Assembly: GCA_002709005.1 (NCBI GenBank)
Contig: PAPH01000017.1
Location: 1 to 64,000, forward strand
DNA from: Hyphomicrobiales bacterium
Lineage (GTDB): Bacteria > Pseudomonadota > Alphaproteobacteria > Rhizobiales > Rhizobiaceae
Direction: 5' to 3'
DNA: 64,000 nt
The notes under the pieces are model-generated. The model saw only the letters and a program-made list of their open reading frames with translations. It was not told the DNA's origin and did no database searches. The first letter of the stretch is position 1. Each line of letters starts with the position of its first letter. Position numbers and translations under genes: made by a program. This document shows, one piece after another, positions 1 to 64,000 of the stretch.

Positions 1-589
1 AAAGTCCACGCCGGCCGCGGCCGACAGCACGAGCCAGCATGGCGGTCACCTGCGCCTCCGACTTGCGAAAGCTCGCCGCATCCGGCGTCGTCACGTTGAA
101 AGTCACCTGCACCGCTTGCCCCATGCCGCCGCCGGCCACGCCGAGGCGTCCGTCCGAACCGCGGGCAAGCGGCAGGATCGCCTCCGACCCCGCCTCACCC
201 ATCAGCCCCACGTCGCCGCCCGGCATCGGGAAGAAGGTCGGCCCGCCGACCACGCCGCCGTCGGCGAAGGGAATGGTCCGCCCCGGCACGCCACCGCGTT
301 CGAAGGGCAGCAGATTGGCGAAACCCGAAGTCAAGCTGGACGTCAGGTTGGAGGCCGCTCCGGAAATCAACTTTTCGAGGGGCGCCAGCCCGGCGTCGAG
401 TGCGATTGCCGACATGCGCGCCGCAAGACCGCGCAGCACATCGTCGAGACTGCGTCCATCGACAGCCGCCTTCTGCAGCGCCCCGGTCATCGCGGCACCA
501 AAGGCGTTGGCGCGGCGCTCGAGTTCGGCAAGCCCGCGCTCGGTCGCCTCGATGTCGTAGTCGGGCAAATTGAAGTCATTCTCGGCCAT
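1..589 (-). CDS. GTA/phage tail tape-measure protein, C-terminus truncated by window edge (RcGTA g11-like)
   Basis: Minus-strand translation from ATG at 589 gives MAENDFNLPDYDIEATERGLAELERRANAFGAAMTGALQ...GGVVGGPTFFPMPGGDVGLMGEAGSEAILPL, typical of tape-measure C-termini; open to the window edge; follows the tail chaperone gene. Confidence 0.8.
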   Translation of the reverse strand, partial: MAENDFNLPDYDIEATERGLAELERRANAFGAAMTGALQKAAVDGRSLDDVLRGLAARMSAIALDAGLAPLEKLISGAASNLTSSLTSGFANLLPFERGGVPGRTIPFADGGVVGGPTFFPMPGGDVGLMGEAGSEAILPLARGSDGRLGVAGGGMGQAVQVTFNVTTPDAASFRKSEAQVTAMLARAVGRGRRGL

Positions 590-803
590 CTGGTTCTCCA
601 TCCGGATAAAGGCGTGCGAGTGCCTCCAGGTCGGAACGCACGGGACCGAGGGCACGCAAAGGTGCAAGCGGCGCAGCCATCAGCGTCAGTTCCTTGAGGC
701 TAAGCGCCCAGAAGTCGTGTGGTGACAGCCGCAGGCGTGCGAGGCCAAACCCGATCAATGCGTCCCAGGGGATGGGAGATTGCGCATCCGGTGTTTTCGT
801 CAC
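576..803 (-). CDS. GTA phage tail assembly chaperone (RcGTA g10.1-like)
   Basis: 75 aa, IPWDALIGFGLARLRLSPHDFWALSLKEL; position between tail protein and tape measure. Confidence 0.8.
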   Translation of the reverse strand: MTKTPDAQSPIPWDALIGFGLARLRLSPHDFWALSLKELTLMAAPLAPLRALGPVRSDLEALARLYPDGEPDGRE

Positions 804-1159
804 GTCTGCGGCGGCGGAGGGTTTGGCCCCTCTCCCGCACCGAACGCCGCGACCAGAAGCTCGGCCGCGATCCGCGCCATTTCTGGCACCCCGCCGTCGA
901 AAGTCATCGCGGCGACATCGGCGTCATCCGCCAGATTGCCGCCGCCCCTCAGTCCGGCGCCCAGAATGCGGATCAGATCGGAGGAAGAGAAGGTTCCGGC
1001 ACCAAGCCTTGCACAGAGGGCGGAAAGCCCATCGGTCTCATAGGCGCTTTCGAGTTGCGCGAGAGCGCCGAGGGTCAGGCAGAGGATCCGGCTCTCGCCG
1101 TCAATCCGTGCCGTCACCTCGCCGCGCAACCGATTGGGCGGACGCGCGAAACCACTCAT
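800..1159 (-). CDS. Gene transfer agent family protein (GTA TIM-like, g10)
   Basis: 119 aa, NRLRGEVTARIDGESRILCLTLGALAQLE; overlaps its neighbours by a few bases; GTA synteny. Confidence 0.8.
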   Translation of the reverse strand: MSGFARPPNRLRGEVTARIDGESRILCLTLGALAQLESAYETDGLSALCARLGAGTFSSSDLIRILGAGLRGGGNLADDADVAAMTFDGGVPEMARIAAELLVAAFGAGEGPNPPPPQT

Positions 1160-1569
1160 CAGGCCGCTCCGAAGACCGGTTCGCCGGCGGATTCGAGCGC
1201 GATCTCGAACGTGACCTCGCCGTCATGGCGGCCGGCATATTCGAGAGCGACGATCTGGAACGGGCCGGTGACGGACCCGAAATCGGGAATGATCACCTGC
1301 CAGGCGCGGATCTCGCCGGAGAAAAACACCTGTCGGACGAGCGCGTCGCTTGCGGAGTCCTTGAACAGCCCACCGCCCGAAAGGCTCGCGCGCTGCACAC
1401 CCGCGCCTGCCAGCAATTCTCGCCAGCGCCCGGCGGATTCGGCGTCGGTCACGTCGACGGCGGCCGCGTTGAAGGCGAGCCGACGCGCCCGCAACCCGGC
1501 CACCGTCACATAGCTGCCGCTACCGTCGTCGATCTTGAGAAGCAGATCCTTGCCCTTCTGCGCGCTCAT
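1159..1569 (-). CDS. Phage major tail protein, TP901-1 family (g9)
   Basis: 136 aa, MSAQKGKDLLLKIDDGSGSYVTVAGLRARRLAFNAAAVDVTDAES. Confidence 0.87.
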   Translation of the reverse strand: MSAQKGKDLLLKIDDGSGSYVTVAGLRARRLAFNAAAVDVTDAESAGRWRELLAGAGVQRASLSGGGLFKDSASDALVRQVFFSGEIRAWQVIIPDFGSVTGPFQIVALEYAGRHDGEVTFEIALESAGEPVFGAA

Positions 1570-1594
1570 TGGCGTCTCCCTTCGGGGTTTGATG

Positions 1595-2020
1595 TCAGGA
1601 TGCGGCTGGTTCGAGAACCGCGCGGAATTCCAGCCGCGCGCGGATGTGACGCGATTTCGTATCGCGTCCGGTCCGGGTTCTCAGATGCCGCAGATTGACC
1701 AAATGAAAGCCCGGCAGGGTCAGCGCTGCATCGTGCAGCGCTTTGCGCACCGCGTCGGCCAGTTCCGCTGCCTGCTTCCGGCCACGCACCTCGGACCAGA
1801 CCTCGATCTCGAAACGGTGTTCTGCGCCGTCTTCGGTGCCTGTGGACCAGTCCTCGATCCGCCAGTCGCCGAAGGTCACATAGGGTGGCTCAATCCGTTC
1901 CGGGCGGCCGTCGAAAATCCTGTCCGCGCCCGCGAGCGCACTCACGCCGGTCTCGGACGTCAGCCGCTCGAAGACGGCCCGTTGCAGCGCGTTCGCACTC
2001 ATGGCGCCATCTCCTCGCAC
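1595..2020 (-). CDS. DUF3168 tail terminator-like protein (g8)
   Basis: 141 aa, NALQRAVFERLTSETGVSALAGADRIFDGRPERIEPPYVTFGDWRIEDWST. Confidence 0.85.
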   Translation of the reverse strand: MRGDGAMSANALQRAVFERLTSETGVSALAGADRIFDGRPERIEPPYVTFGDWRIEDWSTGTEDGAEHRFEIEVWSEVRGRKQAAELADAVRKALHDAALTLPGFHLVNLRHLRTRTGRDTKSRHIRARLEFRAVLEPAAS

Positions 2021-2334
2021 AGGCAGGTGAGATAGGCGCCGCTCTCGTCCGGATCTGAGACGGCGCGGATCGCGAGCGCCCGGCCGCGCCAGGTAAACCG
2101 CATGCCACGCAGGATGTCGTCGCGGGCTCGGATGGTCACCTCATGCGTGAGCGTGGCCGCGGCAACGCCCGCCTCCTCGCCGTGCCGGACCGACACCGGT
2201 CTGATCGCGCCCCAGAGACCGGTCACGGTCGTCCAGCCCGCACTCGCCCCGCCCTGGCCGTCAGGCGTCTCGCCCGGCGCTTCCAACGTCAGCCGCGCGT
2301 CGAGCCATCCCGGATCCCTGAAAGTGAGCCGCAT
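1999..2334 (-). CDS. Phage head closure / head-tail adaptor protein (g7)
   Basis: 111 aa, RLTLEAPGETPDGQGGASAGWTTVTGLWGAIRPVS; SPP1-type adaptor pattern. Confidence 0.85.
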   Translation of the reverse strand: MRLTFRDPGWLDARLTLEAPGETPDGQGGASAGWTTVTGLWGAIRPVSVRHGEEAGVAAATLTHEVTIRARDDILRGMRFTWRGRALAIRAVSDPDESGAYLTCLCEEMAP

Positions 2335-2900
2335 CAGATTGCCCTCCGCATCCAGGGGGAAATCAGCGTACTGTAGCCTTGCGGAATGGCGGCCGGCTGC
2401 ATGGCGGGGCTGACCGCGCCGCGGAATTCGTACATCAGCGCCACATGCAGAAGCATGGCGCGGCGGAGTTCGGGCGGAATGTCGGTGGCGGTTCCGAAGC
2501 CGGCGGTGAAGTCGATCTCGATGCCGTTTATGCGCCGTGACGTCGTGGCTCTTCCGGGCAGAAGGAGACGCGCCGGCCGCGCCCGTCCGTCAAGCGTCAT
2601 TCCGGCCAGGTCGAGTTCGACCGGATCGCCGCCGGAATCGTAAACCGTCACGGAATCAATGGCTTCAACCGGAGACTTGGGGATCTGAATCACCGGCATG
2701 TCCGGCCAGTCGTCGAGGAAGAGCCGGAAGCTCTGGGTCATCAACGCGAGCCCCGTCTCCGCCTCGCAATGGGCGCGGGCAGCCGCAATCAAACCGCTCA
2801 CGAGATCGTCCTCGTCGCTCGTATCGATACGCAGATGCGCTTTCGTTTCGGCGAGCGTCAGCGGCTCGCCGAGCGCCGGCCCGGTGAGGATCAGGGTCAT
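2334..2900 (-). CDS. Phage head-tail connector protein, phiE125 gp8-like (g6)
   Basis: 188 aa, LTLAETKAHLRIDTSDEDDLVSGLIAAARAHCEAETGLALMTQSF. Confidence 0.87.
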   Translation of the reverse strand: MTLILTGPALGEPLTLAETKAHLRIDTSDEDDLVSGLIAAARAHCEAETGLALMTQSFRLFLDDWPDMPVIQIPKSPVEAIDSVTVYDSGGDPVELDLAGMTLDGRARPARLLLPGRATTSRRINGIEIDFTAGFGTATDIPPELRRAMLLHVALMYEFRGAVSPAMQPAAIPQGYSTLISPWMRRAI

Positions 2901-3024
2901 GGAAAACTCCGGTCAAAAGAGAAAACGGATGCCGCCCCGGATGCGGGAGGTCGGACAGTCCGGGACGGCATCCCGGCCTCCCCGCGCATGATCGCGCGAG
3001 GAAGGTTGCTTGTCTGCTTTCGGC

Positions 3025-4326
3025 TTACGCCTCGGCGAATTTCAGCAGCTTGATCGCCTCGAAGTTCTGCACCCCGCCGCCCACGCGCTTGGTGGTGTAG
3101 AACAGCACGTAGGGCTTGACCGAATAGGGGTCGCGCAGCACCCGCACGCCCACCCGGTCGACGACGAGATAGCCGCGGCGGAAATCGCCGAAGGCAATCG
3201 CCAGCGCATCGCTGTCGATGTCCGGCATCGCCTCGGCTTCCGTCACCGGAAAGCCCATCAGCGAGGCCTCACCGCCCGCGGCGGCCGGCGGCATCCACAG
3301 ATAGGCGCCGTCGGCATCCTTGAACTTGCGGATCTCGGCCTGGGTCGAGCGGTTCATCAGGAAGCGCCCGTTCTGCCGATAGCCGGCCTTGAGCGCGTAG
3401 ATCAGGTCGATCAGCTTGTCGGACGGGCTCGTCCCGAAGGCGCCGTCAGCGCCGCTCGCCACATGGCCGAGCTTGCCCCATTCCCACGTCCCGTCGGCGA
3501 TGGTCTCATAGTCGACGAGCCCGCGCGGCTGGCTTTCGCCATCGCCGGTGATGAAGGCCGCCGCTTCCTGTTCGGCGAAGGCTGCCTCCACTTCCGATGC
3601 GATCCAGGCCTCGACGTCGATCGCCGCGTCATCGAGCAGCGAGGCGGTGGCCGCCGGCATGGCGTAGAGTTCCATCGTCGGAAACTGCAGCTCGGCCAGC
3701 TGCGCCGTATTGGTCTGAGGCCGCGCATCCGTCTCGCCCACCCAGCCGGTCGCCATCCCGGATATCGCGAAGGGCTTCTTCAGCACCGCGCCCGAGACCT
3801 GCCGGACGGTGGCGATCGCCCGCATCGGCGAGAGCGTCGTCAGCCTCCGCCCGATCTCGGTATCCAGTTCGTCGGGCACCAGATAGCCGCCATTCGGGTC
3901 GCTGCCGATCGACATCGCCTTGGCTTCCACCTGGCGCAGCTCGTGTTCGTCGCCGCGACGGATATAGGCCGAGAACGCCTCCTTGTGCTCGTTGCCGGGC
4001 CCATCGTTGCGGGCACGGCCGAGCGGCGGCCGGGCGCGCTTCAGGACCAGGTCGTCGAGCACCCGCTTGTGCTCGTCGATGGCGCGGTTGATCCGGTCCA
4101 CCTTCTCGACCGAGATCACATCGGGTGCCGCGCGCCGCTCGATCTCGTCGAGACGCCGGTCGTTGGCCTCGCGGAAATCCTGGAAGGTTTCCATGAACTC
4201 GTCGAAGGCGGCGGCGATATCGCCGTCGGCCACCTTCGTTTCAAGGTCGCCACCCGGTTCCTTGCGACCCTTCGTCTCGAGGCCCTTCACATCCGGGCGA
4301 GCGCCCGTGTCATGCGTCATGTCCAT
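3025..4326 (-). CDS. Phage major capsid protein, HK97 family (g5)
   Basis: 433 aa; N-terminal delta-like region then GGYLVPDELDTEIGRRLTTLSPMRAIATVRQVSG...GFPVTEAEAMPDIDSDALAIAFGDFRRGYLVVDRVGVRVLRDPY. Confidence 0.95.
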   Translation of the reverse strand: MDMTHDTGARPDVKGLETKGRKEPGGDLETKVADGDIAAAFDEFMETFQDFREANDRRLDEIERRAAPDVISVEKVDRINRAIDEHKRVLDDLVLKRARPPLGRARNDGPGNEHKEAFSAYIRRGDEHELRQVEAKAMSIGSDPNGGYLVPDELDTEIGRRLTTLSPMRAIATVRQVSGAVLKKPFAISGMATGWVGETDARPQTNTAQLAELQFPTMELYAMPAATASLLDDAAIDVEAWIASEVEAAFAEQEAAAFITGDGESQPRGLVDYETIADGTWEWGKLGHVASGADGAFGTSPSDKLIDLIYALKAGYRQNGRFLMNRSTQAEIRKFKDADGAYLWMPPAAAGGEASLMGFPVTEAEAMPDIDSDALAIAFGDFRRGYLVVDRVGVRVLRDPYSVKPYVLFYTTKRVGGGVQNFEAIKLLKFAEA

Positions 4327-4353
4327 GTCCTTGGTCCTTTCGGTTGGTAAGTG

Positions 4354-4920
4354 TCAGTGGCGGGACGCGACCGCGCGGGCTGCCCTGCGGATCGCAGCCG
4401 CGAGGCCGGATCGCCCTGCTATTTCGCGACCGCCCAGATGCTTGACGCTGGTCACTCGCGCGCCGGGCTGCATCGGGAAGGTGACGACGGAGATTTCCCA
4501 GAGATCGGCCGAGAGGATGCGGCGGATGCCGTCTCCGCCCTTGCGGGAGGCGCGTACCGTGCGGAAGCCGATCGACAGCCCGTCGACGGCGCCCGATTTC
4601 ATCAGTTCGTGCACCTCGCGGCCGCGCACAGTGGCGAGCGCCAGCTTGCCCTCGACGAAGAGCCCGCGTCCGTCCTCCCGGATTTTTGTCCAGCGGCCGA
4701 TCGGCTGGTCCGGATCGTGCTGGAACAGCATACGGATCTCGCCCGGCCGGCGTCTGCCGAGACACTCGGCGAAGGCGCCGGGTTCGATCACGTCGCGGCC
4801 CAGATCGACCGCGCCGAAAATGCTCGCATAGCCGGAAAACCGGCCGTCGCCCGCCACCGTGTCGAGTTCGAGGTCGACACGCTTCTTCTGCCAGCCGCCC
4901 GGTCGCGCGCCTGTCGTCAT
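4354..4920 (-). CDS. HK97 family prohead protease (g4)
   Basis: 188 aa, FSGYASIFGAVDLGRDVIEPGAF...GLSIGFRTV...DLWEISVVTFPMQPGARV. Confidence 0.93.
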   Translation of the reverse strand: MTTGARPGGWQKKRVDLELDTVAGDGRFSGYASIFGAVDLGRDVIEPGAFAECLGRRRPGEIRMLFQHDPDQPIGRWTKIREDGRGLFVEGKLALATVRGREVHELMKSGAVDGLSIGFRTVRASRKGGDGIRRILSADLWEISVVTFPMQPGARVTSVKHLGGREIAGRSGLAAAIRRAARAVASRH

Positions 4921-4962
4921 GGTCTGTCCTTTCGATGCTGATCGTGAAAGTGCCGCGCGGGC

Positions 4963-5304
4963 TCAGCCGCCGGTTTTGTTGCCGCCCTTGCCGTCGTCGC
5001 GGCCCACCTTGTCGGCGATGCGCACCAGCGCGCCGAGAATCCACCAGACGCTCATGCTCGCCGCCGCCGATCCCATCAAAAGGATCTCCGGCGGCCCGAC
5101 CTGCGCCGTGATCGCGAATTTCTCGGCCAGCGCCGCCCCGACGGGTGCGCCGAAAACCAGCCCCGAGGCGAGGCTGGCCAGTGCCCGCGCGGTAGCCTCG
5201 CGCATACTCTTCGGCATCAGGTAGGCCAGCGACACCAGCGCGCCCGCCACCGAGCCGCACAGCCGCGCGGCCAGCATCGCGGGATCGGGATCGATCGAGC
5301 TCAT
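4963..5304 (-). CDS. Small membrane protein of GTA cluster (DUF6107-like, g3.5 position)
   Basis: 113 aa with hydrophobic segments, located between portal and protease genes. Confidence 0.6.
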   Translation of the reverse strand: MSSIDPDPAMLAARLCGSVAGALVSLAYLMPKSMREATARALASLASGLVFGAPVGAALAEKFAITAQVGPPEILLMGSAAASMSVWWILGALVRIADKVGRDDGKGGNKTGG

Positions 5305-5343
5305 CGCGCGCTCCTTCGTCTCATCCTGACTTGCAAGACTGAT

Positions 5344-6588
5344 TCAACTGTCTGCGAATGTGATTCCGCCGGCCGCGCCAAGCGGTTGATATCCCACGGC
5401 TTCCCGCTTCTCGTCCGAGGTCAGGAAATCCGCCTCGCCGAGCCGTTTCCACAACTGCTCACGTTCGGAAGCGAGTCCCGGCAACTGGTCGGCATCGAAG
5501 GAGAGCCGCAGCTTTCCGCCATAGGCGGGGGCCAGCCAGCCGCTCATGGCTTCGGCCGTGCGCGCCACCAGCGGCATCACCGTGTGGCGGCAGAAGGCGC
5601 GGTTGGCCTCCTGATAGTTGGCATAGGTCAGGTCGCCCGGAATGCCGATCAGCATCGGCGGCACGCCGAGCGCCAGCGCGATGTCGCGCGCCGCCCCGTT
5701 GCGGGCCTCGGAGAAATCCATGTCCTTCGGCGTCAGTCCCATCGCCTTCCAGTCGAGCCCGCCTTCGAGCAGCATCGGCCGGCCGGCGCGGCTCGCACCC
5801 TGATAGCCCTCCTCGAGCTGCGCCTTCAGCCGGTCGAACTGTTCCTCGGTCAGGTTGCCGCCGTCCTTCGGCTGGTAGACCAGCGCGCCCGACGGTCGGG
5901 CCGAATTGTCGAGCAGTGCCTTGTTCCAGGTCATCGCCTGGTTGTGCATGTCGAGCGCCATCTGCGCGGCGCCGAGCGGCGGGAAGCCGGCATGGTCATC
6001 GAGCGGATGGAAGAGCCTGAGGTGCAGGAGCCCACGCCCCGCCACCGGATCGACCGGATAACGCCGCCGCGCCTGCCCCACCTGATAGTCGTGCGCCACC
6101 GGCCAGCCATCCGCGCCCTCGATCACCCGCACCCGGTCGGGCCTGAGCAGATTGAGCCCGATCAGCCCGTCCGCCCCCTCCACCGCCTCGATCCAGGCGT
6201 TTCCTGCGATCAGGAGATGCCCGTAGAGCGTTTCGAGAAACTCCGTGCCCGAGGCCTGCGCGTTGGGGCGGCGCAGAAGGTCGAGCAGCGGATGGGCATC
6301 GAGTTCGTTCGCCCCGTCATACAGAAGCCAGGGCGCGACGGCCGCCGTCTCGGAAATCATCCGCACCGCGCGGTGGGCGACCGGGTTCTTCATGAAGCCT
6401 TCGCGGGCAAGCGCCGCATAGCCCCTTCCTGACCAGGCCGCCCCGGTGGCCCCGCCAAGCGCCGCCAGCACCGCCGGATGCGATCCCGCCCCCGCCTTGC
6501 CCTCGGGCGGCTGGAGGGCTCTTTCTGAACGATCGGCGCGCGAACGGGCGCGCGCACCGCCGAACGGCAGGTGCAATGACCAGGCCAT
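5344..6588 (-). CDS. Phage portal protein (g3)
   Basis: ATG at 6588 (MAWSLHLPFGG) preceded by GGAGG; AREGFMKNPVAHRAVRMISETAAVAPWLLYDG; the longer ORF to 6798 runs back through a terminator and a RIME and is rejected. Confidence 0.93.
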   Translation of the reverse strand: MAWSLHLPFGGARARSRADRSERALQPPEGKAGAGSHPAVLAALGGATGAAWSGRGYAALAREGFMKNPVAHRAVRMISETAAVAPWLLYDGANELDAHPLLDLLRRPNAQASGTEFLETLYGHLLIAGNAWIEAVEGADGLIGLNLLRPDRVRVIEGADGWPVAHDYQVGQARRRYPVDPVAGRGLLHLRLFHPLDDHAGFPPLGAAQMALDMHNQAMTWNKALLDNSARPSGALVYQPKDGGNLTEEQFDRLKAQLEEGYQGASRAGRPMLLEGGLDWKAMGLTPKDMDFSEARNGAARDIALALGVPPMLIGIPGDLTYANYQEANRAFCRHTVMPLVARTAEAMSGWLAPAYGGKLRLSFDADQLPGLASEREQLWKRLGEADFLTSDEKREAVGYQPLGAAGGITFADS

Positions 6589-6603
6589 GGACTGTCCTCC
6601 AAC

Positions 6604-6630
6604 AAAAAAGCCCGCCGGAATGGCGGGCTT
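6604..6630 (-). terminator. Intrinsic terminator directly upstream of the portal gene
   Basis: Minus strand AAGCCCGCC-ATTCC-GGCGGGCTT followed by T-rich tract; no T-run on the plus side. Confidence 0.85.
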
Positions 6631-6653
6631 GGTATCGATGCGCGCGGCGACCG

Positions 6654-6706
6654 CCCCTCTCCCCGTTGTGGGGGAGATGTCCCCGAAGGGGACGGAGGGC
6701 AGTGAA
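6654..6706. repeat. RIME-like palindromic intergenic repeat (single copy)
   Basis: cccctctccccgttgtgggggagatgtccccgaaggggacggaggg; matches the other copies in the window. Confidence 0.7.
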
Positions 6707-6731
6707 GCGGCAAGCTCCATCTCTGTTCTCG

Positions 6732-6758
6732 TCATGCCCGGACTTGATCGGGGCATGA
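6732..6758. repeat. REP-like palindrome (second family)
   Basis: tcatgcccggacttgatcggggcatga; a half copy recurs at about 8545. Confidence 0.65.
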
Positions 6759-6810
6759 CGAAGATCGTTAGATCCGCCGGCCCATCCCCGCGCAGCAAGG
6801 ACGTCCCTCT

Positions 6811-7107
6811 TCAGCCCCTCTCAGGCACCACGTAGTCCGCGGCCATCCGCATTTCCCTGAGCGGCCGCACTAGGTCGATCGATTCCTGATAGACCGGATG
6901 CGCCTTGTAGTCGGCGAGCTGCGCTTCGTCGTCGAACTCGCCATAGACCACGAAATCAACCTGCCCCGAGATCGGGTCGCGGCTCTTCACCTCGCCGATC
7001 TCCAGATGCCGCTTGTGCGGATTGGTGGTCAACAATTCGAGGCCCTTGCGGACCGCCTCGCGGTTTTCCTCGGCCGATACGCTGAAGAAGACGATGTGGC
7101 GCAGCAT
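6811..7107 (-). CDS. Dabb (stress-responsive alpha/beta barrel) domain protein
   Basis: 98 aa, MLRHIVFFSVSAEENREAVRKGLELL...FVVYGEFDDEAQLADYKAHPVYQESIDLVRPL. Confidence 0.85.
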   Translation of the reverse strand: MLRHIVFFSVSAEENREAVRKGLELLTTNPHKRHLEIGEVKSRDPISGQVDFVVYGEFDDEAQLADYKAHPVYQESIDLVRPLREMRMAADYVVPERG

Positions 7108-7194
7108 GTCATGTTCCTGATGTCGTTAGCCCGATGTCCTCGGCTGCCACCCGCCTAGACCATGCCGCGCCGAGGGTAAAGACCAAGCTCCTAC

Positions 7195-8541
7195 TCACAA
7201 ATGCCGCACCCCCGGTTCGCCCCTCCGGTTGAGCACAAGCTCGGCCAGCGCCCATACCAGCGCGTCTAGCCGGTCGGGCGAACGGCCGGAACTCAGCCCG
7301 TCCGGGCCGAAATCGCACATCTGGTCCTCGAGCGCCGGAAAATGGCCGGCATGGACCACCCGCCCCTGCTCGTAGAGCGCTGCCACCGGTTCGGCGCGCA
7401 GCCACTTGCCGCGGCTCGCCCGCACCTTCCTTATCGGCAGCGCCGCGTCGACGGGCCTGAGCACCGCCTCGACCATGTCGCCGCCCTGGTTGACCTCGGC
7501 GACGATGCAATCGGCGTCATAGCGGCGGTAGAGTGCGGTCACCGACTGCGCCCAGGCCTGAGGTCGGGCATTTTCCAGCGAGCCGTCCTGCAACACCACC
7601 GCGCGACCCTCACCGTCGAGACCCGCGACCACGATGCCGCAGCAGCTTTCGCGCGCGGCCGAACTTGCCGGGGGGTCGACCGCCACGACGATCCGCCGGA
7701 GCGGCCCGTGCTTGCGGATCACCAGCCCGTCGAGCTGGCCGCGCCGCCACAGCCCGTCCTCGCGATCCTCGATCAGTTCGCCGTCGAGTTCCTGCCGGCC
7801 GAGCCGGGTGCCGCCATAGCGCTCCGTCAACGCACCGATAAAACCGCGCGCCAGGTTCTGCGCATTCGCCGCCGTCGAAATCCGCGCGAGCCGCGTACCG
7901 GGATCGGCGACCAGCGCCTTCATCAAGGGCGTCGGGCGCGGCGTGGTCGTGACCAGTTGCCGCGGCTCCGCGCCGAGCCTGAGCCCGAACTGCAGCATGT
8001 CCCAGGTCTCGCGCTGGTGGCGCCATTTGCCAAGTTCGTCGCACCAGGCGACATGAAACTGCGGCCCGCGCAGCGCCTCCGGATCTTCCGAGGAGAACAG
8101 CTGCGCCACCGCCCCAGACGGCCAGACCAACCGCCGCCGCGTCGCCTCGAATTGCGGCCGGTCGAACCGCGCAATCGCGCAGATACCCGATACCCCGTCG
8201 ATCATCACCTCGCGCGCATCAGAAAATGTCTCCCCCACCAGCGCCATCCGTCCGTCGCGCCCCAGGCCCGCAAACTGCCCGGTTGCAAGCCCGTGCACCC
8301 ATTCCGCCCCGGCCCGCGTCTTGCCCGAGCCGCGCCCGCCCATCAGCAGCCAGTTGCGCCAGCAACCCTCCGGCGGCATCTGCTCCGGCCGGCCGACGAA
8401 CTGCCAGTCACCCGACACCTCCCCCGCCTCGGCGTCATCGAGGATCTCCAGCTGCGAGAGAAGCCAGGCGCGATCCTCGTCATAGCTCGGCGGCATGGCG
8501 GACCTTCCACTTCTCGTCTGTGGGAGCGCCAAACCCTCCAC
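7195..8541 (-). CDS. Phage/GTA terminase large subunit (g2)
   Basis: LLMGGRGSGKTRAGAEWVHGLA Walker A; FHVAWCDELGKW Walker B region; RIVVAVDPPASS nuclease start. Start may lie slightly downstream (MPPSYDEDRAWLLSQ). Confidence 0.93.
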   Translation of the reverse strand: MEGLALPQTRSGRSAMPPSYDEDRAWLLSQLEILDDAEAGEVSGDWQFVGRPEQMPPEGCWRNWLLMGGRGSGKTRAGAEWVHGLATGQFAGLGRDGRMALVGETFSDAREVMIDGVSGICAIARFDRPQFEATRRRLVWPSGAVAQLFSSEDPEALRGPQFHVAWCDELGKWRHQRETWDMLQFGLRLGAEPRQLVTTTPRPTPLMKALVADPGTRLARISTAANAQNLARGFIGALTERYGGTRLGRQELDGELIEDREDGLWRRGQLDGLVIRKHGPLRRIVVAVDPPASSAARESCCGIVVAGLDGEGRAVVLQDGSLENARPQAWAQSVTALYRRYDADCIVAEVNQGGDMVEAVLRPVDAALPIRKVRASRGKWLRAEPVAALYEQGRVVHAGHFPALEDQMCDFGPDGLSSGRSPDRLDALVWALAELVLNRRGEPGVRHL

Positions 8542-8544
8542 TCG

Positions 8545-8562
8545 TCATGCCCGGACTTGATC
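8545..8562. repeat. REP-like half palindrome
   Basis: tcatgcccggacttgatc, same as the 6732 repeat. Confidence 0.5.
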
Positions 8563-8660
8563 CAAGACAAGCGAAGCGCCGTCGTCGCCCCGGGCATCCA
8601 TACCGTGATGCCGCGCCGGACTGGGAACTTTCCGTCCACCACTCGGAAGTGCCGCACCTT

Positions 8661-8796
8661 CCCCCTCTCCCCCCTTGTGGGCGAGATGTCGGCGCAAGCC
8701 GACAGAGGGGGGGTAACCCTCGGCATAGTCCGAACCCGGCCGCATAACCCCCCTCTGTCACCTCCGGTGACATCTCCCCCACAAGGGGGGGAGAGT
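8661..8796. repeat. RIME-like element, inverted pair
   Basis: ccccctctccccccttgtgggcgagatgtcggcgcaagccgacagaggggggg ... cccccctctgtcacctccggtgacatctcccccacaagggggggagag. Confidence 0.8.
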
Positions 8797-8910
8797 GGAA
8801 GCCGAGTCCCTCCGCGTCATCCTCGGCGGCCTCGGCGGCGCGCCTCCCCACCATCATACTCGGCCGAGCCCCTGCTCCCCTCCGTCGTTCCGGGGCGAGC
8901 GCCTCCTCCG

Positions 8911-9052
8911 TCATCCTCGGGCGAGCGCAGCGAGACCCGGGGATCCAGCAGCGATCATGTCCATGATCGCGGGAGACTCCTGCGCTCTCGACCCTGGATC
9001 CTCGGGGCTACGTCGTCGCTCCGCTCGACTCGGGTCAAGCCCGAGGAGGACG
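8911..9052. repeat. Third palindromic intergenic repeat (tcatcctcgggcgagcg... / ...gggtcaagcccgaggagga)
   Basis: Inverted, interrupted copies of the ctcgggc / gcccgag motif between two RIME pairs. Confidence 0.5.
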
Positions 9053-9637
9053 AGTGGAGGGATCGAGCCCAACACCCCTCTCCCCCCTTGTGGGGGAGAT
9101 GTCCGCGCCAGCGGACAGAGGGGGGTGCCCCCCACATTCGAACCCCGCAGCATCACCCCCCTCTGTCACCTTCGGCGACATCTCCCCCACAAGGGGGGAG
9201 AGAGGAAGCGTCCCTATCCGAGCAACCTTCCGCTCCGCCAGGGTGTCGATCAGGTCGGCCACCGTCTGGCGCAGGGCGGCGCGGTCCTGAGGCGTCATCC
9301 GGTTGCGCTCGGCATCCACCTCGGCGATCTGCCGTTCGAGCTGGTCGACCTTTTCGAGCGTGCGGGCAATGAGCGAAACCAGATCCACCGCCGCCTTGCC
9401 GTCGATGCCCTCGCCGTCGGGACCGCTTGCAGCGCCTGCGAACCGATCGAGCTCGCGCGAAAGCACGCCACGCATCTGCGCCAGCATCCGCGCCGTCCCC
9501 GACGGATCGGCCCGCCCCGCGCCCGCCTCGACGCGACTGTCGAGCGCCTGCTTGATCTCGAGAATGCGCGCCACCGGCGCCATCTTGTCTTCGGCGCTCT
9601 CGCCGAAATCCTCAGGCTCAACTACCCGCTCGTCCAT
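9035..9637 (-). CDS. Putative GTA small terminase subunit (g1-like), C-terminal tail read through a RIME
   Basis: ATG at 9637 (MDERVVEPEDFGESAEDK); helical core ...IARTLEKVDQLERQIAEVDAERNRMTPQDRAALRQTVADLIDTLAERKVARIG followed by repeat-encoded TLPLSPLVGEMSPKVTEGG; located upstream of terL. Confidence 0.6.
   Translation of the reverse strand: MDERVVEPEDFGESAEDKMAPVARILEIKQALDSRVEAGAGRADPSGTARMLAQMRGVLSRELDRFAGAASGPDGEGIDGKAAVDLVSLIARTLEKVDQLERQIAEVDAERNRMTPQDRAALRQTVADLIDTLAERKVARIGTLPLSPLVGEMSPKVTEGGDAAGFECGGHPPLSAGADISPTRGERGVGLDPSTRPPRA
9075..9205. repeat. RIME-like element, inverted pair
   Basis: cccctctccccccttgtgggggagatgtccgcgccagcggacagagggggg ... cccccctctgtcaccttcggcgacatctcccccacaaggggggagag. 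Confidence 0.8.
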
Positions 9638-9660
9638 GCCCGCGTTCTCCTCGACAGCCG

Positions 9661-9693
9661 AAAAACAAAAACGCCCGCGAAACTCGCGAGCGT
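9661..9693 (-). terminator. Intrinsic terminator in the leader of the GTA cluster
   Basis: Minus strand ACGCTCGCGA-GTT-TCGCGGGCGT (10 pairs including one G.U) followed by TTTTGTTTTT. Confidence 0.85.
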
Positions 9694-9815
9694 CCACCTC
9701 AACCAAAATGTCCGTAAAATCGACCGGCGCACCGGCCCGAACTCCTGTCCCGCCAGAAGGCTTTCTCAGCCGCCCTGATCACCCGATCCAGACGCACTTT
9801 CCTGACGATGACACA

Positions 9816-9844
9816 ACCCTACCAAACCACCGTTGCGCTGTCAA
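9816..9844 (-). promoter_or_regulatory. Candidate sigma70-type promoter for the GTA cluster
   Basis: Minus strand TTGACA (9844-9839), 17-nt spacer, TAGGGT (9821-9816). Confidence 0.4.
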
Positions 9845-9936
9845 GGAATTTTTTCCTATTTATTATTTCATTGCGTATGGTCTATCGAAAAGCTCAAGAT
9901 GCACCGCACGCAGCAAAAAAAATGGAGGATATGACT

Positions 9937-10131
9937 ATGGATAACGACCTTCTAGACCGGCTCGGAAATGTAAGCATGAACCTACATGAGAGAGCACGTG
10001 CGTTATCTCATCCAGAACAAGACCATGACATGGCGTTGCTTATGTCGTCGCAAGCTATTTGCATGGAGGCGCTGCGTGCCTTGGGCCAAGAAATTGCTGA
10101 GTTAAAGGTATCCCACCAGGAAAAGCGATAG
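9937..10131 (+). CDS. Small uncharacterised acidic protein
   Basis: GGAGG at 9925-9929 precedes ATG 9937; MDNDLLDRLGNVSMNLHERARALSHPEQDHDMALLMSSQAICMEALRALGQEIAELKVSHQEKR; upstream alternatives at 9922/9931. Confidence 0.5.
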   Translation: MDNDLLDRLGNVSMNLHERARALSHPEQDHDMALLMSSQAICMEALRALGQEIAELKVSHQEKR

Positions 10132-10133
10132 CC

Positions 10134-11672
<1,539 letters not shown>

Positions 11673-11753
11673 GCGGGCTCCTTCCGGCGCCCCGGCGGAC
11701 GGGACACTTCCCGTCTACGCGGGAAGGCGCGGAGCGGATCGCCGAAGGGGGCC

Positions 11754-12218
11754 TTAGCGCGCCCCTTCCGGCACCTGATCGGGCCAGACCACGATAAAAT
11801 CCTCGTAGTCCTCGACGTCGATCCCCTTCTCGTTGATCGTCCGGCCGCGCACGGAAACGCCGGCCTGGTGCACGGTCTCGGGGCTGCCGGAGACCAGATG
11901 GTGCCACCAGTAGAGGTCGGCGCCCTCGTCGATCAGCCGGTAGGCGCAGGTGGGCGGCAGCCAGCTGATCTTGCGCACCATATCCGGCGTCAGGCCGATG
12001 CAGTCGGGCACTTCCTTCTGCCGGTGCTCGTAATTCGAGCAGCGGCAGGTATCGCCGTCGAGCAGGCGGCAGCCGATATTGGTCCAGGCGATCTCGCCGG
12101 TGTCCCAGTCCTCGAGCTTGTTCAGGCAGCAGCGCCCGCAGCCGTCGCACAGGCTCTCCCATTCACGCCGCGTCATCTCTTCGAGCGTCTTTTGTTGCCA
12201 GAATGGCACTTTGGTCAT
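11754..12218 (-). CDS. YcgN family cysteine cluster protein
   Basis: 154 aa, [57 protein letters not shown]. Confidence 0.92.
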
Positions 12219-12379
12219 TCAATTTCTCCGAAGGCGGCGCAAGCCGCGCCCCAGCCCCGTCCGTTACTTGTTCTCGCGCGGAAAATACGCCAAAAGCGTG
12301 ATTATGCCAGACCGCAAGGGGCAGGAAATGCGCGCGCTGGTCGGCCGGTCCTACGGGACCGAAACGGGAGCTTGAGCCG

Positions 12380-14557
12380 TTGCAAGATCCTTTTGACGGG
12401 AAAAACCGCAAACGCAAGCGGTCGAATATTCTGTTGCGGATCGATTCCTGGATCGATTCGACCATGTGGAATGCCGGTTTCTCGGCTTCGCAGCGCTGGG
12501 AAGACCTTACCATCTTCTTCCGCCGCTTCCGCGCGCGCGGCCCTCTGAAAGTCTTCTTCGAACTCGCCGGCGAGGGCATGAACCTCGGCGTGGCCGGCTC
12601 CGTTCTGATGCTGGCGCTCGCGCTGCCCGCCTTCGAGGAAACCGCCGGAAACTGGCGCGCGCGCGACGATTTTGCCGTCACCTTCCTCGACCGCTACGGC
12701 AACGAGATCGGCCATCGCGGCATCATCCACGAGGATTCCGCGCCCATCGACCAGCTGCCCGACCATCTGGTGAAAGCGGTGCTGGCCACCGAGGACCGCC
12801 GCTTCTTCGAGCATTTCGGGATCGATTTTCTCGGCCTGATCCGCGCCATGAGCGAAAACGCGCGCGCCGGCGGCGTCGTCCAGGGCGGCTCCACCATCAC
12901 CCAGCAGCTCGCCAAGAACCTGTTCCTCTCCAACGAGCGCACCATCGAGCGCAAGATCAAGGAAGCCTTCCTGGCGCTCTGGCTCGAAGCGAACCTCTCG
13001 AAGACCGAGATCCTCTCGCTCTATCTCGATCGCGCCTATATGGGCGGCGGAACGTTCGGCGTGGCGGGGGCCTCGCAGTTCTATTTCGGCAAGCCGGTCA
13101 CCGAGGTCTCGCTCGCCGAATCCGCCATGCTCGCTGGCCTGTTCAAGGCCCCTGCCCGCTATGCGCCGCACATCAACCTGCCGGCCGCCCGCGCACGCGC
13201 CAACGAGGTTCTCACCAATCTCGTCCAGGGCGGGCTGATGACGGAAGGCCAGGTCATCGGCGCGCGGCGCAAGCCCGCCAACGTCATCGACCGCGGCGAC
13301 ATCGAGGCGCCGGACTATTTCCTCGACTGGGCCTTCGACGAGGTCAAGCGCCTCGCCGCCCGCCTCGACGAGCACTCGCTGATCGTGCGCACCACCATCG
13401 ACATGGGCCTGCAGCAGGCGGCCGAAAGCGCGGTGGAAAGCGGACTGCGGGAATTCGGCAAAGGCATGCATGCCGGCCAGGGTGCAGCCGTCGTGATGGA
13501 AAACGGTGGCGCGGTACGCGCCATGGTGGGCGGGCGTGACTATGGCGAAAGCCAGTTCAACCGCGCCACCCGCGCACTGCGCCAGCCGGGCTCGTCCTTC
13601 AAGGTCTACGTCTATTCCACCGCCATGGAGAACGGCTACACGCCGCAGTCCACCATTTCGGACGCCCCGATCACGTGGCGGGGCTGGTCGCCACGCAATT
13701 ACGGTCGCTCCTATGCCGGCCGCGTCAATCTGACGACGGCGCTGGCGAAGTCGATCAACACCGTCCCGGTGCGGCTGTCGCGCGAACTCGGCACCGAGAA
13801 CGTCGCCGCCACCGCCAAGGCCATGGGGGTGGAAACGCCGCTCAGGACCGACAAGACCATGGCGCTCGGCACCTCGGAGGTGACCGTTCTCGACCAGGCC
13901 ACGGCCTATGGTGTCTTCATGTCCGACGGCATGCAGTCGCGCCGCCACGGCATCACCCAGATGCTCAATTACAATGGCGACCTGCTCTACGATTTCTGGC
14001 GCGACGAGCCGCCCGCCAAGCGTGTCCTGTCGAAGCAGGCGTCTGATTCCATGAACCAGATCCTCAGCCAGGTGCCCGAATGGGGCACGGGGCGCCGCGC
14101 CAAGCTCGACGGCATCAAGACCGCCGGCAAGACCGGCACCACCCAGGCCTATCGCGATGCCTGGTTCTGCGGCTACACCGGCAACTTCACCACCACGGTC
14201 TGGTTCGGCAATGACGACTACACCTCGACCAACCGGATGACCGGCGGCTCGCTGCCCGCCATGACCTTCAAGCGGATCATGGAATATGCTCATCAGGGCA
14301 TCGAGCTCAAACCGATCCCCGGCATCGAGGATCCGCTGCCCGATCCGGACGCCGCGGCAGAAGCCACCATCGCCGCCAATGCCGCCAACGCCGAGGACGG
14401 CATCATGCCCGCCGTCAGGCCGCGCACCCTCGGCGCGCGGACCACGGCGCTGCTGCGCGAGATGCGCGAAACCTTCCGCGCGGCCGAGCCGGTCAAGCGC
14501 ACCCCGGAGAAGGTCGCCGCCGCCGAAAGCCAGGTTCCAAACACAGCCAAACAGTGA
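12380..14557 (+). CDS. Penicillin-binding protein 1A family (transglycosylase/transpeptidase)
   Basis: 725 aa; GT51 motifs EDRRFFEHFGID, GGSTITQQLAKNLFLS; transpeptidase SSFK, KSINTVPVRLS and KTGTT. Confidence 0.93.
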   Translation: MQDPFDGKNRKRKRSNILLRIDSWIDSTMWNAGFSASQRWEDLTIFFRRFRARGPLKVFFELAGEGMNLGVAGSVLMLALALPAFEETAGNWRARDDFAVTFLDRYGNEIGHRGIIHEDSAPIDQLPDHLVKAVLATEDRRFFEHFGIDFLGLIRAMSENARAGGVVQGGSTITQQLAKNLFLSNERTIERKIKEAFLALWLEANLSKTEILSLYLDRAYMGGGTFGVAGASQFYFGKPVTEVSLAESAMLAGLFKAPARYAPHINLPAARARANEVLTNLVQGGLMTEGQVIGARRKPANVIDRGDIEAPDYFLDWAFDEVKRLAARLDEHSLIVRTTIDMGLQQAAESAVESGLREFGKGMHAGQGAAVVMENGGAVRAMVGGRDYGESQFNRATRALRQPGSSFKVYVYSTAMENGYTPQSTISDAPITWRGWSPRNYGRSYAGRVNLTTALAKSINTVPVRLSRELGTENVAATAKAMGVETPLRTDKTMALGTSEVTVLDQATAYGVFMSDGMQSRRHGITQMLNYNGDLLYDFWRDEPPAKRVLSKQASDSMNQILSQVPEWGTGRRAKLDGIKTAGKTGTTQAYRDAWFCGYTGNFTTTVWFGNDDYTSTNRMTGGSLPAMTFKRIMEYAHQGIELKPIPGIEDPLPDPDAAAEATIAANAANAEDGIMPAVRPRTLGARTTALLREMRETFRAAEPVKRTPEKVAAAESQVPNTAKQ

Positions 14558-14667
14558 TAGACGAAACCGTTTTCCGGCGGGTGGGGACCGGAAGCGCAGT
14601 TTCATGCCGTCCCCGCTTTAATTTCAGACCAGCAACGTCCCGCCGCGACCTTTCACGGCGAGGCGGC

Positions 14668-15276
14668 ATGAAAGCCGGAAAGCCGTCACGAACTGTGTTT
14701 CGATTGCCGATTTACGTCCTGATCGCCCTGACAATCGCTTTCGGCGGTGGCACGTGGGCGAGCATGCGCATCCTCAAGGCCACCTCCGGCTTCGGCGCGA
14801 TCTCGGTCGGTCCGTGGGACGCCTTCCCCGAACTCCAGACCGCTGACGCTGACCCCTATGCCCGCGCCCATCGCGCCGATGACGGACGGCTTCTGTTCGG
14901 CCGCGCCGAAGGGCTGATCTTCACCGCCTCGCGCGATTCCACCGGCCGGTCGCTTTCGGGCGACTGCGTCTACAAGATCGACGGACAGACCCCGCCCGCG
15001 CGCTTCTGGACCTTCCGTGTGACCGACCGCGCGGGAGCCCCCGTCTCCGGACTGCCCACCGCGCCTAAAAGCCTGCAGTCCTGGCGTCTGCTGCAGGACA
15101 GCGACGGCACCTTCCACGCGACCATCGGCGGCCGGCCGCATCCGGGCAACTGGATCTCCATGAACGGCGACAAGGGCGTCCGCTTCGTCTTGACCCTCGT
15201 CGACACGCCGACCGCGGCCTCCGTCAGCCTCGGGGAGGTCCATCTGCCGCGGATCAGCCGGGAGACGTGCGAATGA
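14668..15276 (+). CDS. DUF1214 domain protein
   Basis: Membrane anchor then WDAFPELQTADADPYARAHRADDGRLLFGRAEGLIF; start ATG 14668. Confidence 0.75.
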   Translation: MKAGKPSRTVFRLPIYVLIALTIAFGGGTWASMRILKATSGFGAISVGPWDAFPELQTADADPYARAHRADDGRLLFGRAEGLIFTASRDSTGRSLSGDCVYKIDGQTPPARFWTFRVTDRAGAPVSGLPTAPKSLQSWRLLQDSDGTFHATIGGRPHPGNWISMNGDKGVRFVLTLVDTPTAASVSLGEVHLPRISRETCE

Positions 15277-15824
15277 CGCGCAATCTCGTCCTTGCCGTTC
15301 TGACCGGGCTGGTGGGTGCTGCCTTCCTCCACATCGTCATCGTGTTGGCGCTGCCGGGCTGGTCGGGCCGCGACGCCTTCAGCCGTGTCGTTGCGCTCGG
15401 CGAGACCGGGCAGTTCTACGCGCTCGCCAACGAAGCGAACCCGACGGGCCTTGCCAACGAGGATCCGCATATCCGCTCGGCGGTCTGCCGGTTCGATCTC
15501 TCGGCCAATCCGGTCAGGGTCACTGCCCGTGTTCCGGTGCCGCTCTGGACGCTGTCCGTGTTCGATACAGCCTCCGACGAAGCCTATTCGATGACCGACC
15601 GTTCGGCGATCGGCCGGGGTGTCGACATCACACTCGTCACGCCCGCGCAGATGCTGCAGATCAGGCGTGATGTGCCCCAGGCCTTGGAGCAGTCCGTGCT
15701 CGTCGAAATGTCGGATACCGAGGGCTTCGTGGTCCTCAGGGCCATCGTGCCCGATGCGAGCGGCGAAAGGGCCGCGCGCAACTTCCTCTCCGAAGCCGCC
15801 TGTTCGCCGCTGGTATTCGGCTGA
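15273..15824 (+). CDS. DUF1254 domain protein
   Basis: 4-bp overlap with upstream gene; VPLWTLSVFDTASDEAYSMTDRSAIGRGVDITLVTP. Confidence 0.7.
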   Translation: MTRNLVLAVLTGLVGAAFLHIVIVLALPGWSGRDAFSRVVALGETGQFYALANEANPTGLANEDPHIRSAVCRFDLSANPVRVTARVPVPLWTLSVFDTASDEAYSMTDRSAIGRGVDITLVTPAQMLQIRRDVPQALEQSVLVEMSDTEGFVVLRAIVPDASGERAARNFLSEAACSPLVFG

Positions 15825-15884
15825 GCCGAAACCCGTCCGGCCTCTCCCCCGAGAGGCCCACCCCCCGCTTGCAGCGGCTGTTGT

Positions 15885-16109
15885 TCAGTTGCCCGTGTCG
15901 CCGATGAGTTCGCGGCGCGCCAGCTTGCGGCTGATCGAGGGACGCTGCTTGATCGTCCGGGGTCCGTCCGCCGCGACGTACACAGCTTCTTCACGGCGCT
16001 CGTAACGAACGCCGGTGAAAAACAGTACTTTCGCGGATCCTTTGGACGCGCCGCCGCGTGGCGCGGTCCGGCGTGGGTCTGGTTCGAAGGGAATTATCTC
16101 CGCCATCAA
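15885..16109 (-). CDS. Conserved small hypothetical protein
   Basis: 74 aa, AEIIPFEPDPRRTAP...KVLFFTGVRYERREEAVYVAADGP. Confidence 0.55.
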   Translation of the reverse strand: MMAEIIPFEPDPRRTAPRGGASKGSAKVLFFTGVRYERREEAVYVAADGPRTIKQRPSISRKLARRELIGDTGN

Positions 16110-16326
16110 TCGTCTCCATCGTCCCTTCAGCCAAACCTGTCGGCGGTCCAGCGCTCAATTGTCTGACGAAGATCGGATGGTGAGGGACAGGCGTCATCCG
16201 TCTTCCGGCCGGGAATGACGCGCAACCTGATGCTCCCTGGGTTTCGATATCAAGCCATCACATAGTTAACAGCTCGCTAACGATTTCGCGGTAATTTTAT
16301 CGTTGTTTTGTACTGCGTAAACAGGT

Positions 16327-17511
16327 GTGCCAGTGTCCGACAGGTTCCGTGAGCTCGAAGATCCCTCATCCGGCCGAAAGAAGGACGTCGTCCTCATGGC
16401 CGCGGTCTCAAGCTTCGAAGGCCTGAGACGGCCCTGCCGCGAGGATTACGTTCGCTTCTCGTCCCTTTTTCCATCCCTTTTCGAGAAGGCGAGCCCCGAG
16501 GCGCGGCGGACCGCCGCCGCAGCCTTGTCCCGCCTCGATCGCGTGCCCGATGACATCGTCGAACTGATCGTCAATCAGCCGGTGGAAACCGCCGCCCCCT
16601 TCATCAGTCACTACGAGAACCTGTCCGAAGCCACTCTGGCCCGCGCCATCGCCCGCCACGGCGCCGGTCACGCACGCGCCGCCGCGCGTCGCGCCAACAT
16701 CTCCCATATCGGCCTCTATGCGCTCTGGGGCCTCAAGGACGAGAGCGTCGACCGCGCGCTCAAGCTGCGCGGGCTGACGGTAGATTCCGTCTTCGCCGCC
16801 GATATCGACATTCCCGAACTCGACGCGCTCGAGAACATGGGCAAGTCCAGGCCCCCACTCGCCCGTCTCGACGAACTCAACGGCACCGATGCCGCCTCCG
16901 AGGGTCTGCGCGACGTGCTGCGCCAGATGGCTCTGCCTGAAGGGCAATCCGATACCCGGACGTCCGCGGCCCCGGCGGTCCATCATATGGCCGATCTGCG
17001 CGATGCCTGGCACGACTTCGGTCCCGACAGCGTACGCGCCGGTCTTGGCCGCAAGGCGCATCTCGAGCGCATGGCGCGCTTCGCTGCCAACGGAAACGCC
17101 GAGTGGTTCGCCACCGCCCTCGCCGACGCCATGGGCTCGGGCGTAGCCCTCGCCGAACGCATCATGCTCGATCTGTCCGGACGGCAGCTCGCTACCGCCA
17201 TGTTGGCGCTCGGTGCCCATCGCGACGTCGTCATCACCGCGCTTCAAACCTATTTCCCTCACCTGGGGAACATGGTGGACGGCCGCTCGCGCGCGATGGC
17301 GGAGATCGAGGCGCTCGACAAGGACGCCTGCATCGAACGGCTGGAGGCCTGGCAGCGGGCCGACGCCTACACCCGGCATCTTTCGGAGCCCGATATCGGA
17401 GCGGGCCGAAATCTGGCGGAGATGACCGCCGAGGAATGGGACGACTTCGACATGCCGGAAGCCTCCAACGACGACAGCGTCCCGGCGCGCGAACGCCGCA
17501 GATCGGCCTGA
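16327..17511 (+). CDS. DUF2336 domain protein
   Basis: 394 aa with helical repeat pattern LFEKASPEARRTAAAALSRLDRVPDDIVELIV. Confidence 0.8.
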   Translation: MPVSDRFRELEDPSSGRKKDVVLMAAVSSFEGLRRPCREDYVRFSSLFPSLFEKASPEARRTAAAALSRLDRVPDDIVELIVNQPVETAAPFISHYENLSEATLARAIARHGAGHARAAARRANISHIGLYALWGLKDESVDRALKLRGLTVDSVFAADIDIPELDALENMGKSRPPLARLDELNGTDAASEGLRDVLRQMALPEGQSDTRTSAAPAVHHMADLRDAWHDFGPDSVRAGLGRKAHLERMARFAANGNAEWFATALADAMGSGVALAERIMLDLSGRQLATAMLALGAHRDVVITALQTYFPHLGNMVDGRSRAMAEIEALDKDACIERLEAWQRADAYTRHLSEPDIGAGRNLAEMTAEEWDDFDMPEASNDDSVPARERRRSA

Positions 17512-17527
17512 GCCCGCCTTCGCCGCC

Positions 17528-17878
17528 TCAGTCGGTCGTCTCGTCAATGTCCAGATAATCGCCCGGCCGGTCGGTCTCGATCTCGACCACCCAGATATCG
17601 GGATCGAATTCCCGTTCCCGGGAAAGCGCTTCGGACACTTCCCTCTCCTGGGCGCGCGCCTTTCTGACCTCGAACAAGCGATCTTCGGGGCGCTCAGTCT
17701 TGAAAAAGGACTGTGGCGCGGGAGACAGCAGCGTCTCGGTTCCATCGCGATGGCGCACACGCACATGGATGGCGCCGGCCTCGGCCGCGCCGCGCTTTTC
17801 AACCGCCGCCACCCCGCCCTCTGCGAAAAGCCGGCGGAGCAGCGCGGATACGAAAATGTCGGATGTGAGCCGGCTCAT
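17528..17878 (-). CDS. DUF1491 family protein
   Basis: 116 aa, MSRLTSDIFVSALLRRLFAEGGVAAVEKRGAAEAGAIHVRV. Confidence 0.78.
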   Translation of the reverse strand: MSRLTSDIFVSALLRRLFAEGGVAAVEKRGAAEAGAIHVRVRHRDGTETLLSPAPQSFFKTERPEDRLFEVRKARAQEREVSEALSREREFDPDIWVVEIETDRPGDYLDIDETTD

Positions 17879-17950
17879 GTGGCGTTCATAGGCCGCTTCT
17901 TCCCACAGGGCAAAGCCCGCGGAGCGCGAGAACGGAAAATCATTGCGTCC

Positions 17951-18979
17951 TCAGAGCGCGCCGATTTCCCGCAGCTTGTTGAGAACGGCCTCGTTGGGCT
18001 CGCCGGTTACCGGCAACCGGTAGTGCTTTTCGAATGCGCGGATCGCGTTCTTCGTCTGCTCGCCGGCATAGCCGTCGACCGCGATGTCGGCATAGGCGAT
18101 ATTGGCGAGCCCGGCCTGAATGCGGCGCACGGTCTCGTCCCCGCCCGCGGCAGCCGCTGACGCGGGATCCGCATTGGCGCTTGCATTGATGAGGTCGCGT
18201 AGCGACGGCTCCCGGGAAGAGACCGGCTGTGCCGCCGGCTGGACGGAAGGCTTCGGCCGGACTTCGGCGGTTCTCTCCACCTTCGGCTTCGGAGCGGGTG
18301 CTGAGGCCGGAACGGTGACCGGCGGCTCGACGCGCTTGACGATGGGATCGGGACGACCGCCGATCTTCAGGCTTTCGAGTACCCGCTGGGACGGTTCGCC
18401 ATTCACCTCCATACCGGCCTTTTTCTGCCAGTTGGAGATCGCGGCGGCGCTCATCGGACCCATCAGTCCGTCGACTTCGCCGCCATAGAAGCCCTTGTGC
18501 TTGAGCTGGGCCTGGATGGCGCTCAACAGCTCGTCCGGCTCCGGCATCGCCCGCGCTTCGGGCTCGGCAGCCGCCAGCGGACTTTCGCCGGCGCTCTTCG
18601 TGCCAAGGCTCGGCCGGTGGCTCGGGACCGGGATGCTGGCGGTTTCGGGATTCTCGTCGCCGCGCTCGATCCGGTAGGTCGTCACCTCACGTTCGGGCGA
18701 ACTCTCGATGGCCTGTCGCACCAGGTCGCCGTCCGGCACCACGGCCGCCTGCTGGGTCTCGGGAACCGCGCCCCGTGTCGGCAGGATCGGCGCCGGGTGA
18801 CGACCGCTCTGGTAGAACAGCGCATTCACCGACACGAAGCCGAAAATGACCGCAAAGGCCGCCGTTCCACCCGCGATCGACGGGTAGGCGGCGATCAGTT
18901 CGGCGACCCCGCCGAAGAAACCGCCCTGGAACTCGTCCTCGTCGATATAAGGATCAGGCAATGCGCGCTGTCGCGTCAT
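17951..18979 (-). CDS. Peptidoglycan-binding domain membrane protein
   Basis: Start MTRQRALPDPYIDEDEFQ at 18979; two PG_binding_1 units (AQLKHKGFYGGEVDGLMGPMSAAAI; IQAGLANIAYADIAVDGYAGEQTKNAIRAFEKHYRLPVTGEPNEAVL). Confidence 0.88.
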   Translation of the reverse strand: MTRQRALPDPYIDEDEFQGGFFGGVAELIAAYPSIAGGTAAFAVIFGFVSVNALFYQSGRHPAPILPTRGAVPETQQAAVVPDGDLVRQAIESSPEREVTTYRIERGDENPETASIPVPSHRPSLGTKSAGESPLAAAEPEARAMPEPDELLSAIQAQLKHKGFYGGEVDGLMGPMSAAAISNWQKKAGMEVNGEPSQRVLESLKIGGRPDPIVKRVEPPVTVPASAPAPKPKVERTAEVRPKPSVQPAAQPVSSREPSLRDLINASANADPASAAAAGGDETVRRIQAGLANIAYADIAVDGYAGEQTKNAIRAFEKHYRLPVTGEPNEAVLNKLREIGAL

Positions 18980-20822
18980 CCTTGGGCTCCTGTTCGTCGT
19001 CTTCAGGTCCGGGCAGGTCGGGCGAAAGGCGCGGCGGGTAAGCCAGCATCCTGTCGTGGACCACGTCTCCGGTGCATATTCCCTCGCCCTGGGCGGGCAG
19101 TTCGATGGTGATGCGGGTGCCTTCCCCGACGCGGCTTGCGATGGAGAAATGTCCGCCGTGCAGGGCAACCAGGCCCTTGACCAGCGACAGGCCCAGGCCC
19201 GTCCCCTCATAGTTGCGCGACAGCGAATTCTGACCCTGCACGAAAGGCTCGCCGATGCGGGCCAACTGGTCTTCCGGAATGCCGATGCCGGTATCGGAAA
19301 CCACGAGGCGCAGCATCTCGCCCGAGCGCTCGACGTCCGTGGTGACCACGCCGCCCGGCTCTGTGAACTTGATGGCGTTGCCCACCAGATTGATCAGCAT
19401 CTGCTGTACGGCGCGGCGGTCGGCAACGATCTCGCCGGCTTCGCGCGCCACCCGCCGGGTCAGGGTCACGCTCTTTTCCTCTGCCTGCAGGCCGAGCATC
19501 GCCGTGCAGTTCTCCACCACTTCGGAGACGGGAAAATGTTCGGCGACGAGTTCGTAGCGACCCGCCTCGATCTTCGACATGTCGAGCATGGTGTTGACCA
19601 ACGACAGGAGATGGTGCCCCGAGCGATGGATCAGCCCGACATATTCGCGCTGACGCTCGTCAGGGAACTTGCCGAAATATTCGCGCGCCAGAATGTCGGA
19701 GAAACCGATGATGGCGTTAAGCGGCGTGCGCAATTCGTGGCTGACGGCAGCAAGGAAACGGCTCTTGGCTTCGTTGGCGTTTTCCGCCTGCTCCAGCGCA
19801 TCGGCGACACGGGTGCGGTTTTCCACCAGTTCGGAGACGTCGCGGCTCTGCACCACGGCGCCGAGAAAACCGCCCTCCTCCGCGCATTCGGCCATCAGGT
19901 CGACGGCCACATGGGCGAACTGTCCCTCGCCTGCGCCCGTGCCTGTACCGCGGCGCTCCATCCTCAGTTCCACGCGGCGGCGCGGCTCGCCACGCCGCAG
20001 CGCGTCGAAAGCGTCGAGGAATGCGATGCGGTCGCTGACGTGGATGCGCGCCAGAAAGCCGCCCCCGGCGGGATCGCCCATCCAGCTCATGAAGGCGGCC
20101 TTGTCGGCTCCGCTGGAGCGAATGACATGTCCGTTGCGATCGTGCAGCGTAACGAGACCCGGCAGCCGGTCGAAGATATCGCTCGGATCGAAGGTCGGGG
20201 CCTGCGGTTCCTCAACCGCGACCGGTTCCGCGGCTTCCACTACCGGGGCAATCGAGAACAGAAGTGCCCGGGCGGCGCAATAGCCGAAAAGGAAGATGAC
20301 GGTTGCCACCATGGCATTGGGCGGCACCTCGGAAGCGAGAGCAGCAATCGATCCCGCCGCGCCAGCCAGCCCGACCAGCACGGAGGCGCCGAGGCCGGCG
20401 ATGCAGCTCGTGACGGTCGCACGGGCGAAAGCCGATTCGAGCGGCAAAAGGGCTGCGAGAAGAATAAAGGGAGAAGCCAGGCCACCGGTCGAGAACACCA
20501 GCCCGCCGAGCGCCACCGCCGAAGCTGCGAGCGCGGTCAGGCGACCCGCGCGCAGCGAGCCGGTGGCCGCCAGTAGTCCGGATGCGGCAAGTGGGACGGA
20601 AGCTGCGAACAGGCCGCCGGCAATCGCCAGCGGCAGATCGAGGCTCACCGACAGAAGCGGAGCGGCGGCGGCGAGCAGAACGAGGCCCGCGCCCAGCCAG
20701 TCGACGATCTGGCGCAGCGCCTCGTCCCGCTCAGCACCGGACAGCTTGCTGCCGGCGAGCCAGCCATCGGCCGCCTCAACCAGCAGGTCTTCCAGTTTTC
20801 CGGTGAAATTCGCCTTCCGCAT
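18954..20822 (-). CDS. Membrane PAS sensor histidine kinase (DivJ/PdhS-like)
   Basis: H-box FLAAVSHELRTPLNAIIGFSDIL; N-box INLVGNAIKFTEPGG; G-boxes DTGIGIPEDQL, GTGLGLSLVKGLV; multiple TM segments. Confidence 0.9.
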   Translation of the reverse strand: MRKANFTGKLEDLLVEAADGWLAGSKLSGAERDEALRQIVDWLGAGLVLLAAAAPLLSVSLDLPLAIAGGLFAASVPLAASGLLAATGSLRAGRLTALAASAVALGGLVFSTGGLASPFILLAALLPLESAFARATVTSCIAGLGASVLVGLAGAAGSIAALASEVPPNAMVATVIFLFGYCAARALLFSIAPVVEAAEPVAVEEPQAPTFDPSDIFDRLPGLVTLHDRNGHVIRSSGADKAAFMSWMGDPAGGGFLARIHVSDRIAFLDAFDALRRGEPRRRVELRMERRGTGTGAGEGQFAHVAVDLMAECAEEGGFLGAVVQSRDVSELVENRTRVADALEQAENANEAKSRFLAAVSHELRTPLNAIIGFSDILAREYFGKFPDERQREYVGLIHRSGHHLLSLVNTMLDMSKIEAGRYELVAEHFPVSEVVENCTAMLGLQAEEKSVTLTRRVAREAGEIVADRRAVQQMLINLVGNAIKFTEPGGVVTTDVERSGEMLRLVVSDTGIGIPEDQLARIGEPFVQGQNSLSRNYEGTGLGLSLVKGLVALHGGHFSIASRVGEGTRITIELPAQGEGICTGDVVHDRMLAYPPRLSPDLPGPEDDEQEPKDDATARIA

Positions 20823-21267
20823 TCCTGCCGATTCCGTACACGCCGCAGTTTCTTGTTAGCTGGCACAACACTGCCAAACCCGACTTAAGGAATGGATAAG
20901 GCTGGATACGGAAAACGCCCGGAAGAAAGAGTGAACGGCTGGTTTTCCCCCTCAAACAAGCGGACTTTGGCAAATATGGTTAACAGCAGGTTCTGCCGCG
21001 CAGGGAACTACGGCGTTTTCGTTGCATTTCCGCACACTTGAGCATACCTGCCGCCCAAAAAAAGTCCCGAAATGACACCCGTACCGGCCCCGTAATGGCG
21101 CATTCGCGGCGTTCGCTAAAATTTTAGATAAATTGCCACGCGCAACACAAACCCGTTTTGGGACATTCCCCCCATGATCGCTCGTGCCTTCGGATGCGAC
21201 CCCGGCCGCAAGCTGGATCAAAAACAGGTCGCCCAGGGCGGGGACAGGGACAGAAAGACACGGGACC

Positions 21268-21738
21268 ATGTGGTTTTTGATCAAGACGACCTTCTGGGGA
21301 ATGCTGGCGCTGGCGGCCTTGCCGTTCTTCGTAAAGGCCAACATAGAACCCAGCGCCGAACCGCAGCAGGAGCAGGCGCAGATCGGGGTAACCGAAAGCC
21401 TCGGGGCGGCCTTTTCCGCGCTCGACGACATCCGCCGGATCTGCAGCCGTCAGCCCGACGTGTGCACAAAGGGCGGCGAGGCTCTGCATGCACTCGGCCT
21501 TCGCGCCCGTGACGGCGCGCTGATCGCCTACCGGCTGATCGACGACAAGCTGTCGGACGAAGAGAAGGACGCGCTCGCTCCGGTGGCCGCCGAGCTCGCC
21601 AGGGCCGGCATCGACGAACAGGACGTTGCGGACATCATCACCGGCTCGCTACCGGACCATACCGTCTCCCGGATCACCAAGGCGGACTTCACTGTGCCGG
21701 ATCCGGCCACTGTCCCGGTGCCAACCTTCATTCGCTGA
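21268..21738 (+). CDS. DUF5330 family protein
   Basis: MWFLIKTTFWGMLALAALPFF...SALDDIRRICSRQPDVCTKGGEAL. Confidence 0.75.
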   Translation: MWFLIKTTFWGMLALAALPFFVKANIEPSAEPQQEQAQIGVTESLGAAFSALDDIRRICSRQPDVCTKGGEALHALGLRARDGALIAYRLIDDKLSDEEKDALAPVAAELARAGIDEQDVADIITGSLPDHTVSRITKADFTVPDPATVPVPTFIR

Positions 21739-21758
21739 ACTGTCGCATATCCGCTTTC

Positions 21759-21785
21759 AACCGGCCCTCGTGGCCGGTTTTTTCT
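21759..21785 (+). terminator. Intrinsic terminator
   Basis: AACCGGCC-ctcgt-GGCCGGTT followed by TTTTTC. Confidence 0.85.
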
Positions 21786-21856
21786 TCTCCCGCCCCTTCC
21801 TGCGGGTGGCAATGGCTGAATCATCGTTTATATCCGGGGCAGATACGGAGCATCCG

Positions 21857-22276
21857 ATGACAGATATCCAGACGATCCGGGACGATTTCGCCTTCCTCGA
21901 CGATTGGGAAGACCGCTACCGCTATGTCATCGAACTCGGCAAGGCGATGCCGGATCTGCCGGAGGAATTCCGGACCGACACCAACAAGGTGCGCGGCTGC
22001 GCCAGCCAGGTGTGGCTCGTCACCCGGACCGAGGGCAACCCGGACGACCCGGGGATGACGTTCCGCGGTGATTCCGACGCCCATATCGTGCGCGGCCTGG
22101 TGGCGATCCTGCTTGCCGCCACCTCGGGCCGCAAGGCCTCCGATCTCGCCGACCTCGATGCCGGTCTCCTCCTCGACGAACTGGGGCTCGGCGAGCATCT
22201 CACGGCGCAGCGCGCCAACGGACTGCGTTCGATGGTCGAGCGCATCAAGGCGGAAGCGGCACGCGCCACCGCCTGA
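21857..22276 (+). CDS. sufE: SufE family Fe-S assembly protein
   Basis: DWEDRYRYVIELGKAMPDLPEEFRTDTNKVRGCASQVWLV. Confidence 0.93.
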   Translation: MTDIQTIRDDFAFLDDWEDRYRYVIELGKAMPDLPEEFRTDTNKVRGCASQVWLVTRTEGNPDDPGMTFRGDSDAHIVRGLVAILLAATSGRKASDLADLDAGLLLDELGLGEHLTAQRANGLRSMVERIKAEAARATA

Positions 22277-22289
22277 TCGTCGATCCGGC

Positions 22290-23105
22290 CTACTTCTGGT
22301 GGGTGTCGAGGTCGACAGCGATGTCCGGCCTGTGGCCGTCCGCTCCCCACTTTCTCGTACGCCGTCTGCCGGGGTCGTCGGGCGCGTAGTGGCGCGCCAG
22401 CATCTCCAGTCCCGCCCGCAGCAGCAGCTTCGCCGAACGCTGCGGCCATTGCCTTTCGCGCTCAACCAGTTCGAGCCCCTTGAGATGACAGCAGACGTCG
22501 ATCAGCAGCCCGGCGATCTCCGGCCCTGTGGCCTCCACCGCCCGCTCGACCCTGATCCGCGCCGACAGCGCGGCTTCGGTGAGTTCGGCCATTCCGCCGC
22601 CGCGCGCAGCATTTCCGCGGCTTGTGACCGGCTCGAGCCGCGCGCCCATGGAGGGCATATACTGTCCGCGCGTGTAGTCGGCTCGCAGCCGGTCGCCTGC
22701 GGCGACGAGTATCGGCGGAAACCACGGCTCACCGTTTTTCTGCTTCAGGCGCGACAGCACGCCTAGCGGCGATTCGGCGTGGTTGACCGCCATCGCTCCA
22801 CCGTCCGGCGAGGAGACCACGGCAATGTCACGGTGCTGGGCGGCAAAGTCCGCCTCGCCGGCAGCCAGCCGCCTGAGAGCCGCCCGACCGGCATCCGTCA
22901 GCCGGACGCGTCCGCCGCTTCGGCCCGCGATCCCGCGGCGCTCGAGTTCGAGCAGGACTTCGGAAGAAACGCGTGTGCGGCCACCATCCCGTCGGCCGAG
23001 ATGCACCACGTCCGCCTCGCCCGGCAGAACCTCGCATCCTTCGTTGCCTGACGCAGACAGCAGCCGGATCAGGTTCGCCGAGGCCTTGTCAGCTCCGCGC
23101 GCCAT
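22290..23105 (-). CDS. DUF6456 domain protein
   Basis: ATG at 23105 (MARGADKASANLIRLLS); VNHAESPLGVLSRLK...YTRGQYMPSMGARLEPVTSR. Confidence 0.7.
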   Translation of the reverse strand: MARGADKASANLIRLLSASGNEGCEVLPGEADVVHLGRRDGGRTRVSSEVLLELERRGIAGRSGGRVRLTDAGRAALRRLAAGEADFAAQHRDIAVVSSPDGGAMAVNHAESPLGVLSRLKQKNGEPWFPPILVAAGDRLRADYTRGQYMPSMGARLEPVTSRGNAARGGGMAELTEAALSARIRVERAVEATGPEIAGLLIDVCCHLKGLELVERERQWPQRSAKLLLRAGLEMLARHYAPDDPGRRRTRKWGADGHRPDIAVDLDTHQK

Positions 23106-23520
23106 GATCGTCCCCCTCGCCGGCACCGAAAACCGCGCGGACACATCCTTCGCACCGATCGATGAACACGTCATAGGCGGCCATGTCGCGCCGGTCCTCG
23201 ACGGCCGCGCAGCCATGAATGACAGTGGACCGGTCGCGCCCCACCGCTTGGGCGATATGCTGGTAGCGCATCGAGAGCACGACCCGGCACAGATACATGG
23301 TGATCTGACGGATATGGCAGTCCGGCCGCCGCTCGCGGGTTCCCCGCGGAAGCACCCCCTGGCAGCCAAGCGCGAAGAGTTCGCCCACCAGCCTTTCGAC
23401 GATTTGAACCCGGCTGTATGCCTCCGCAGGCGCCCGCGTTGCCGGCAGACCGTCATCGGCCGGGAAGCGCGCACGCTTGCGCGATGTCCTGTTTGCATGA
23501 ATGCCTTCCGCTGATCTCAT
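23089..23520 (-). CDS. DnaA domain-IV-like HTH protein
   Basis: IRQITMYLCRVVLSMRYQHIAQAVGRDRSTVIHGCAAVED resembles the DnaA C-terminal signature; no AAA+ domain. Confidence 0.8.
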   Translation of the reverse strand: MRSAEGIHANRTSRKRARFPADDGLPATRAPAEAYSRVQIVERLVGELFALGCQGVLPRGTRERRPDCHIRQITMYLCRVVLSMRYQHIAQAVGRDRSTVIHGCAAVEDRRDMAAYDVFIDRCEGCVRAVFGAGEGDDHGARS

Positions 23521-23698
23521 CTGCCATCTCCTTTGTAGGAATATATTCTTACTACATAAGCAGAAAGCAGGGACGCGCAGCCAGCGGCTGCACACAATCC
23601 TGCGTTGTTTTTGCTAGATTTATTGCCAGAAACAACGAAATCCGGAGGAATTTCTTCCTCCTTTTCCTGCGCCTTGGAGGCGCGCTCGGCGCAAAAGC

Positions 23699-23730
23699 AA
23701 AAGGCCCCGGGTCACCCCGAGGCCTTTTTC
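23699..23730. terminator. Bidirectional terminator-like hairpin
   Basis: aaaggccccgggtcaccccgaggccttttt, A-tract and T-tract on either side. Confidence 0.7.
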
Positions 23731-23856
23731 ATACCGCCGTGGAGCAATTTCGATTTTGACGGAATCGGCAAAATCGAAATGCCTAAATGACTTCGATAGC
23801 CTGTCGAAACTATCCGTTTCCACCTCACGGTGAACGGTCTAGTCCGGGCGGACGGC

Positions 23857-24294
23857 TCAGGCCGCCTTGGACTTGCCGCGACGGCGCTTCTGGCCGAGGC
23901 CCATTTCCTTGGCCAGGCGCGAACGCGCTTCGGCGTAGGCGGGCGCGACCATCGGGTAGTCGACCGGCAGATCCCACTTCTCGCGGTACTGTTCCGGCGT
24001 CAGACCATAATGGGTCATCAGGTGACGCTTGAGTGACTTGAACTTCTGACCGTCTTCGAGGCAGATGATGAAGTCATTCTGAACCGAACGGCGCACGGGA
24101 ACAGCCGGCTTCGGCTTTTCTGCTTCTTCAACCTTGTCGCCGACGGCAACACCGCCGAGCGCATTGTGCACGTTGTTGATCAGCGCGGGAAGGTCCGCTG
24201 CAACCACGGCATTGTTGCTCACATAGGCAGCCACGATGTCGGCGGTCAATTCGATGAGAAGGGTCTTGCCTTCTTCCTGGATAGGTTCGCTCAT
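23857..24294 (-). CDS. mucR: MucR/Ros family transcriptional regulator
   Basis: 145 aa, [63 protein letters not shown]. Confidence 0.95.
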
Positions 24295-24708
24295 TTCTTG
24301 ATCCTTATTACGTCAGGCGTGCGATACAAATTCGCGGAACAACCAGCGCTCTCACGAACTTGCCCGGATCAATTCCAAGCCCCCACCCCAAGCTGGAATT
24401 GATTCACGCTGCTTAATACTATGTCTTCTTGGAAACACAAGAAAAATACAGTGCGTGTGAACATTTTAAATACACGCTCCACAAAAGCCGTCAAAACATT
24501 GCTGGATCAGTTTATTTTTCGTTAATTCTAAACCGTAAATTGCAAAAGCGACGTGAAAACACTTCACGAAAACCCGAGGGGTGCTCATATTTTGCCAGTA
24601 AAATTGAATGGCTATAAGATTTCGCAGCAACAATATGGGAATCAGAGCCCCGGATTCATTTTAGCAATACATGAAATTTAAAATGCAACCGGGAGCGTTT
24701 CGCCCGCT

Positions 24709-25059
24709 TCAACGGGGATTTTCGGTATCCTGCCCCGCCATCTCGTCGCGCACGGCACTGGGGCCGAGCCTGTAGCCGACGGCATAGGCGGCCTTGGCAA
24801 GCAAATGCGCCGAAATAGGCGCGGTCAGCAGGAAGAAAACAACCCCTGCCAACGCGCGGGCAAATACGCCGGAATCCGCTGCATGGACTGCGAGGGCGAT
24901 CAGCATAAGTCCTGAGCCCATCGTCCCGGCCTTGGAAGCGGCATGCATGCGGCTGTAGAGGTCGGGCAGACGCAAGAGGCCGATCGATGCCACGAGCGCG
25001 AAGAACGCGCCGATCAGCACAAACGCGGCGGAGAGTAGCGTGATGAAGTCGTCTATCAT
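24709..25059 (-). CDS. mnhG: Monovalent cation/H+ antiporter subunit G
   Basis: 116 aa, [37 protein letters not shown]. Confidence 0.93.
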
Positions 25060-25454
25060 CGGCTCAACCTCTTTTCCCGCTTGAGCGCCTTTGCAACGCG
25101 TTTTTCCTCGTCCCTCGACTTTTTGCGCGCGGCTTCAGCGGCCGTCTTCGCCTCGCGCAGGAGTTCGTCCTCAGTCTTGCCCCGCGAGAGCACGAAGCGC
25201 GCGAAGGCCACCGTCGCAAGGAAACCGACCAGTCCCAGCGCGATGGCGATGTCAATATAGAGAATATAGCCGGTCTTGATGCCGATGACGGCGATGAAAC
25301 CGATTGCGGCCGCCACGAGCATGTCGAGACCAAGAATCCGGTCTGGCAGCGTCGGCCCGCGGACGATGCGAATGATGGTCAGAATGAAGCTGATACTGAG
25401 GATCACCAGCGCGATGTTGACCGCATAGTCGAGAATGGTTTCGGCGAAGCTCAT
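25056..25454 (-). CDS. mnhF: Cation/H+ antiporter subunit F
   Basis: [31 protein letters not shown]. Confidence 0.92.
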
Positions 25455-25924
25455 CGGAACGCCTCCATGATCTTGCGCTCGAATCCTTCGGCGATGTCAC
25501 GGCGCGTCTGTTCCGGGTTGGAAGCGTCAATCGCGTGCACGTAAAGCGTCCGCCTGTCACTGGAAACGTCCACCGAGAGCGTGCCCGGCGTCAGCGTGAT
25601 GAGATTGGCCAGAAGCGTGATCTCGAAATCGCGGTCCACCTTGAGCGGATAGGCGAAGATACCGGGCTTGAGATCCATCCTCGGCGAGAGCACCAGTGTG
25701 GCCACCCGCCAGGCCGAGAGGATCAGCTCGTAGATGAACAGCAGGAAGAGCGAGATCACCCGGCGGGCGCGGGAGAAATAGCCGACCGAGCCCACCTGCT
25801 CGCGGATCAGCGACAGCGTGCCCATGGCGAGCACGAAGCCGAAGGCAAGATTGAGGAAGGTGAACGAACCCGTGACCGCAGCCCAGGCGAGCGCGAGCAG
25901 AACATTGACCAGGAACAGGCTCAT
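25451..25924 (-). CDS. mnhE: Cation/H+ antiporter subunit E
   Basis: Start [45 protein letters not shown]. Confidence 0.92.
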
Positions 25925-27489
25925 TGCGGCACCTCCCCGGGAAAGACCGACAGCACGTAGGACGAGGTATCTATCAGCCCGCGCGCGGCATCCTGCGATA
26001 TCGCGATCAGCGGCTCCGGCCAAAGTCCGAAGACGACCGTCAGAACCGTCAGCATACCGAGGCCTATCACCGAAGTCGCGGGAACGCTCCGGTCGGCCGG
26101 CGCGGCCTCCGCACCTTCGGCCCGCGGCTTCCAGTAGGCAAGCGCCCAAATGCGGCCCACCGTGATCGTGGTCAGGAACCCCGTCACGAGGATCGTAGCC
26201 GCCAGCCACCACTCGCCCACATCGAGCGACGCCTTGACCAGCATGACCTTCGGCCACAGTCCTGAAAAGGGCGGAAGCCCGGTCATCGAGAGAAACAGCG
26301 CCAGCGTTGTAAAGGCGAGGATCGCGTGCGAGGCGTAGATTCCGCCCGAGCGCGACAGAAGGAAGCTGCCCGAGAGCCGACCGCCGATGCCGGCGGCGAA
26401 ATAGATCGCCGTCATCACGACCATCGAATGGGCGGCATAGAAAATGGCGCCGGCCAGCCCGCTCGGGCTGCCGAGCGCGATCCCGGCGAGCATCATGCCG
26501 ATGCCGGAGATGACAAGGAAACCCACCGACCGGCGGATGTCGTTCTGTGCCAGCGCGCCGAGCACGCCGAACAACATCGTGCCGGCGGCAAGAACCGCGA
26601 TCACCCAGCCCAGCTCCGTCCGCTCGACCGGGAACAGCATGACGAGCACGCGCAAAAGCGCGTAGATGCCGATCTTGGTCAAGAGGCCGCCAAAGAGACC
26701 CGAAACCACCAGTTTCGGCGTATGGTAGGAGGCGGGCAGCCAGAAATTGACGGGGAACGCCGCCGCTTTCATAGCAAAAGCCAGGAGGTAGAGGCAGACC
26801 AGCGTCATCAAGGGCGCGGTCTCACGCAACTCCGGCGCCTTGACCAGGATATCGGCCATGTTGAGCGTGCCGAACAGACCGTAGAGATAGCCGGTGGCCA
26901 CCAGGAACAGCGTCGTGCCGACGAGATTGAGGAAGGCGTATTTGGTCGCGCCGTCGATCTGCTCGCGCTCCGAACCGAGCACCAGAAGGCCGAATGAGGA
27001 GATCAGCAGCACTTCGAACCAGACATAGAGGTTGAATATGTCGCCGGTCAGGAAGGCCCCCGACACGCCGGCCATCAACAACAGGAGAAACGGATAGAAG
27101 CCGTAGCGGCGTCCGGTGGAATCGACGTCGTCGCGGCCGAAAATGCCGGCGGCCAGCGCCACCAGCCCCGAGGTCATGGTGAAGAAGGCGCCGAGGAGGT
27201 CGACGGTGAACGCGATGCCGAACGGCGGCAGCCAGCGGCCCATCACCATGGTGAAAGGCCCCTCGTTCGCTACCCGCCAGAAAAGCGCGGCATCGAGCAG
27301 GCAGAGAACCATCAGCGCGAAAACCCCGATCCTGGCCTGCACCTCGGTGCGCTTGCGCAGCATCAGCAGCACCGCGCCGGCCAGGATGCACCACGCGACG
27401 GGCATCACCACCAGCCAGTCGGCAAGCGGCGTCGGGTCCACATTCATGGCCTGGCTGAGATCGACGTGTGCGGTTGATGAGGCGGCCAT
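25921..27489 (-). CDS. mnhD: Cation/H+ antiporter subunit D
   Basis: Proton_antipo_M pattern; FPVNFWLPASYHTPKLVVSGLFGGLLTKIGIYALLRV. Confidence 0.93.
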   Translation of the reverse strand: MAASSTAHVDLSQAMNVDPTPLADWLVVMPVAWCILAGAVLLMLRKRTEVQARIGVFALMVLCLLDAALFWRVANEGPFTMVMGRWLPPFGIAFTVDLLGAFFTMTSGLVALAAGIFGRDDVDSTGRRYGFYPFLLLLMAGVSGAFLTGDIFNLYVWFEVLLISSFGLLVLGSEREQIDGATKYAFLNLVGTTLFLVATGYLYGLFGTLNMADILVKAPELRETAPLMTLVCLYLLAFAMKAAAFPVNFWLPASYHTPKLVVSGLFGGLLTKIGIYALLRVLVMLFPVERTELGWVIAVLAAGTMLFGVLGALAQNDIRRSVGFLVISGIGMMLAGIALGSPSGLAGAIFYAAHSMVVMTAIYFAAGIGGRLSGSFLLSRSGGIYASHAILAFTTLALFLSMTGLPPFSGLWPKVMLVKASLDVGEWWLAATILVTGFLTTITVGRIWALAYWKPRAEGAEAAPADRSVPATSVIGLGMLTVLTVVFGLWPEPLIAISQDAARGLIDTSSYVLSVFPGEVPQ

Positions 27490-27508
27490 CTGGTCGCGGG
27501 TCTCCTGG

Positions 27509-27886
27509 TTAATAGCCCAGCGGCGGGGCTTCCTCGTCCACCGGCTCGGCGACACGCATTTCGTCGGTGTCGTCGGTCTCGAGTTCCTGGAAGGCGCGGT
27601 AGCCGAGAACGAGAAGGAAAGCGAAGAACGAGAATGAAATGACGATCGCCGTCAGGATGAGGGCCTGCGGCAGCGGATTGGCAGCGGCCTGTTGCAGCGT
27701 GGCTTCGTCGACCGGGATCACCGGCGGCACCTCGCGCAGCAGCCGTCCGTTGGTGAAGATAAGCAGATTGACCGCGTTGCCGAGGATTGCCACACCCATC
27801 AGCACGCGGATGATGTGCTTGGACAGGAACAGGTAGATCGAAACGGCGAACAGCGCGCCGACGAGGAGTGCGAAGAGCGGTTCCAT
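27509..27886 (-). CDS. mnhC: Cation/H+ antiporter subunit C
   Basis: [48 protein letters not shown]. Confidence 0.93.
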   Translation of the reverse strand: MEPLFALLVGALFAVSIYLFLSKHIIRVLMGVAILGNAVNLLIFTNGRLLREVPPVIPVDEATLQQAAANPLPQALILTAIVISFSFFAFLLVLGYRAFQELETDDTDEMRVAEPVDEEAPPLGY

Positions 27887-28308
27887 CAGTCGCGATCCCT
27901 TTCCTCGAGTGCGAGCGCGATCGAGGTGATCGCGCCCACGACGACGAAATAGACGCCGATATCGAAAATCAGCACGCTCGACAGGTCGAGCTCGACACCG
28001 AAGAAGTAGAGCTTCATCCAGTTGCCGGTCATGAACGGTACGGACAACGGCAGGGAGATCATCCCGGCGATCGCGGAAAGAAAGAGACCGAAGGCCGAAA
28101 TCGCCATCGGGTGGAAATAGATGGCCCGCCTCACCGGGGCAACGCCGCAGGCAATGCCGTAGATGGCGAAAGCGGAAGCCGCGATCAGCCCGCCGATGAA
28201 ACCGCCGCCGGGCTCGTTGTGGCCGCGCAAGAGCACGAAAATCGAGAACAGCACCATCAGGCTGGTGAGATAGGGAGCGACCGTGCGAAAGATGACCGTG
28301 CGCATCAC
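27886..28308 (-). CDS. mnhB: Cation/H+ antiporter subunit B
   Basis: [35 protein letters not shown]. Confidence 0.92.
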
Positions 28309-30677
28309 TTCTTCTCCTGGCGCGGCGCGTCGGGATCGTTCTCGGCAAGCATGCCGGGCTTCCAGCCCGGACGCACGCGGATCAGCGACAGGATGGCCAG
28401 CCCGGTGACCATGACGACGGCGATCTCACCGAGCGTATCCGTGCCGCGGAAATCGACGATGATCACGTTGACGATGTTGGCGCCGTGGGCGATCGTCTTC
28501 GAATAGGCGATGAAGAAATCGCTCAGATAGCTGCGGAACGGCACCTCGGTCACGGACAGAAGATAGAGCATGAAACCCGCTCCGCAGGCGATCGAGACCG
28601 TCGCATCGACGATCTTCTGGCCCGTCGGTCGGTGATCTGCCGGTGACAGCCGCAGCCGGGTCATCACCAGGGCGAGGATCACCACGGACAGGGTTTCGAC
28701 CATGAACTGGGTGAACGACAGGTCGGGCGCGCCGAAAAGCATGAAGATCAGCGCCACCGCGAAACCCTGGATTCCGAGCGAGACGATGGCCGTCAGCCGA
28801 TCCTTGGCCGAGATCACCGCGCCAAGGCCGATGAAGGCGATCAGGATGACGGCGAGTTCGTGGATCTCGGCATCGGCAGGCCAGACCGGCAGCGCGGGAA
28901 GCTCGTCGAAAATGACCATCGGCGCGATCAGCGTGATCGCCACCGCAGCGAACGTTGCCGTCATGTAGATGTCGAGCTGGCCGGGCTGGACGAATTTCGT
29001 CACCCTGCGCGACAATCGCACCGTGCCGGATATGAACTGGTCGAAGCCTCTGTCGGGGCCCCAGCCGATCGCGGCCAGCGTTGCGGCAATTGCGGCCCGG
29101 GCGGCATCAAGCTTGAGATAGACGAGTACCGCGAAGACGATGGTGATCAGCGAGAGCAGAAGCGGCATGCCGATATGCGGAAGCAGCGAGATCGTGATCT
29201 CCTCGGGACGGCCGGTCACGGCCGAGACCATCGGAGAGGAGACGAAGCGGTGGAAGAGCGGCGAAAGAACCGCGGCAAGAAAGCCTCCGGTCGCCAGCGT
29301 CGCCGGCCCGATCCACATCAGAAAGGGCGCCTCGTGGGCATGTTTCGGTGTCTCGACCTCCTTGCCGAGGAAGGGCTTGATGGCGATTGCAAAGCCGATG
29401 ACGAACATCAGACCGTTGCCGACGATGGCGACAAGAACGAACAGCACCGACCAGGCATCCATGTGCCATAGCCCGTAATAGATTTCTTCCTTCGACAGGA
29501 ATCCAAAGAAGGGCGGCAGCCCTCCCATCGACAAGGCCGCGGCCATGGCCGCAAGGAAGCTGATCGGCATCAGCTTGCGCAAGCCGCCGAGCCTGGTGAT
29601 GTCCCTCGTGCCGGATTCGTGGTCGATATTGCCGGCCAGCATGAAGAGAGCGCCCTTGAACATCGAGTGGGCGACCAGATAGAGCACGCCCGCCGCCGCG
29701 GCATGTTCGGAGCCGAAACCCGTCATCATGACCATCAGTCCGAGCGAGGAGACCGTCGTATAGGCGAGCATCAGCTTGAGGTCGGTCTGGCGAATGGCGA
29801 GCAGCGAGCCGATGAGCAGCGTCGCACCGCCAAAAACCGGCAGGATCGTCTCCCATGCCACCGTGTCGCCGAAGGCGGGATTCATCCGCATGACCAGATA
29901 GACGCCGGCCTTCACCATGGTCGCCGAGTGCAGATAGGCCGAAACCGGCGTCGGGGCTTCCATGGCGTTGGGCAGCCAGAAGTGAAACGGGAACTGCGCG
30001 GACTTGGTAAAGGCGCCGCCGAGCAGCAGGATCAGCGCCATCAGGTAGAACGGGCTCGCCCTCACCTCCTCGCCCAGGCCGACGAGCAGCGAAAGCTGCG
30101 TCACCCCGGTGATGTTCCAGGTCACCAGCAGGCCCGCCATCAGCGACAGTCCGCCGAGACCGGTGACGATCAGCGCCTGCAGCGCCGCGCGCCGCGACGC
30201 CTCACGTCCGTGGTCGAAGCCGATCAGCAGGAAGGATGTGATCGAGGTCAGTTCCCAGTAGACGAACAGCATCAGGAAGCTGTCGGACACCACCAGACCG
30301 AGCATCGAGCCCATGAACAGGAAGATGAAGGAATAGAAGCGTCCGAGCTGCGCGTGCCCCTTCAGGTATCCGCCCGTATAGAAAACGATCAGCGTGCCGA
30401 TTGCGGAGATCAGCAGCGCAAAGGTCAACGACAGCCCGTCGAGGAACCAGGAGAAGCTGACATTGTAGGACGGTGCCCACTGGAAGCCGCCGGTTACCGC
30501 TTCGCCGCCGGCGATTTCAGGAAGAAACTCGAGGAAGCGGACGAAGACGAAGAGCGGGAAAAGTGCGAGAGCCCAGACCGCGTTATGGCCGAGACGCCGA
30601 ACGAGAGCGGGGGCGACGAGTGCTGCGATAAAGGGCAGGCCGAGCGCGATAATCGTCATGCCGTCCGGGGCAGCCAT
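28305..30677 (-). CDS. mnhA: Cation/H+ antiporter subunit A
   Basis: 790 aa; [78 protein letters not shown]. Confidence 0.95.
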
Positions 30678-30969
30678 CGGTTCTCCACGGGTTCAGGGCC
30701 GCAAAAGCGGCATTGGCGGTTGGAAAGACACTTAAATTCTGCTTGCCCCCTCCGCAAGCCGAACCGGTATCGATCCCATGGAAATTCGCCATCTTCAACC
30801 ATCCGGACAAGGCGAAAAAATCCGATATCCCGCCTTGCCGTTACCCGGAAACCCCGCCTTACCCGCCCCTGTTCAACTTCGCGTCATTCACCTTGAGAGA
30901 CGCCTCACGCGACACTATGTCCCGGTAAGTCATTCCGGTTTTCAAACCATCAGCGAGTTCAATATTCAC

Positions 30970-31365
30970 GTGACGAACAAATCGAAGGAAGAGCTGCGCC
31001 GGGAACTCACACCCGAGCAGTATCACATCACCCAGGAACACGGCACCGAACGCGCCTTTACCGGTCCGCACCTCGACAACAAGGATGACGGCCTCTACCG
31101 ATGTGTCTGCTGCGGCAAGCCGCTGTTCCGTTCAGAAACCAAATACGAATCCGGCAGCGGCTGGCCGAGCTTCTTCGCACCGGTCGATGACGGCGCCGTT
31201 TCGCTTTACCGCGACCAGTCCCACGGCATGGTGCGCACGGAAATCCGCTGCGCGGAATGCGACGCCCATGTCGGCCATGTCTTCGAGGACGGGCCGCAGC
31301 CGACAGGCCTGCGGTTCTGCACGAATGGCCACGCGCTCGATTTCGACAAGGACGAGGAGGCCTGA
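30970..31365 (+). CDS. msrB: Peptide-methionine (R)-S-oxide reductase
   Basis: GTG start; [43 protein letters not shown]...RFCTNGHAL. Confidence 0.95.
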
Positions 31366-31400
31366 GGCTTCCCTCCGCCTTGCATCGCCAAAGCCGTTTG

Positions 31401-31428
31401 CACCGCCGGTCCCGCCGGCGGTGTTTTT
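31401..31428 (+). terminator. Intrinsic terminator after msrB
   Basis: CACCGCCGG-tcccg-CCGGCGGTG-TTTTT. Confidence 0.85.
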
Positions 31429-31528
31429 CATTTGCTCCCCATGAGCACGACAGTCGAATTCTCTCATTTCAATATGATCATCTGCACAATTGGCGCAGAT
31501 CAACGTTTAAAATGCCGCGGATTAATGG

Positions 31529-31544
31529 TTAACCTAGCTTTAAC
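31529..31544 (+). promoter_or_regulatory. CtrA-type binding site (TTAA-N7-TTAAC)
   Basis: TTAACCTAGCTTTAAC, exact match to the TTAA-N7-TTAA consensus, 52 bp before the DltA-like start. Confidence 0.55.
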
Positions 31545-31595
31545 TCCAAAATAGATCTCTCGTTGCTATAGTAATGTCAGCCAATAGGGGGCGGC

Positions 31596-33158
31596 ATGAA
31601 CTACAACATAGCGCATCCATTTACCCGGAACGCCAGGATATCGCCGGACAGCACCGCGCTGGCGTTGGGAAAGACCCAACTTTCCTACGGTCAGCTTCTG
31701 CGATCTGTCAGAACACTGGGCTCGCGCCTGCACTGCACGTTGAATTCGGGACGGATCGGTATTCTCGCCACGCGCAGCATCGAGGCCTGCGCCGGCATTC
31801 TCGCCACCGCCTGGGCGGGCGGCACCTATGTGCCCCTCGGCCAGAAACTGCCGGAAAGCCGTCTCCTCCAACTCTTCGAACGTCTCGATCTCGACGCGCT
31901 CGTGGTCGACGCGGCGGGACGCAAGCTTCTTTCCGGCGAAATCCTCGCCGCCGCCCCAGCTGCGATTTTCGCGCCAGGCCCGACGCCGGGTTCATTCGTC
32001 GACGCGCGGACCGGCGGAGCGATCGATCCCGATGTGCTGCTCTCCTCACCCGTTCCGACCGGCGCGGACCATCTCGCCTATGTGGAATTCACGTCGGGGA
32101 CCACTGGCATACCGAAAGGGGTGATGGTCTCGAACGGCGCGGTCCGTTCCTATATCGACGCGATGAAGCGCTGGTACGATTTCACGCCCGGCGACCGCGC
32201 GGCCGAAACCTGCGATATCACCTTCGATCTATCCGTCCACAACATGCTGATGGCCTGGGAAGCCGGCGCCGCTCTCCATCTCATGCGCCCGCTCGACATG
32301 CTGGCTCCCGCCCGTTTCGTGGCGCGGGACGGGATCACCACCTGGCTTTCGGTGCCCTCGGTGGTCGCCATGGCGCGGGAAACCGGGTCGCTGCAGCCCG
32401 GCTCCATGCCGTCGTTGCGGATTTCACTCTTCTGCGGCGAGGCGCTGCCCGCCGATATCGCCAACGCCTGGATGGCAGCTGCTCCCAACAGCGTGGTCGA
32501 CAACATATACGGCCCGACCGAGGCCACCATCGCCTGCCTGCGCCAGAGCTGGAGCGAGAAAGGGCTTGTGACCGGCGAGCGCGGCATCGTCGCCATCGGC
32601 AAACCCTATGACGGGATGGAGGCGATGATTGTCGATGGCGAACTCAATCCGGTGGCCGACGGCGAGGCCGGGGAAATAGCGCTGTCGGGCCGGCAGCTCG
32701 CCGAAGGCTATTTCCGCCAGGCTGACCTCACAGCCGAGCGCTTCCCGACGATCAAGGGCAAGCGCTGGTATCTCACCGGCGACAGCGGCTACTGCGACGA
32801 GGGCGGCGTCTTCCATCACCTCGGCCGGCTCGACAACCAGATCAAGCTCAAGGGCTACCGGATCGAACTCGAGGAGATCGACATGAAGCTCCGGGAGGCC
32901 GCGCGCGTCGATCTCGCGGCAACGATCGCCTGGCCGGTCCGCGATGGGGTGGCGCAGGGCATCGTCGGCTTTTGCTCCGGCGCTACGAGCGATGCAAACC
33001 ACATTCTCTCGCGGCTGCGCGAGACACTCCCCGCCTACATGGTCCCCTCGCGGGTGGAAATCATTGACGCCATGCCGCTCAACGCCAACGGCAAGATCGA
33101 CCGCAAGGCGCTCATCGCCCGTCTGGAGCCCCGTTCGGGTCGCCGGGAGGTCGCGTGA
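31596..33158 (+). CDS. Stand-alone amino-acid adenylation protein (DltA-like)
   Basis: 520 aa; FTSGTTGIPKGVMVSN (A3), CDITFDLSVHNML (A4, conserved Asp), NIYGPTEAT (A5), YLTGDSG (A7), GRLDNQIKLKGYRIELEEID (A8), NANGKIDRKAL (A10). Confidence 0.88.
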   Translation: MNYNIAHPFTRNARISPDSTALALGKTQLSYGQLLRSVRTLGSRLHCTLNSGRIGILATRSIEACAGILATAWAGGTYVPLGQKLPESRLLQLFERLDLDALVVDAAGRKLLSGEILAAAPAAIFAPGPTPGSFVDARTGGAIDPDVLLSSPVPTGADHLAYVEFTSGTTGIPKGVMVSNGAVRSYIDAMKRWYDFTPGDRAAETCDITFDLSVHNMLMAWEAGAALHLMRPLDMLAPARFVARDGITTWLSVPSVVAMARETGSLQPGSMPSLRISLFCGEALPADIANAWMAAAPNSVVDNIYGPTEATIACLRQSWSEKGLVTGERGIVAIGKPYDGMEAMIVDGELNPVADGEAGEIALSGRQLAEGYFRQADLTAERFPTIKGKRWYLTGDSGYCDEGGVFHHLGRLDNQIKLKGYRIELEEIDMKLREAARVDLAATIAWPVRDGVAQGIVGFCSGATSDANHILSRLRETLPAYMVPSRVEIIDAMPLNANGKIDRKALIARLEPRSGRREVA

Positions 33159-34648
33159 TGACTGCCTTCGACGCCACGAGTCCGTCCAACGGCGGAGCGC
33201 TCAACCCATTCGAACTCCGCCGGCGCTGGCTCGCCATGGACGGCAACGAGGCAGTGCTGGCCTGGGCCGGCACCCGACTTGGCCAGGCACTCATCTTTGG
33301 TGCCTTCGCCGCACTGATCCTCGCCGTGCCGCTTCTGCGGTTCAAGCATTCGCTCATCATCGCGATCGGGCTCGGCCTCACATTCGTGTTCCCGCGGCGG
33401 CGCTTCGCGATGATCACCGGCATGGGCTTTCTTTATTTTCTGGTGCGGCCGTTCCGGTTCGAGGGGCACTATGGGTATTTCGCCCAGATCTGGCAGGGTT
33501 GGGCGAGTCCGCTTCCCGTTCAGGTGGGAATGAGCGTCCTGGCGCTTCTTTTCGCCTTTGCGCTGCTGCCCTACTTCGCCAACCAGCGCAGCGGCACGAT
33601 CGGCTTCGCTAGCCGCCGTCCGATCCTGTCGCTCTTTGGTCTCTGCGTCATGCTGACGGGCGCCACCGCCCTGCTCCCCGAAGAGACACCGGTCGCGCAA
33701 TCGCTGTGGATCGTGCTGACCTTCTTGTCGGGGGCCTTCTTCTTCATCGGCTATCTGCTGATCGACAACCGGGGCAAGACCGGGCTTGCGTTCAATGCCA
33801 AGGCCGGTTTCATGCGCCCGATCTGGGCGGACGGAACGGTGCCGATCAAGGGGCCGAACTATCTGCGCAAGTTCGAGGCAGGCGACGAGACGGCCCTCGC
33901 CCGGACACGGCTCAAGGCGCTCAAACTGTTGGTCTGGGCCTCCATCCTCTATGCGGCCTGGCTTCTGGGTTTCGAACACGGCATCCACGGAAGCCTGGGC
34001 TTTCCGCGGCTGGCGACGGCCATTGCGGGTGCGGGCGAGGATGCGACCTACAGCCTGCCGATGCGGTGGCTGATCGTCGGTATCGATTTCCTCTCGCTGA
34101 TCTTCTGGCTCGGCGCCGTCATACACACGCTCGTGGCCGTCATCCGGCTGGCCGGTTTCGCCATTCCGCGCGGCATGGCCAAGCCGCTAGCCTCGCGGAC
34201 GATCGCCGAATTCTGGGGCCGCTATCTCTTCTATTTCAAGGAGCTGCTTGCCGACTTCTTCTTCTATCCGACGTTCCAGCGCTTCTTCAAGAAAAGCCCC
34301 AGGCTTCGCATCGCCTTCGCGACCTTCGTCGCCGCCTTCATCGGCAACGTGCTTTTCGACCTGATCACGCAGACGCCGTTCGTGGCCATCAACGGCTTCT
34401 GGGCGACGATCGACAATTTCTACAGCTACACGATCTACGCCGCGATCCTGACCGCCGGTATCATCGCCTCGCAGCTCCATACCGCTAAGGCCCGGCCCGA
34501 GGACGGCGTGCTGCGCTACGACGTGCTGCCGCGTATCCAGGTCATCGGCTTCTTCGCCGCGCTGCGGGTGTTCGACGATTCCTCGGGCAGCCTGCCCGTC
34601 GGCGACCGTGTCCACTTCTTCCTCAGCCTGTTTGGAGTATCCCCATGA
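33155..34648 (+). CDS. Multi-pass membrane protein, divergent MBOAT/DltB-like candidate
   Basis: 497 aa, many TM segments, TIAEFWGRYLFYFKELLADFFFYPTFQRFFKK; translationally coupled between the adenylation and carrier genes. Confidence 0.6.
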   Translation: MMTAFDATSPSNGGALNPFELRRRWLAMDGNEAVLAWAGTRLGQALIFGAFAALILAVPLLRFKHSLIIAIGLGLTFVFPRRRFAMITGMGFLYFLVRPFRFEGHYGYFAQIWQGWASPLPVQVGMSVLALLFAFALLPYFANQRSGTIGFASRRPILSLFGLCVMLTGATALLPEETPVAQSLWIVLTFLSGAFFFIGYLLIDNRGKTGLAFNAKAGFMRPIWADGTVPIKGPNYLRKFEAGDETALARTRLKALKLLVWASILYAAWLLGFEHGIHGSLGFPRLATAIAGAGEDATYSLPMRWLIVGIDFLSLIFWLGAVIHTLVAVIRLAGFAIPRGMAKPLASRTIAEFWGRYLFYFKELLADFFFYPTFQRFFKKSPRLRIAFATFVAAFIGNVLFDLITQTPFVAINGFWATIDNFYSYTIYAAILTAGIIASQLHTAKARPEDGVLRYDVLPRIQVIGFFAALRVFDDSSGSLPVGDRVHFFLSLFGVSP

Positions 34649-34896
34649 CCGCCACGATCATCGAGACCGTCCGCCGCACCGTTACCGACCTTCTCGCTGA
34701 ACGGGGCATGCCGATCCAGATCGACGACGGAGAATCGCTCTTCGACAGCGGCAAGCTCGATTCCATGGCGGCGGTGAACATCATGATGAAGCTCGAGGCC
34801 GACTTCGGCATCGATCTGTCCGATCCCGATTTCGACATCTCGCAGATCGATTCCGTTGAAGGCATCTCCGAACTCGTCTCGCGACAGATGAACTGA
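34645..34896 (+). CDS. Acyl/aminoacyl carrier protein (DltC-like)
   Basis: 83 aa; GESLFDSGKLDSMAAVNIMMKLEADFGIDLSD, phosphopantetheine Ser in LDSM context. Confidence 0.85.
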   Translation: MTATIIETVRRTVTDLLAERGMPIQIDDGESLFDSGKLDSMAAVNIMMKLEADFGIDLSDPDFDISQIDSVEGISELVSRQMN

Positions 34897-34932
34897 GTTT
34901 CAGCGAACCGCTTCCGCGCGGGGGGCGCGGCT

Positions 34933-35004
34933 GGGTCGGATTGCGGCGCTCGACTTGATCGAGTTGCAGCCACGAACTAAATCGTGGCTTCCGCAATCCG
35001 ACCC
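34933..35004 (+). other. Perfect three-way-junction inverted repeat (candidate structured RNA)
   Basis: P1 34933-34946/34991-35004 (14 bp), P2 34949-34953/34959-34963 (5 bp), P3 34968-34975/34982-34989 (8 bp), all perfectly paired. Confidence 0.7.
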
Positions 35005-35015
35005 TGGAGTTCCCA

Positions 35016-37109
35016 TTGTCCGCATTCAAGCACCTTCCGGCCGCCCCCAGGGCCGAAGCCCGCTCCGCCAGCGACACCCGGCACGGCATTACCCGTACCG
35101 ACCCCTATGCCTGGCTTAGAGCCGACAACTGGCAGGCCGTCTTCAAGGATCCGGATATTCTCGATCCCGCCATCCGCGCACATCTGGAGGCGGAGAACGA
35201 ATTCCAGAAAGCGGCGATGGCCGATACCGAGGAGTTGCAGAAGACGCTGCTCGCCGAAATGCGCGGCCGCATCAAGGAAGACGACAGTTCCGTGCCCTCG
35301 CCCGACGGCCCCTGGCGCTACGGGGTACGTTTCGTGACCGGCGGTGAGCAACCGATCTATTTCCGGCTGCCGCGCGAGGGCGGCGAGGAAGCGGTGCTTC
35401 TCGACGGCGACGAGGAAGCCAAGGACAAGGCCTATTTCCGGCTCGCCGGCACCTCGCATTCACCCGACCATGCCCGACTGGGCTGGGCCGCCGACGACAA
35501 GGGCTCGGAATTCTTCACGCTGCATGTGCGCGACACCGCGACCGGGAAGGATCTGCCCGACACGATCGAAAACACCGGCGGCGGTGCCGCCTGGGATGCG
35601 GACAGCCAGGGATTCTTCTATACGGCGGTCGACGACAACCACCGCCCCACCCACATCTACTATCACCGGCTCGGCACCGATCAGTCGGAAGATATCGTGG
35701 TGCGCGAGGAAACAGATTCCGGCTTCTTCATGAGCGTGGGTTCGAGCCGGCTCAACGATTTCATCTTCATCGAGGTCAACGATCACGAGACCAGCGAGTG
35801 CTGGGTTCTGCCCGCAGACGAACCCAAGGCCGCGCCGCGCCTCGTTGCCGCCCGCCGCAGGGGAATCGAATATTCGCTGGAGGAAGGCGGCGACGTTTTC
35901 TTCATCCTGACCAATGCCGACGGCGCCAAGGACTTCAAGATCGTCGAGGCGCCGGTTTCCGCACCGGAACCTGAAAACTGGAAGGAAGTCGTGCCGCACG
36001 AGCCGGGTCGGCTGATCCTGGCCGTCTCCGCCTATGCCGGCCACATCGTCTGGCTCGAGCGCAAGGACGGCCTGCCGCGCTTGATCGTGCGTGACCGGAA
36101 GACCGGAGAGGACCACGCCATCGCCTTTGATGAGGAGGCCTACTCGCTCGGCTTCCAGGGCTCGATGGAATACGACACCGACACGGTGCGCTTCTCCTAT
36201 TCGTCGATGACCACCCCGGGACAGCTTTTCGAGTACAACATGCGCAGCCGCGAGCGCCGGCTCCTCAAGCAGGACGAGGTGCCTTCCGGGCACAGTCCCG
36301 ACGACTACGTCACCCGCCGCATCATGGCGCCCGCCCAGGATGGCGAGCAGGTGCCGGTCACCCTCCTCTACCGCAAGGACACGCCGCTCGACGGTTCCGC
36401 GCCCTGCCTGCTCTACGGCTACGGCTCCTACGGCATCGCCATTCCGGCAGGTTTCAACACCAATTGCCTGTCGCTGGTCGATCGCGGCTTCGTCTATGCC
36501 ATTGCCCACATCCGTGGCGGCAAGGACAAGGGGTTTGCCTGGTACGAGAGCGGCAAGCGCGAAAAGAAGACGAATACCTTCCACGACTTCATCGCGGCGG
36601 CGCGCGCGCTGGTGGCCGAAGGGTTCACAAGCCACGAGAAGATCGTTGCGCAGGGTGGTTCCGCCGGCGGCATGCTGATGGGCGCGGTGGTCAACATGGC
36701 ACCGTCGGCCTTCGGCGGCATCATCGCGGCGGTCCCCTTCGTCGATGTTCTCAACACCATGCTCGACGACACGCTGCCGCTCACCCCGCCCGAATGGCCC
36801 GAATGGGGCAATCCGGCCGCCTCGGAGCGAGACTACCGCACGATCGCGGCCTATTCGCCCTATGACAATGTCTCGCGGCAGGCCTATCCGCCAATCCTGG
36901 CGCTTGCAGGTCTCACCGATCCACGCGTGACCTACTGGGAACCCGCCAAATGGGTGGCCCGGGTGCGGGAATTCTCCACCAGTGGCGAACCCGTCCTGTT
37001 GCGCACCAACATGTCCGCGGGCCATGGCGGCGCGGCCGGACGCTTCCAACGACTCGAGGAAATCGCCTTCGAGTACGCCTTCGCGCTCAAGGTCGTCGGC
37101 CTGGCCTAG
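35016..37109 (+). CDS. ptrB: S9 family peptidase, oligopeptidase B-like
   Basis: TTG start; RRIMAPAQDGEQVPVTLLYRKD, KIVAQGGSAGGMLMGAVVNMAP (GxSxGG), final catalytic His in NMSAGHGG. Confidence 0.92.
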   Translation: MSAFKHLPAAPRAEARSASDTRHGITRTDPYAWLRADNWQAVFKDPDILDPAIRAHLEAENEFQKAAMADTEELQKTLLAEMRGRIKEDDSSVPSPDGPWRYGVRFVTGGEQPIYFRLPREGGEEAVLLDGDEEAKDKAYFRLAGTSHSPDHARLGWAADDKGSEFFTLHVRDTATGKDLPDTIENTGGGAAWDADSQGFFYTAVDDNHRPTHIYYHRLGTDQSEDIVVREETDSGFFMSVGSSRLNDFIFIEVNDHETSECWVLPADEPKAAPRLVAARRRGIEYSLEEGGDVFFILTNADGAKDFKIVEAPVSAPEPENWKEVVPHEPGRLILAVSAYAGHIVWLERKDGLPRLIVRDRKTGEDHAIAFDEEAYSLGFQGSMEYDTDTVRFSYSSMTTPGQLFEYNMRSRERRLLKQDEVPSGHSPDDYVTRRIMAPAQDGEQVPVTLLYRKDTPLDGSAPCLLYGYGSYGIAIPAGFNTNCLSLVDRGFVYAIAHIRGGKDKGFAWYESGKREKKTNTFHDFIAAARALVAEGFTSHEKIVAQGGSAGGMLMGAVVNMAPSAFGGIIAAVPFVDVLNTMLDDTLPLTPPEWPEWGNPAASERDYRTIAAYSPYDNVSRQAYPPILALAGLTDPRVTYWEPAKWVARVREFSTSGEPVLLRTNMSAGHGGAAGRFQRLEEIAFEYAFALKVVGLA

Positions 37110-37144
37110 CCGGCCTGGAAGCGGGCGTCTCGTTTCGGGACTTG

Positions 37145-37174
37145 CAGGCGGTGGCGACGGGTCGCCACCGCCTG
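37145..37174 (+). terminator. Hairpin downstream of S9 peptidase, weak U-tract
   Basis: CAGGCGGTGGCGAC-gg-GTCGCCACCGCCTG perfect inverted repeat; no good T-run. Confidence 0.4.
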
Positions 37175-37511
37175 TTCGTGCCATTATGGACAGGCTGGGG
37201 TTTTCGCGCCGATCGTCGTCAGCGCGACCTCGCCAGTGGCTCCAGAGGTTTCCGGCGATGGGCAGGCGGGAACTCCTTCAAAATCGCCCCTCGAACGTTG
37301 CAGGAGCGTTCCGGCACAGCGTTTACGACCGGGAATTGCATGTCCCGCAATATTTCGCGGGCGCGTCCCAAATCAGGACTCTCTCATAAATCCTGCGTTT
37401 ACGGGAGAAATCCAGTTATTCATTAAAAATTTACGCACAATCTTAGGCTGATCCTTACCTGCCGCGGATAACTTCCCGCCAGTTTCTCAATTTGCCTGAG
37501 AGGGTCGAGCA

Positions 37512-38717
37512 ATGTTTATTCGACGGCTTGCGCATACCTGCCGTTCCTTCCTTCATAGCAAGGACGGCAACTTCGCGATGCTCGCGGCCACGCTGATTCC
37601 GCTGACTTTCGCGGCCGGCAGTTTCGCCGTCGACTTCGCCAACATCATCTCGATGAAGACCCGTCTTCAGGATGCCGCTGACGGAGCGGCCCTGGCGACA
37701 TCGAGCCAGTTGGCGGCGAAAAAAATCACCGCGGCGGAAGCCAAGCAATACGCGGAAGACTATTTCAGGGGCATGGTCGCCGAGAGCAACGGCTCCTTCT
37801 CGACCTATTCCGCGACGCCGGTGGCGACCATCACGCCGATTCCCAACGGCCCCTCGACCATCTGGCAGGTCGAAGTCACGACCATCGGAACGCAGAAGCT
37901 CACGCCGATGGCCAAAATGGTCGGCCGGAGCACGGTCCATGTCAACGTCGCCAGCGTATCGGAGGCGACCACCGAAGCCACCTATCCGGTTTCGATGTAT
38001 CTGGTGCTCGACCATTCAGGCTCAATGGGGTGGGATTCGGGTCAGACAACCGGCGTGGAAGTGACGAAATATTGCCGGTACTGGTGGGGGGGCCGCTACG
38101 AGTGTGGCACCGAGATCCAGAACCAACCGATTTCCAAGATCAACGTGCTGAAGAAGGCCGTTGCCGACCTTGTCGCGGACGTCAAGGCGTCGGATCCCGA
38201 TAACAAGTATGCGCGCATGGGCGCGGTCTCCTACAACAACAAGACGACAGAATACGACAAGCTTCAGGCTGACTGGGACAAGAACCGGGTGGTGACTTTC
38301 ACCAATGCGCTCGAGGCGAAAGACGGCACCAACTCGATGTACGCGATGGCCTGGGCGTATGACAGGCTCGCCGGGGCCACTTCCCCCGAGGTAAGCGCAC
38401 ACCACTACAAGAATGGCGCAGACGATCCAGCCAAGTTCATCGTCTTCATGACCGACGGCCAAAACGAGACCGGATCGTCATCCGGGGACGATTACGTCGA
38501 TCGCGAAACGATGAAGTCATGCACCGACGCGAAGAACAAAGGTGTCACGATTTTCTCCGTGGCATTCCAGGCCCCCGATCGCGGCAAGGCGTTGCTGGCG
38601 TCGTGTTCGTCCGGCACCGGCTTCTATTACGACGCAAGCAGTGCGGACGAGCTGATTGCCGCCTTCAAGGAAATCGGCGAGAAGGCGACAAACCGCTCGA
38701 ACAGGCTGACCATGTAA
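37512..38717 (+). CDS. TadE/TadG-type pilus assembly protein with vWA domain
   Basis: SKDGNFAMLAATLIPLTFAAGSFAVDFANIISMKTRLQDAADGAALATS; vWA MIDAS DHSGSMG. Confidence 0.88.
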   Translation: MFIRRLAHTCRSFLHSKDGNFAMLAATLIPLTFAAGSFAVDFANIISMKTRLQDAADGAALATSSQLAAKKITAAEAKQYAEDYFRGMVAESNGSFSTYSATPVATITPIPNGPSTIWQVEVTTIGTQKLTPMAKMVGRSTVHVNVASVSEATTEATYPVSMYLVLDHSGSMGWDSGQTTGVEVTKYCRYWWGGRYECGTEIQNQPISKINVLKKAVADLVADVKASDPDNKYARMGAVSYNNKTTEYDKLQADWDKNRVVTFTNALEAKDGTNSMYAMAWAYDRLAGATSPEVSAHHYKNGADDPAKFIVFMTDGQNETGSSSGDDYVDRETMKSCTDAKNKGVTIFSVAFQAPDRGKALLASCSSGTGFYYDASSADELIAAFKEIGEKATNRSNRLTM

Positions 38718-38745
38718 CTCCCGGAACAAGGGAGATAAAGCAACG

Positions 38746-38775
38746 ACGCCGGGCCATCGCGCCCGGCGTTTCTTC
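38746..38775. terminator. Terminator between convergent genes
   Basis: ACGCCGGGC-catcgc-GCCCGGCGT-ttcttct. Confidence 0.7.
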
Positions 38776-38793
38776 TGGCCGGGTTGCGTCCGC

Positions 38794-39762
38794 TCAGTAG
38801 CCGTTCGGCCGTTCGGGAACCGCTTTGAGATAGGTCGCTATCGCTTCGCGGTCGGAGGCCGTGAGTTCGGCCATGTTCTTCTGCACATCGACCATTGGGC
38901 CGCCGACGCTGTCGAAATCCGGGGTGAAACCGCTTTCGAGGTAGTAGGCGATGTCGGAAGCGCTCCAGCCGGCGATATCGGGGCCGCCGGGCGTGATGTT
39001 GGGTACCACGCCTTCGCCTTCCGGGTTCGGCGCGCCGGCCAGCCATTCGCCCGACCGGAACCCGCCGAGAGCATTGCGCGGCGTGTGGCACTCTCCGCAA
39101 TGGCCTGGCCCCTCGACCAGATATTGACCGCGCAGAACCTGGTCATCCGCATTCGCGAGCTCGACGCGCGGACCGTCGTCGAAGAACATGAACTTCCATC
39201 CCCCGACCAGCCTGCGGATCGAGAAGGGAAACTTCAGTTCATGCGCGGCATTCGTCTTGTCGCTCGCGGGCAACGTTCCGAGATAGGCAAACAGGTCGGC
39301 AACATCCTGATCCGTCATCCGCACGTAGGATCCGTAGGGAAAGGACGGATAGAAATGCCCGCCGGACGGGCTGACGCCGGCCAGCATCGCATTGGCGAAA
39401 TCAGCAAGCGACCAGCCGCCGATTCCCGCTTCCGGATCGGGCGAGATGTTGGGCACGACGAAGGTACCGAAGTTGCTGGTCAATCGGTGACCGCCGGAGA
39501 GGATCTTGCGCTCCTCGCCCTCGGCATTATCGGCCGCGTGGCAGGAGGCGCAGCCGCCGGCCCAGAAGATGGTCTCGCCGCGCGCCGCATCGGCGTCCAC
39601 AGCGTCGATGGCGGCGATCCGGTCGTCGCCGAGCGGTTTCGGAGCGGTCACGAACCAGAATACACCCGCGCCGACGATGGCGGCTACGGCCAGAGCGCCC
39701 ACAATATAGATGCCCGCCCCTTTCGAGGCGGGCCGGGGTTCATTGCTGTCGGGAGGTGTCAT
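38794..39762 (-). CDS. Di-heme c-type cytochrome
   Basis: Two CxxCH motifs (CASCH, CGECH) and an N-terminal anchor. Confidence 0.92.
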   Translation of the reverse strand: MTPPDSNEPRPASKGAGIYIVGALAVAAIVGAGVFWFVTAPKPLGDDRIAAIDAVDADAARGETIFWAGGCASCHAADNAEGEERKILSGGHRLTSNFGTFVVPNISPDPEAGIGGWSLADFANAMLAGVSPSGGHFYPSFPYGSYVRMTDQDVADLFAYLGTLPASDKTNAAHELKFPFSIRRLVGGWKFMFFDDGPRVELANADDQVLRGQYLVEGPGHCGECHTPRNALGGFRSGEWLAGAPNPEGEGVVPNITPGGPDIAGWSASDIAYYLESGFTPDFDSVGGPMVDVQKNMAELTASDREAIATYLKAVPERPNGY

Positions 39763-40205
39763 CCCTCTTTCTTCAGCCTGTAGGTCTCGTGGCAGCTACC
39801 GCAATTCTTGGTCAGCGGACCGAACATGGCCTTCAGGCCGTCGACATCGGAAGGCGGGCTGGCGATGCCGGCATCTGCGGCGTCCTTGAGAGCAATGGCC
39901 TTGGCCTCGAAGTCAGCCTTGTTTTCCCAGATCGCGGGCGCGGCTTCCGTTTCCATCCCGGTCTCGGTTCCTTCCGGGAACTGCGCCGGGAATTCGGCCA
40001 TGGTCTTGGAAATCGTCGTCAGCGCCTCGATGACCTTGGCCTGATCGAAATCGTCTTCGCCCTTCACCATCTTGGCCATGGCACCGGTGGCGCCACCGAC
40101 ATGCTTCATCATTTCCTGACGCATTTCCTGCGGCTCGGCGGCATAGGCGGCCGCCACGGCTGTCAGGCCGAAAGTGGCTGCGGTGATCAAGGTTCTGAAT
40201 TTCAT
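39759..40205 (-). CDS. Cytochrome c' (class II) family protein
   Basis: Signal peptide; C-terminal CGSCHETYR. Confidence 0.92.
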   Translation of the reverse strand: MKFRTLITAATFGLTAVAAAYAAEPQEMRQEMMKHVGGATGAMAKMVKGEDDFDQAKVIEALTTISKTMAEFPAQFPEGTETGMETEAAPAIWENKADFEAKAIALKDAADAGIASPPSDVDGLKAMFGPLTKNCGSCHETYRLKKEG

Positions 40206-40306
40206 GAACTGCTCCGTTTGTCGTTGGTCATTAGGCGATGGCCCATGATTGCGGTCCGTTTCGGTCGCGGGAAGTCACATAAGCGTGAACGCATAAATCC
40301 GCGCGG

Positions 40307-40343
40307 ACAAAAAAATCCTCCGGGGCGCAAACCCCGGAGGATT
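40307..40343 (-). terminator. Intrinsic terminator of sodB
   Basis: 12-bp perfect stem AATCCTCCGGGG/CCCCGGAGGATT with T-run on minus strand. Confidence 0.88.
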
Positions 40344-40367
40344 TCGTCTCGTTCCGTAGAACCGAAA

Positions 40368-40970
40368 TCAGACTGCGGCTTCGTACATTTCGAGAACGTG
40401 ATCCCAGTTGATCAGGTTGTCGACGAAGGCCTCGAGATATTTCGGACGCGCGTTGCGGTAGTCGATGTAGTAGGAGTGTTCCCAAACGTCGACGCCGAGG
40501 ATCGGGCTTGCACCGTGCATCAGCGGGTTTTCGCCGTTCGGGGTCTTCATGATCTGGACCTTGCCGTCCTTGACCGCGAGCCAGGCCCAGCCGGAACCGA
40601 ACTGGCCGACGCCGGCTGCGACGAAATCGGACTTGAACTTGTCGAAGCCGCCGAGATCGCTGTCGATGGCCTTCTGCAGGGCGCCCGGAAGCTTGTTGCC
40701 GCCGCCGTCCTTCTTCATCCACTGCCAGAAGTGCAGGTGGTTGAAATGCTGGCCGACATTGTTGATCACGCCGGCATTGCCGTCCTTGTAGGCGGCCTTG
40801 CAGATTTCCTCGAGGGACTTGCCTTCATAAGGCGAACCGGCGAGCAGTTCGTTGCCCTTCGTCACGTAAGCCTGGTGGTGCTTGTCGTGGTGAAACTCGA
40901 GGGTTTCCTTGGACATGTAGGGGGCGAGTGCCTCATAGTCATAAGGCAGGGACGGCAGTTCGAGAGCCAT
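40368..40970 (-). CDS. sodB: Superoxide dismutase, Fe/Mn family
   Basis: MALELPSLPYDYEALAPYMSKETLEFHHDKHHQAYV...DVWEHSYYIDYRNARPKYLEAFVDNLINW. Confidence 0.96.
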   Translation of the reverse strand: MALELPSLPYDYEALAPYMSKETLEFHHDKHHQAYVTKGNELLAGSPYEGKSLEEICKAAYKDGNAGVINNVGQHFNHLHFWQWMKKDGGGNKLPGALQKAIDSDLGGFDKFKSDFVAAGVGQFGSGWAWLAVKDGKVQIMKTPNGENPLMHGASPILGVDVWEHSYYIDYRNARPKYLEAFVDNLINWDHVLEMYEAAV

Positions 40971-41330
40971 GGTTGCTTCTCCCTTTTCGGTTATGCGGCG
41001 CTCATTGCGCCTTTCGGAAAATATCGTGCGATACGCACCTTGAACTTGAAATACCCGGGCGGCGGACAACCCGCGCTGGAAATAGCATTATCAACGTCTT
41101 GCATCCAACATAGTGCCGCACCCTTGCTCTGGCAACGCGACGCGGGACGCTTTTGTTCCGTTGCCGTTTCGCAGACGACGAAGCAGGTCGCGAAGACCGT
41201 TCGGCAGGTGCGGTTTCCGATCCTTACCAATGCGTAAATCAGATTTTTTGAATTCGATCCGAGCTTCGGAAAGAATTCTAACCTTTTGCCGGTATTGGTC
41301 GACACAGGACAGTCCCTGGAGACCAAGAAA

Positions 41331-42626
41331 ATGTGCGCACTGCTCCGCAAATTTCGAGCTGACCGAAAAGGCAACTTCGCGATCACCTCAGCGGTGGCGA
41401 TTCTGCCGCTGTTCGCCGCGGCCGGCCTGGGCCTCGACTTGTCCAACGCCTATTCCGCCCGGACCAAGCTGGACAATGCCGCGGATTCGGCGGTTCTAGC
41501 TGCACTGCAGAGCGCCTCGAGCGACTTGAAGACCAAGGGGCAGTCAAAATCCTATTCCGCGCATGAACTGCTCGGCAAGGATATGATGGATGCCAATCTG
41601 GAAGCGGAATACGGCATCTCGCTCAAGGCCTTCACCGTCGAGGTGACCAATACCGGCACGGCGCTGCAGGCCAAAGCGACCTATGACGCCGAGCTCGAAA
41701 CAAGGATCATGCGCGTCTTCAACCGTGACGAGGTGCGGATCGCCAACGAAGTGCTCGCCAGCACGCAGCTCGATCAGAAGATGAGCGTCTACATGCTTCT
41801 CGACAACACGCCGTCCATGGGCGTGGCTGCAACGACCGCCGACATCACGAAGTTGGTCGGCGCGACCGCAAACAAGCAGACAAATGCAAAATGCGCCTTC
41901 GCATGCCACGCCGAAGACGACGGGGACAACTACTACAACCTCGCCAAGGGCATCGGCGTGAATATGCGCATCGACATCGTGCGTGAGGCCACCCAGAAGG
42001 TGATGGACGAGTTCCACGCGAAGACGGCCTTCCCGGATCAGTACAAGGTCGCGGTCTACTCTTTCGGCAAGACGGCCGAGAACATGCAACTGACCGAGGT
42101 CGCCGCTCCTTCGAGCGACTTCCAGACGCAAAAGCAGCTGACCGCCGCTCTCGACCTGATGACGATCCCGTACCAGAACTACAACGACGACCAGCAGACC
42201 GATTTCGACGGAACACTGAAATCCCTGCGGCAGGTCATCAAGCAGGACGAGGCCAAGGGCGACAATTCGCAAAAGATCGTCTTCGTGGTGACCGACGGGG
42301 TCGGGGATTCCGCGAAACCCTACAACTGCACGAGAAACAACGTTAACAGCAAACCGCGCTGCATCGAACCACTCGACATCAAGGCCTGTGAGCAGATCAA
42401 GAAGCAGGGCTACAAACTCGCGGTGCTCTACACGACGTACCTGCCGTTGCCGACAAACGACTTCTACAAGAAATGGGTCGCGCCGTTCCAGGCGGATATC
42501 CCTGGAAAACTTGCAACCTGTGCGACGCCGGGCCTATTCGCGGAAGTGGGCTTCGGAGCCTCGATCCCCGACGCGATGACGGAACTTCTGAATTCGGCAA
42601 CCACGATGCCACGCCTGATCTACTAG
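41331..42626 (+). CDS. TadE/TadG-type protein with divergent vWA domain
   Basis: RADRKGNFAITSAVAILPLFAAAGLGLDLSNAYSARTKLDNAADSAVLAALQ; MIDAS-like DNTPSMG. Confidence 0.85.
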   Translation: MCALLRKFRADRKGNFAITSAVAILPLFAAAGLGLDLSNAYSARTKLDNAADSAVLAALQSASSDLKTKGQSKSYSAHELLGKDMMDANLEAEYGISLKAFTVEVTNTGTALQAKATYDAELETRIMRVFNRDEVRIANEVLASTQLDQKMSVYMLLDNTPSMGVAATTADITKLVGATANKQTNAKCAFACHAEDDGDNYYNLAKGIGVNMRIDIVREATQKVMDEFHAKTAFPDQYKVAVYSFGKTAENMQLTEVAAPSSDFQTQKQLTAALDLMTIPYQNYNDDQQTDFDGTLKSLRQVIKQDEAKGDNSQKIVFVVTDGVGDSAKPYNCTRNNVNSKPRCIEPLDIKACEQIKKQGYKLAVLYTTYLPLPTNDFYKKWVAPFQADIPGKLATCATPGLFAEVGFGASIPDAMTELLNSATTMPRLIY

Positions 42627-42653
42627 GTCGCTGAGCTTTCGACTTGCCTCCTG

Positions 42654-42683
42654 CGCCGGCCCTCGGGCCGGCGTTTTTGTTTT
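42654..42683 (+). terminator. Intrinsic terminator
   Basis: CGCCGGCC-ctcg-GGCCGGCG-TTTTTGTTTT. Confidence 0.9.
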
Positions 42684-42773
42684 CACGCCTTTGCGCCCCA
42701 TGGTCTTGCCGCGACACAGGCGCCCTCTACCTCAGAGGGCTCGTTTTCAATTTCGCTCACCGGAGCTTTCCGC

Positions 42774-43475
42774 ATGTCACTTGATGCCTTCCCGATCACC
42801 AGACGCTGGCCCGCTTCCGACCCCTCCGTTCTCCAGCTCTATTCCTTCCCGACGCCAAACGGCATCAAGGTTTCGGCGATGCTGGAGGAAACAGGCCTCG
42901 CCTACGAGGCGCACAGGGTGTCGATCATGGACGACGACCAGATGACGCCGGAGTTCCTGTCGCTCAATCCCAACAACAAGATCCCGGCAATCATCGATCC
43001 GGACGGTCCCGGCGGCAAGCCGATGGGCTTGTTCGAAACCGGTGCGATCCTGATCTATCTCGCCGAGAAGACCGGCCTGTTCCTCTCCGAGGATCCCGTC
43101 GAGCGCTATCAGGCGATCCAGTGGGTGATGTGGCAGATGGGCGGCGCCGGACCGATGTTCGGCCAATTCGGCTTCTTCTTCAAAATGGGCGGCAAGGCGA
43201 TCGAGGACACCCGCCCGCTCGAGCGCTATACCAATGAGAGCAAGCGTCTGCTCAAGGTTCTCGACGGCCATCTCGCACACCGCGAGCATGTGGCGGGCAC
43301 GGCCTATTCGATTGCCGACATGGCAATCTGGCCGTGGGTCAACGTGCTCAGCGGATTCTACGGAGCCGGTGAACAGCTCGAACTCGACACGTTCCAGAAC
43401 GTCAAACGCTGGCTCGCCGCCTGCACCGAGCGGCCTGCGAGCAAGAAGGCCGTCAACATTCCACCACGGAAATGA
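42774..43475 (+). CDS. Glutathione S-transferase family protein
   Basis: LYSFPTPNGIKVSAMLEETGLAYEAHRVSIMDDDQMTPEFLSLNPNNKIPAIIDPDG. Confidence 0.93.
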   Translation: MSLDAFPITRRWPASDPSVLQLYSFPTPNGIKVSAMLEETGLAYEAHRVSIMDDDQMTPEFLSLNPNNKIPAIIDPDGPGGKPMGLFETGAILIYLAEKTGLFLSEDPVERYQAIQWVMWQMGGAGPMFGQFGFFFKMGGKAIEDTRPLERYTNESKRLLKVLDGHLAHREHVAGTAYSIADMAIWPWVNVLSGFYGAGEQLELDTFQNVKRWLAACTERPASKKAVNIPPRK

Positions 43476-43479
43476 ACCT

Positions 43480-44346
43480 TCAGGAGTGGGCCCAGTCCAT
43501 ATAGGCCTCGCGCGTCAGGCGGGCCACCGGACCGGCCTGGAATTCGCGGTCCTCGAAGCGGATGACCGGCACCACCTTCGAATGGTTGCCGGTCGAGAAA
43601 ATCTCGTCGGCGTCGAGAAACTCCTGCACGCTCATCGACTTTTCGATGACTTGCTTGCCGGCGGCGCGCATCAGTTCGATCGCGCGATAGCGGGTGATGC
43701 CCGACAGGAAGGTGCCGTTGGGGATCGGGGTGAAGACAATGTCGTCCTTGACCATGAAGATGTTGGAGGCAGCCGTCTCGGCAACGTTTCCGTTCATGTC
43801 GAGCATGAGCGCGTTGTCGTAGCCGCGGCTCTGCGCTTCCCGCATGGCGCGGCCGCTGTTGGGATAAAGGCAGGCCGCCTTGGCGTTGGTGGGCGCGGTC
43901 TCGATGCTCGGGCGCCGGAAGGGTGAAACGGTGAGCGAGAAGCCGGTCGGCTCAAGCATGGGAGATTCGAAGAGGCAGAGGCAGAAGCGGGTCGATTCCG
44001 GATCGGCCGGCACGCCCATGTAACCGCCGCTTTCAGCCCAGTACATCGGCTTGATGTAGATCGCCGTCTTGCCGGAAAACCGCTTGATCCCCTCGCCTGC
44101 CAGCGCCTCGATCTCCTCGGCGCTGACGGTCGCCTCCAGGCCCAGCGCCTCGGCCGAGCGGTTGATGCGCTGGCAGTGCAGATCGAGATCCGGCGACACG
44201 CCTTCGAACCACCTGGCTCCGTCGAACACCACCGAAGCGAGCCACATCGCATGCGACTTCGGCCCCAGGAGTGGCGGATTGCCGGGCAGCCATTCGCCAT
44301 CGACGAAGGTCCAGCTTTCGGACGGGGTTGCGGCGGTCGCGGCCAT
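43480..44346 (-). CDS. Branched-chain amino acid aminotransferase-like (PLP class IV)
   Basis: Start MAATAATPSESWTFVDGEWLPGNPPLLGPKSHAMWLASVVFDGARWFEG; NGNVAETAASNIFMVKDDIVFTPIPNGTFLSGITR. Confidence 0.9.
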   Translation of the reverse strand: MAATAATPSESWTFVDGEWLPGNPPLLGPKSHAMWLASVVFDGARWFEGVSPDLDLHCQRINRSAEALGLEATVSAEEIEALAGEGIKRFSGKTAIYIKPMYWAESGGYMGVPADPESTRFCLCLFESPMLEPTGFSLTVSPFRRPSIETAPTNAKAACLYPNSGRAMREAQSRGYDNALMLDMNGNVAETAASNIFMVKDDIVFTPIPNGTFLSGITRYRAIELMRAAGKQVIEKSMSVQEFLDADEIFSTGNHSKVVPVIRFEDREFQAGPVARLTREAYMDWAHS

Positions 44347-44582
44347 GTTCTTCTCCTCGGCAAAATACAGGGCCGCAAACCAACTCCCCTCTCCCGGTTG
44401 CGTCAAGGCGAAATACACCGAAATCCGCGGCTGCTTCGCCCTTCCGCACGACAACGCACAATCCTTTCGCAAACAACCGCGACGGCGAACAAATCCGTCC
44501 GCCTCCTCAAACGGGATTGGCGGTGCGTCGATCACGGAAAACATGGAATCCGGGCTTGACCAGGCAGGCGGCATCTACGTAC

Positions 44583-44597
44583 TGTTATTTTATAACA
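44583..44597 (+). promoter_or_regulatory. Zur-box-like palindrome
   Basis: TGTTAT-TTT-ATAACA, perfect 6-bp dyad just upstream of the COG0523 gene. Confidence 0.6.
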
Positions 44598-44613
44598 TAT
44601 CATGGAGATCACA

Positions 44614-45837
44614 ATGCTGCCTTCCCCCCGTTCGAAACTGCCGGTGACGGTGCTCTCCGGCTTCCTCGGCGCCGGCAAGACGACCCTGCTCAATCACATC
44701 CTGAACAATCGTCAGGGGCTACGCGTCGCCGTCATCGTCAACGACATGGGCGAGATCAACATCGACGCCGACCTGATCCGCGACAGCGGTGCCGATCTGT
44801 CCCAGACAGAGGAAAAGCTGGTGGAAATGACCAATGGCTGCATCTGCTGCACCCTGCGCGACGATCTTCTCTCGGAGGTTCGCCGCCTGTGCCTGGAAGA
44901 CCGTTTCGACTACCTGCTGATCGAAGGCACCGGCATCGCAGAGCCGCTTCCCGTGGCAGCCACCTTCTCCTTCCGCGACGCCGACGGAAACAGCCTGTCG
45001 GATCTCGCGCGCCTCGATACGATGGCGACCGTGGTCGACGCGGCGAACCTCTTGCGGGAATACGGGTCCAACGATTTTCTGAGAATGCGCGGGCAGACCG
45101 CAGGCGACGGCGACGACCGCACACTGATCGATCTCCACGTCGAGCAGATCGAATTCGCGGATGTGATCGTCATCAACAAGATATCGGAGGTTCCGCCCGA
45201 GACCCGCGAGCAGGTGCGCAACGTCGTGCGCGCACTCAACGCGGATGCCCGCATCATCGAAACGGATTTCGGCCGGATCGACAATCGCGAGATCCTCGAT
45301 ACCCGGCTCTTCGACGAGCGCCGGGCCGAGATGCATCCCTTGTGGGCAAAGGAGCTTTATGGTTTCGCCGACCATGTTCCGGAGACCGAGGAATATGGGA
45401 TCTCCAGTTTTGTCTACCGCGCCCGGCGACCGTTCGATCCCCGCCGCTTCAGCCTGTTCACGCAAGCCGTCTGGCCCGGCCTGATCCGCGCCAAGGGCCA
45501 CTTCTGGCTGGCCACCCGTCCCGACTGGGTCGGCGATTTTTCCCTCGCCGGCGCCCAGTCGCGAACGACGCACATTGGCCGCTGGTGGAGCACGGTGCCG
45601 AAATCGAGCTGGCCAGACAACCCGCAATGGCGCGCGGTCCTCGACGACATCTGGGATCCGGTCTGGGGCGACCGTCGGCAGGAGATCGTCTTCATCGGAA
45701 CGGGCATGGACGAGGTCGGCATCACCACCGCGCTCAACGCCTGCCTCGTCGCCCCGGTCGAGCAATTCGTGGCCGCGGATTTCGAGGATCTCGACGACCC
45801 TTTCCCTGTCTGGGGGCGCGTTGCGGCGGACGGCTGA
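44614..45837 (+). CDS. COG0523 family GTPase (CobW/ZagA-like putative zinc chaperone)
   Basis: [16 protein letters not shown] Walker [12 protein letters not shown] CxCC motif; start at 44614 preferred over 44602 because the operator abuts 44602. Confidence 0.92.
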
Positions 45838-45861
45838 AACGGCGGGTGCCCTCATTCCGTC

Positions 45862-45940
45862 CCGGTAGCGTCACCGCGCCCCATTCTCCCGCGTAGCGCT
45901 GCCGCGCTACCGGACCTTCCCGCCCCGGAAGGTCCGGTAG
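45862..45940 (+). other. Overlapping, mutually exclusive hairpins (attenuator-like or palindromic repeat)
   Basis: 45893-45899/45904-45910 (7 bp), 45907-45920/45927-45940 (14 bp), 45862-45870/45905-45913 (9 bp) compete for the same segment. Confidence 0.55.
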
Positions 45941-46018
45941 GACGACATTGGTCGCGGCCTTGACGCCGGCCTGCGTCCGTGGGCATCGTCCCCGCGGTTT
46001 CAGCAGGAGTCTCCTTTC

Positions 46019-46672
46019 ATGTCGCACGCCGCCTTCGTCTTCGATGCCTACGGCACGCTGTTCGACGTTCACGCTGCGGTGCGCAAGCATGCGGACCGCG
46101 TCGGGCCTGACGGCCAGCTTCTGTCGGAAATCTGGCGCGCCAAGCAGCTCGAATATTCCTGGATCCGGACCCTGATGGGAGCCTACCGCGATTTCTGGGC
46201 CCTGACCGAGGAAGCACTCGACTACGCCTTCGCCCGGGTGCCCTCGGCGGACCGTTCCGTCCGCGGCGATCTGCTCGACGCCTATTTCAGGCTCGACTGC
46301 TACCCCGAGGTGCCGGCGGTTCTCAAAGCGCTCAAGGAGACCGGCGCAAAGGTGGCGGTCCTGTCGAACGGTTCGCCGGACATGCTGGCCTCCGCGGTCA
46401 GGAACGCTGCTCTGGATACCGTAATCGACGATGTCTTCTCGGTCGATCCTCTGGGTCTCTTCAAGACCGCGCCGGAGGTCTACGACATGGTCACGACCGC
46501 CTACCGGCTCTATCCGGAGGCCGTGTCGTTCCAATCGTCGAATCGCTGGGACATCGCCGGAGCCACGAAATTCGGCTTCCGCACCGTCTGGATCAACCGC
46601 ACAAGGATGCCCGACGAATATTCCGACCTCGCGCCGGCGATGATCCTGCCCGACCTCAACGCCCTCGTCTGA
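46019..46672 (+). CDS. Haloacid dehalogenase type II
   Basis: AAFVFDAYGTLFDVHAAV; VLSNGSPDML; SSNRWDIAGATKFGFRTVWINR. Confidence 0.93.
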   Translation: MSHAAFVFDAYGTLFDVHAAVRKHADRVGPDGQLLSEIWRAKQLEYSWIRTLMGAYRDFWALTEEALDYAFARVPSADRSVRGDLLDAYFRLDCYPEVPAVLKALKETGAKVAVLSNGSPDMLASAVRNAALDTVIDDVFSVDPLGLFKTAPEVYDMVTTAYRLYPEAVSFQSSNRWDIAGATKFGFRTVWINRTRMPDEYSDLAPAMILPDLNALV

Positions 46673-46850
46673 AAGCGTTTTCTTGAATGCGCGCGCTGCC
46701 CACGCGCGAAGCAAACTTTAAACCTGCCTCAAAAATTTGCATGCAGCGCAGCAATCGGTATACTGCGACTGCTCAATAGCTTTCAGAAAGTGATGGAACT
46801 TTCCCGCCGCTCCGATGTTGATCGGGATAATGCAGCGGGAGCAGGATATA

Positions 46851-47657
46851 ATGGAAAACTCAACCAGCTTTTACCAATTCGTCGGATTTCAGCCGCCCCA
46901 GGCGCCCGACACCGGCGGGATTGAAGAGCTCGATATCGATCCGGCCCAATACGCCTTGTTTTCCGATTTCGACGGCACGATCGTCGAAATCGCCTCCCGT
47001 CCCGACGCCATCGAATATACCGGCGACGACGCCACGCTTTTCGCCAAGGCGATGAAAGCCTTCGGCGGGGCCGTCGCCATCGTTTCGGGACGGAACCTGG
47101 ATGACGTCGCCCACTATGTCGGCGACTATAAAGGCGTGATCTCCGGCGGGCACGGCACCGAGCTTCGCATCGAAGGCGAGGTCGAACGGCACAAATTGCC
47201 GGACCCCGAACATCTCGAGCACATCAAGGCGGCGGTCGCCGAATTCGCTGTCATCGATCCGAGGGTGATCCTCGAAGAGAAAACCTACGGCATCGTGCTG
47301 CATTTCCGGCAGAATCCGGAAATGGAGTTCAAGGCGCGCAAATTCGCCGAGTGCCTGCTCGAGGGCCGAGACGATTTCGAACTCCAGCCGGCCAAGATGG
47401 CGCTGGAGATCAAGCCGAAGAACATTTCGAAGGCGGCCGCGATCGAGAAGATCATGCTGGCGCCCGCCTTCTTCGGCCGCACGCCCATCTATGTCGGCGA
47501 CGACGCGACGGATGAAACCGCCTTCGCCTATGTCAACGAACAGGATGGCATTTCCATCAAGATTGGAGACGGGCCCACTGCGGCCCGTTACCGAACCGAA
47601 AGTCCGGCAAGCTTCAAGAAATGGCTTTCCGGGCAAATGACAAAACGGAGAGACTGA
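46851..47657 (+). CDS. otsB: Trehalose-phosphatase
   Basis: YALFSDFDGTIVEIASRPDAI; AIVSGRNLDDV; PIYVGDDATDETAFAYVN. Confidence 0.93.
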   Translation: MENSTSFYQFVGFQPPQAPDTGGIEELDIDPAQYALFSDFDGTIVEIASRPDAIEYTGDDATLFAKAMKAFGGAVAIVSGRNLDDVAHYVGDYKGVISGGHGTELRIEGEVERHKLPDPEHLEHIKAAVAEFAVIDPRVILEEKTYGIVLHFRQNPEMEFKARKFAECLLEGRDDFELQPAKMALEIKPKNISKAAAIEKIMLAPAFFGRTPIYVGDDATDETAFAYVNEQDGISIKIGDGPTAARYRTESPASFKKWLSGQMTKRRD

Positions 47658-47658
47658 C

Positions 47659-49071
47659 GTGCCCAGATTGGTGATCATTTCCAACCGAGCCCCATCCCTC
47701 GATGGCACGGGCGATTCGGGAGGTCTGGTCGTAGCCCTCAAGGACGCGCTCAAATCCCGCGGCGGCCTTTGGATCGGCGGAGCTCCTGCCACATCGGAGA
47801 CCCCCTCCCCGACTATCCTCATGCATGAGCGGCCGGATTTCGACGTCGGCCTGTTCGAGCTCGAACCGCAGCTCCAGAAGGACTATTACCTCGGCTATTC
47901 AAATTCGGTCCTGTGGCCCGCCTTTCATGGCCGGCTCGACCTGATCGATGTGCAGGCGCACTATGCCGAGGCCTACAAGGAGGTCTCGCGTCGTCTCGCC
48001 GAGATGGTGGCCAAGGTGATCACCGAGGACGATATTCTCTGGATCCACGACTATCAGCTCATTCCGCTTGCCCATGAGCTCAAGAAGCTCGGGGTGACGA
48101 ACCGCATGGGCTTCTTCCTGCACATCCCCCTGCCCGACCTGCAGACGTACAAGGCGATTCCCGACTGGCAGGAATTGTCGGAGTGGTTCGCGTCCTATGA
48201 CATGGTCGGCTTCCAGACACGGCGCGATCTGGCGCATATGATCGACATCTTCCGCCAGACCATGCGTGGCGAGCTTCGCTTCAACGGCAATATCGATATC
48301 GCCGGCCGGGAAATCTCGCTCGGCTGCTATCCGATCTCGATCGACGTGAAGGGATTTGCGGAACTGGCGGCTGCGAAGGCGCAGTCTGTCGACCCCGCCC
48401 GACTTCCCCGCCTGATCGGCGTCGACCGGCTCGACTATTCGAAGGGCCTGCCGCAGCGGCTCGCCGGCTACGAACAGTTTCTGGAGGATTATCCGGATTA
48501 TTGCGGCAGGATCTCGCTTTTGCAGATCGCTCCGCCGACGCGCGACAACGTCGACGCCTATCAGCAAATTCGCGAGGAAATGGAATCGATGTCGGGACGC
48601 ATAAACGGCCGCTTCGGCACCGTTGACTGGGTGCCGGTGCAGTACATGCACCGGGCGCTTCCGCGCGATGAACTCGCCGTTCTGTTCCGCTATTCCTATA
48701 TCTGCCTGGTCACGCCCCTATTCGATGGCATGAACCTCGTCGCCAAGGAATTCGTCGCCGCCCAGGACCCCGAGGATCCCGGCGTACTTCTGCTTTCCCA
48801 GTTCGCTGGCGCCGCCGAAGAGATGAAAGAGGCGCTGATTATCAATCCGCACGATCCCCACGGCTTGTCTCGCGCCATCAAGCAGGCGCTCGACATGCCG
48901 CTTGAGGAGCGTAAGCAACGCTACGACGCGCTGTTCGAGCGGCTGTCGGCCAACGACGTTTCCAGGTGGAGCGCCGAGTTCATCCGCCGGCTCGAAAAGC
49001 CCGCCGACGTTCCGGGCGCAGAACGCCGGCCGATGAAGATGCCGGACGTGCCGTTCCACGCGGGCCAGTAG
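47659..49071 (+). CDS. otsA: Trehalose-6-phosphate synthase
   Basis: [68 protein letters not shown]. Confidence 0.96.
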
Positions 49072-49250
49072 GCTCAGGTCCGCTCAACAACCCGCCATGC
49101 CAATGGAACCAAAGCGCCTTCCGGCGCTTTCCCGTTGGGGCAAATCATCACGCTTTCGTCATGTTCGGCGCGAGGCGGTGTGACCAGCCCGCCACAAGCT
49201 GGCCGTCGGAAAACCACAATCGCGCGCACAGTGCCCGGACACGACGGCCC

Positions 49251-50012
49251 ATGACGGAAGATGAGATGACCGATACCAAGAGTAACCCTGAGTCCCCCAC
49301 CGGCTTTTCGCGCCGCAATCTGCTGCGTCTGGGCGCCGGCGGTGCCGCCGCCAGCCTGCTGACGGCCTGCGCAGTACCCAACACCACCGCCACATTTCGC
49401 GCACAGACCTCGCCGATGTACCGCGCGCCGGACCAACCCCAGCGCGGACTGACCCGCCGGGACCCCTTCTACGACGAAATCTACGGTCCGAAGCCCGACG
49501 AGGAATTTCCGCTTCCGGCCATCCCTTACTGGGAGATAGACCCGCAGTATCTGCGTCAGGAAGTGGCCGATCCGACCGGAGAGCGCCCCGGCACCATCGT
49601 CGTCAACACCCAGCAGCGCTTTCTGTTTCTTGTGCGCGAGAACGGCCGGGCCATGCGCTACGGTGTCGGCATCGGCCGGGACGGCTTCTCCTGGTCCGGC
49701 CGGGCCGTGGTGCAGTGGAAGCAGCGTTGGCCAACCTGGACCCCGCCCACCGAGATGATCGCCCGCCAGCCTGAACTCCAACAATACTCCGCCGAAAACG
49801 GCGGAATGCAGCCGGGACTGATGAACCCGCTCGGTGCCCGCGCACTCTACATCTTCCAGAACGGCGAAGACACGCTCTATCGCCTGCACGGCAGCCCCGA
49901 ATACAAGTCGATCGGCAAGGCCGTCTCGTCGGGCTGCGTGCGACTGATCAATCAGGACATCTGCGATCTCTACGACCGCGTCCCCAACAAGACGCCGATC
50001 ATGGTCATCTGA
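49251..50012 (+). CDS. L,D-transpeptidase with Tat/lipoprotein-like signal
   Basis: RRNLLRLGAGGAAASLLTAC; YRLHGSPEYKSIGKAVSSGCVRLINQDICDLYDRV (YkuD motif). Confidence 0.93.
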   Translation: MTEDEMTDTKSNPESPTGFSRRNLLRLGAGGAAASLLTACAVPNTTATFRAQTSPMYRAPDQPQRGLTRRDPFYDEIYGPKPDEEFPLPAIPYWEIDPQYLRQEVADPTGERPGTIVVNTQQRFLFLVRENGRAMRYGVGIGRDGFSWSGRAVVQWKQRWPTWTPPTEMIARQPELQQYSAENGGMQPGLMNPLGARALYIFQNGEDTLYRLHGSPEYKSIGKAVSSGCVRLINQDICDLYDRVPNKTPIMVI

Positions 50013-50031
50013 TCCATCATCGCCTTCCAGC

Positions 50032-50060
50032 AAAAAGGCCCGGATTTTCCGGGCCTTTTT
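50032..50060. terminator. Bidirectional intrinsic terminator
   Basis: AAAAAGGCCCGG-ATTTT-CCGGGCCTTTTT. Confidence 0.9.
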
Positions 50061-50113
50061 CATGACTTTTTGAATTTCACAATCGCCGGCACGTGGCGTT
50101 CCCCAATCGCCGC

Positions 50114-52862
<2,749 letters not shown>

Positions 52863-52966
52863 CCGCAAAAGCGCCGCCTGGAGTTAAATTTGACATGCGG
52901 CGCTTGCATCCAAAGCTTACCCTCGCTAGGCCTTACGTAAACTAATTCGGGAGAAGGAGCCCCGCC

Positions 52967-53338
52967 ATGGAAGAACTGATCAAGCGTATCGAAGCCGCCA
53001 CCGGACTGGACGCAGAAACCGCCCAGAAGGCCGTCGGCGCGATCCTCAATTTCCTCAAGTCGGAAGGACCGGACGGCAAGGTTGCCGAAATGCTCGCCAA
53101 GCTGCCGGGCGCTGACGTGTTCATGGAAATGGCCGAGGGCGAAGGCGGCGGCATGCTCGGCGGCCTGATGGGCGGCGGCGTGATGGGGCTCGGCTCCAAG
53201 CTGATGGGCATGGGCCTCGACATGGGTCAGATTTCCTCGGTGTCGAAAGAGACGGTCGGTTTCGCCCGCGAACAGGGCGCAGGCGACGCGGTGGACGACA
53301 TCATCAACTCGATCCCGGGCCTCAGCCAGTTCGTTTGA
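52967..53338 (+). CDS. DUF2267-like small protein
   Basis: MEELIKRIEAATGLDAETAQKAVGAILNFLKSEGP; Gly/Met-rich middle. Confidence 0.65.
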   Translation: MEELIKRIEAATGLDAETAQKAVGAILNFLKSEGPDGKVAEMLAKLPGADVFMEMAEGEGGGMLGGLMGGGVMGLGSKLMGMGLDMGQISSVSKETVGFAREQGAGDAVDDIINSIPGLSQFV

Positions 53339-53365
53339 TATCGGGTTACCCAAACCCCGGAACAG

Positions 53366-53397
53366 AAAGCCCGGCGCACTCCGTCGGGCTTTTTTTG
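53366..53397 (+). terminator. Intrinsic terminator
   Basis: AAAGCCCG...CGGGCTTT-TTTT. Confidence 0.85.
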
Positions 53398-53401
53398 CGC
53401 C

Positions 53402-54898
53402 TCAGGCCGCCCGGCCCCTGTTCGGCGCCATACGCCCGGATTGGCGCCGGCCCTGCGGTTCGTCGGAGAAGCAGATCCGGCCGCGCCCTTCGTCCTTGGC
53501 GCGGTATAGCGCCGCGTCGGCCGCGCGTATGACCTCCTTGGCGCTCGCTCCGGTATCCGGCCACAAGGCGATGCCGATACTGGCGCCGATACGGGCCGAT
53601 CCCCCCTCGAAGGCAATCTCCCGCGAGACCAGATCAATGATCGTGTCGCACACCGTGCGCAGATGCTCGCGGCCGGTATCCCGGGTGAAGACCGCGACGA
53701 ACTCGTCCCCGCCCATGCGCGCCACCATTCCCCTGTCGCCGACCATCCGGCTGATGATGTCGGCCACCCGGCAGAGCACTTCGTCGCCGGCATGGTGACC
53801 ATAGGTGTCGTTGACCACCTTGAAGCGATCGAGATCGATGCAGGCCACCGCCCAGCGCAGTTGCGTGCCGCCTTCGACCAGTTCCTCCACCACCCGGTCG
53901 AACTTCAGCCGGTTGGCGAGTCCGGTCAGCGGATCGCGAAAAGCCAGAGACCGGCTTTCGGCTTCCCGTACCGCCAGTTCGTGCGCGGTGCGCGCGGAGT
54001 GGCGGGCAAGGAAAGTCAGCCCGGTGATGACGATCAGAAAGGTGACCGCCATGACCGGAGCGACGCCTTCCCACATGGTCTGGGAATCGGGCCGCGAGGT
54101 CCAGGTAGCGACGAGCGGCTGGCTGTCCGCCGAGCCGGGCAGGACGATCGAATGCGTGGCGGGCTGAGCGGCGAGCCCGAGCGCTGCGATGCTGAATTGC
54201 TCGAAGCCCATGGTGCTTTTCATCCGTTCGAGCATCGCCGCCGTCAACGGTTTTATCGTCAGGAGGATCTTCGGGGTTCCCGGCGGAACCAGCGCCTTCG
54301 CATCCGGGACGATGGCCTGGGCGACCGCGACGGCCGGCGCACCGTCGTAGAAACGGATATCACTGACATAAAGCGGGTGCACGGGATCGAGTGGATCGCC
54401 ATCGATGGTGAAGCCGGTCGAGCGGCGGACCTTGTGATGGGCGTATTCCACGCGAGCCCGGGCGATGAGATCGTAATTCTCTCTCACCGCGATATGGGCC
54501 TTCTTGTTGGAAACGATTTGTCCGTCCACGATGCCCGCATCGATGCGGTCGAACCCGCCGATGACCACGGCGAAGGGGATGTCGAGTTCTCTCCACAATC
54601 TGGGAATGATCTGTTCGCGTAGGAATTCGTCCGAGACCTGCTTGGCGTAAAAGCCGCGGACGGACTGATCGCGATGAGACAGCAGCGCCTGATCCCTTGC
54701 GGCATCGGCTCTCACACGGCCGAGCTCCGCCTCGACCAAGTGCATTTCGACGTCGTTCTGATGGGAATCCAGATAATCTCCGGCCACACGCAGCAGATGA
54801 AAATTGGACACGACAAACAGAATGCCGAGAACCACGCATATCACATAGATGCGCGTGGTAACCGCGAACGCGAAACCGTTCCTGACTGCATTCCTCAT
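53402..54898 (-). CDS. Diguanylate cyclase (CHASE4-like periplasmic sensor plus GGDEF)
   Basis: DPLTGLANRLKFDRVVEEL...MVARMGGDEFVAVF; two TM segments flanking a periplasmic region. Confidence 0.9.
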   Translation of the reverse strand: MRNAVRNGFAFAVTTRIYVICVVLGILFVVSNFHLLRVAGDYLDSHQNDVEMHLVEAELGRVRADAARDQALLSHRDQSVRGFYAKQVSDEFLREQIIPRLWRELDIPFAVVIGGFDRIDAGIVDGQIVSNKKAHIAVRENYDLIARARVEYAHHKVRRSTGFTIDGDPLDPVHPLYVSDIRFYDGAPAVAVAQAIVPDAKALVPPGTPKILLTIKPLTAAMLERMKSTMGFEQFSIAALGLAAQPATHSIVLPGSADSQPLVATWTSRPDSQTMWEGVAPVMAVTFLIVITGLTFLARHSARTAHELAVREAESRSLAFRDPLTGLANRLKFDRVVEELVEGGTQLRWAVACIDLDRFKVVNDTYGHHAGDEVLCRVADIISRMVGDRGMVARMGGDEFVAVFTRDTGREHLRTVCDTIIDLVSREIAFEGGSARIGASIGIALWPDTGASAKEVIRAADAALYRAKDEGRGRICFSDEPQGRRQSGRMAPNRGRAA

Positions 54899-55268
54899 GC
54901 ACTGTCCTCGGGTGCTGCCTGATTTCCTCAGACGCACGATCCTCGCAGACAAGCCTGAAATTAGGCCTAAGTGGCATGGTGGACGGTGGGTAAACCCCTG
55001 GAAACGGCGGGGCTGGAACCCTCACCGGGAAACAATCCGGATTTCTGGAAAAATAGTCGTCGGACGGGCGGCTCCAGCAGAAGGCTCCCGCCTTGATGCA
55101 CTTCCGGGTACACCGCGTCCGTCCGACGATCACAACCATAGCGGAGCGCGAACCCGTCGCTTTGACATAGCTCAAACGCCGGAAGGAAATTCGCACAGGT
55201 CGGATGCGCCTTAACCTGTTTCATATCGGCACGGATTATACTGGCATGGTTTGTGCTGTGGAAAAGCC

Positions 55269-56654
55269 ATGACCCGTGCGATCCGATTGTCCCGACGATC
55301 CCTCTTGGGCGGTGCCCTTGCCGCCGGTCTGGCCATGCCCGCTCGCTCCGCCCAGGCTGCGGGCGGGCTGTTCACCGATGTGGGATTGCGCGGCGGGCAC
55401 GACGCGGATCTGGCCGGTCTGCTGCCCGACACCGCCGATGACCAGAGCCGGGACCTGCAGGAGGCGATCGACTCTTCGGCGAAGGCGGGCCGCATTCTCC
55501 GGCTGCCGGCCGGTGATTTCCATTTTTCCAACCTGACGCTCAGGGACGGAACGCGGATGGCGGGCGTGCCTGGCGCCACGCGGCTCGTCTATACCGGCCG
55601 CGGTCATGGGCTGCTGGCCGAAACCGGCAGTTCGGTGCGGCTCGAGGGGCTGACGGTCGACGGCGCCAACCAGCAGCTCGGCGAGCATGTACGCGGTCTC
55701 GTCCATCTGCGCTCCGTCGAACAGGTGTTTCTCGACGACGTCACGGTGACGGGCTCGGCCCGCGACGGGCTGGTGATCGAAGGCTGTGGCGGCCGGATCG
55801 AACGTTGCGACATCTCGGGCGCAGCGGATGCGGGGATTTTCGCCGTGGGAAGCCGGGAGCTGGCGATTAGCGGGAATTTCGTCCACGACTGTGGCAATGG
55901 CGGCATTCTGGTTCACCGCTGGACGCCCGGTCCGGACGGAACGATCGTCTCGGGCAACCGGGTGGCGCGGATTTCGGCGCGCTCGGGCGGCACCGGCCAG
56001 TTCGGCAACGGCATCAACCTGTTTCGCGCCGGCGACGTGACGGTGAGCGACAACCATGTGAGCGACTGCGCCTTCTCGGCGATCCGGGCCAATTCGGCGA
56101 GCAACGTGCAGATCGTGTCGAACAAGGCGCTCCGGTCGGGCGAGACGGCGCTCTATTCCGAATTCGCCTTCGAGGGCGCGCTGATCTCGGGCAATCTCGT
56201 CGATGGCGGCACGATGGGCATCTCGGTCGCCAATTTCGCTTCAGGTGGACGTCTCGCCGTCATTTCCGGCAACCTGATCCGCAATCTCTCGGCCGACGGA
56301 CCGTATGAACAGACCAATTCCGGCTTCGGCATCGGGATTGCGGTGGAGGCGGACGCCACCGTCTCCGGCAACACCATCGAGGGCGCCCCGAAGTGGGGCA
56401 TGATGGTGGGCTGGGGCCCCTATCTGCGCGATCTGGCGATCACCGGCAATGTGATCCGCGACGCCGGCCTCGGCATGGCCGTCACCGTGGTCGAGGGTGC
56501 GGGCAAGGCGCTGATCTCCGACAACGTGTTTTCCGACACGCCCGGCGGCGCGATCGTCGGCACCCGCTGGAACGAGGCGGTGACCGGCGACATGGCAAAG
56601 ACCGGTGCATCGGCCTGGCCGCATCTGACGGTGGAGCGGAATGCGGTGGGGTGA
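55269..56654 (+). CDS. TIGR03808-like Tat-translocated parallel beta-helix protein
   Basis: SRRSLLGGALAAGLAMPARS Tat signal; repeated VSGNTIEG/ISGNLI beta-helix pattern. Confidence 0.88.
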   Translation: MTRAIRLSRRSLLGGALAAGLAMPARSAQAAGGLFTDVGLRGGHDADLAGLLPDTADDQSRDLQEAIDSSAKAGRILRLPAGDFHFSNLTLRDGTRMAGVPGATRLVYTGRGHGLLAETGSSVRLEGLTVDGANQQLGEHVRGLVHLRSVEQVFLDDVTVTGSARDGLVIEGCGGRIERCDISGAADAGIFAVGSRELAISGNFVHDCGNGGILVHRWTPGPDGTIVSGNRVARISARSGGTGQFGNGINLFRAGDVTVSDNHVSDCAFSAIRANSASNVQIVSNKALRSGETALYSEFAFEGALISGNLVDGGTMGISVANFASGGRLAVISGNLIRNLSADGPYEQTNSGFGIGIAVEADATVSGNTIEGAPKWGMMVGWGPYLRDLAITGNVIRDAGLGMAVTVVEGAGKALISDNVFSDTPGGAIVGTRWNEAVTGDMAKTGASAWPHLTVERNAVG

Positions 56655-56682
56655 GTGAGTAGCGAATAGTGAGTGGCGAATA
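56655..56682. repeat. 14-bp imperfect tandem duplication
   Basis: GTGAGTAGCGAATA / GTGAGTGGCGAATA followed by partial GCGAATGG. Confidence 0.6.
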
Positions 56683-56700
56683 GCGAATGGGGCACTGCCA

Positions 56701-56750
56701 CTCTTTCCCCTTGCGGGGGAGATGTCGGTGCGAGCCGACAGAGGGGGGTG
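56701..56750. repeat. RIME-like repeat with degenerate partner
   Basis: ctctttccccttgcgggggagatgtcggtgcgagccgacagagggggg. Confidence 0.7.
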
Positions 56751-56840
56751 CCCCTCCGCCAGTTTGATGTTTGCCGCACTACCCCTCTTTCAACATCCGC
56801 TACAACTCTCTCTCAAAGCAGAGAGGGAAAAGAACAACCT

Positions 56841-56968
56841 CCCTCCCCCTTGAGGGGAGGCATCGAGGGTGGGGGTCGCGAGCGGCAGCGAACCAGGCAA
56901 ACATCGCCCCCACCCGCTCTGTCCCGGCTTTACCGGGCCAATCGCGTGCCTCCCCTCAAGGGGCAGGG
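56841..56968. repeat. Distinct inverted repeat (ccctcccccttgaggggagg ... cctcccctcaaggggcaggg)
   Basis: Terminal inverted arms about 20 bp, with gggtgggggtcgcgagcg internal segment. Confidence 0.55.
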
Positions 56969-56976
56969 CGGCGGCA

Positions 56977-57465
56977 TCAATAAAGCCGGCCGTCCTTCTT
57001 CGTGAAAACCCACTTGCCGTCGAGGCCGAGGGCGGCGGCGATGTCGTCGGCGGGATAGGAGACTTCGTCCCCGGCGGTGCGGTCGCCGATCTCGAGCAAC
57101 GTGACAGGCTTGTCCGAGCGGTTGACGAGCTGGTGGGCAACGCCTTCCGCGGGAAAGCCGGCGCACATGCCGGGCGAGAGGTCCACCTCGCCCTCATCGG
57201 TCACCAGCGTAGGGTGTCCGTCGATGATATAGACGAATTCATCCTGCTTCGAATGGCGGTGCAGAAGTGCGGATTCACCCCCCGGCACGAGCGTGGTGAG
57301 ATTGACGCCGAAGTTCTTGAGCCCGAACAGATCGCCCAGCGGACGCTTGGTGCGTCCCTCCATGCGGGACAAGAAAGGCTCGGGATAGCTGGAACGTTTC
57401 AGGCGCGGCGCGGCCTCCTCGGCGCGGATCGCGAGCGGGGCGATGGTGTCCATTTTGTCCGTCAT
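56977..57465 (-). CDS. Cupin domain protein
   Basis: GGESALLHRHSKQDEFVYIIDGHPTLVTDEGEVDLSPGMCAGFPAEGVAHQLVNRSDKPVTLLEIG. Confidence 0.9.
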   Translation of the reverse strand: MTDKMDTIAPLAIRAEEAAPRLKRSSYPEPFLSRMEGRTKRPLGDLFGLKNFGVNLTTLVPGGESALLHRHSKQDEFVYIIDGHPTLVTDEGEVDLSPGMCAGFPAEGVAHQLVNRSDKPVTLLEIGDRTAGDEVSYPADDIAAALGLDGKWVFTKKDGRLY

Positions 57466-57614
57466 CAGTGAACTTCCTGCTGCCGCCACAACAAAGTACT
57501 ACGCCCGGTTCGGGCAGGCGTGGCCCTATCAGGGATTCGATAGGATGGATGGCCGGCGCGCTCCAACGAATTCTTTTGAACGCAACATCAGCGAGGCCAA
57601 AGGCGCGGGCTCGT

Positions 57615-58619
57615 TCAGGCCAGTTCGCCGGCCGGGCGAAGGCTGCCGACCTGCATCCTGTTCCAGTTCGACAGCACCGGGCGGGCGGCTTCGGCGAGTT
57701 TGGCGGAGAGGTCGGCGTCGTCCTTGAGGAGTTTCGCCAGCACGGCGGCGATCATCACGCTTGCGGCGCGGTCTGCGCCGTCCTCGCATTTGAGCGCGAT
57801 GCCAAGGCCCAATTCGGGGATCGCACCGCAGAAGACGCCCTCGGCGCCGGTCTTGACGAAGATGCGGCCGGGCGCGAGTTCCATCAGCTTCGTGCAGGTG
57901 CGATCGGTGCCGGCGACGTAGAACGGCTCGGCCATGCAGGCCTCGATCAGCGTTTTCGCCGCTTTCGCGCGCTCCCCGCCGAGGCGGACGCCGGTCGCCA
58001 TGCGGGCAAAGCCCTGAGCGATATTTTGAAGCGGCACTGCATAAGTGGGGATTGAGCAGCCGTCATAACCACAGACATCGGTGCCGAGCGGGCTACCTGT
58101 CAGATCCTCCATCACATCCCGGATGCCCTGCTGGACGAAATGATCGTAACCCGTATAGCCGTGATGATCGACGCCGGCATGGCAGGACACACAAAGAAAG
58201 CCCGCATGCTTGCCCGAACAGTTGTTGAAGAGCTGGTTGGGAGCGTTGTGGTCCCTCACCTGCTCGATCATCACCTTCGGGAAGAAACTCCAGTGCGCGC
58301 CGCATTCGAAATCGATCTCGGTGAGGCCGGCGCGGCCCGCCATGGCTCCCGCGAGCGCGACATGTTCAGGCTCGCCAGAATGCGACGCGCAGGCCATCGC
58401 CAGTTCGCGGTTGCCGAAGCCATAGGCGGCGGCCGCTCCGTTTTCGACCAGCGGCAGCGCCTGCATGGCCTTGACCGCCGAGCGCGGATAAACCGGGCGC
58501 TCGATCTCGCCGAGCCCCATGACGAGACCGCCGTCACCATCGACCACGGCCACCATGCCGCGATGGGCGCTTTCGACGCGATCGCCGCGCATCACCTCGA
58601 CGAGAACGGGATTTTCCAT
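57615..58619 (-). CDS. Asparaginase (L-asparaginase II / Rhizobium etli-type, PF06089-like)
   Basis: NPVLVEVMRGDRVESAHRG; YPRSAVKAMQALPLVE; ACASHSGEPEHV; NNCSGKHAGFL. Confidence 0.92.
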   Translation of the reverse strand: MENPVLVEVMRGDRVESAHRGMVAVVDGDGGLVMGLGEIERPVYPRSAVKAMQALPLVENGAAAAYGFGNRELAMACASHSGEPEHVALAGAMAGRAGLTEIDFECGAHWSFFPKVMIEQVRDHNAPNQLFNNCSGKHAGFLCVSCHAGVDHHGYTGYDHFVQQGIRDVMEDLTGSPLGTDVCGYDGCSIPTYAVPLQNIAQGFARMATGVRLGGERAKAAKTLIEACMAEPFYVAGTDRTCTKLMELAPGRIFVKTGAEGVFCGAIPELGLGIALKCEDGADRAASVMIAAVLAKLLKDDADLSAKLAEAARPVLSNWNRMQVGSLRPAGELA

Positions 58620-58753
58620 GATCGGCAGCTCCTGGTTTGACGGGGTTTCCATCGCAGAAAGGGGCGCGGGGGGCAAGAATTTCCCGGACCGTTGCATCCA
58701 CCCGTGCTGAGCACGGCGCATGATGAGGGCTTTCTCTTATCAGGAGCCTTGGC

Positions 58754-59587
58754 ATGCGGATCGACAATAACAGACTGATCGGGCCCGACGGCGCGGCAGT
58801 GCGTTTCGACCGGGCGGCGCACAGTGGCGGGGAGATCATCCCGCGCTTCGTCATCATCCATTACACCGCGGGCGGAAGTGCGGAGAGCACCGCGCGCTAT
58901 TTCGCCTCCGAAGCGGCGCGGGCTTCGGCGCATTTCGTCATCGGGCGCGACGGTGCGATCATCCAGCAGGTGGAAACGAATATCGCCGCCTGGCACGCGG
59001 GGCGGAGCAACTGGCGGGGGCTCAACGCGCTGAACGGCCATTCGGTTGGCATCGAACTCGCCAATTGGGGGCGGCTTGCGCGAGCGCCCGAGGGGTTTAC
59101 AAGCCACACCGGCACGCCGGTCGCTGCCTCGCGCGTGATGCTTGCCGCCCACCGTCACACACCGCAGACCGTCGAGCCCTGGGAACGCTTCGATGCCGCG
59201 CAGATCGCCGCAGCCGCGGAAGTGACGACCGCGCTGCTTGCGGCCTACGGGCTTGGCGAAGCGGCGATCCTCGGCCATGACGACATTGCGCCGGGGCGGA
59301 AGATCGATCCCGGCCCCGCCTTCGACATGCGGGCGTTTCGCGGACTGGTGGCCGGGCGTGGCGATATCGGCTCTTCTTCCGAGGACCTCCGGCTGGTGAC
59401 GGCGCCTTCCGGGCTCAACCTGCGCGTTGGGCCGAGCCTCAATTGCCCAGCAGTCGCGCTTCTCTCCGACGGTATGCTGGTGCGTGTGGTCACGCCGGGC
59501 GATCCATGGGTTTTCGTCGCCGCGCGGGAAAACGGCTATGATGGCCCGAGCGGCTATGCGCACATGGCGTGGCTGAGAGAGGTGTGA
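58754..59587 (+). CDS. N-acetylmuramoyl-L-alanine amidase (amidase_2) with C-terminal SH3-like domain
   Basis: FVIIHYTAGGSAESTARYFASEAARASAHFVIGRDGAIIQQV; ILGHDDIAPGRKIDPGPAF. Confidence 0.92.
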   Translation: MRIDNNRLIGPDGAAVRFDRAAHSGGEIIPRFVIIHYTAGGSAESTARYFASEAARASAHFVIGRDGAIIQQVETNIAAWHAGRSNWRGLNALNGHSVGIELANWGRLARAPEGFTSHTGTPVAASRVMLAAHRHTPQTVEPWERFDAAQIAAAAEVTTALLAAYGLGEAAILGHDDIAPGRKIDPGPAFDMRAFRGLVAGRGDIGSSSEDLRLVTAPSGLNLRVGPSLNCPAVALLSDGMLVRVVTPGDPWVFVAARENGYDGPSGYAHMAWLREV

Positions 59588-59736
59588 GAAGACGCGGCAG
59601 CCCCTCATTGTCCGGCCCCGATCGCCGCCGGCACCTTTACCATCTGGACAAAGCCATGCCGGCGGAGTCATGGTCGGCGCCCGCCGGCGAGAGGCCGTCC
59701 CGAAACCGAACCGTCCGTCCGGACCGGATTTTCTTC

Positions 59737-60627
59737 ATGCTGCAGACCATCCTGACCTCCATCCTCGGCCCGATGCTGTGGGGGACGTCCTATGTGAATT
59801 TCACCGAGCTTCTGCCGGTCGATCATCCCTTCTTCGTCGGGGCGATCAGGGCGCTCGCCGGCGGGCTGGTCCTGCTGGCGCTCAATCCGCGCATTCCCTC
59901 CCCGATCGTGATGGCGCGTTACGCTGTGCTCGGCTTCCTCAACATGGCCTTGTTCTTCGCGTTGCTGTTCGTCGCCGCCGGACGCATGCCGGGCGGGCTC
60001 GCCGCAACTCTGGGTGCCGTGCAGCCGCTCGTCGTCATCGCGCTGTCCTCGATCCTGATTCGGCGGCTGCCGCATCCGGTGCAGGTGCTGGCCGGTATTG
60101 CCGGTGTGGTCGGCGTCGCACTCCTGGTGCTTTCGCCCTCCGAACACAAGCCGGATCTGGTCGGCGTTCTCGCGGCGATCGGCGGTACCTGCTCGATGGC
60201 GGTGGGGACCGTGCTGATCGACCATTGGGGACGCGACGGCAAGCCGCTCGAGATGGCGACCTGGCAATTGATCCTCGGCGGCGTGATCCTGCTGCCCGTT
60301 GCCTGGATCAAGGAGGGCCTGCCGCCGGTGCCCGACGGTCCGGCGCTCGCCGGATATGCCTGGCTGGTTCTTCTCGGCACGGCATTTGCCTATTACGTCT
60401 GGAACCGCGGCATCACCCGGCTGGGGCCGAGCGGCGCCTATCTGGCGCTCGCCAGCCCCGTGGTCGCCACCCTTATCGGCACGATCTGGATGAACGAGAT
60501 CTTCAGCCTCTGGCAATGGCTCGGCATCGTTCTGGTGCTCGGCGCGATCGCCACCGGCGTCAGCGTGAAACGGCGCGCGCCGGTGGACCCGAACCCGGTG
60601 CCGACAGCGGCGGCGGAAAAGGCCTAG
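59737..60627 (+). CDS. EamA family transporter (DMT)
   Basis: ILGPMLWGTSYVNFTELLPVDHPFFVGAIRALAGGLVLL; start at 59737 (upstream alternatives possible). Confidence 0.9.
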   Translation: MLQTILTSILGPMLWGTSYVNFTELLPVDHPFFVGAIRALAGGLVLLALNPRIPSPIVMARYAVLGFLNMALFFALLFVAAGRMPGGLAATLGAVQPLVVIALSSILIRRLPHPVQVLAGIAGVVGVALLVLSPSEHKPDLVGVLAAIGGTCSMAVGTVLIDHWGRDGKPLEMATWQLILGGVILLPVAWIKEGLPPVPDGPALAGYAWLVLLGTAFAYYVWNRGITRLGPSGAYLALASPVVATLIGTIWMNEIFSLWQWLGIVLVLGAIATGVSVKRRAPVDPNPVPTAAAEKA

Positions 60628-61373
60628 GGGTCCGGCATGATCCCCGCCGGCGAAAATCCGCCATCGACGGCAAGCACGTGGCCGTTGATGTAGCTCGCCT
60701 CGTCGGAGAGAAGAAAGAGTATGGCATTCGTGACCTCGCCCACATTGCCGTAGCGGCGCATCGGGGTGCGGGCCGTCCAGATCTTGCGGTCTTCCGACGT
60801 GTGCAGCCTTTTAACCATCGGGCTGTCGACGGGACCGGGCGCGATCACGTTGACGCGGACGCCGTGGCCGCCCCATTCGGTGGCGAGCACCTGGCTCATC
60901 ATCGCCACCCCCGCTTTCGACGCACCATAGGCGACGCGGCCGGCATTGGCGCGCAGGCCGGAAACCGAGGACATGTTGACGATCGAGAGCCGGTCGCCCA
61001 TGTGCTCGAGCGCCGCCTGGCAGAGGATAAAGGAGCCGGTGAGATTGACGTCGAGGATCTGGCGAAAGGTCTCGACGGGGGTCTTTTCGGCCGGCATGTC
61101 GCGGGCTATGCCGGCGCAGTTTACGAGCCCGCTCAGCGGACCGAAGGCGGCGGCCGCCTCTGACAACCGCTCATCGACTTCATCCTCGTCGGTGACGTCA
61201 CAGGCAAAGGCTGCGATGTCCTCGCCCTCGAAACGGTCCTCCATGCGCGCGACCGCCGTCCGGTCGGCATCAAGAACGGTGACGGCCACGCCCTCGTCGA
61301 GAAGCGCGATTGCGGTGGCCTCGCCGATCCCCGACGCACCGCCGGTTATGACGACGTGGCCGGACAGCGTCAC
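60624..61373 (-). CDS. SDR family oxidoreductase
   Basis: GTG start; HVVITGGASGIGEATAIALLDEG; NCAG; YGASKAGV. Confidence 0.92.
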   Translation of the reverse strand: MTLSGHVVITGGASGIGEATAIALLDEGVAVTVLDADRTAVARMEDRFEGEDIAAFACDVTDEDEVDERLSEAAAAFGPLSGLVNCAGIARDMPAEKTPVETFRQILDVNLTGSFILCQAALEHMGDRLSIVNMSSVSGLRANAGRVAYGASKAGVAMMSQVLATEWGGHGVRVNVIAPGPVDSPMVKRLHTSEDRKIWTARTPMRRYGNVGEVTNAILFLLSDEASYINGHVLAVDGGFSPAGIMPDP

Positions 61374-62536
61374 CGGATGCGTTCCAGGATGGAGACGTAA
61401 TTGGCGACCGCGGCGCCGCCCATGTTGAAGATGCCGGCAAGGGTCGCGCCCGGGACCTGGATGCCGCCGGCTTCGCCGGTCAGCTGCATGGCCGAGAGGG
61501 CGTGCATGGAAACCCCGGTCGCGCCGATCGGATGGCCCTTGGCCTTCAGTCCGCCCGAGGGATTGACCGGCAGCCGGCCGTCCTTCTCCGTCTCGCCGGA
61601 CATGGCGACATCCGCTCCCTGCCCCGGCTTCGCGAGCCCCATCGCCTCGTATTCGATCAGTTCGGCGATGGTGAAGCAGTCGTGCGTTTCCACCAGCGAG
61701 AGATCGTCGAGCGTCGTTCCGGAATTCGCGAAAGCCCGGTTCCAGCCCTCGGCGCAGCCCTCGAAGGCGAGGATGTCGCGCTTGGACATGGGCAAAAAGT
61801 CCTGCACGTGCTCGGCGGCGCGGAACAGGATCGCGCGTGGCGCGGTCATGGCGGTGGCCACATCGGCGAGCACCACGGCGGCCGCCCCGTCGGAGACGAG
61901 CGAACAATCTGTGCGCTTGAGGGGACCTGCGACGAAGGGGTTCTTCTCGCTTTCGGTGCGGCAGAAGTCGAAGCCGAAATCCTTGCGCATCTGGGCGTAG
62001 GGATTGTCGACGCCATTCCTGTGGTTCTTGGCGGCGATGGCGGCGAGCGCATCGGACTTGTCGCCGTAGCGCTGGAAGTAGCCGGCGGCGATCTTGCCGA
62101 AGACACCGGCGAAACCGGCGGGCGTGTCGCCGTCCTCGGGCAGATAGGAGGCCTTGAGAAGATTGGCGCCGATCTCGGGGCCCGGGGTCGTGGTCATCTG
62201 CTCGACGCCGACGACGAGCACGCGCCTGGCGGCACCTGCGCGGATCGACTTGATGCCCTGATGAACGGCAGCGGAGCCGGTGGCGCAGGCGTTTTCGACC
62301 CGGGTGGCGGGCTTGAAGCGGAAGGCGTCGTCGGCCTGGAGCACGAGGCTCGCGGTGAAATCCTGAGCCGAGAAGCCGGCGTTGAAATGGCCGAGATAGA
62401 TCTCGTCGATATCGCCCGCCTCGAGGCCCGCATGCTCCACCGCCTCGCGCGCGACGCGGGTGATCAGGCTTTCGACGGTTTCTTCCGGGTGCTTGCCGAA
62501 GGGGGTATGGGCCCAGCCGATGATGCAGGCGGTCAT
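61370..62536 (-). CDS. Thiolase / acetyl-CoA acetyltransferase family
   Basis: VENACATGSAAVHQGIKSIRAG; NPSGGLKAKGHPIGATGVS. Confidence 0.92.
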   Translation of the reverse strand: MTACIIGWAHTPFGKHPEETVESLITRVAREAVEHAGLEAGDIDEIYLGHFNAGFSAQDFTASLVLQADDAFRFKPATRVENACATGSAAVHQGIKSIRAGAARRVLVVGVEQMTTTPGPEIGANLLKASYLPEDGDTPAGFAGVFGKIAAGYFQRYGDKSDALAAIAAKNHRNGVDNPYAQMRKDFGFDFCRTESEKNPFVAGPLKRTDCSLVSDGAAAVVLADVATAMTAPRAILFRAAEHVQDFLPMSKRDILAFEGCAEGWNRAFANSGTTLDDLSLVETHDCFTIAELIEYEAMGLAKPGQGADVAMSGETEKDGRLPVNPSGGLKAKGHPIGATGVSMHALSAMQLTGEAGGIQVPGATLAGIFNMGGAAVANYVSILERIR

Positions 62537-62621
62537 TCAAAACTCCTCCACAATTCGTCGGGGAGAATGATGCGCCAAATGAATGGCTTGTAAAGGGCGG
62601 GGACGAAGGAAAGCGCCGGGT

Positions 62622-63257
62622 TCAGGATGCGCCAAGAGCCTCGTTAAGGGCCGCGGTTTCATTTCTGCTGCCGGGATGGTCCGGCAGGCCGTAGAGCGAA
62701 AGCCGGACCTCGCTTCTGAACTCGAAGGGGTCGGTCAGCCTGGAGAGGATGTCGATGAATTCCGTGGGCTGTTCGCGGATGAAGCGCAGGTGAAGCATAT
62801 CGTCGGATTCCCCGACGATGACGCAGCCGATAAAATACTGGTAGTCGCCGAAATAGACGTAGAAATGCGACGGGATGTTTTTCATGCGGGTGGATGCGAG
62901 CGCGCCCCCTTCGGAGACGTTGTGCAGCCAGACCTGTCCCTTGCGGATGACCCGCACACCCTGCTGGGTGCACAGAAGCCCCACACAGAGACGACAGTCC
63001 CTGCGCGGCCAACGCCGCATATCCTCCGCCCGCGCTATGCGCGACAGATAGTTTTTCCGGCCAACAGATGTCGGGTCTCCGGGCACTGAGTATTCTCCAG
63101 AATGCTGTTTATCTGTCCATTTTCGCAGCCACCGAATTTGATATCGCCTGCGGCTAACTTTTCGCTTTAGGAATTGTTTAAAATACCAATCACCGCGAGC
63201 GAATTGCGCGGAATCTGATTCATGTCTCCGCGCTAATATATTGATATGAATTGTCAT
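62622..63257 (-). CDS. PilZ-like domain protein
   Basis: RRWPRRDCRLCVGLL (RxxxR-like) ... HNVSEGGALAST ([DN]xSxxG); start uncertain. Confidence 0.6.
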   Translation of the reverse strand: MTIHINILARRHESDSAQFARGDWYFKQFLKRKVSRRRYQIRWLRKWTDKQHSGEYSVPGDPTSVGRKNYLSRIARAEDMRRWPRRDCRLCVGLLCTQQGVRVIRKGQVWLHNVSEGGALASTRMKNIPSHFYVYFGDYQYFIGCVIVGESDDMLHLRFIREQPTEFIDILSRLTDPFEFRSEVRLSLYGLPDHPGSRNETAALNEALGAS

Positions 63258-63524
63258 TTTCTTCACCTGACGGCCTATCCGGCCTTCCGTCCCTCCTTCT
63301 GCCACTCGCCCTGCGGGGTGGGCGCACCTTTGAATAAAACCGGCAGCGCTTGCCGTATCCAAAACGGTTCGGATCTTCCTCACGGGAAGACCAAAGCGAG
63401 GTGTTCCGGACCCACCTGCCCGGACCTGCCGCGCCGGACCAGACGAGGGGGATCACCCAAATGTGATCCGGCGTTGGCGGCGTGTTGACTGTGAACTTGG
63501 TGCTTTTCCGATAATTAGACGGTC

Positions 63525-63854
63525 ATGATCGTCCGACGCATTCTTGTGTTCATTTTCCTGATGCTCGCCCTGATTTCGGCGGGCCCGCTCGGGGCTGCAC
63601 TTTCGGATCGCGATGCCGCCATGCCCCGCAGGCCGCATGGTTCCGTCCTCACGACGACGGCGAAGATCAACGTCACTCGGCTGTGCCAGCGGGCCCTGGC
63701 GGCCTCGACCGGCTGTATCATCGACAAAACGATCATCCGGACGGCGGTCATGCCGCGGTCCGCTCGCACCGACGACAAGCTGCAGGCCGCGGACAGCCGC
63801 ATTCCCTCCGGCGTGACATCCGCGCCGATGCTCCGCCCGCCGCGTCTGGCCTGA
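63525..63854 (+). CDS. Small secreted hypothetical protein
   Basis: MIVRRILVFIFLMLALISAGPLGAALS signal peptide-like N-terminus. Confidence 0.45.
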   Translation: MIVRRILVFIFLMLALISAGPLGAALSDRDAAMPRRPHGSVLTTTAKINVTRLCQRALAASTGCIIDKTIIRTAVMPRSARTDDKLQAADSRIPSGVTSAPMLRPPRLA

Positions 63855-63913
63855 CTGAAGAAACCGGCGCCAACCTCACGCGCCACGGACATCTCAGACA
63901 TCAGGACAGTTCA

Positions 63914-64000
63914 ATGATTACCCGACGCATCTTCGTGGGGGCCGCAGCCTCCGCCATACTATCCGGCTGCACGACGGCCGGCACCGGTCGCCGCGGCCTG
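63914..64000 (+). CDS. Lipoprotein/Tat-signal protein, truncated by window edge
   Basis: MITRRIFVGAAASAILSGCTTAGTGRRGL; lipobox LSGC. Confidence 0.6.
   Translation, partial: MITRRIFVGAAASAILSGCTTAGTGRRGL

Follow-up and report, generated by a model that had tools for sequence, protein, structure and literature searches.

The window analysed here is a stretch of 64,000 nucleotides from a member of the Rhizobiaceae (contig PAPH01000017.1). It carries three overlapping genes on the plus strand, here called A, B and C, and according to the list of open reading frames each start lies inside the end of the preceding gene (see Table). B starts either at a GTG at 33155 (497 aa) or at an ATG at 33158 (496 aa); the overlap between A and B is 4 bp with the GTG start and 1 bp with the ATG start, and B and C overlap by 4 bp. 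The triad is flanked by msrB upstream and by an oligopeptidase B gene downstream. A previous sequence-only reading had placed three coupled genes in a region beginning at 31529. The three coupled open reading frames are indeed present, but 31529 falls into the upstream gap and the ATG of A is located at 31596. Overall, the arrangement of the three genes is real and conserved.

Table. Genes and sequence features of the A-B-C triad, and second copies of B in other genomes
Feature	Position	Strand	Description
A	31596..33158	+	520 aa; stand-alone amino-acid adenylation enzyme, AlmE-like; Gly or D-Ala predicted, pocket code DLHLLCIIA
B	33155..34648	+	multi-pass membrane protein with predicted MBOAT (DltB-like) fold; catalytic His absent
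C	34645..34896	+	83 aa; carrier protein, LDSM phosphopantetheine motif
B motif EFWGRYLFYFKELLADFFFYP	34208..34270	+	residues 352-372; ungapped counterpart of MBOAT EFWRRWH...RDYxYIP
B Gly397-Asn398	34343..34348	+	counterpart of MBOAT WH (catalytic His replaced by Asn)
B His324	34124..34126	+	on the preceding helix; sole conserved His of B; codon counted from 33155
Second B copy with GNAT gene	L009:4779-7446, L010:4828-7449, L011:4730-7449		

Of the 398 Rhizobiaceae genomes sampled, approximately 21 contain a full-length relative of B; many of these belong to Hoeflea or Pseudohoeflea. Beyond this family, such relatives occur in another family of the same phylum (14 genomes), in two more genomes from the order, in a Lysobacterales and in several Acidobacteria MAGs, and five more genomes contain remote relatives. 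The triad is not a general rhizobial system, as its distribution is patchy. Of four genomes sampled from the same genus, two lack both A and B, which indicates that A and B come and go together. The three genes are kept together in Rhizobiaceae, other Proteobacteria and Acidobacteria, with the order A-B-C in a first group (Rhizobiaceae), C-B-A in a second (the other family) and A-C-B in a third. In locus L018, A lies on the opposite strand, and one genome (G736) contains B and C with the nearest, distant A elsewhere. A survey of the genome neighbourhood had been suggested by the sequence-only reading; in about 40 loci A and C recur beside B and no other recurring neighbour was found. No recurring SGNH gene was seen beside B in these loci, whose neighbours were partly scanned for SGNH domains.

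Some loci showed additional features. Transposase-like open reading frames, recognized by eye, lie on both sides of the triad in Hoeflea sp. NORP7 (L007), in keeping with the patchy distribution of the triad. A membrane protein of 354-360 aa without Pfam match was considered as a constant partner and rejected, since it was found behind the triad in just two genomes (L005:7757-8839, L080:9076-10140). Three related genomes possess a second copy of B without A or C directly after a gene with a GNAT domain (PF13480, CelD/FemAB-like), which is broken into two open reading frames in L009; a full triad is present at another locus in each of these genomes (L079, L104, L105). In a remote branch (L100, L101, L102), B comprises about 570 aa. 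Genes near it in L100 encode a phosphatidylserine decarboxylase-like protein (PF02666) with a homologue in L101, and a protein of the sulfatase family with a homologue in L102; both point tentatively to a lipid acceptor.

A represents an intact adenylation enzyme (PF00501, 2.9e-61; TIGR01733, 8.5e-90). It contains the A4 aspartate (FDLS), through which such enzymes bind the amino group of their substrate, and the earlier suggestion that an amino acid rather than a fatty acid is activated is supported. The gene read as a carrier was likewise recovered as such: C matches the phosphopantetheine attachment domain PF00550 (1.5e-8) and contains the motif LDSM. A search of the PDB with the pocket region of A yielded 4oxi as top match (98.2 bits), the AlmE protein of Vibrio cholerae with bound glycyl-AMP, whereas DltA scored 51.8 bits. 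Pairwise identity in this region is 51/109 residues (47%) to 4oxi compared with 35/110 to DltA of Bacillus subtilis. The nine-residue pocket code of A shares seven positions with that of 4oxi (DLHLFCLIA); the code of DltA is DLMTMCTVA. Judged by the pocket region, A resembles AlmE more than DltA, and AlmE is the closest among the solved structures. The designation of the system as Dlt-like is therefore only half right: it applies to B, which is related to DltB, and not to the pocket of A.

The cysteine of the pocket code corresponds to Cys269 of DltA, which selects against L-Ala (PMC4176424), so that glycine or D-alanine is the best guess for A. Most likely the substrate is glycine, with D-alanine next, although predictions from pocket codes are uncertain for stand-alone adenylation enzymes. 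AlmE itself mis-activates D-Ala (PMC12930378). Pocket codes vary between the branches of the family (e.g. DAYEVGSIC and DNFFMGCCI), and hence the branches may also differ in the amino acid they use. In the family with the gene order C-B-A (L091-L096 and L051-L064), A has the code DAYEVGSIC with a Glu at position 278. This resembles codes for ornithine-type substrates, and the amino acid loaded in this branch may be a basic one.

B had no match in Pfam or PADLOC, the MBOAT model PF03062 matched none of 18 members of the B family, and a PDB sequence search with the B profile was negative; a fold search was therefore needed. The DltB model TIGR04091 was matched weakly by 11 of 18 relatives (best 8e-7). 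Using hhalign, a family profile of 45 sequences aligned to ordinary MBOATs with an E value of 3e-12, ungapped over approximately residues 301-396. An AlphaFold model of B was built from 18 sequences (pLDDT 82.7, pTM 0.83), and its best 12 PDB matches in Foldseek were all MBOAT enzymes, with DltB in first place (E 6e-4, probability 1.00, TM approximately 0.4-0.5). Confidence in the model is lowest within the motif, at residues 359-366 (pLDDT <50). Assignment of B to the MBOAT fold is well supported; at a TM of 0.4-0.5 this does not extend to structural details.

Both segments of B that had been singled out from the sequence, the FW-R-like EFWGRYLFYFKELLADFFFYPTFQ and the following FIGNVLFDLI, are present. 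The motif of the family, EFWxRY...KELLxDFFFYP, aligns without gaps to EFWRRWH...RDYxYIP of ordinary MBOATs. The first active-site histidine (RWH) is replaced by Leu358 in B and by Leu, Phe, Tyr or Thr across all family members. At the WH site, 26 residues past the motif proline, G/A-N or once G-D is found in 49 of 49 distinct members, i.e. the position of the catalytic His is occupied by N in 48 and by D in one. All ordinary MBOATs with WH at the canonical spacing (6/6) share the same ungapped motif. Thus, an Asn is located where the catalytic His is expected, as had been noticed before, and by this alignment the position of Asn398 at the WH spacing is not due to chance.

We also considered a different register. 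Shifted by four residues, the window protein has Asp402 and still no His, and 34 relatives have a His. These 34 are among the 44 members of the main and sister branches, and their His402 follows an aromatic residue (YH, FH), reminiscent of WH; in the remote branch, all five members have His403. Only the clade of the window protein (nine distinct members, Asp402) and one other sequence (Ser402) are without a His at either place. The assumption that every nearby His was lost in all family members was dropped, as most have His402 or His403. The catalytic His might accordingly have shifted by one helical turn to position 402, or 403 in the remote branch, with Asp402 taking its part in the clade of the window protein; the spacing between the two His of DltB (289 to 336; PMC11035591), which is longer than in AlgI-type proteins, would fit such a shift. 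However, the ungapped profile alignment reaches residue 396 and places the His on 398, and the members with Asp402 or Ser402 argue that a His is not needed there. We regard this shift as rather unlikely. Because the clade of the window protein has Asp402 and no His in this stretch, the loss of the His in the window protein holds in either register.

Among the seven His residues of B, H324 alone is conserved; it is present in 46 of 49 relatives, and ordinary MBOATs have an Asp at this position in 11 of 14 cases. Near-invariant in the family are K/R362, E363, R385 and N398, and the polar residues near the old active site (K/R362, E363, R356, N398 and H324) are strongly conserved. Position 362 corresponds to Ser293 of DltB (counted from Trp285), which is among the three that reportedly block the DltB tunnel (PMC11035591). 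The conserved basic residues K/R379 and R385 lie after the motif and could form a docking place for the carrier. Based on the conservation of H324, K/R362, E363, R385 and N398, we propose that the active site of B may have been re-laid. The C-terminus of B, FFLSLFGVSP, is without the acyl-shuttle motif FxYxxF. Family tails read LFGV or FGI and lack the Tyr, whereas ordinary MBOATs from the same searches mostly end with FIYFQF, a type of shuttle tail described for PatA and DltX (PMC12148441).

With both active-site His positions and the FxYxxF tail gone, B could also be a pseudo-enzyme whose part is confined to bringing C to the membrane or to forming a pore, the chemistry being left to a transferase encoded at an unlinked locus. 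The MBOAT His has been called universal and its exchange for Ala abolishes auto-acetylation of PatA (PMC12148441), and the mammalian HHATL, in which the His is replaced by Leu, is of doubtful enzymatic activity (PMC5831804). The strong conservation of K/R362, E363, R356, N398 and H324, on the other hand, looks like that of a working site, as does the constant pairing of B with C over three gene orders. We therefore consider it unlikely that B is catalytically inactive. An unusual transfer step, as postulated by the sequence-only reading, is likely and gains additional support from the related sequences; B may use a chemistry different from that of other DltB-type enzymes.

An orphan DltB-like MBOAT with the catalytic His retained (GFWHFPS) was found at L043:1123-2490 (L132:6026-7393) and also in L042 and L046. 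It has no Pfam match, matches TIGR04091 with 1e-22 over most of its length and has the tail LPRMFGF, which is not a shuttle tail. In L132 an adenylation or carrier gene was not found nearby.

On balance, we favour a self-standing aminoacyl-transfer cassette, in which A, B and C would transfer an amino acid directly to an acceptor in the envelope. A would activate a small amino acid, most likely glycine with D-alanine next, as the adenylate and load the aminoacyl group onto the phosphopantetheine arm of C. Loaded C would then dock on B from the cytosol, and the aminoacyl thioester would travel through the MBOAT-type tunnel of B to a site lying in the outer half of the bilayer. DltC has been shown to bind DltB from the cytosol with its arm able to reach the active site (PMC11035591). 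From there, the aminoacyl group would be passed directly to an acceptor such as a hydroxyl- or amine-bearing lipid, lipid A or a glycan, without an acyl-tyrosine shuttle of the DltX/PatA type and without an SGNH partner. As the usual MBOAT His would not be usable, candidate residues for this step are His324, Lys362/Glu363 and Asn398. What sequence and structure computation shows is the conserved A-B-C unit, the absence of His, shuttle motif and DltD, the MBOAT fold and the AlmE-like pocket; amino acid, docking, passage through the tunnel, acceptor and chemistry we infer.

Several observations speak against the cassette. The active site is without the residues needed in DltB and PatA, and B could be a non-catalytic scaffold. 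An acceptor gene linked to the triad was not found among the neighbours, and the second copies of B beside a GNAT gene, with no A or C adjoining in three genomes, do not fit a strict three-part model. Alternatively, the triad might produce and export a small aminoacylated molecule in the manner of a natural-product-like mini-NRPS, with no modification of the envelope. A is generally NRPS-like in its similarity and no recognizable envelope gene cluster surrounds the triad; yet genes for condensation, thioesterase or tailoring functions do not recur around it, AlmE as the closest relative of A with a known role feeds an envelope modification, and the fold of B is that of envelope acyltransferases. 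Production of such a molecule thus appears improbable.

Returning to the cassette, the triad probably loads glycine (or D-alanine) on C and passes it to the envelope via a His-less B of the DltB type. In a more general form, which we put forward tentatively, the family of B might represent a widespread branch of MBOATs. Its members would take aminoacyl groups from a dedicated carrier and transfer them directly, by a re-laid site with a His on the preceding helix and an Asn in the old place, and without shuttle or SGNH protein. The MBOAT His is termed universal and is essential where tested (PMC12148441), and the B family is without His at its place. As the family has kept the fold and its own donor-loading enzymes in at least two phyla, the role of the MBOAT His becomes directly testable. 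If true, the MBOAT fold would support a second chemistry, and Gram-negative envelopes would be decorated with amino acids in a new way, by a route additional to AlmEFG and MprF that might affect surface charge and sensitivity to cationic peptides. In the open-access literature we found no prior description of the triad or of a bacterial His-less MBOAT.

With the MBOAT-SGNH systems (PatA/PatB, AlgI) the triad has the MBOAT fold and the FW-R region in common; it differs from them by the expected carrier-protein donor instead of acyl-CoA and by a B without the C-terminal FxYxxF tail. HHATL, the sole MBOAT exception named to the His rule (PMC5831804), shares the fold and the missing catalytic His (replaced by Leu), but it is a eukaryotic single protein, whereas B forms a bacterial family beside its own donor-loading enzymes. 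Compared with Dlt systems (DltABCD(X)), the triad likewise consists of an adenylation enzyme, a carrier and a membrane protein with the predicted DltB fold. However, scores for the Dlt models were far below their cut-offs: A reached 251.8-255 bits for TIGR01734 (DltA; cut-off 559.85), B about 20 bits for TIGR04091 (DltB; cut-off 375), and C 26.5 bits for TIGR01688 (cut-off 52.35) and 34.5 for PRK05087 (cut-off 68). Furthermore, B is without the catalytic His, and teichoic acid is not expected in a Gram-negative bacterium. The reported absence of DltD was reproduced: no DltD follows the triad, and a TIGR04092 search detected none in the 83.7%-complete genome, with B. subtilis and Lactococcus lactis as positive controls.

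By its parts, the nearest system is AlmEFG, whose components function in lipid A glycylation in V. cholerae (PMC12930378, PMC3783018). This known Gram-negative system, which also works without DltD and teichoic acid, was overlooked in the earlier comparison with Dlt, from which the lack of DltD and the relation to DltB still stand. Common to both are an adenylation enzyme, a carrier, here encoded by C, and a membrane-associated transferase, the Gram-negative host and the absence of DltD, as well as the AlmE-like A (7/9 pocket residues, 47% identity over 109 residues). AlmG is a protein of the lysophospholipid-acyltransferase type (PMC3783018); an AlmG-type transferase is absent from the operon and the third gene here encodes a multi-pass protein with the predicted MBOAT fold, so that AlmG is swapped for a DltB-fold protein. 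With Dlt model scores far below cut-off, no DltD and another protein in place of the AlmG-type transferase, the triad is a member of neither AlmEFG nor DltABC, and in its functions it is most like both. Judged from the sequences, it is unlike the known AlmEFG and Dlt systems in that an AlmE-like donor side is joined to a His-less DltB-fold protein, most relatives of which keep a His one turn away.
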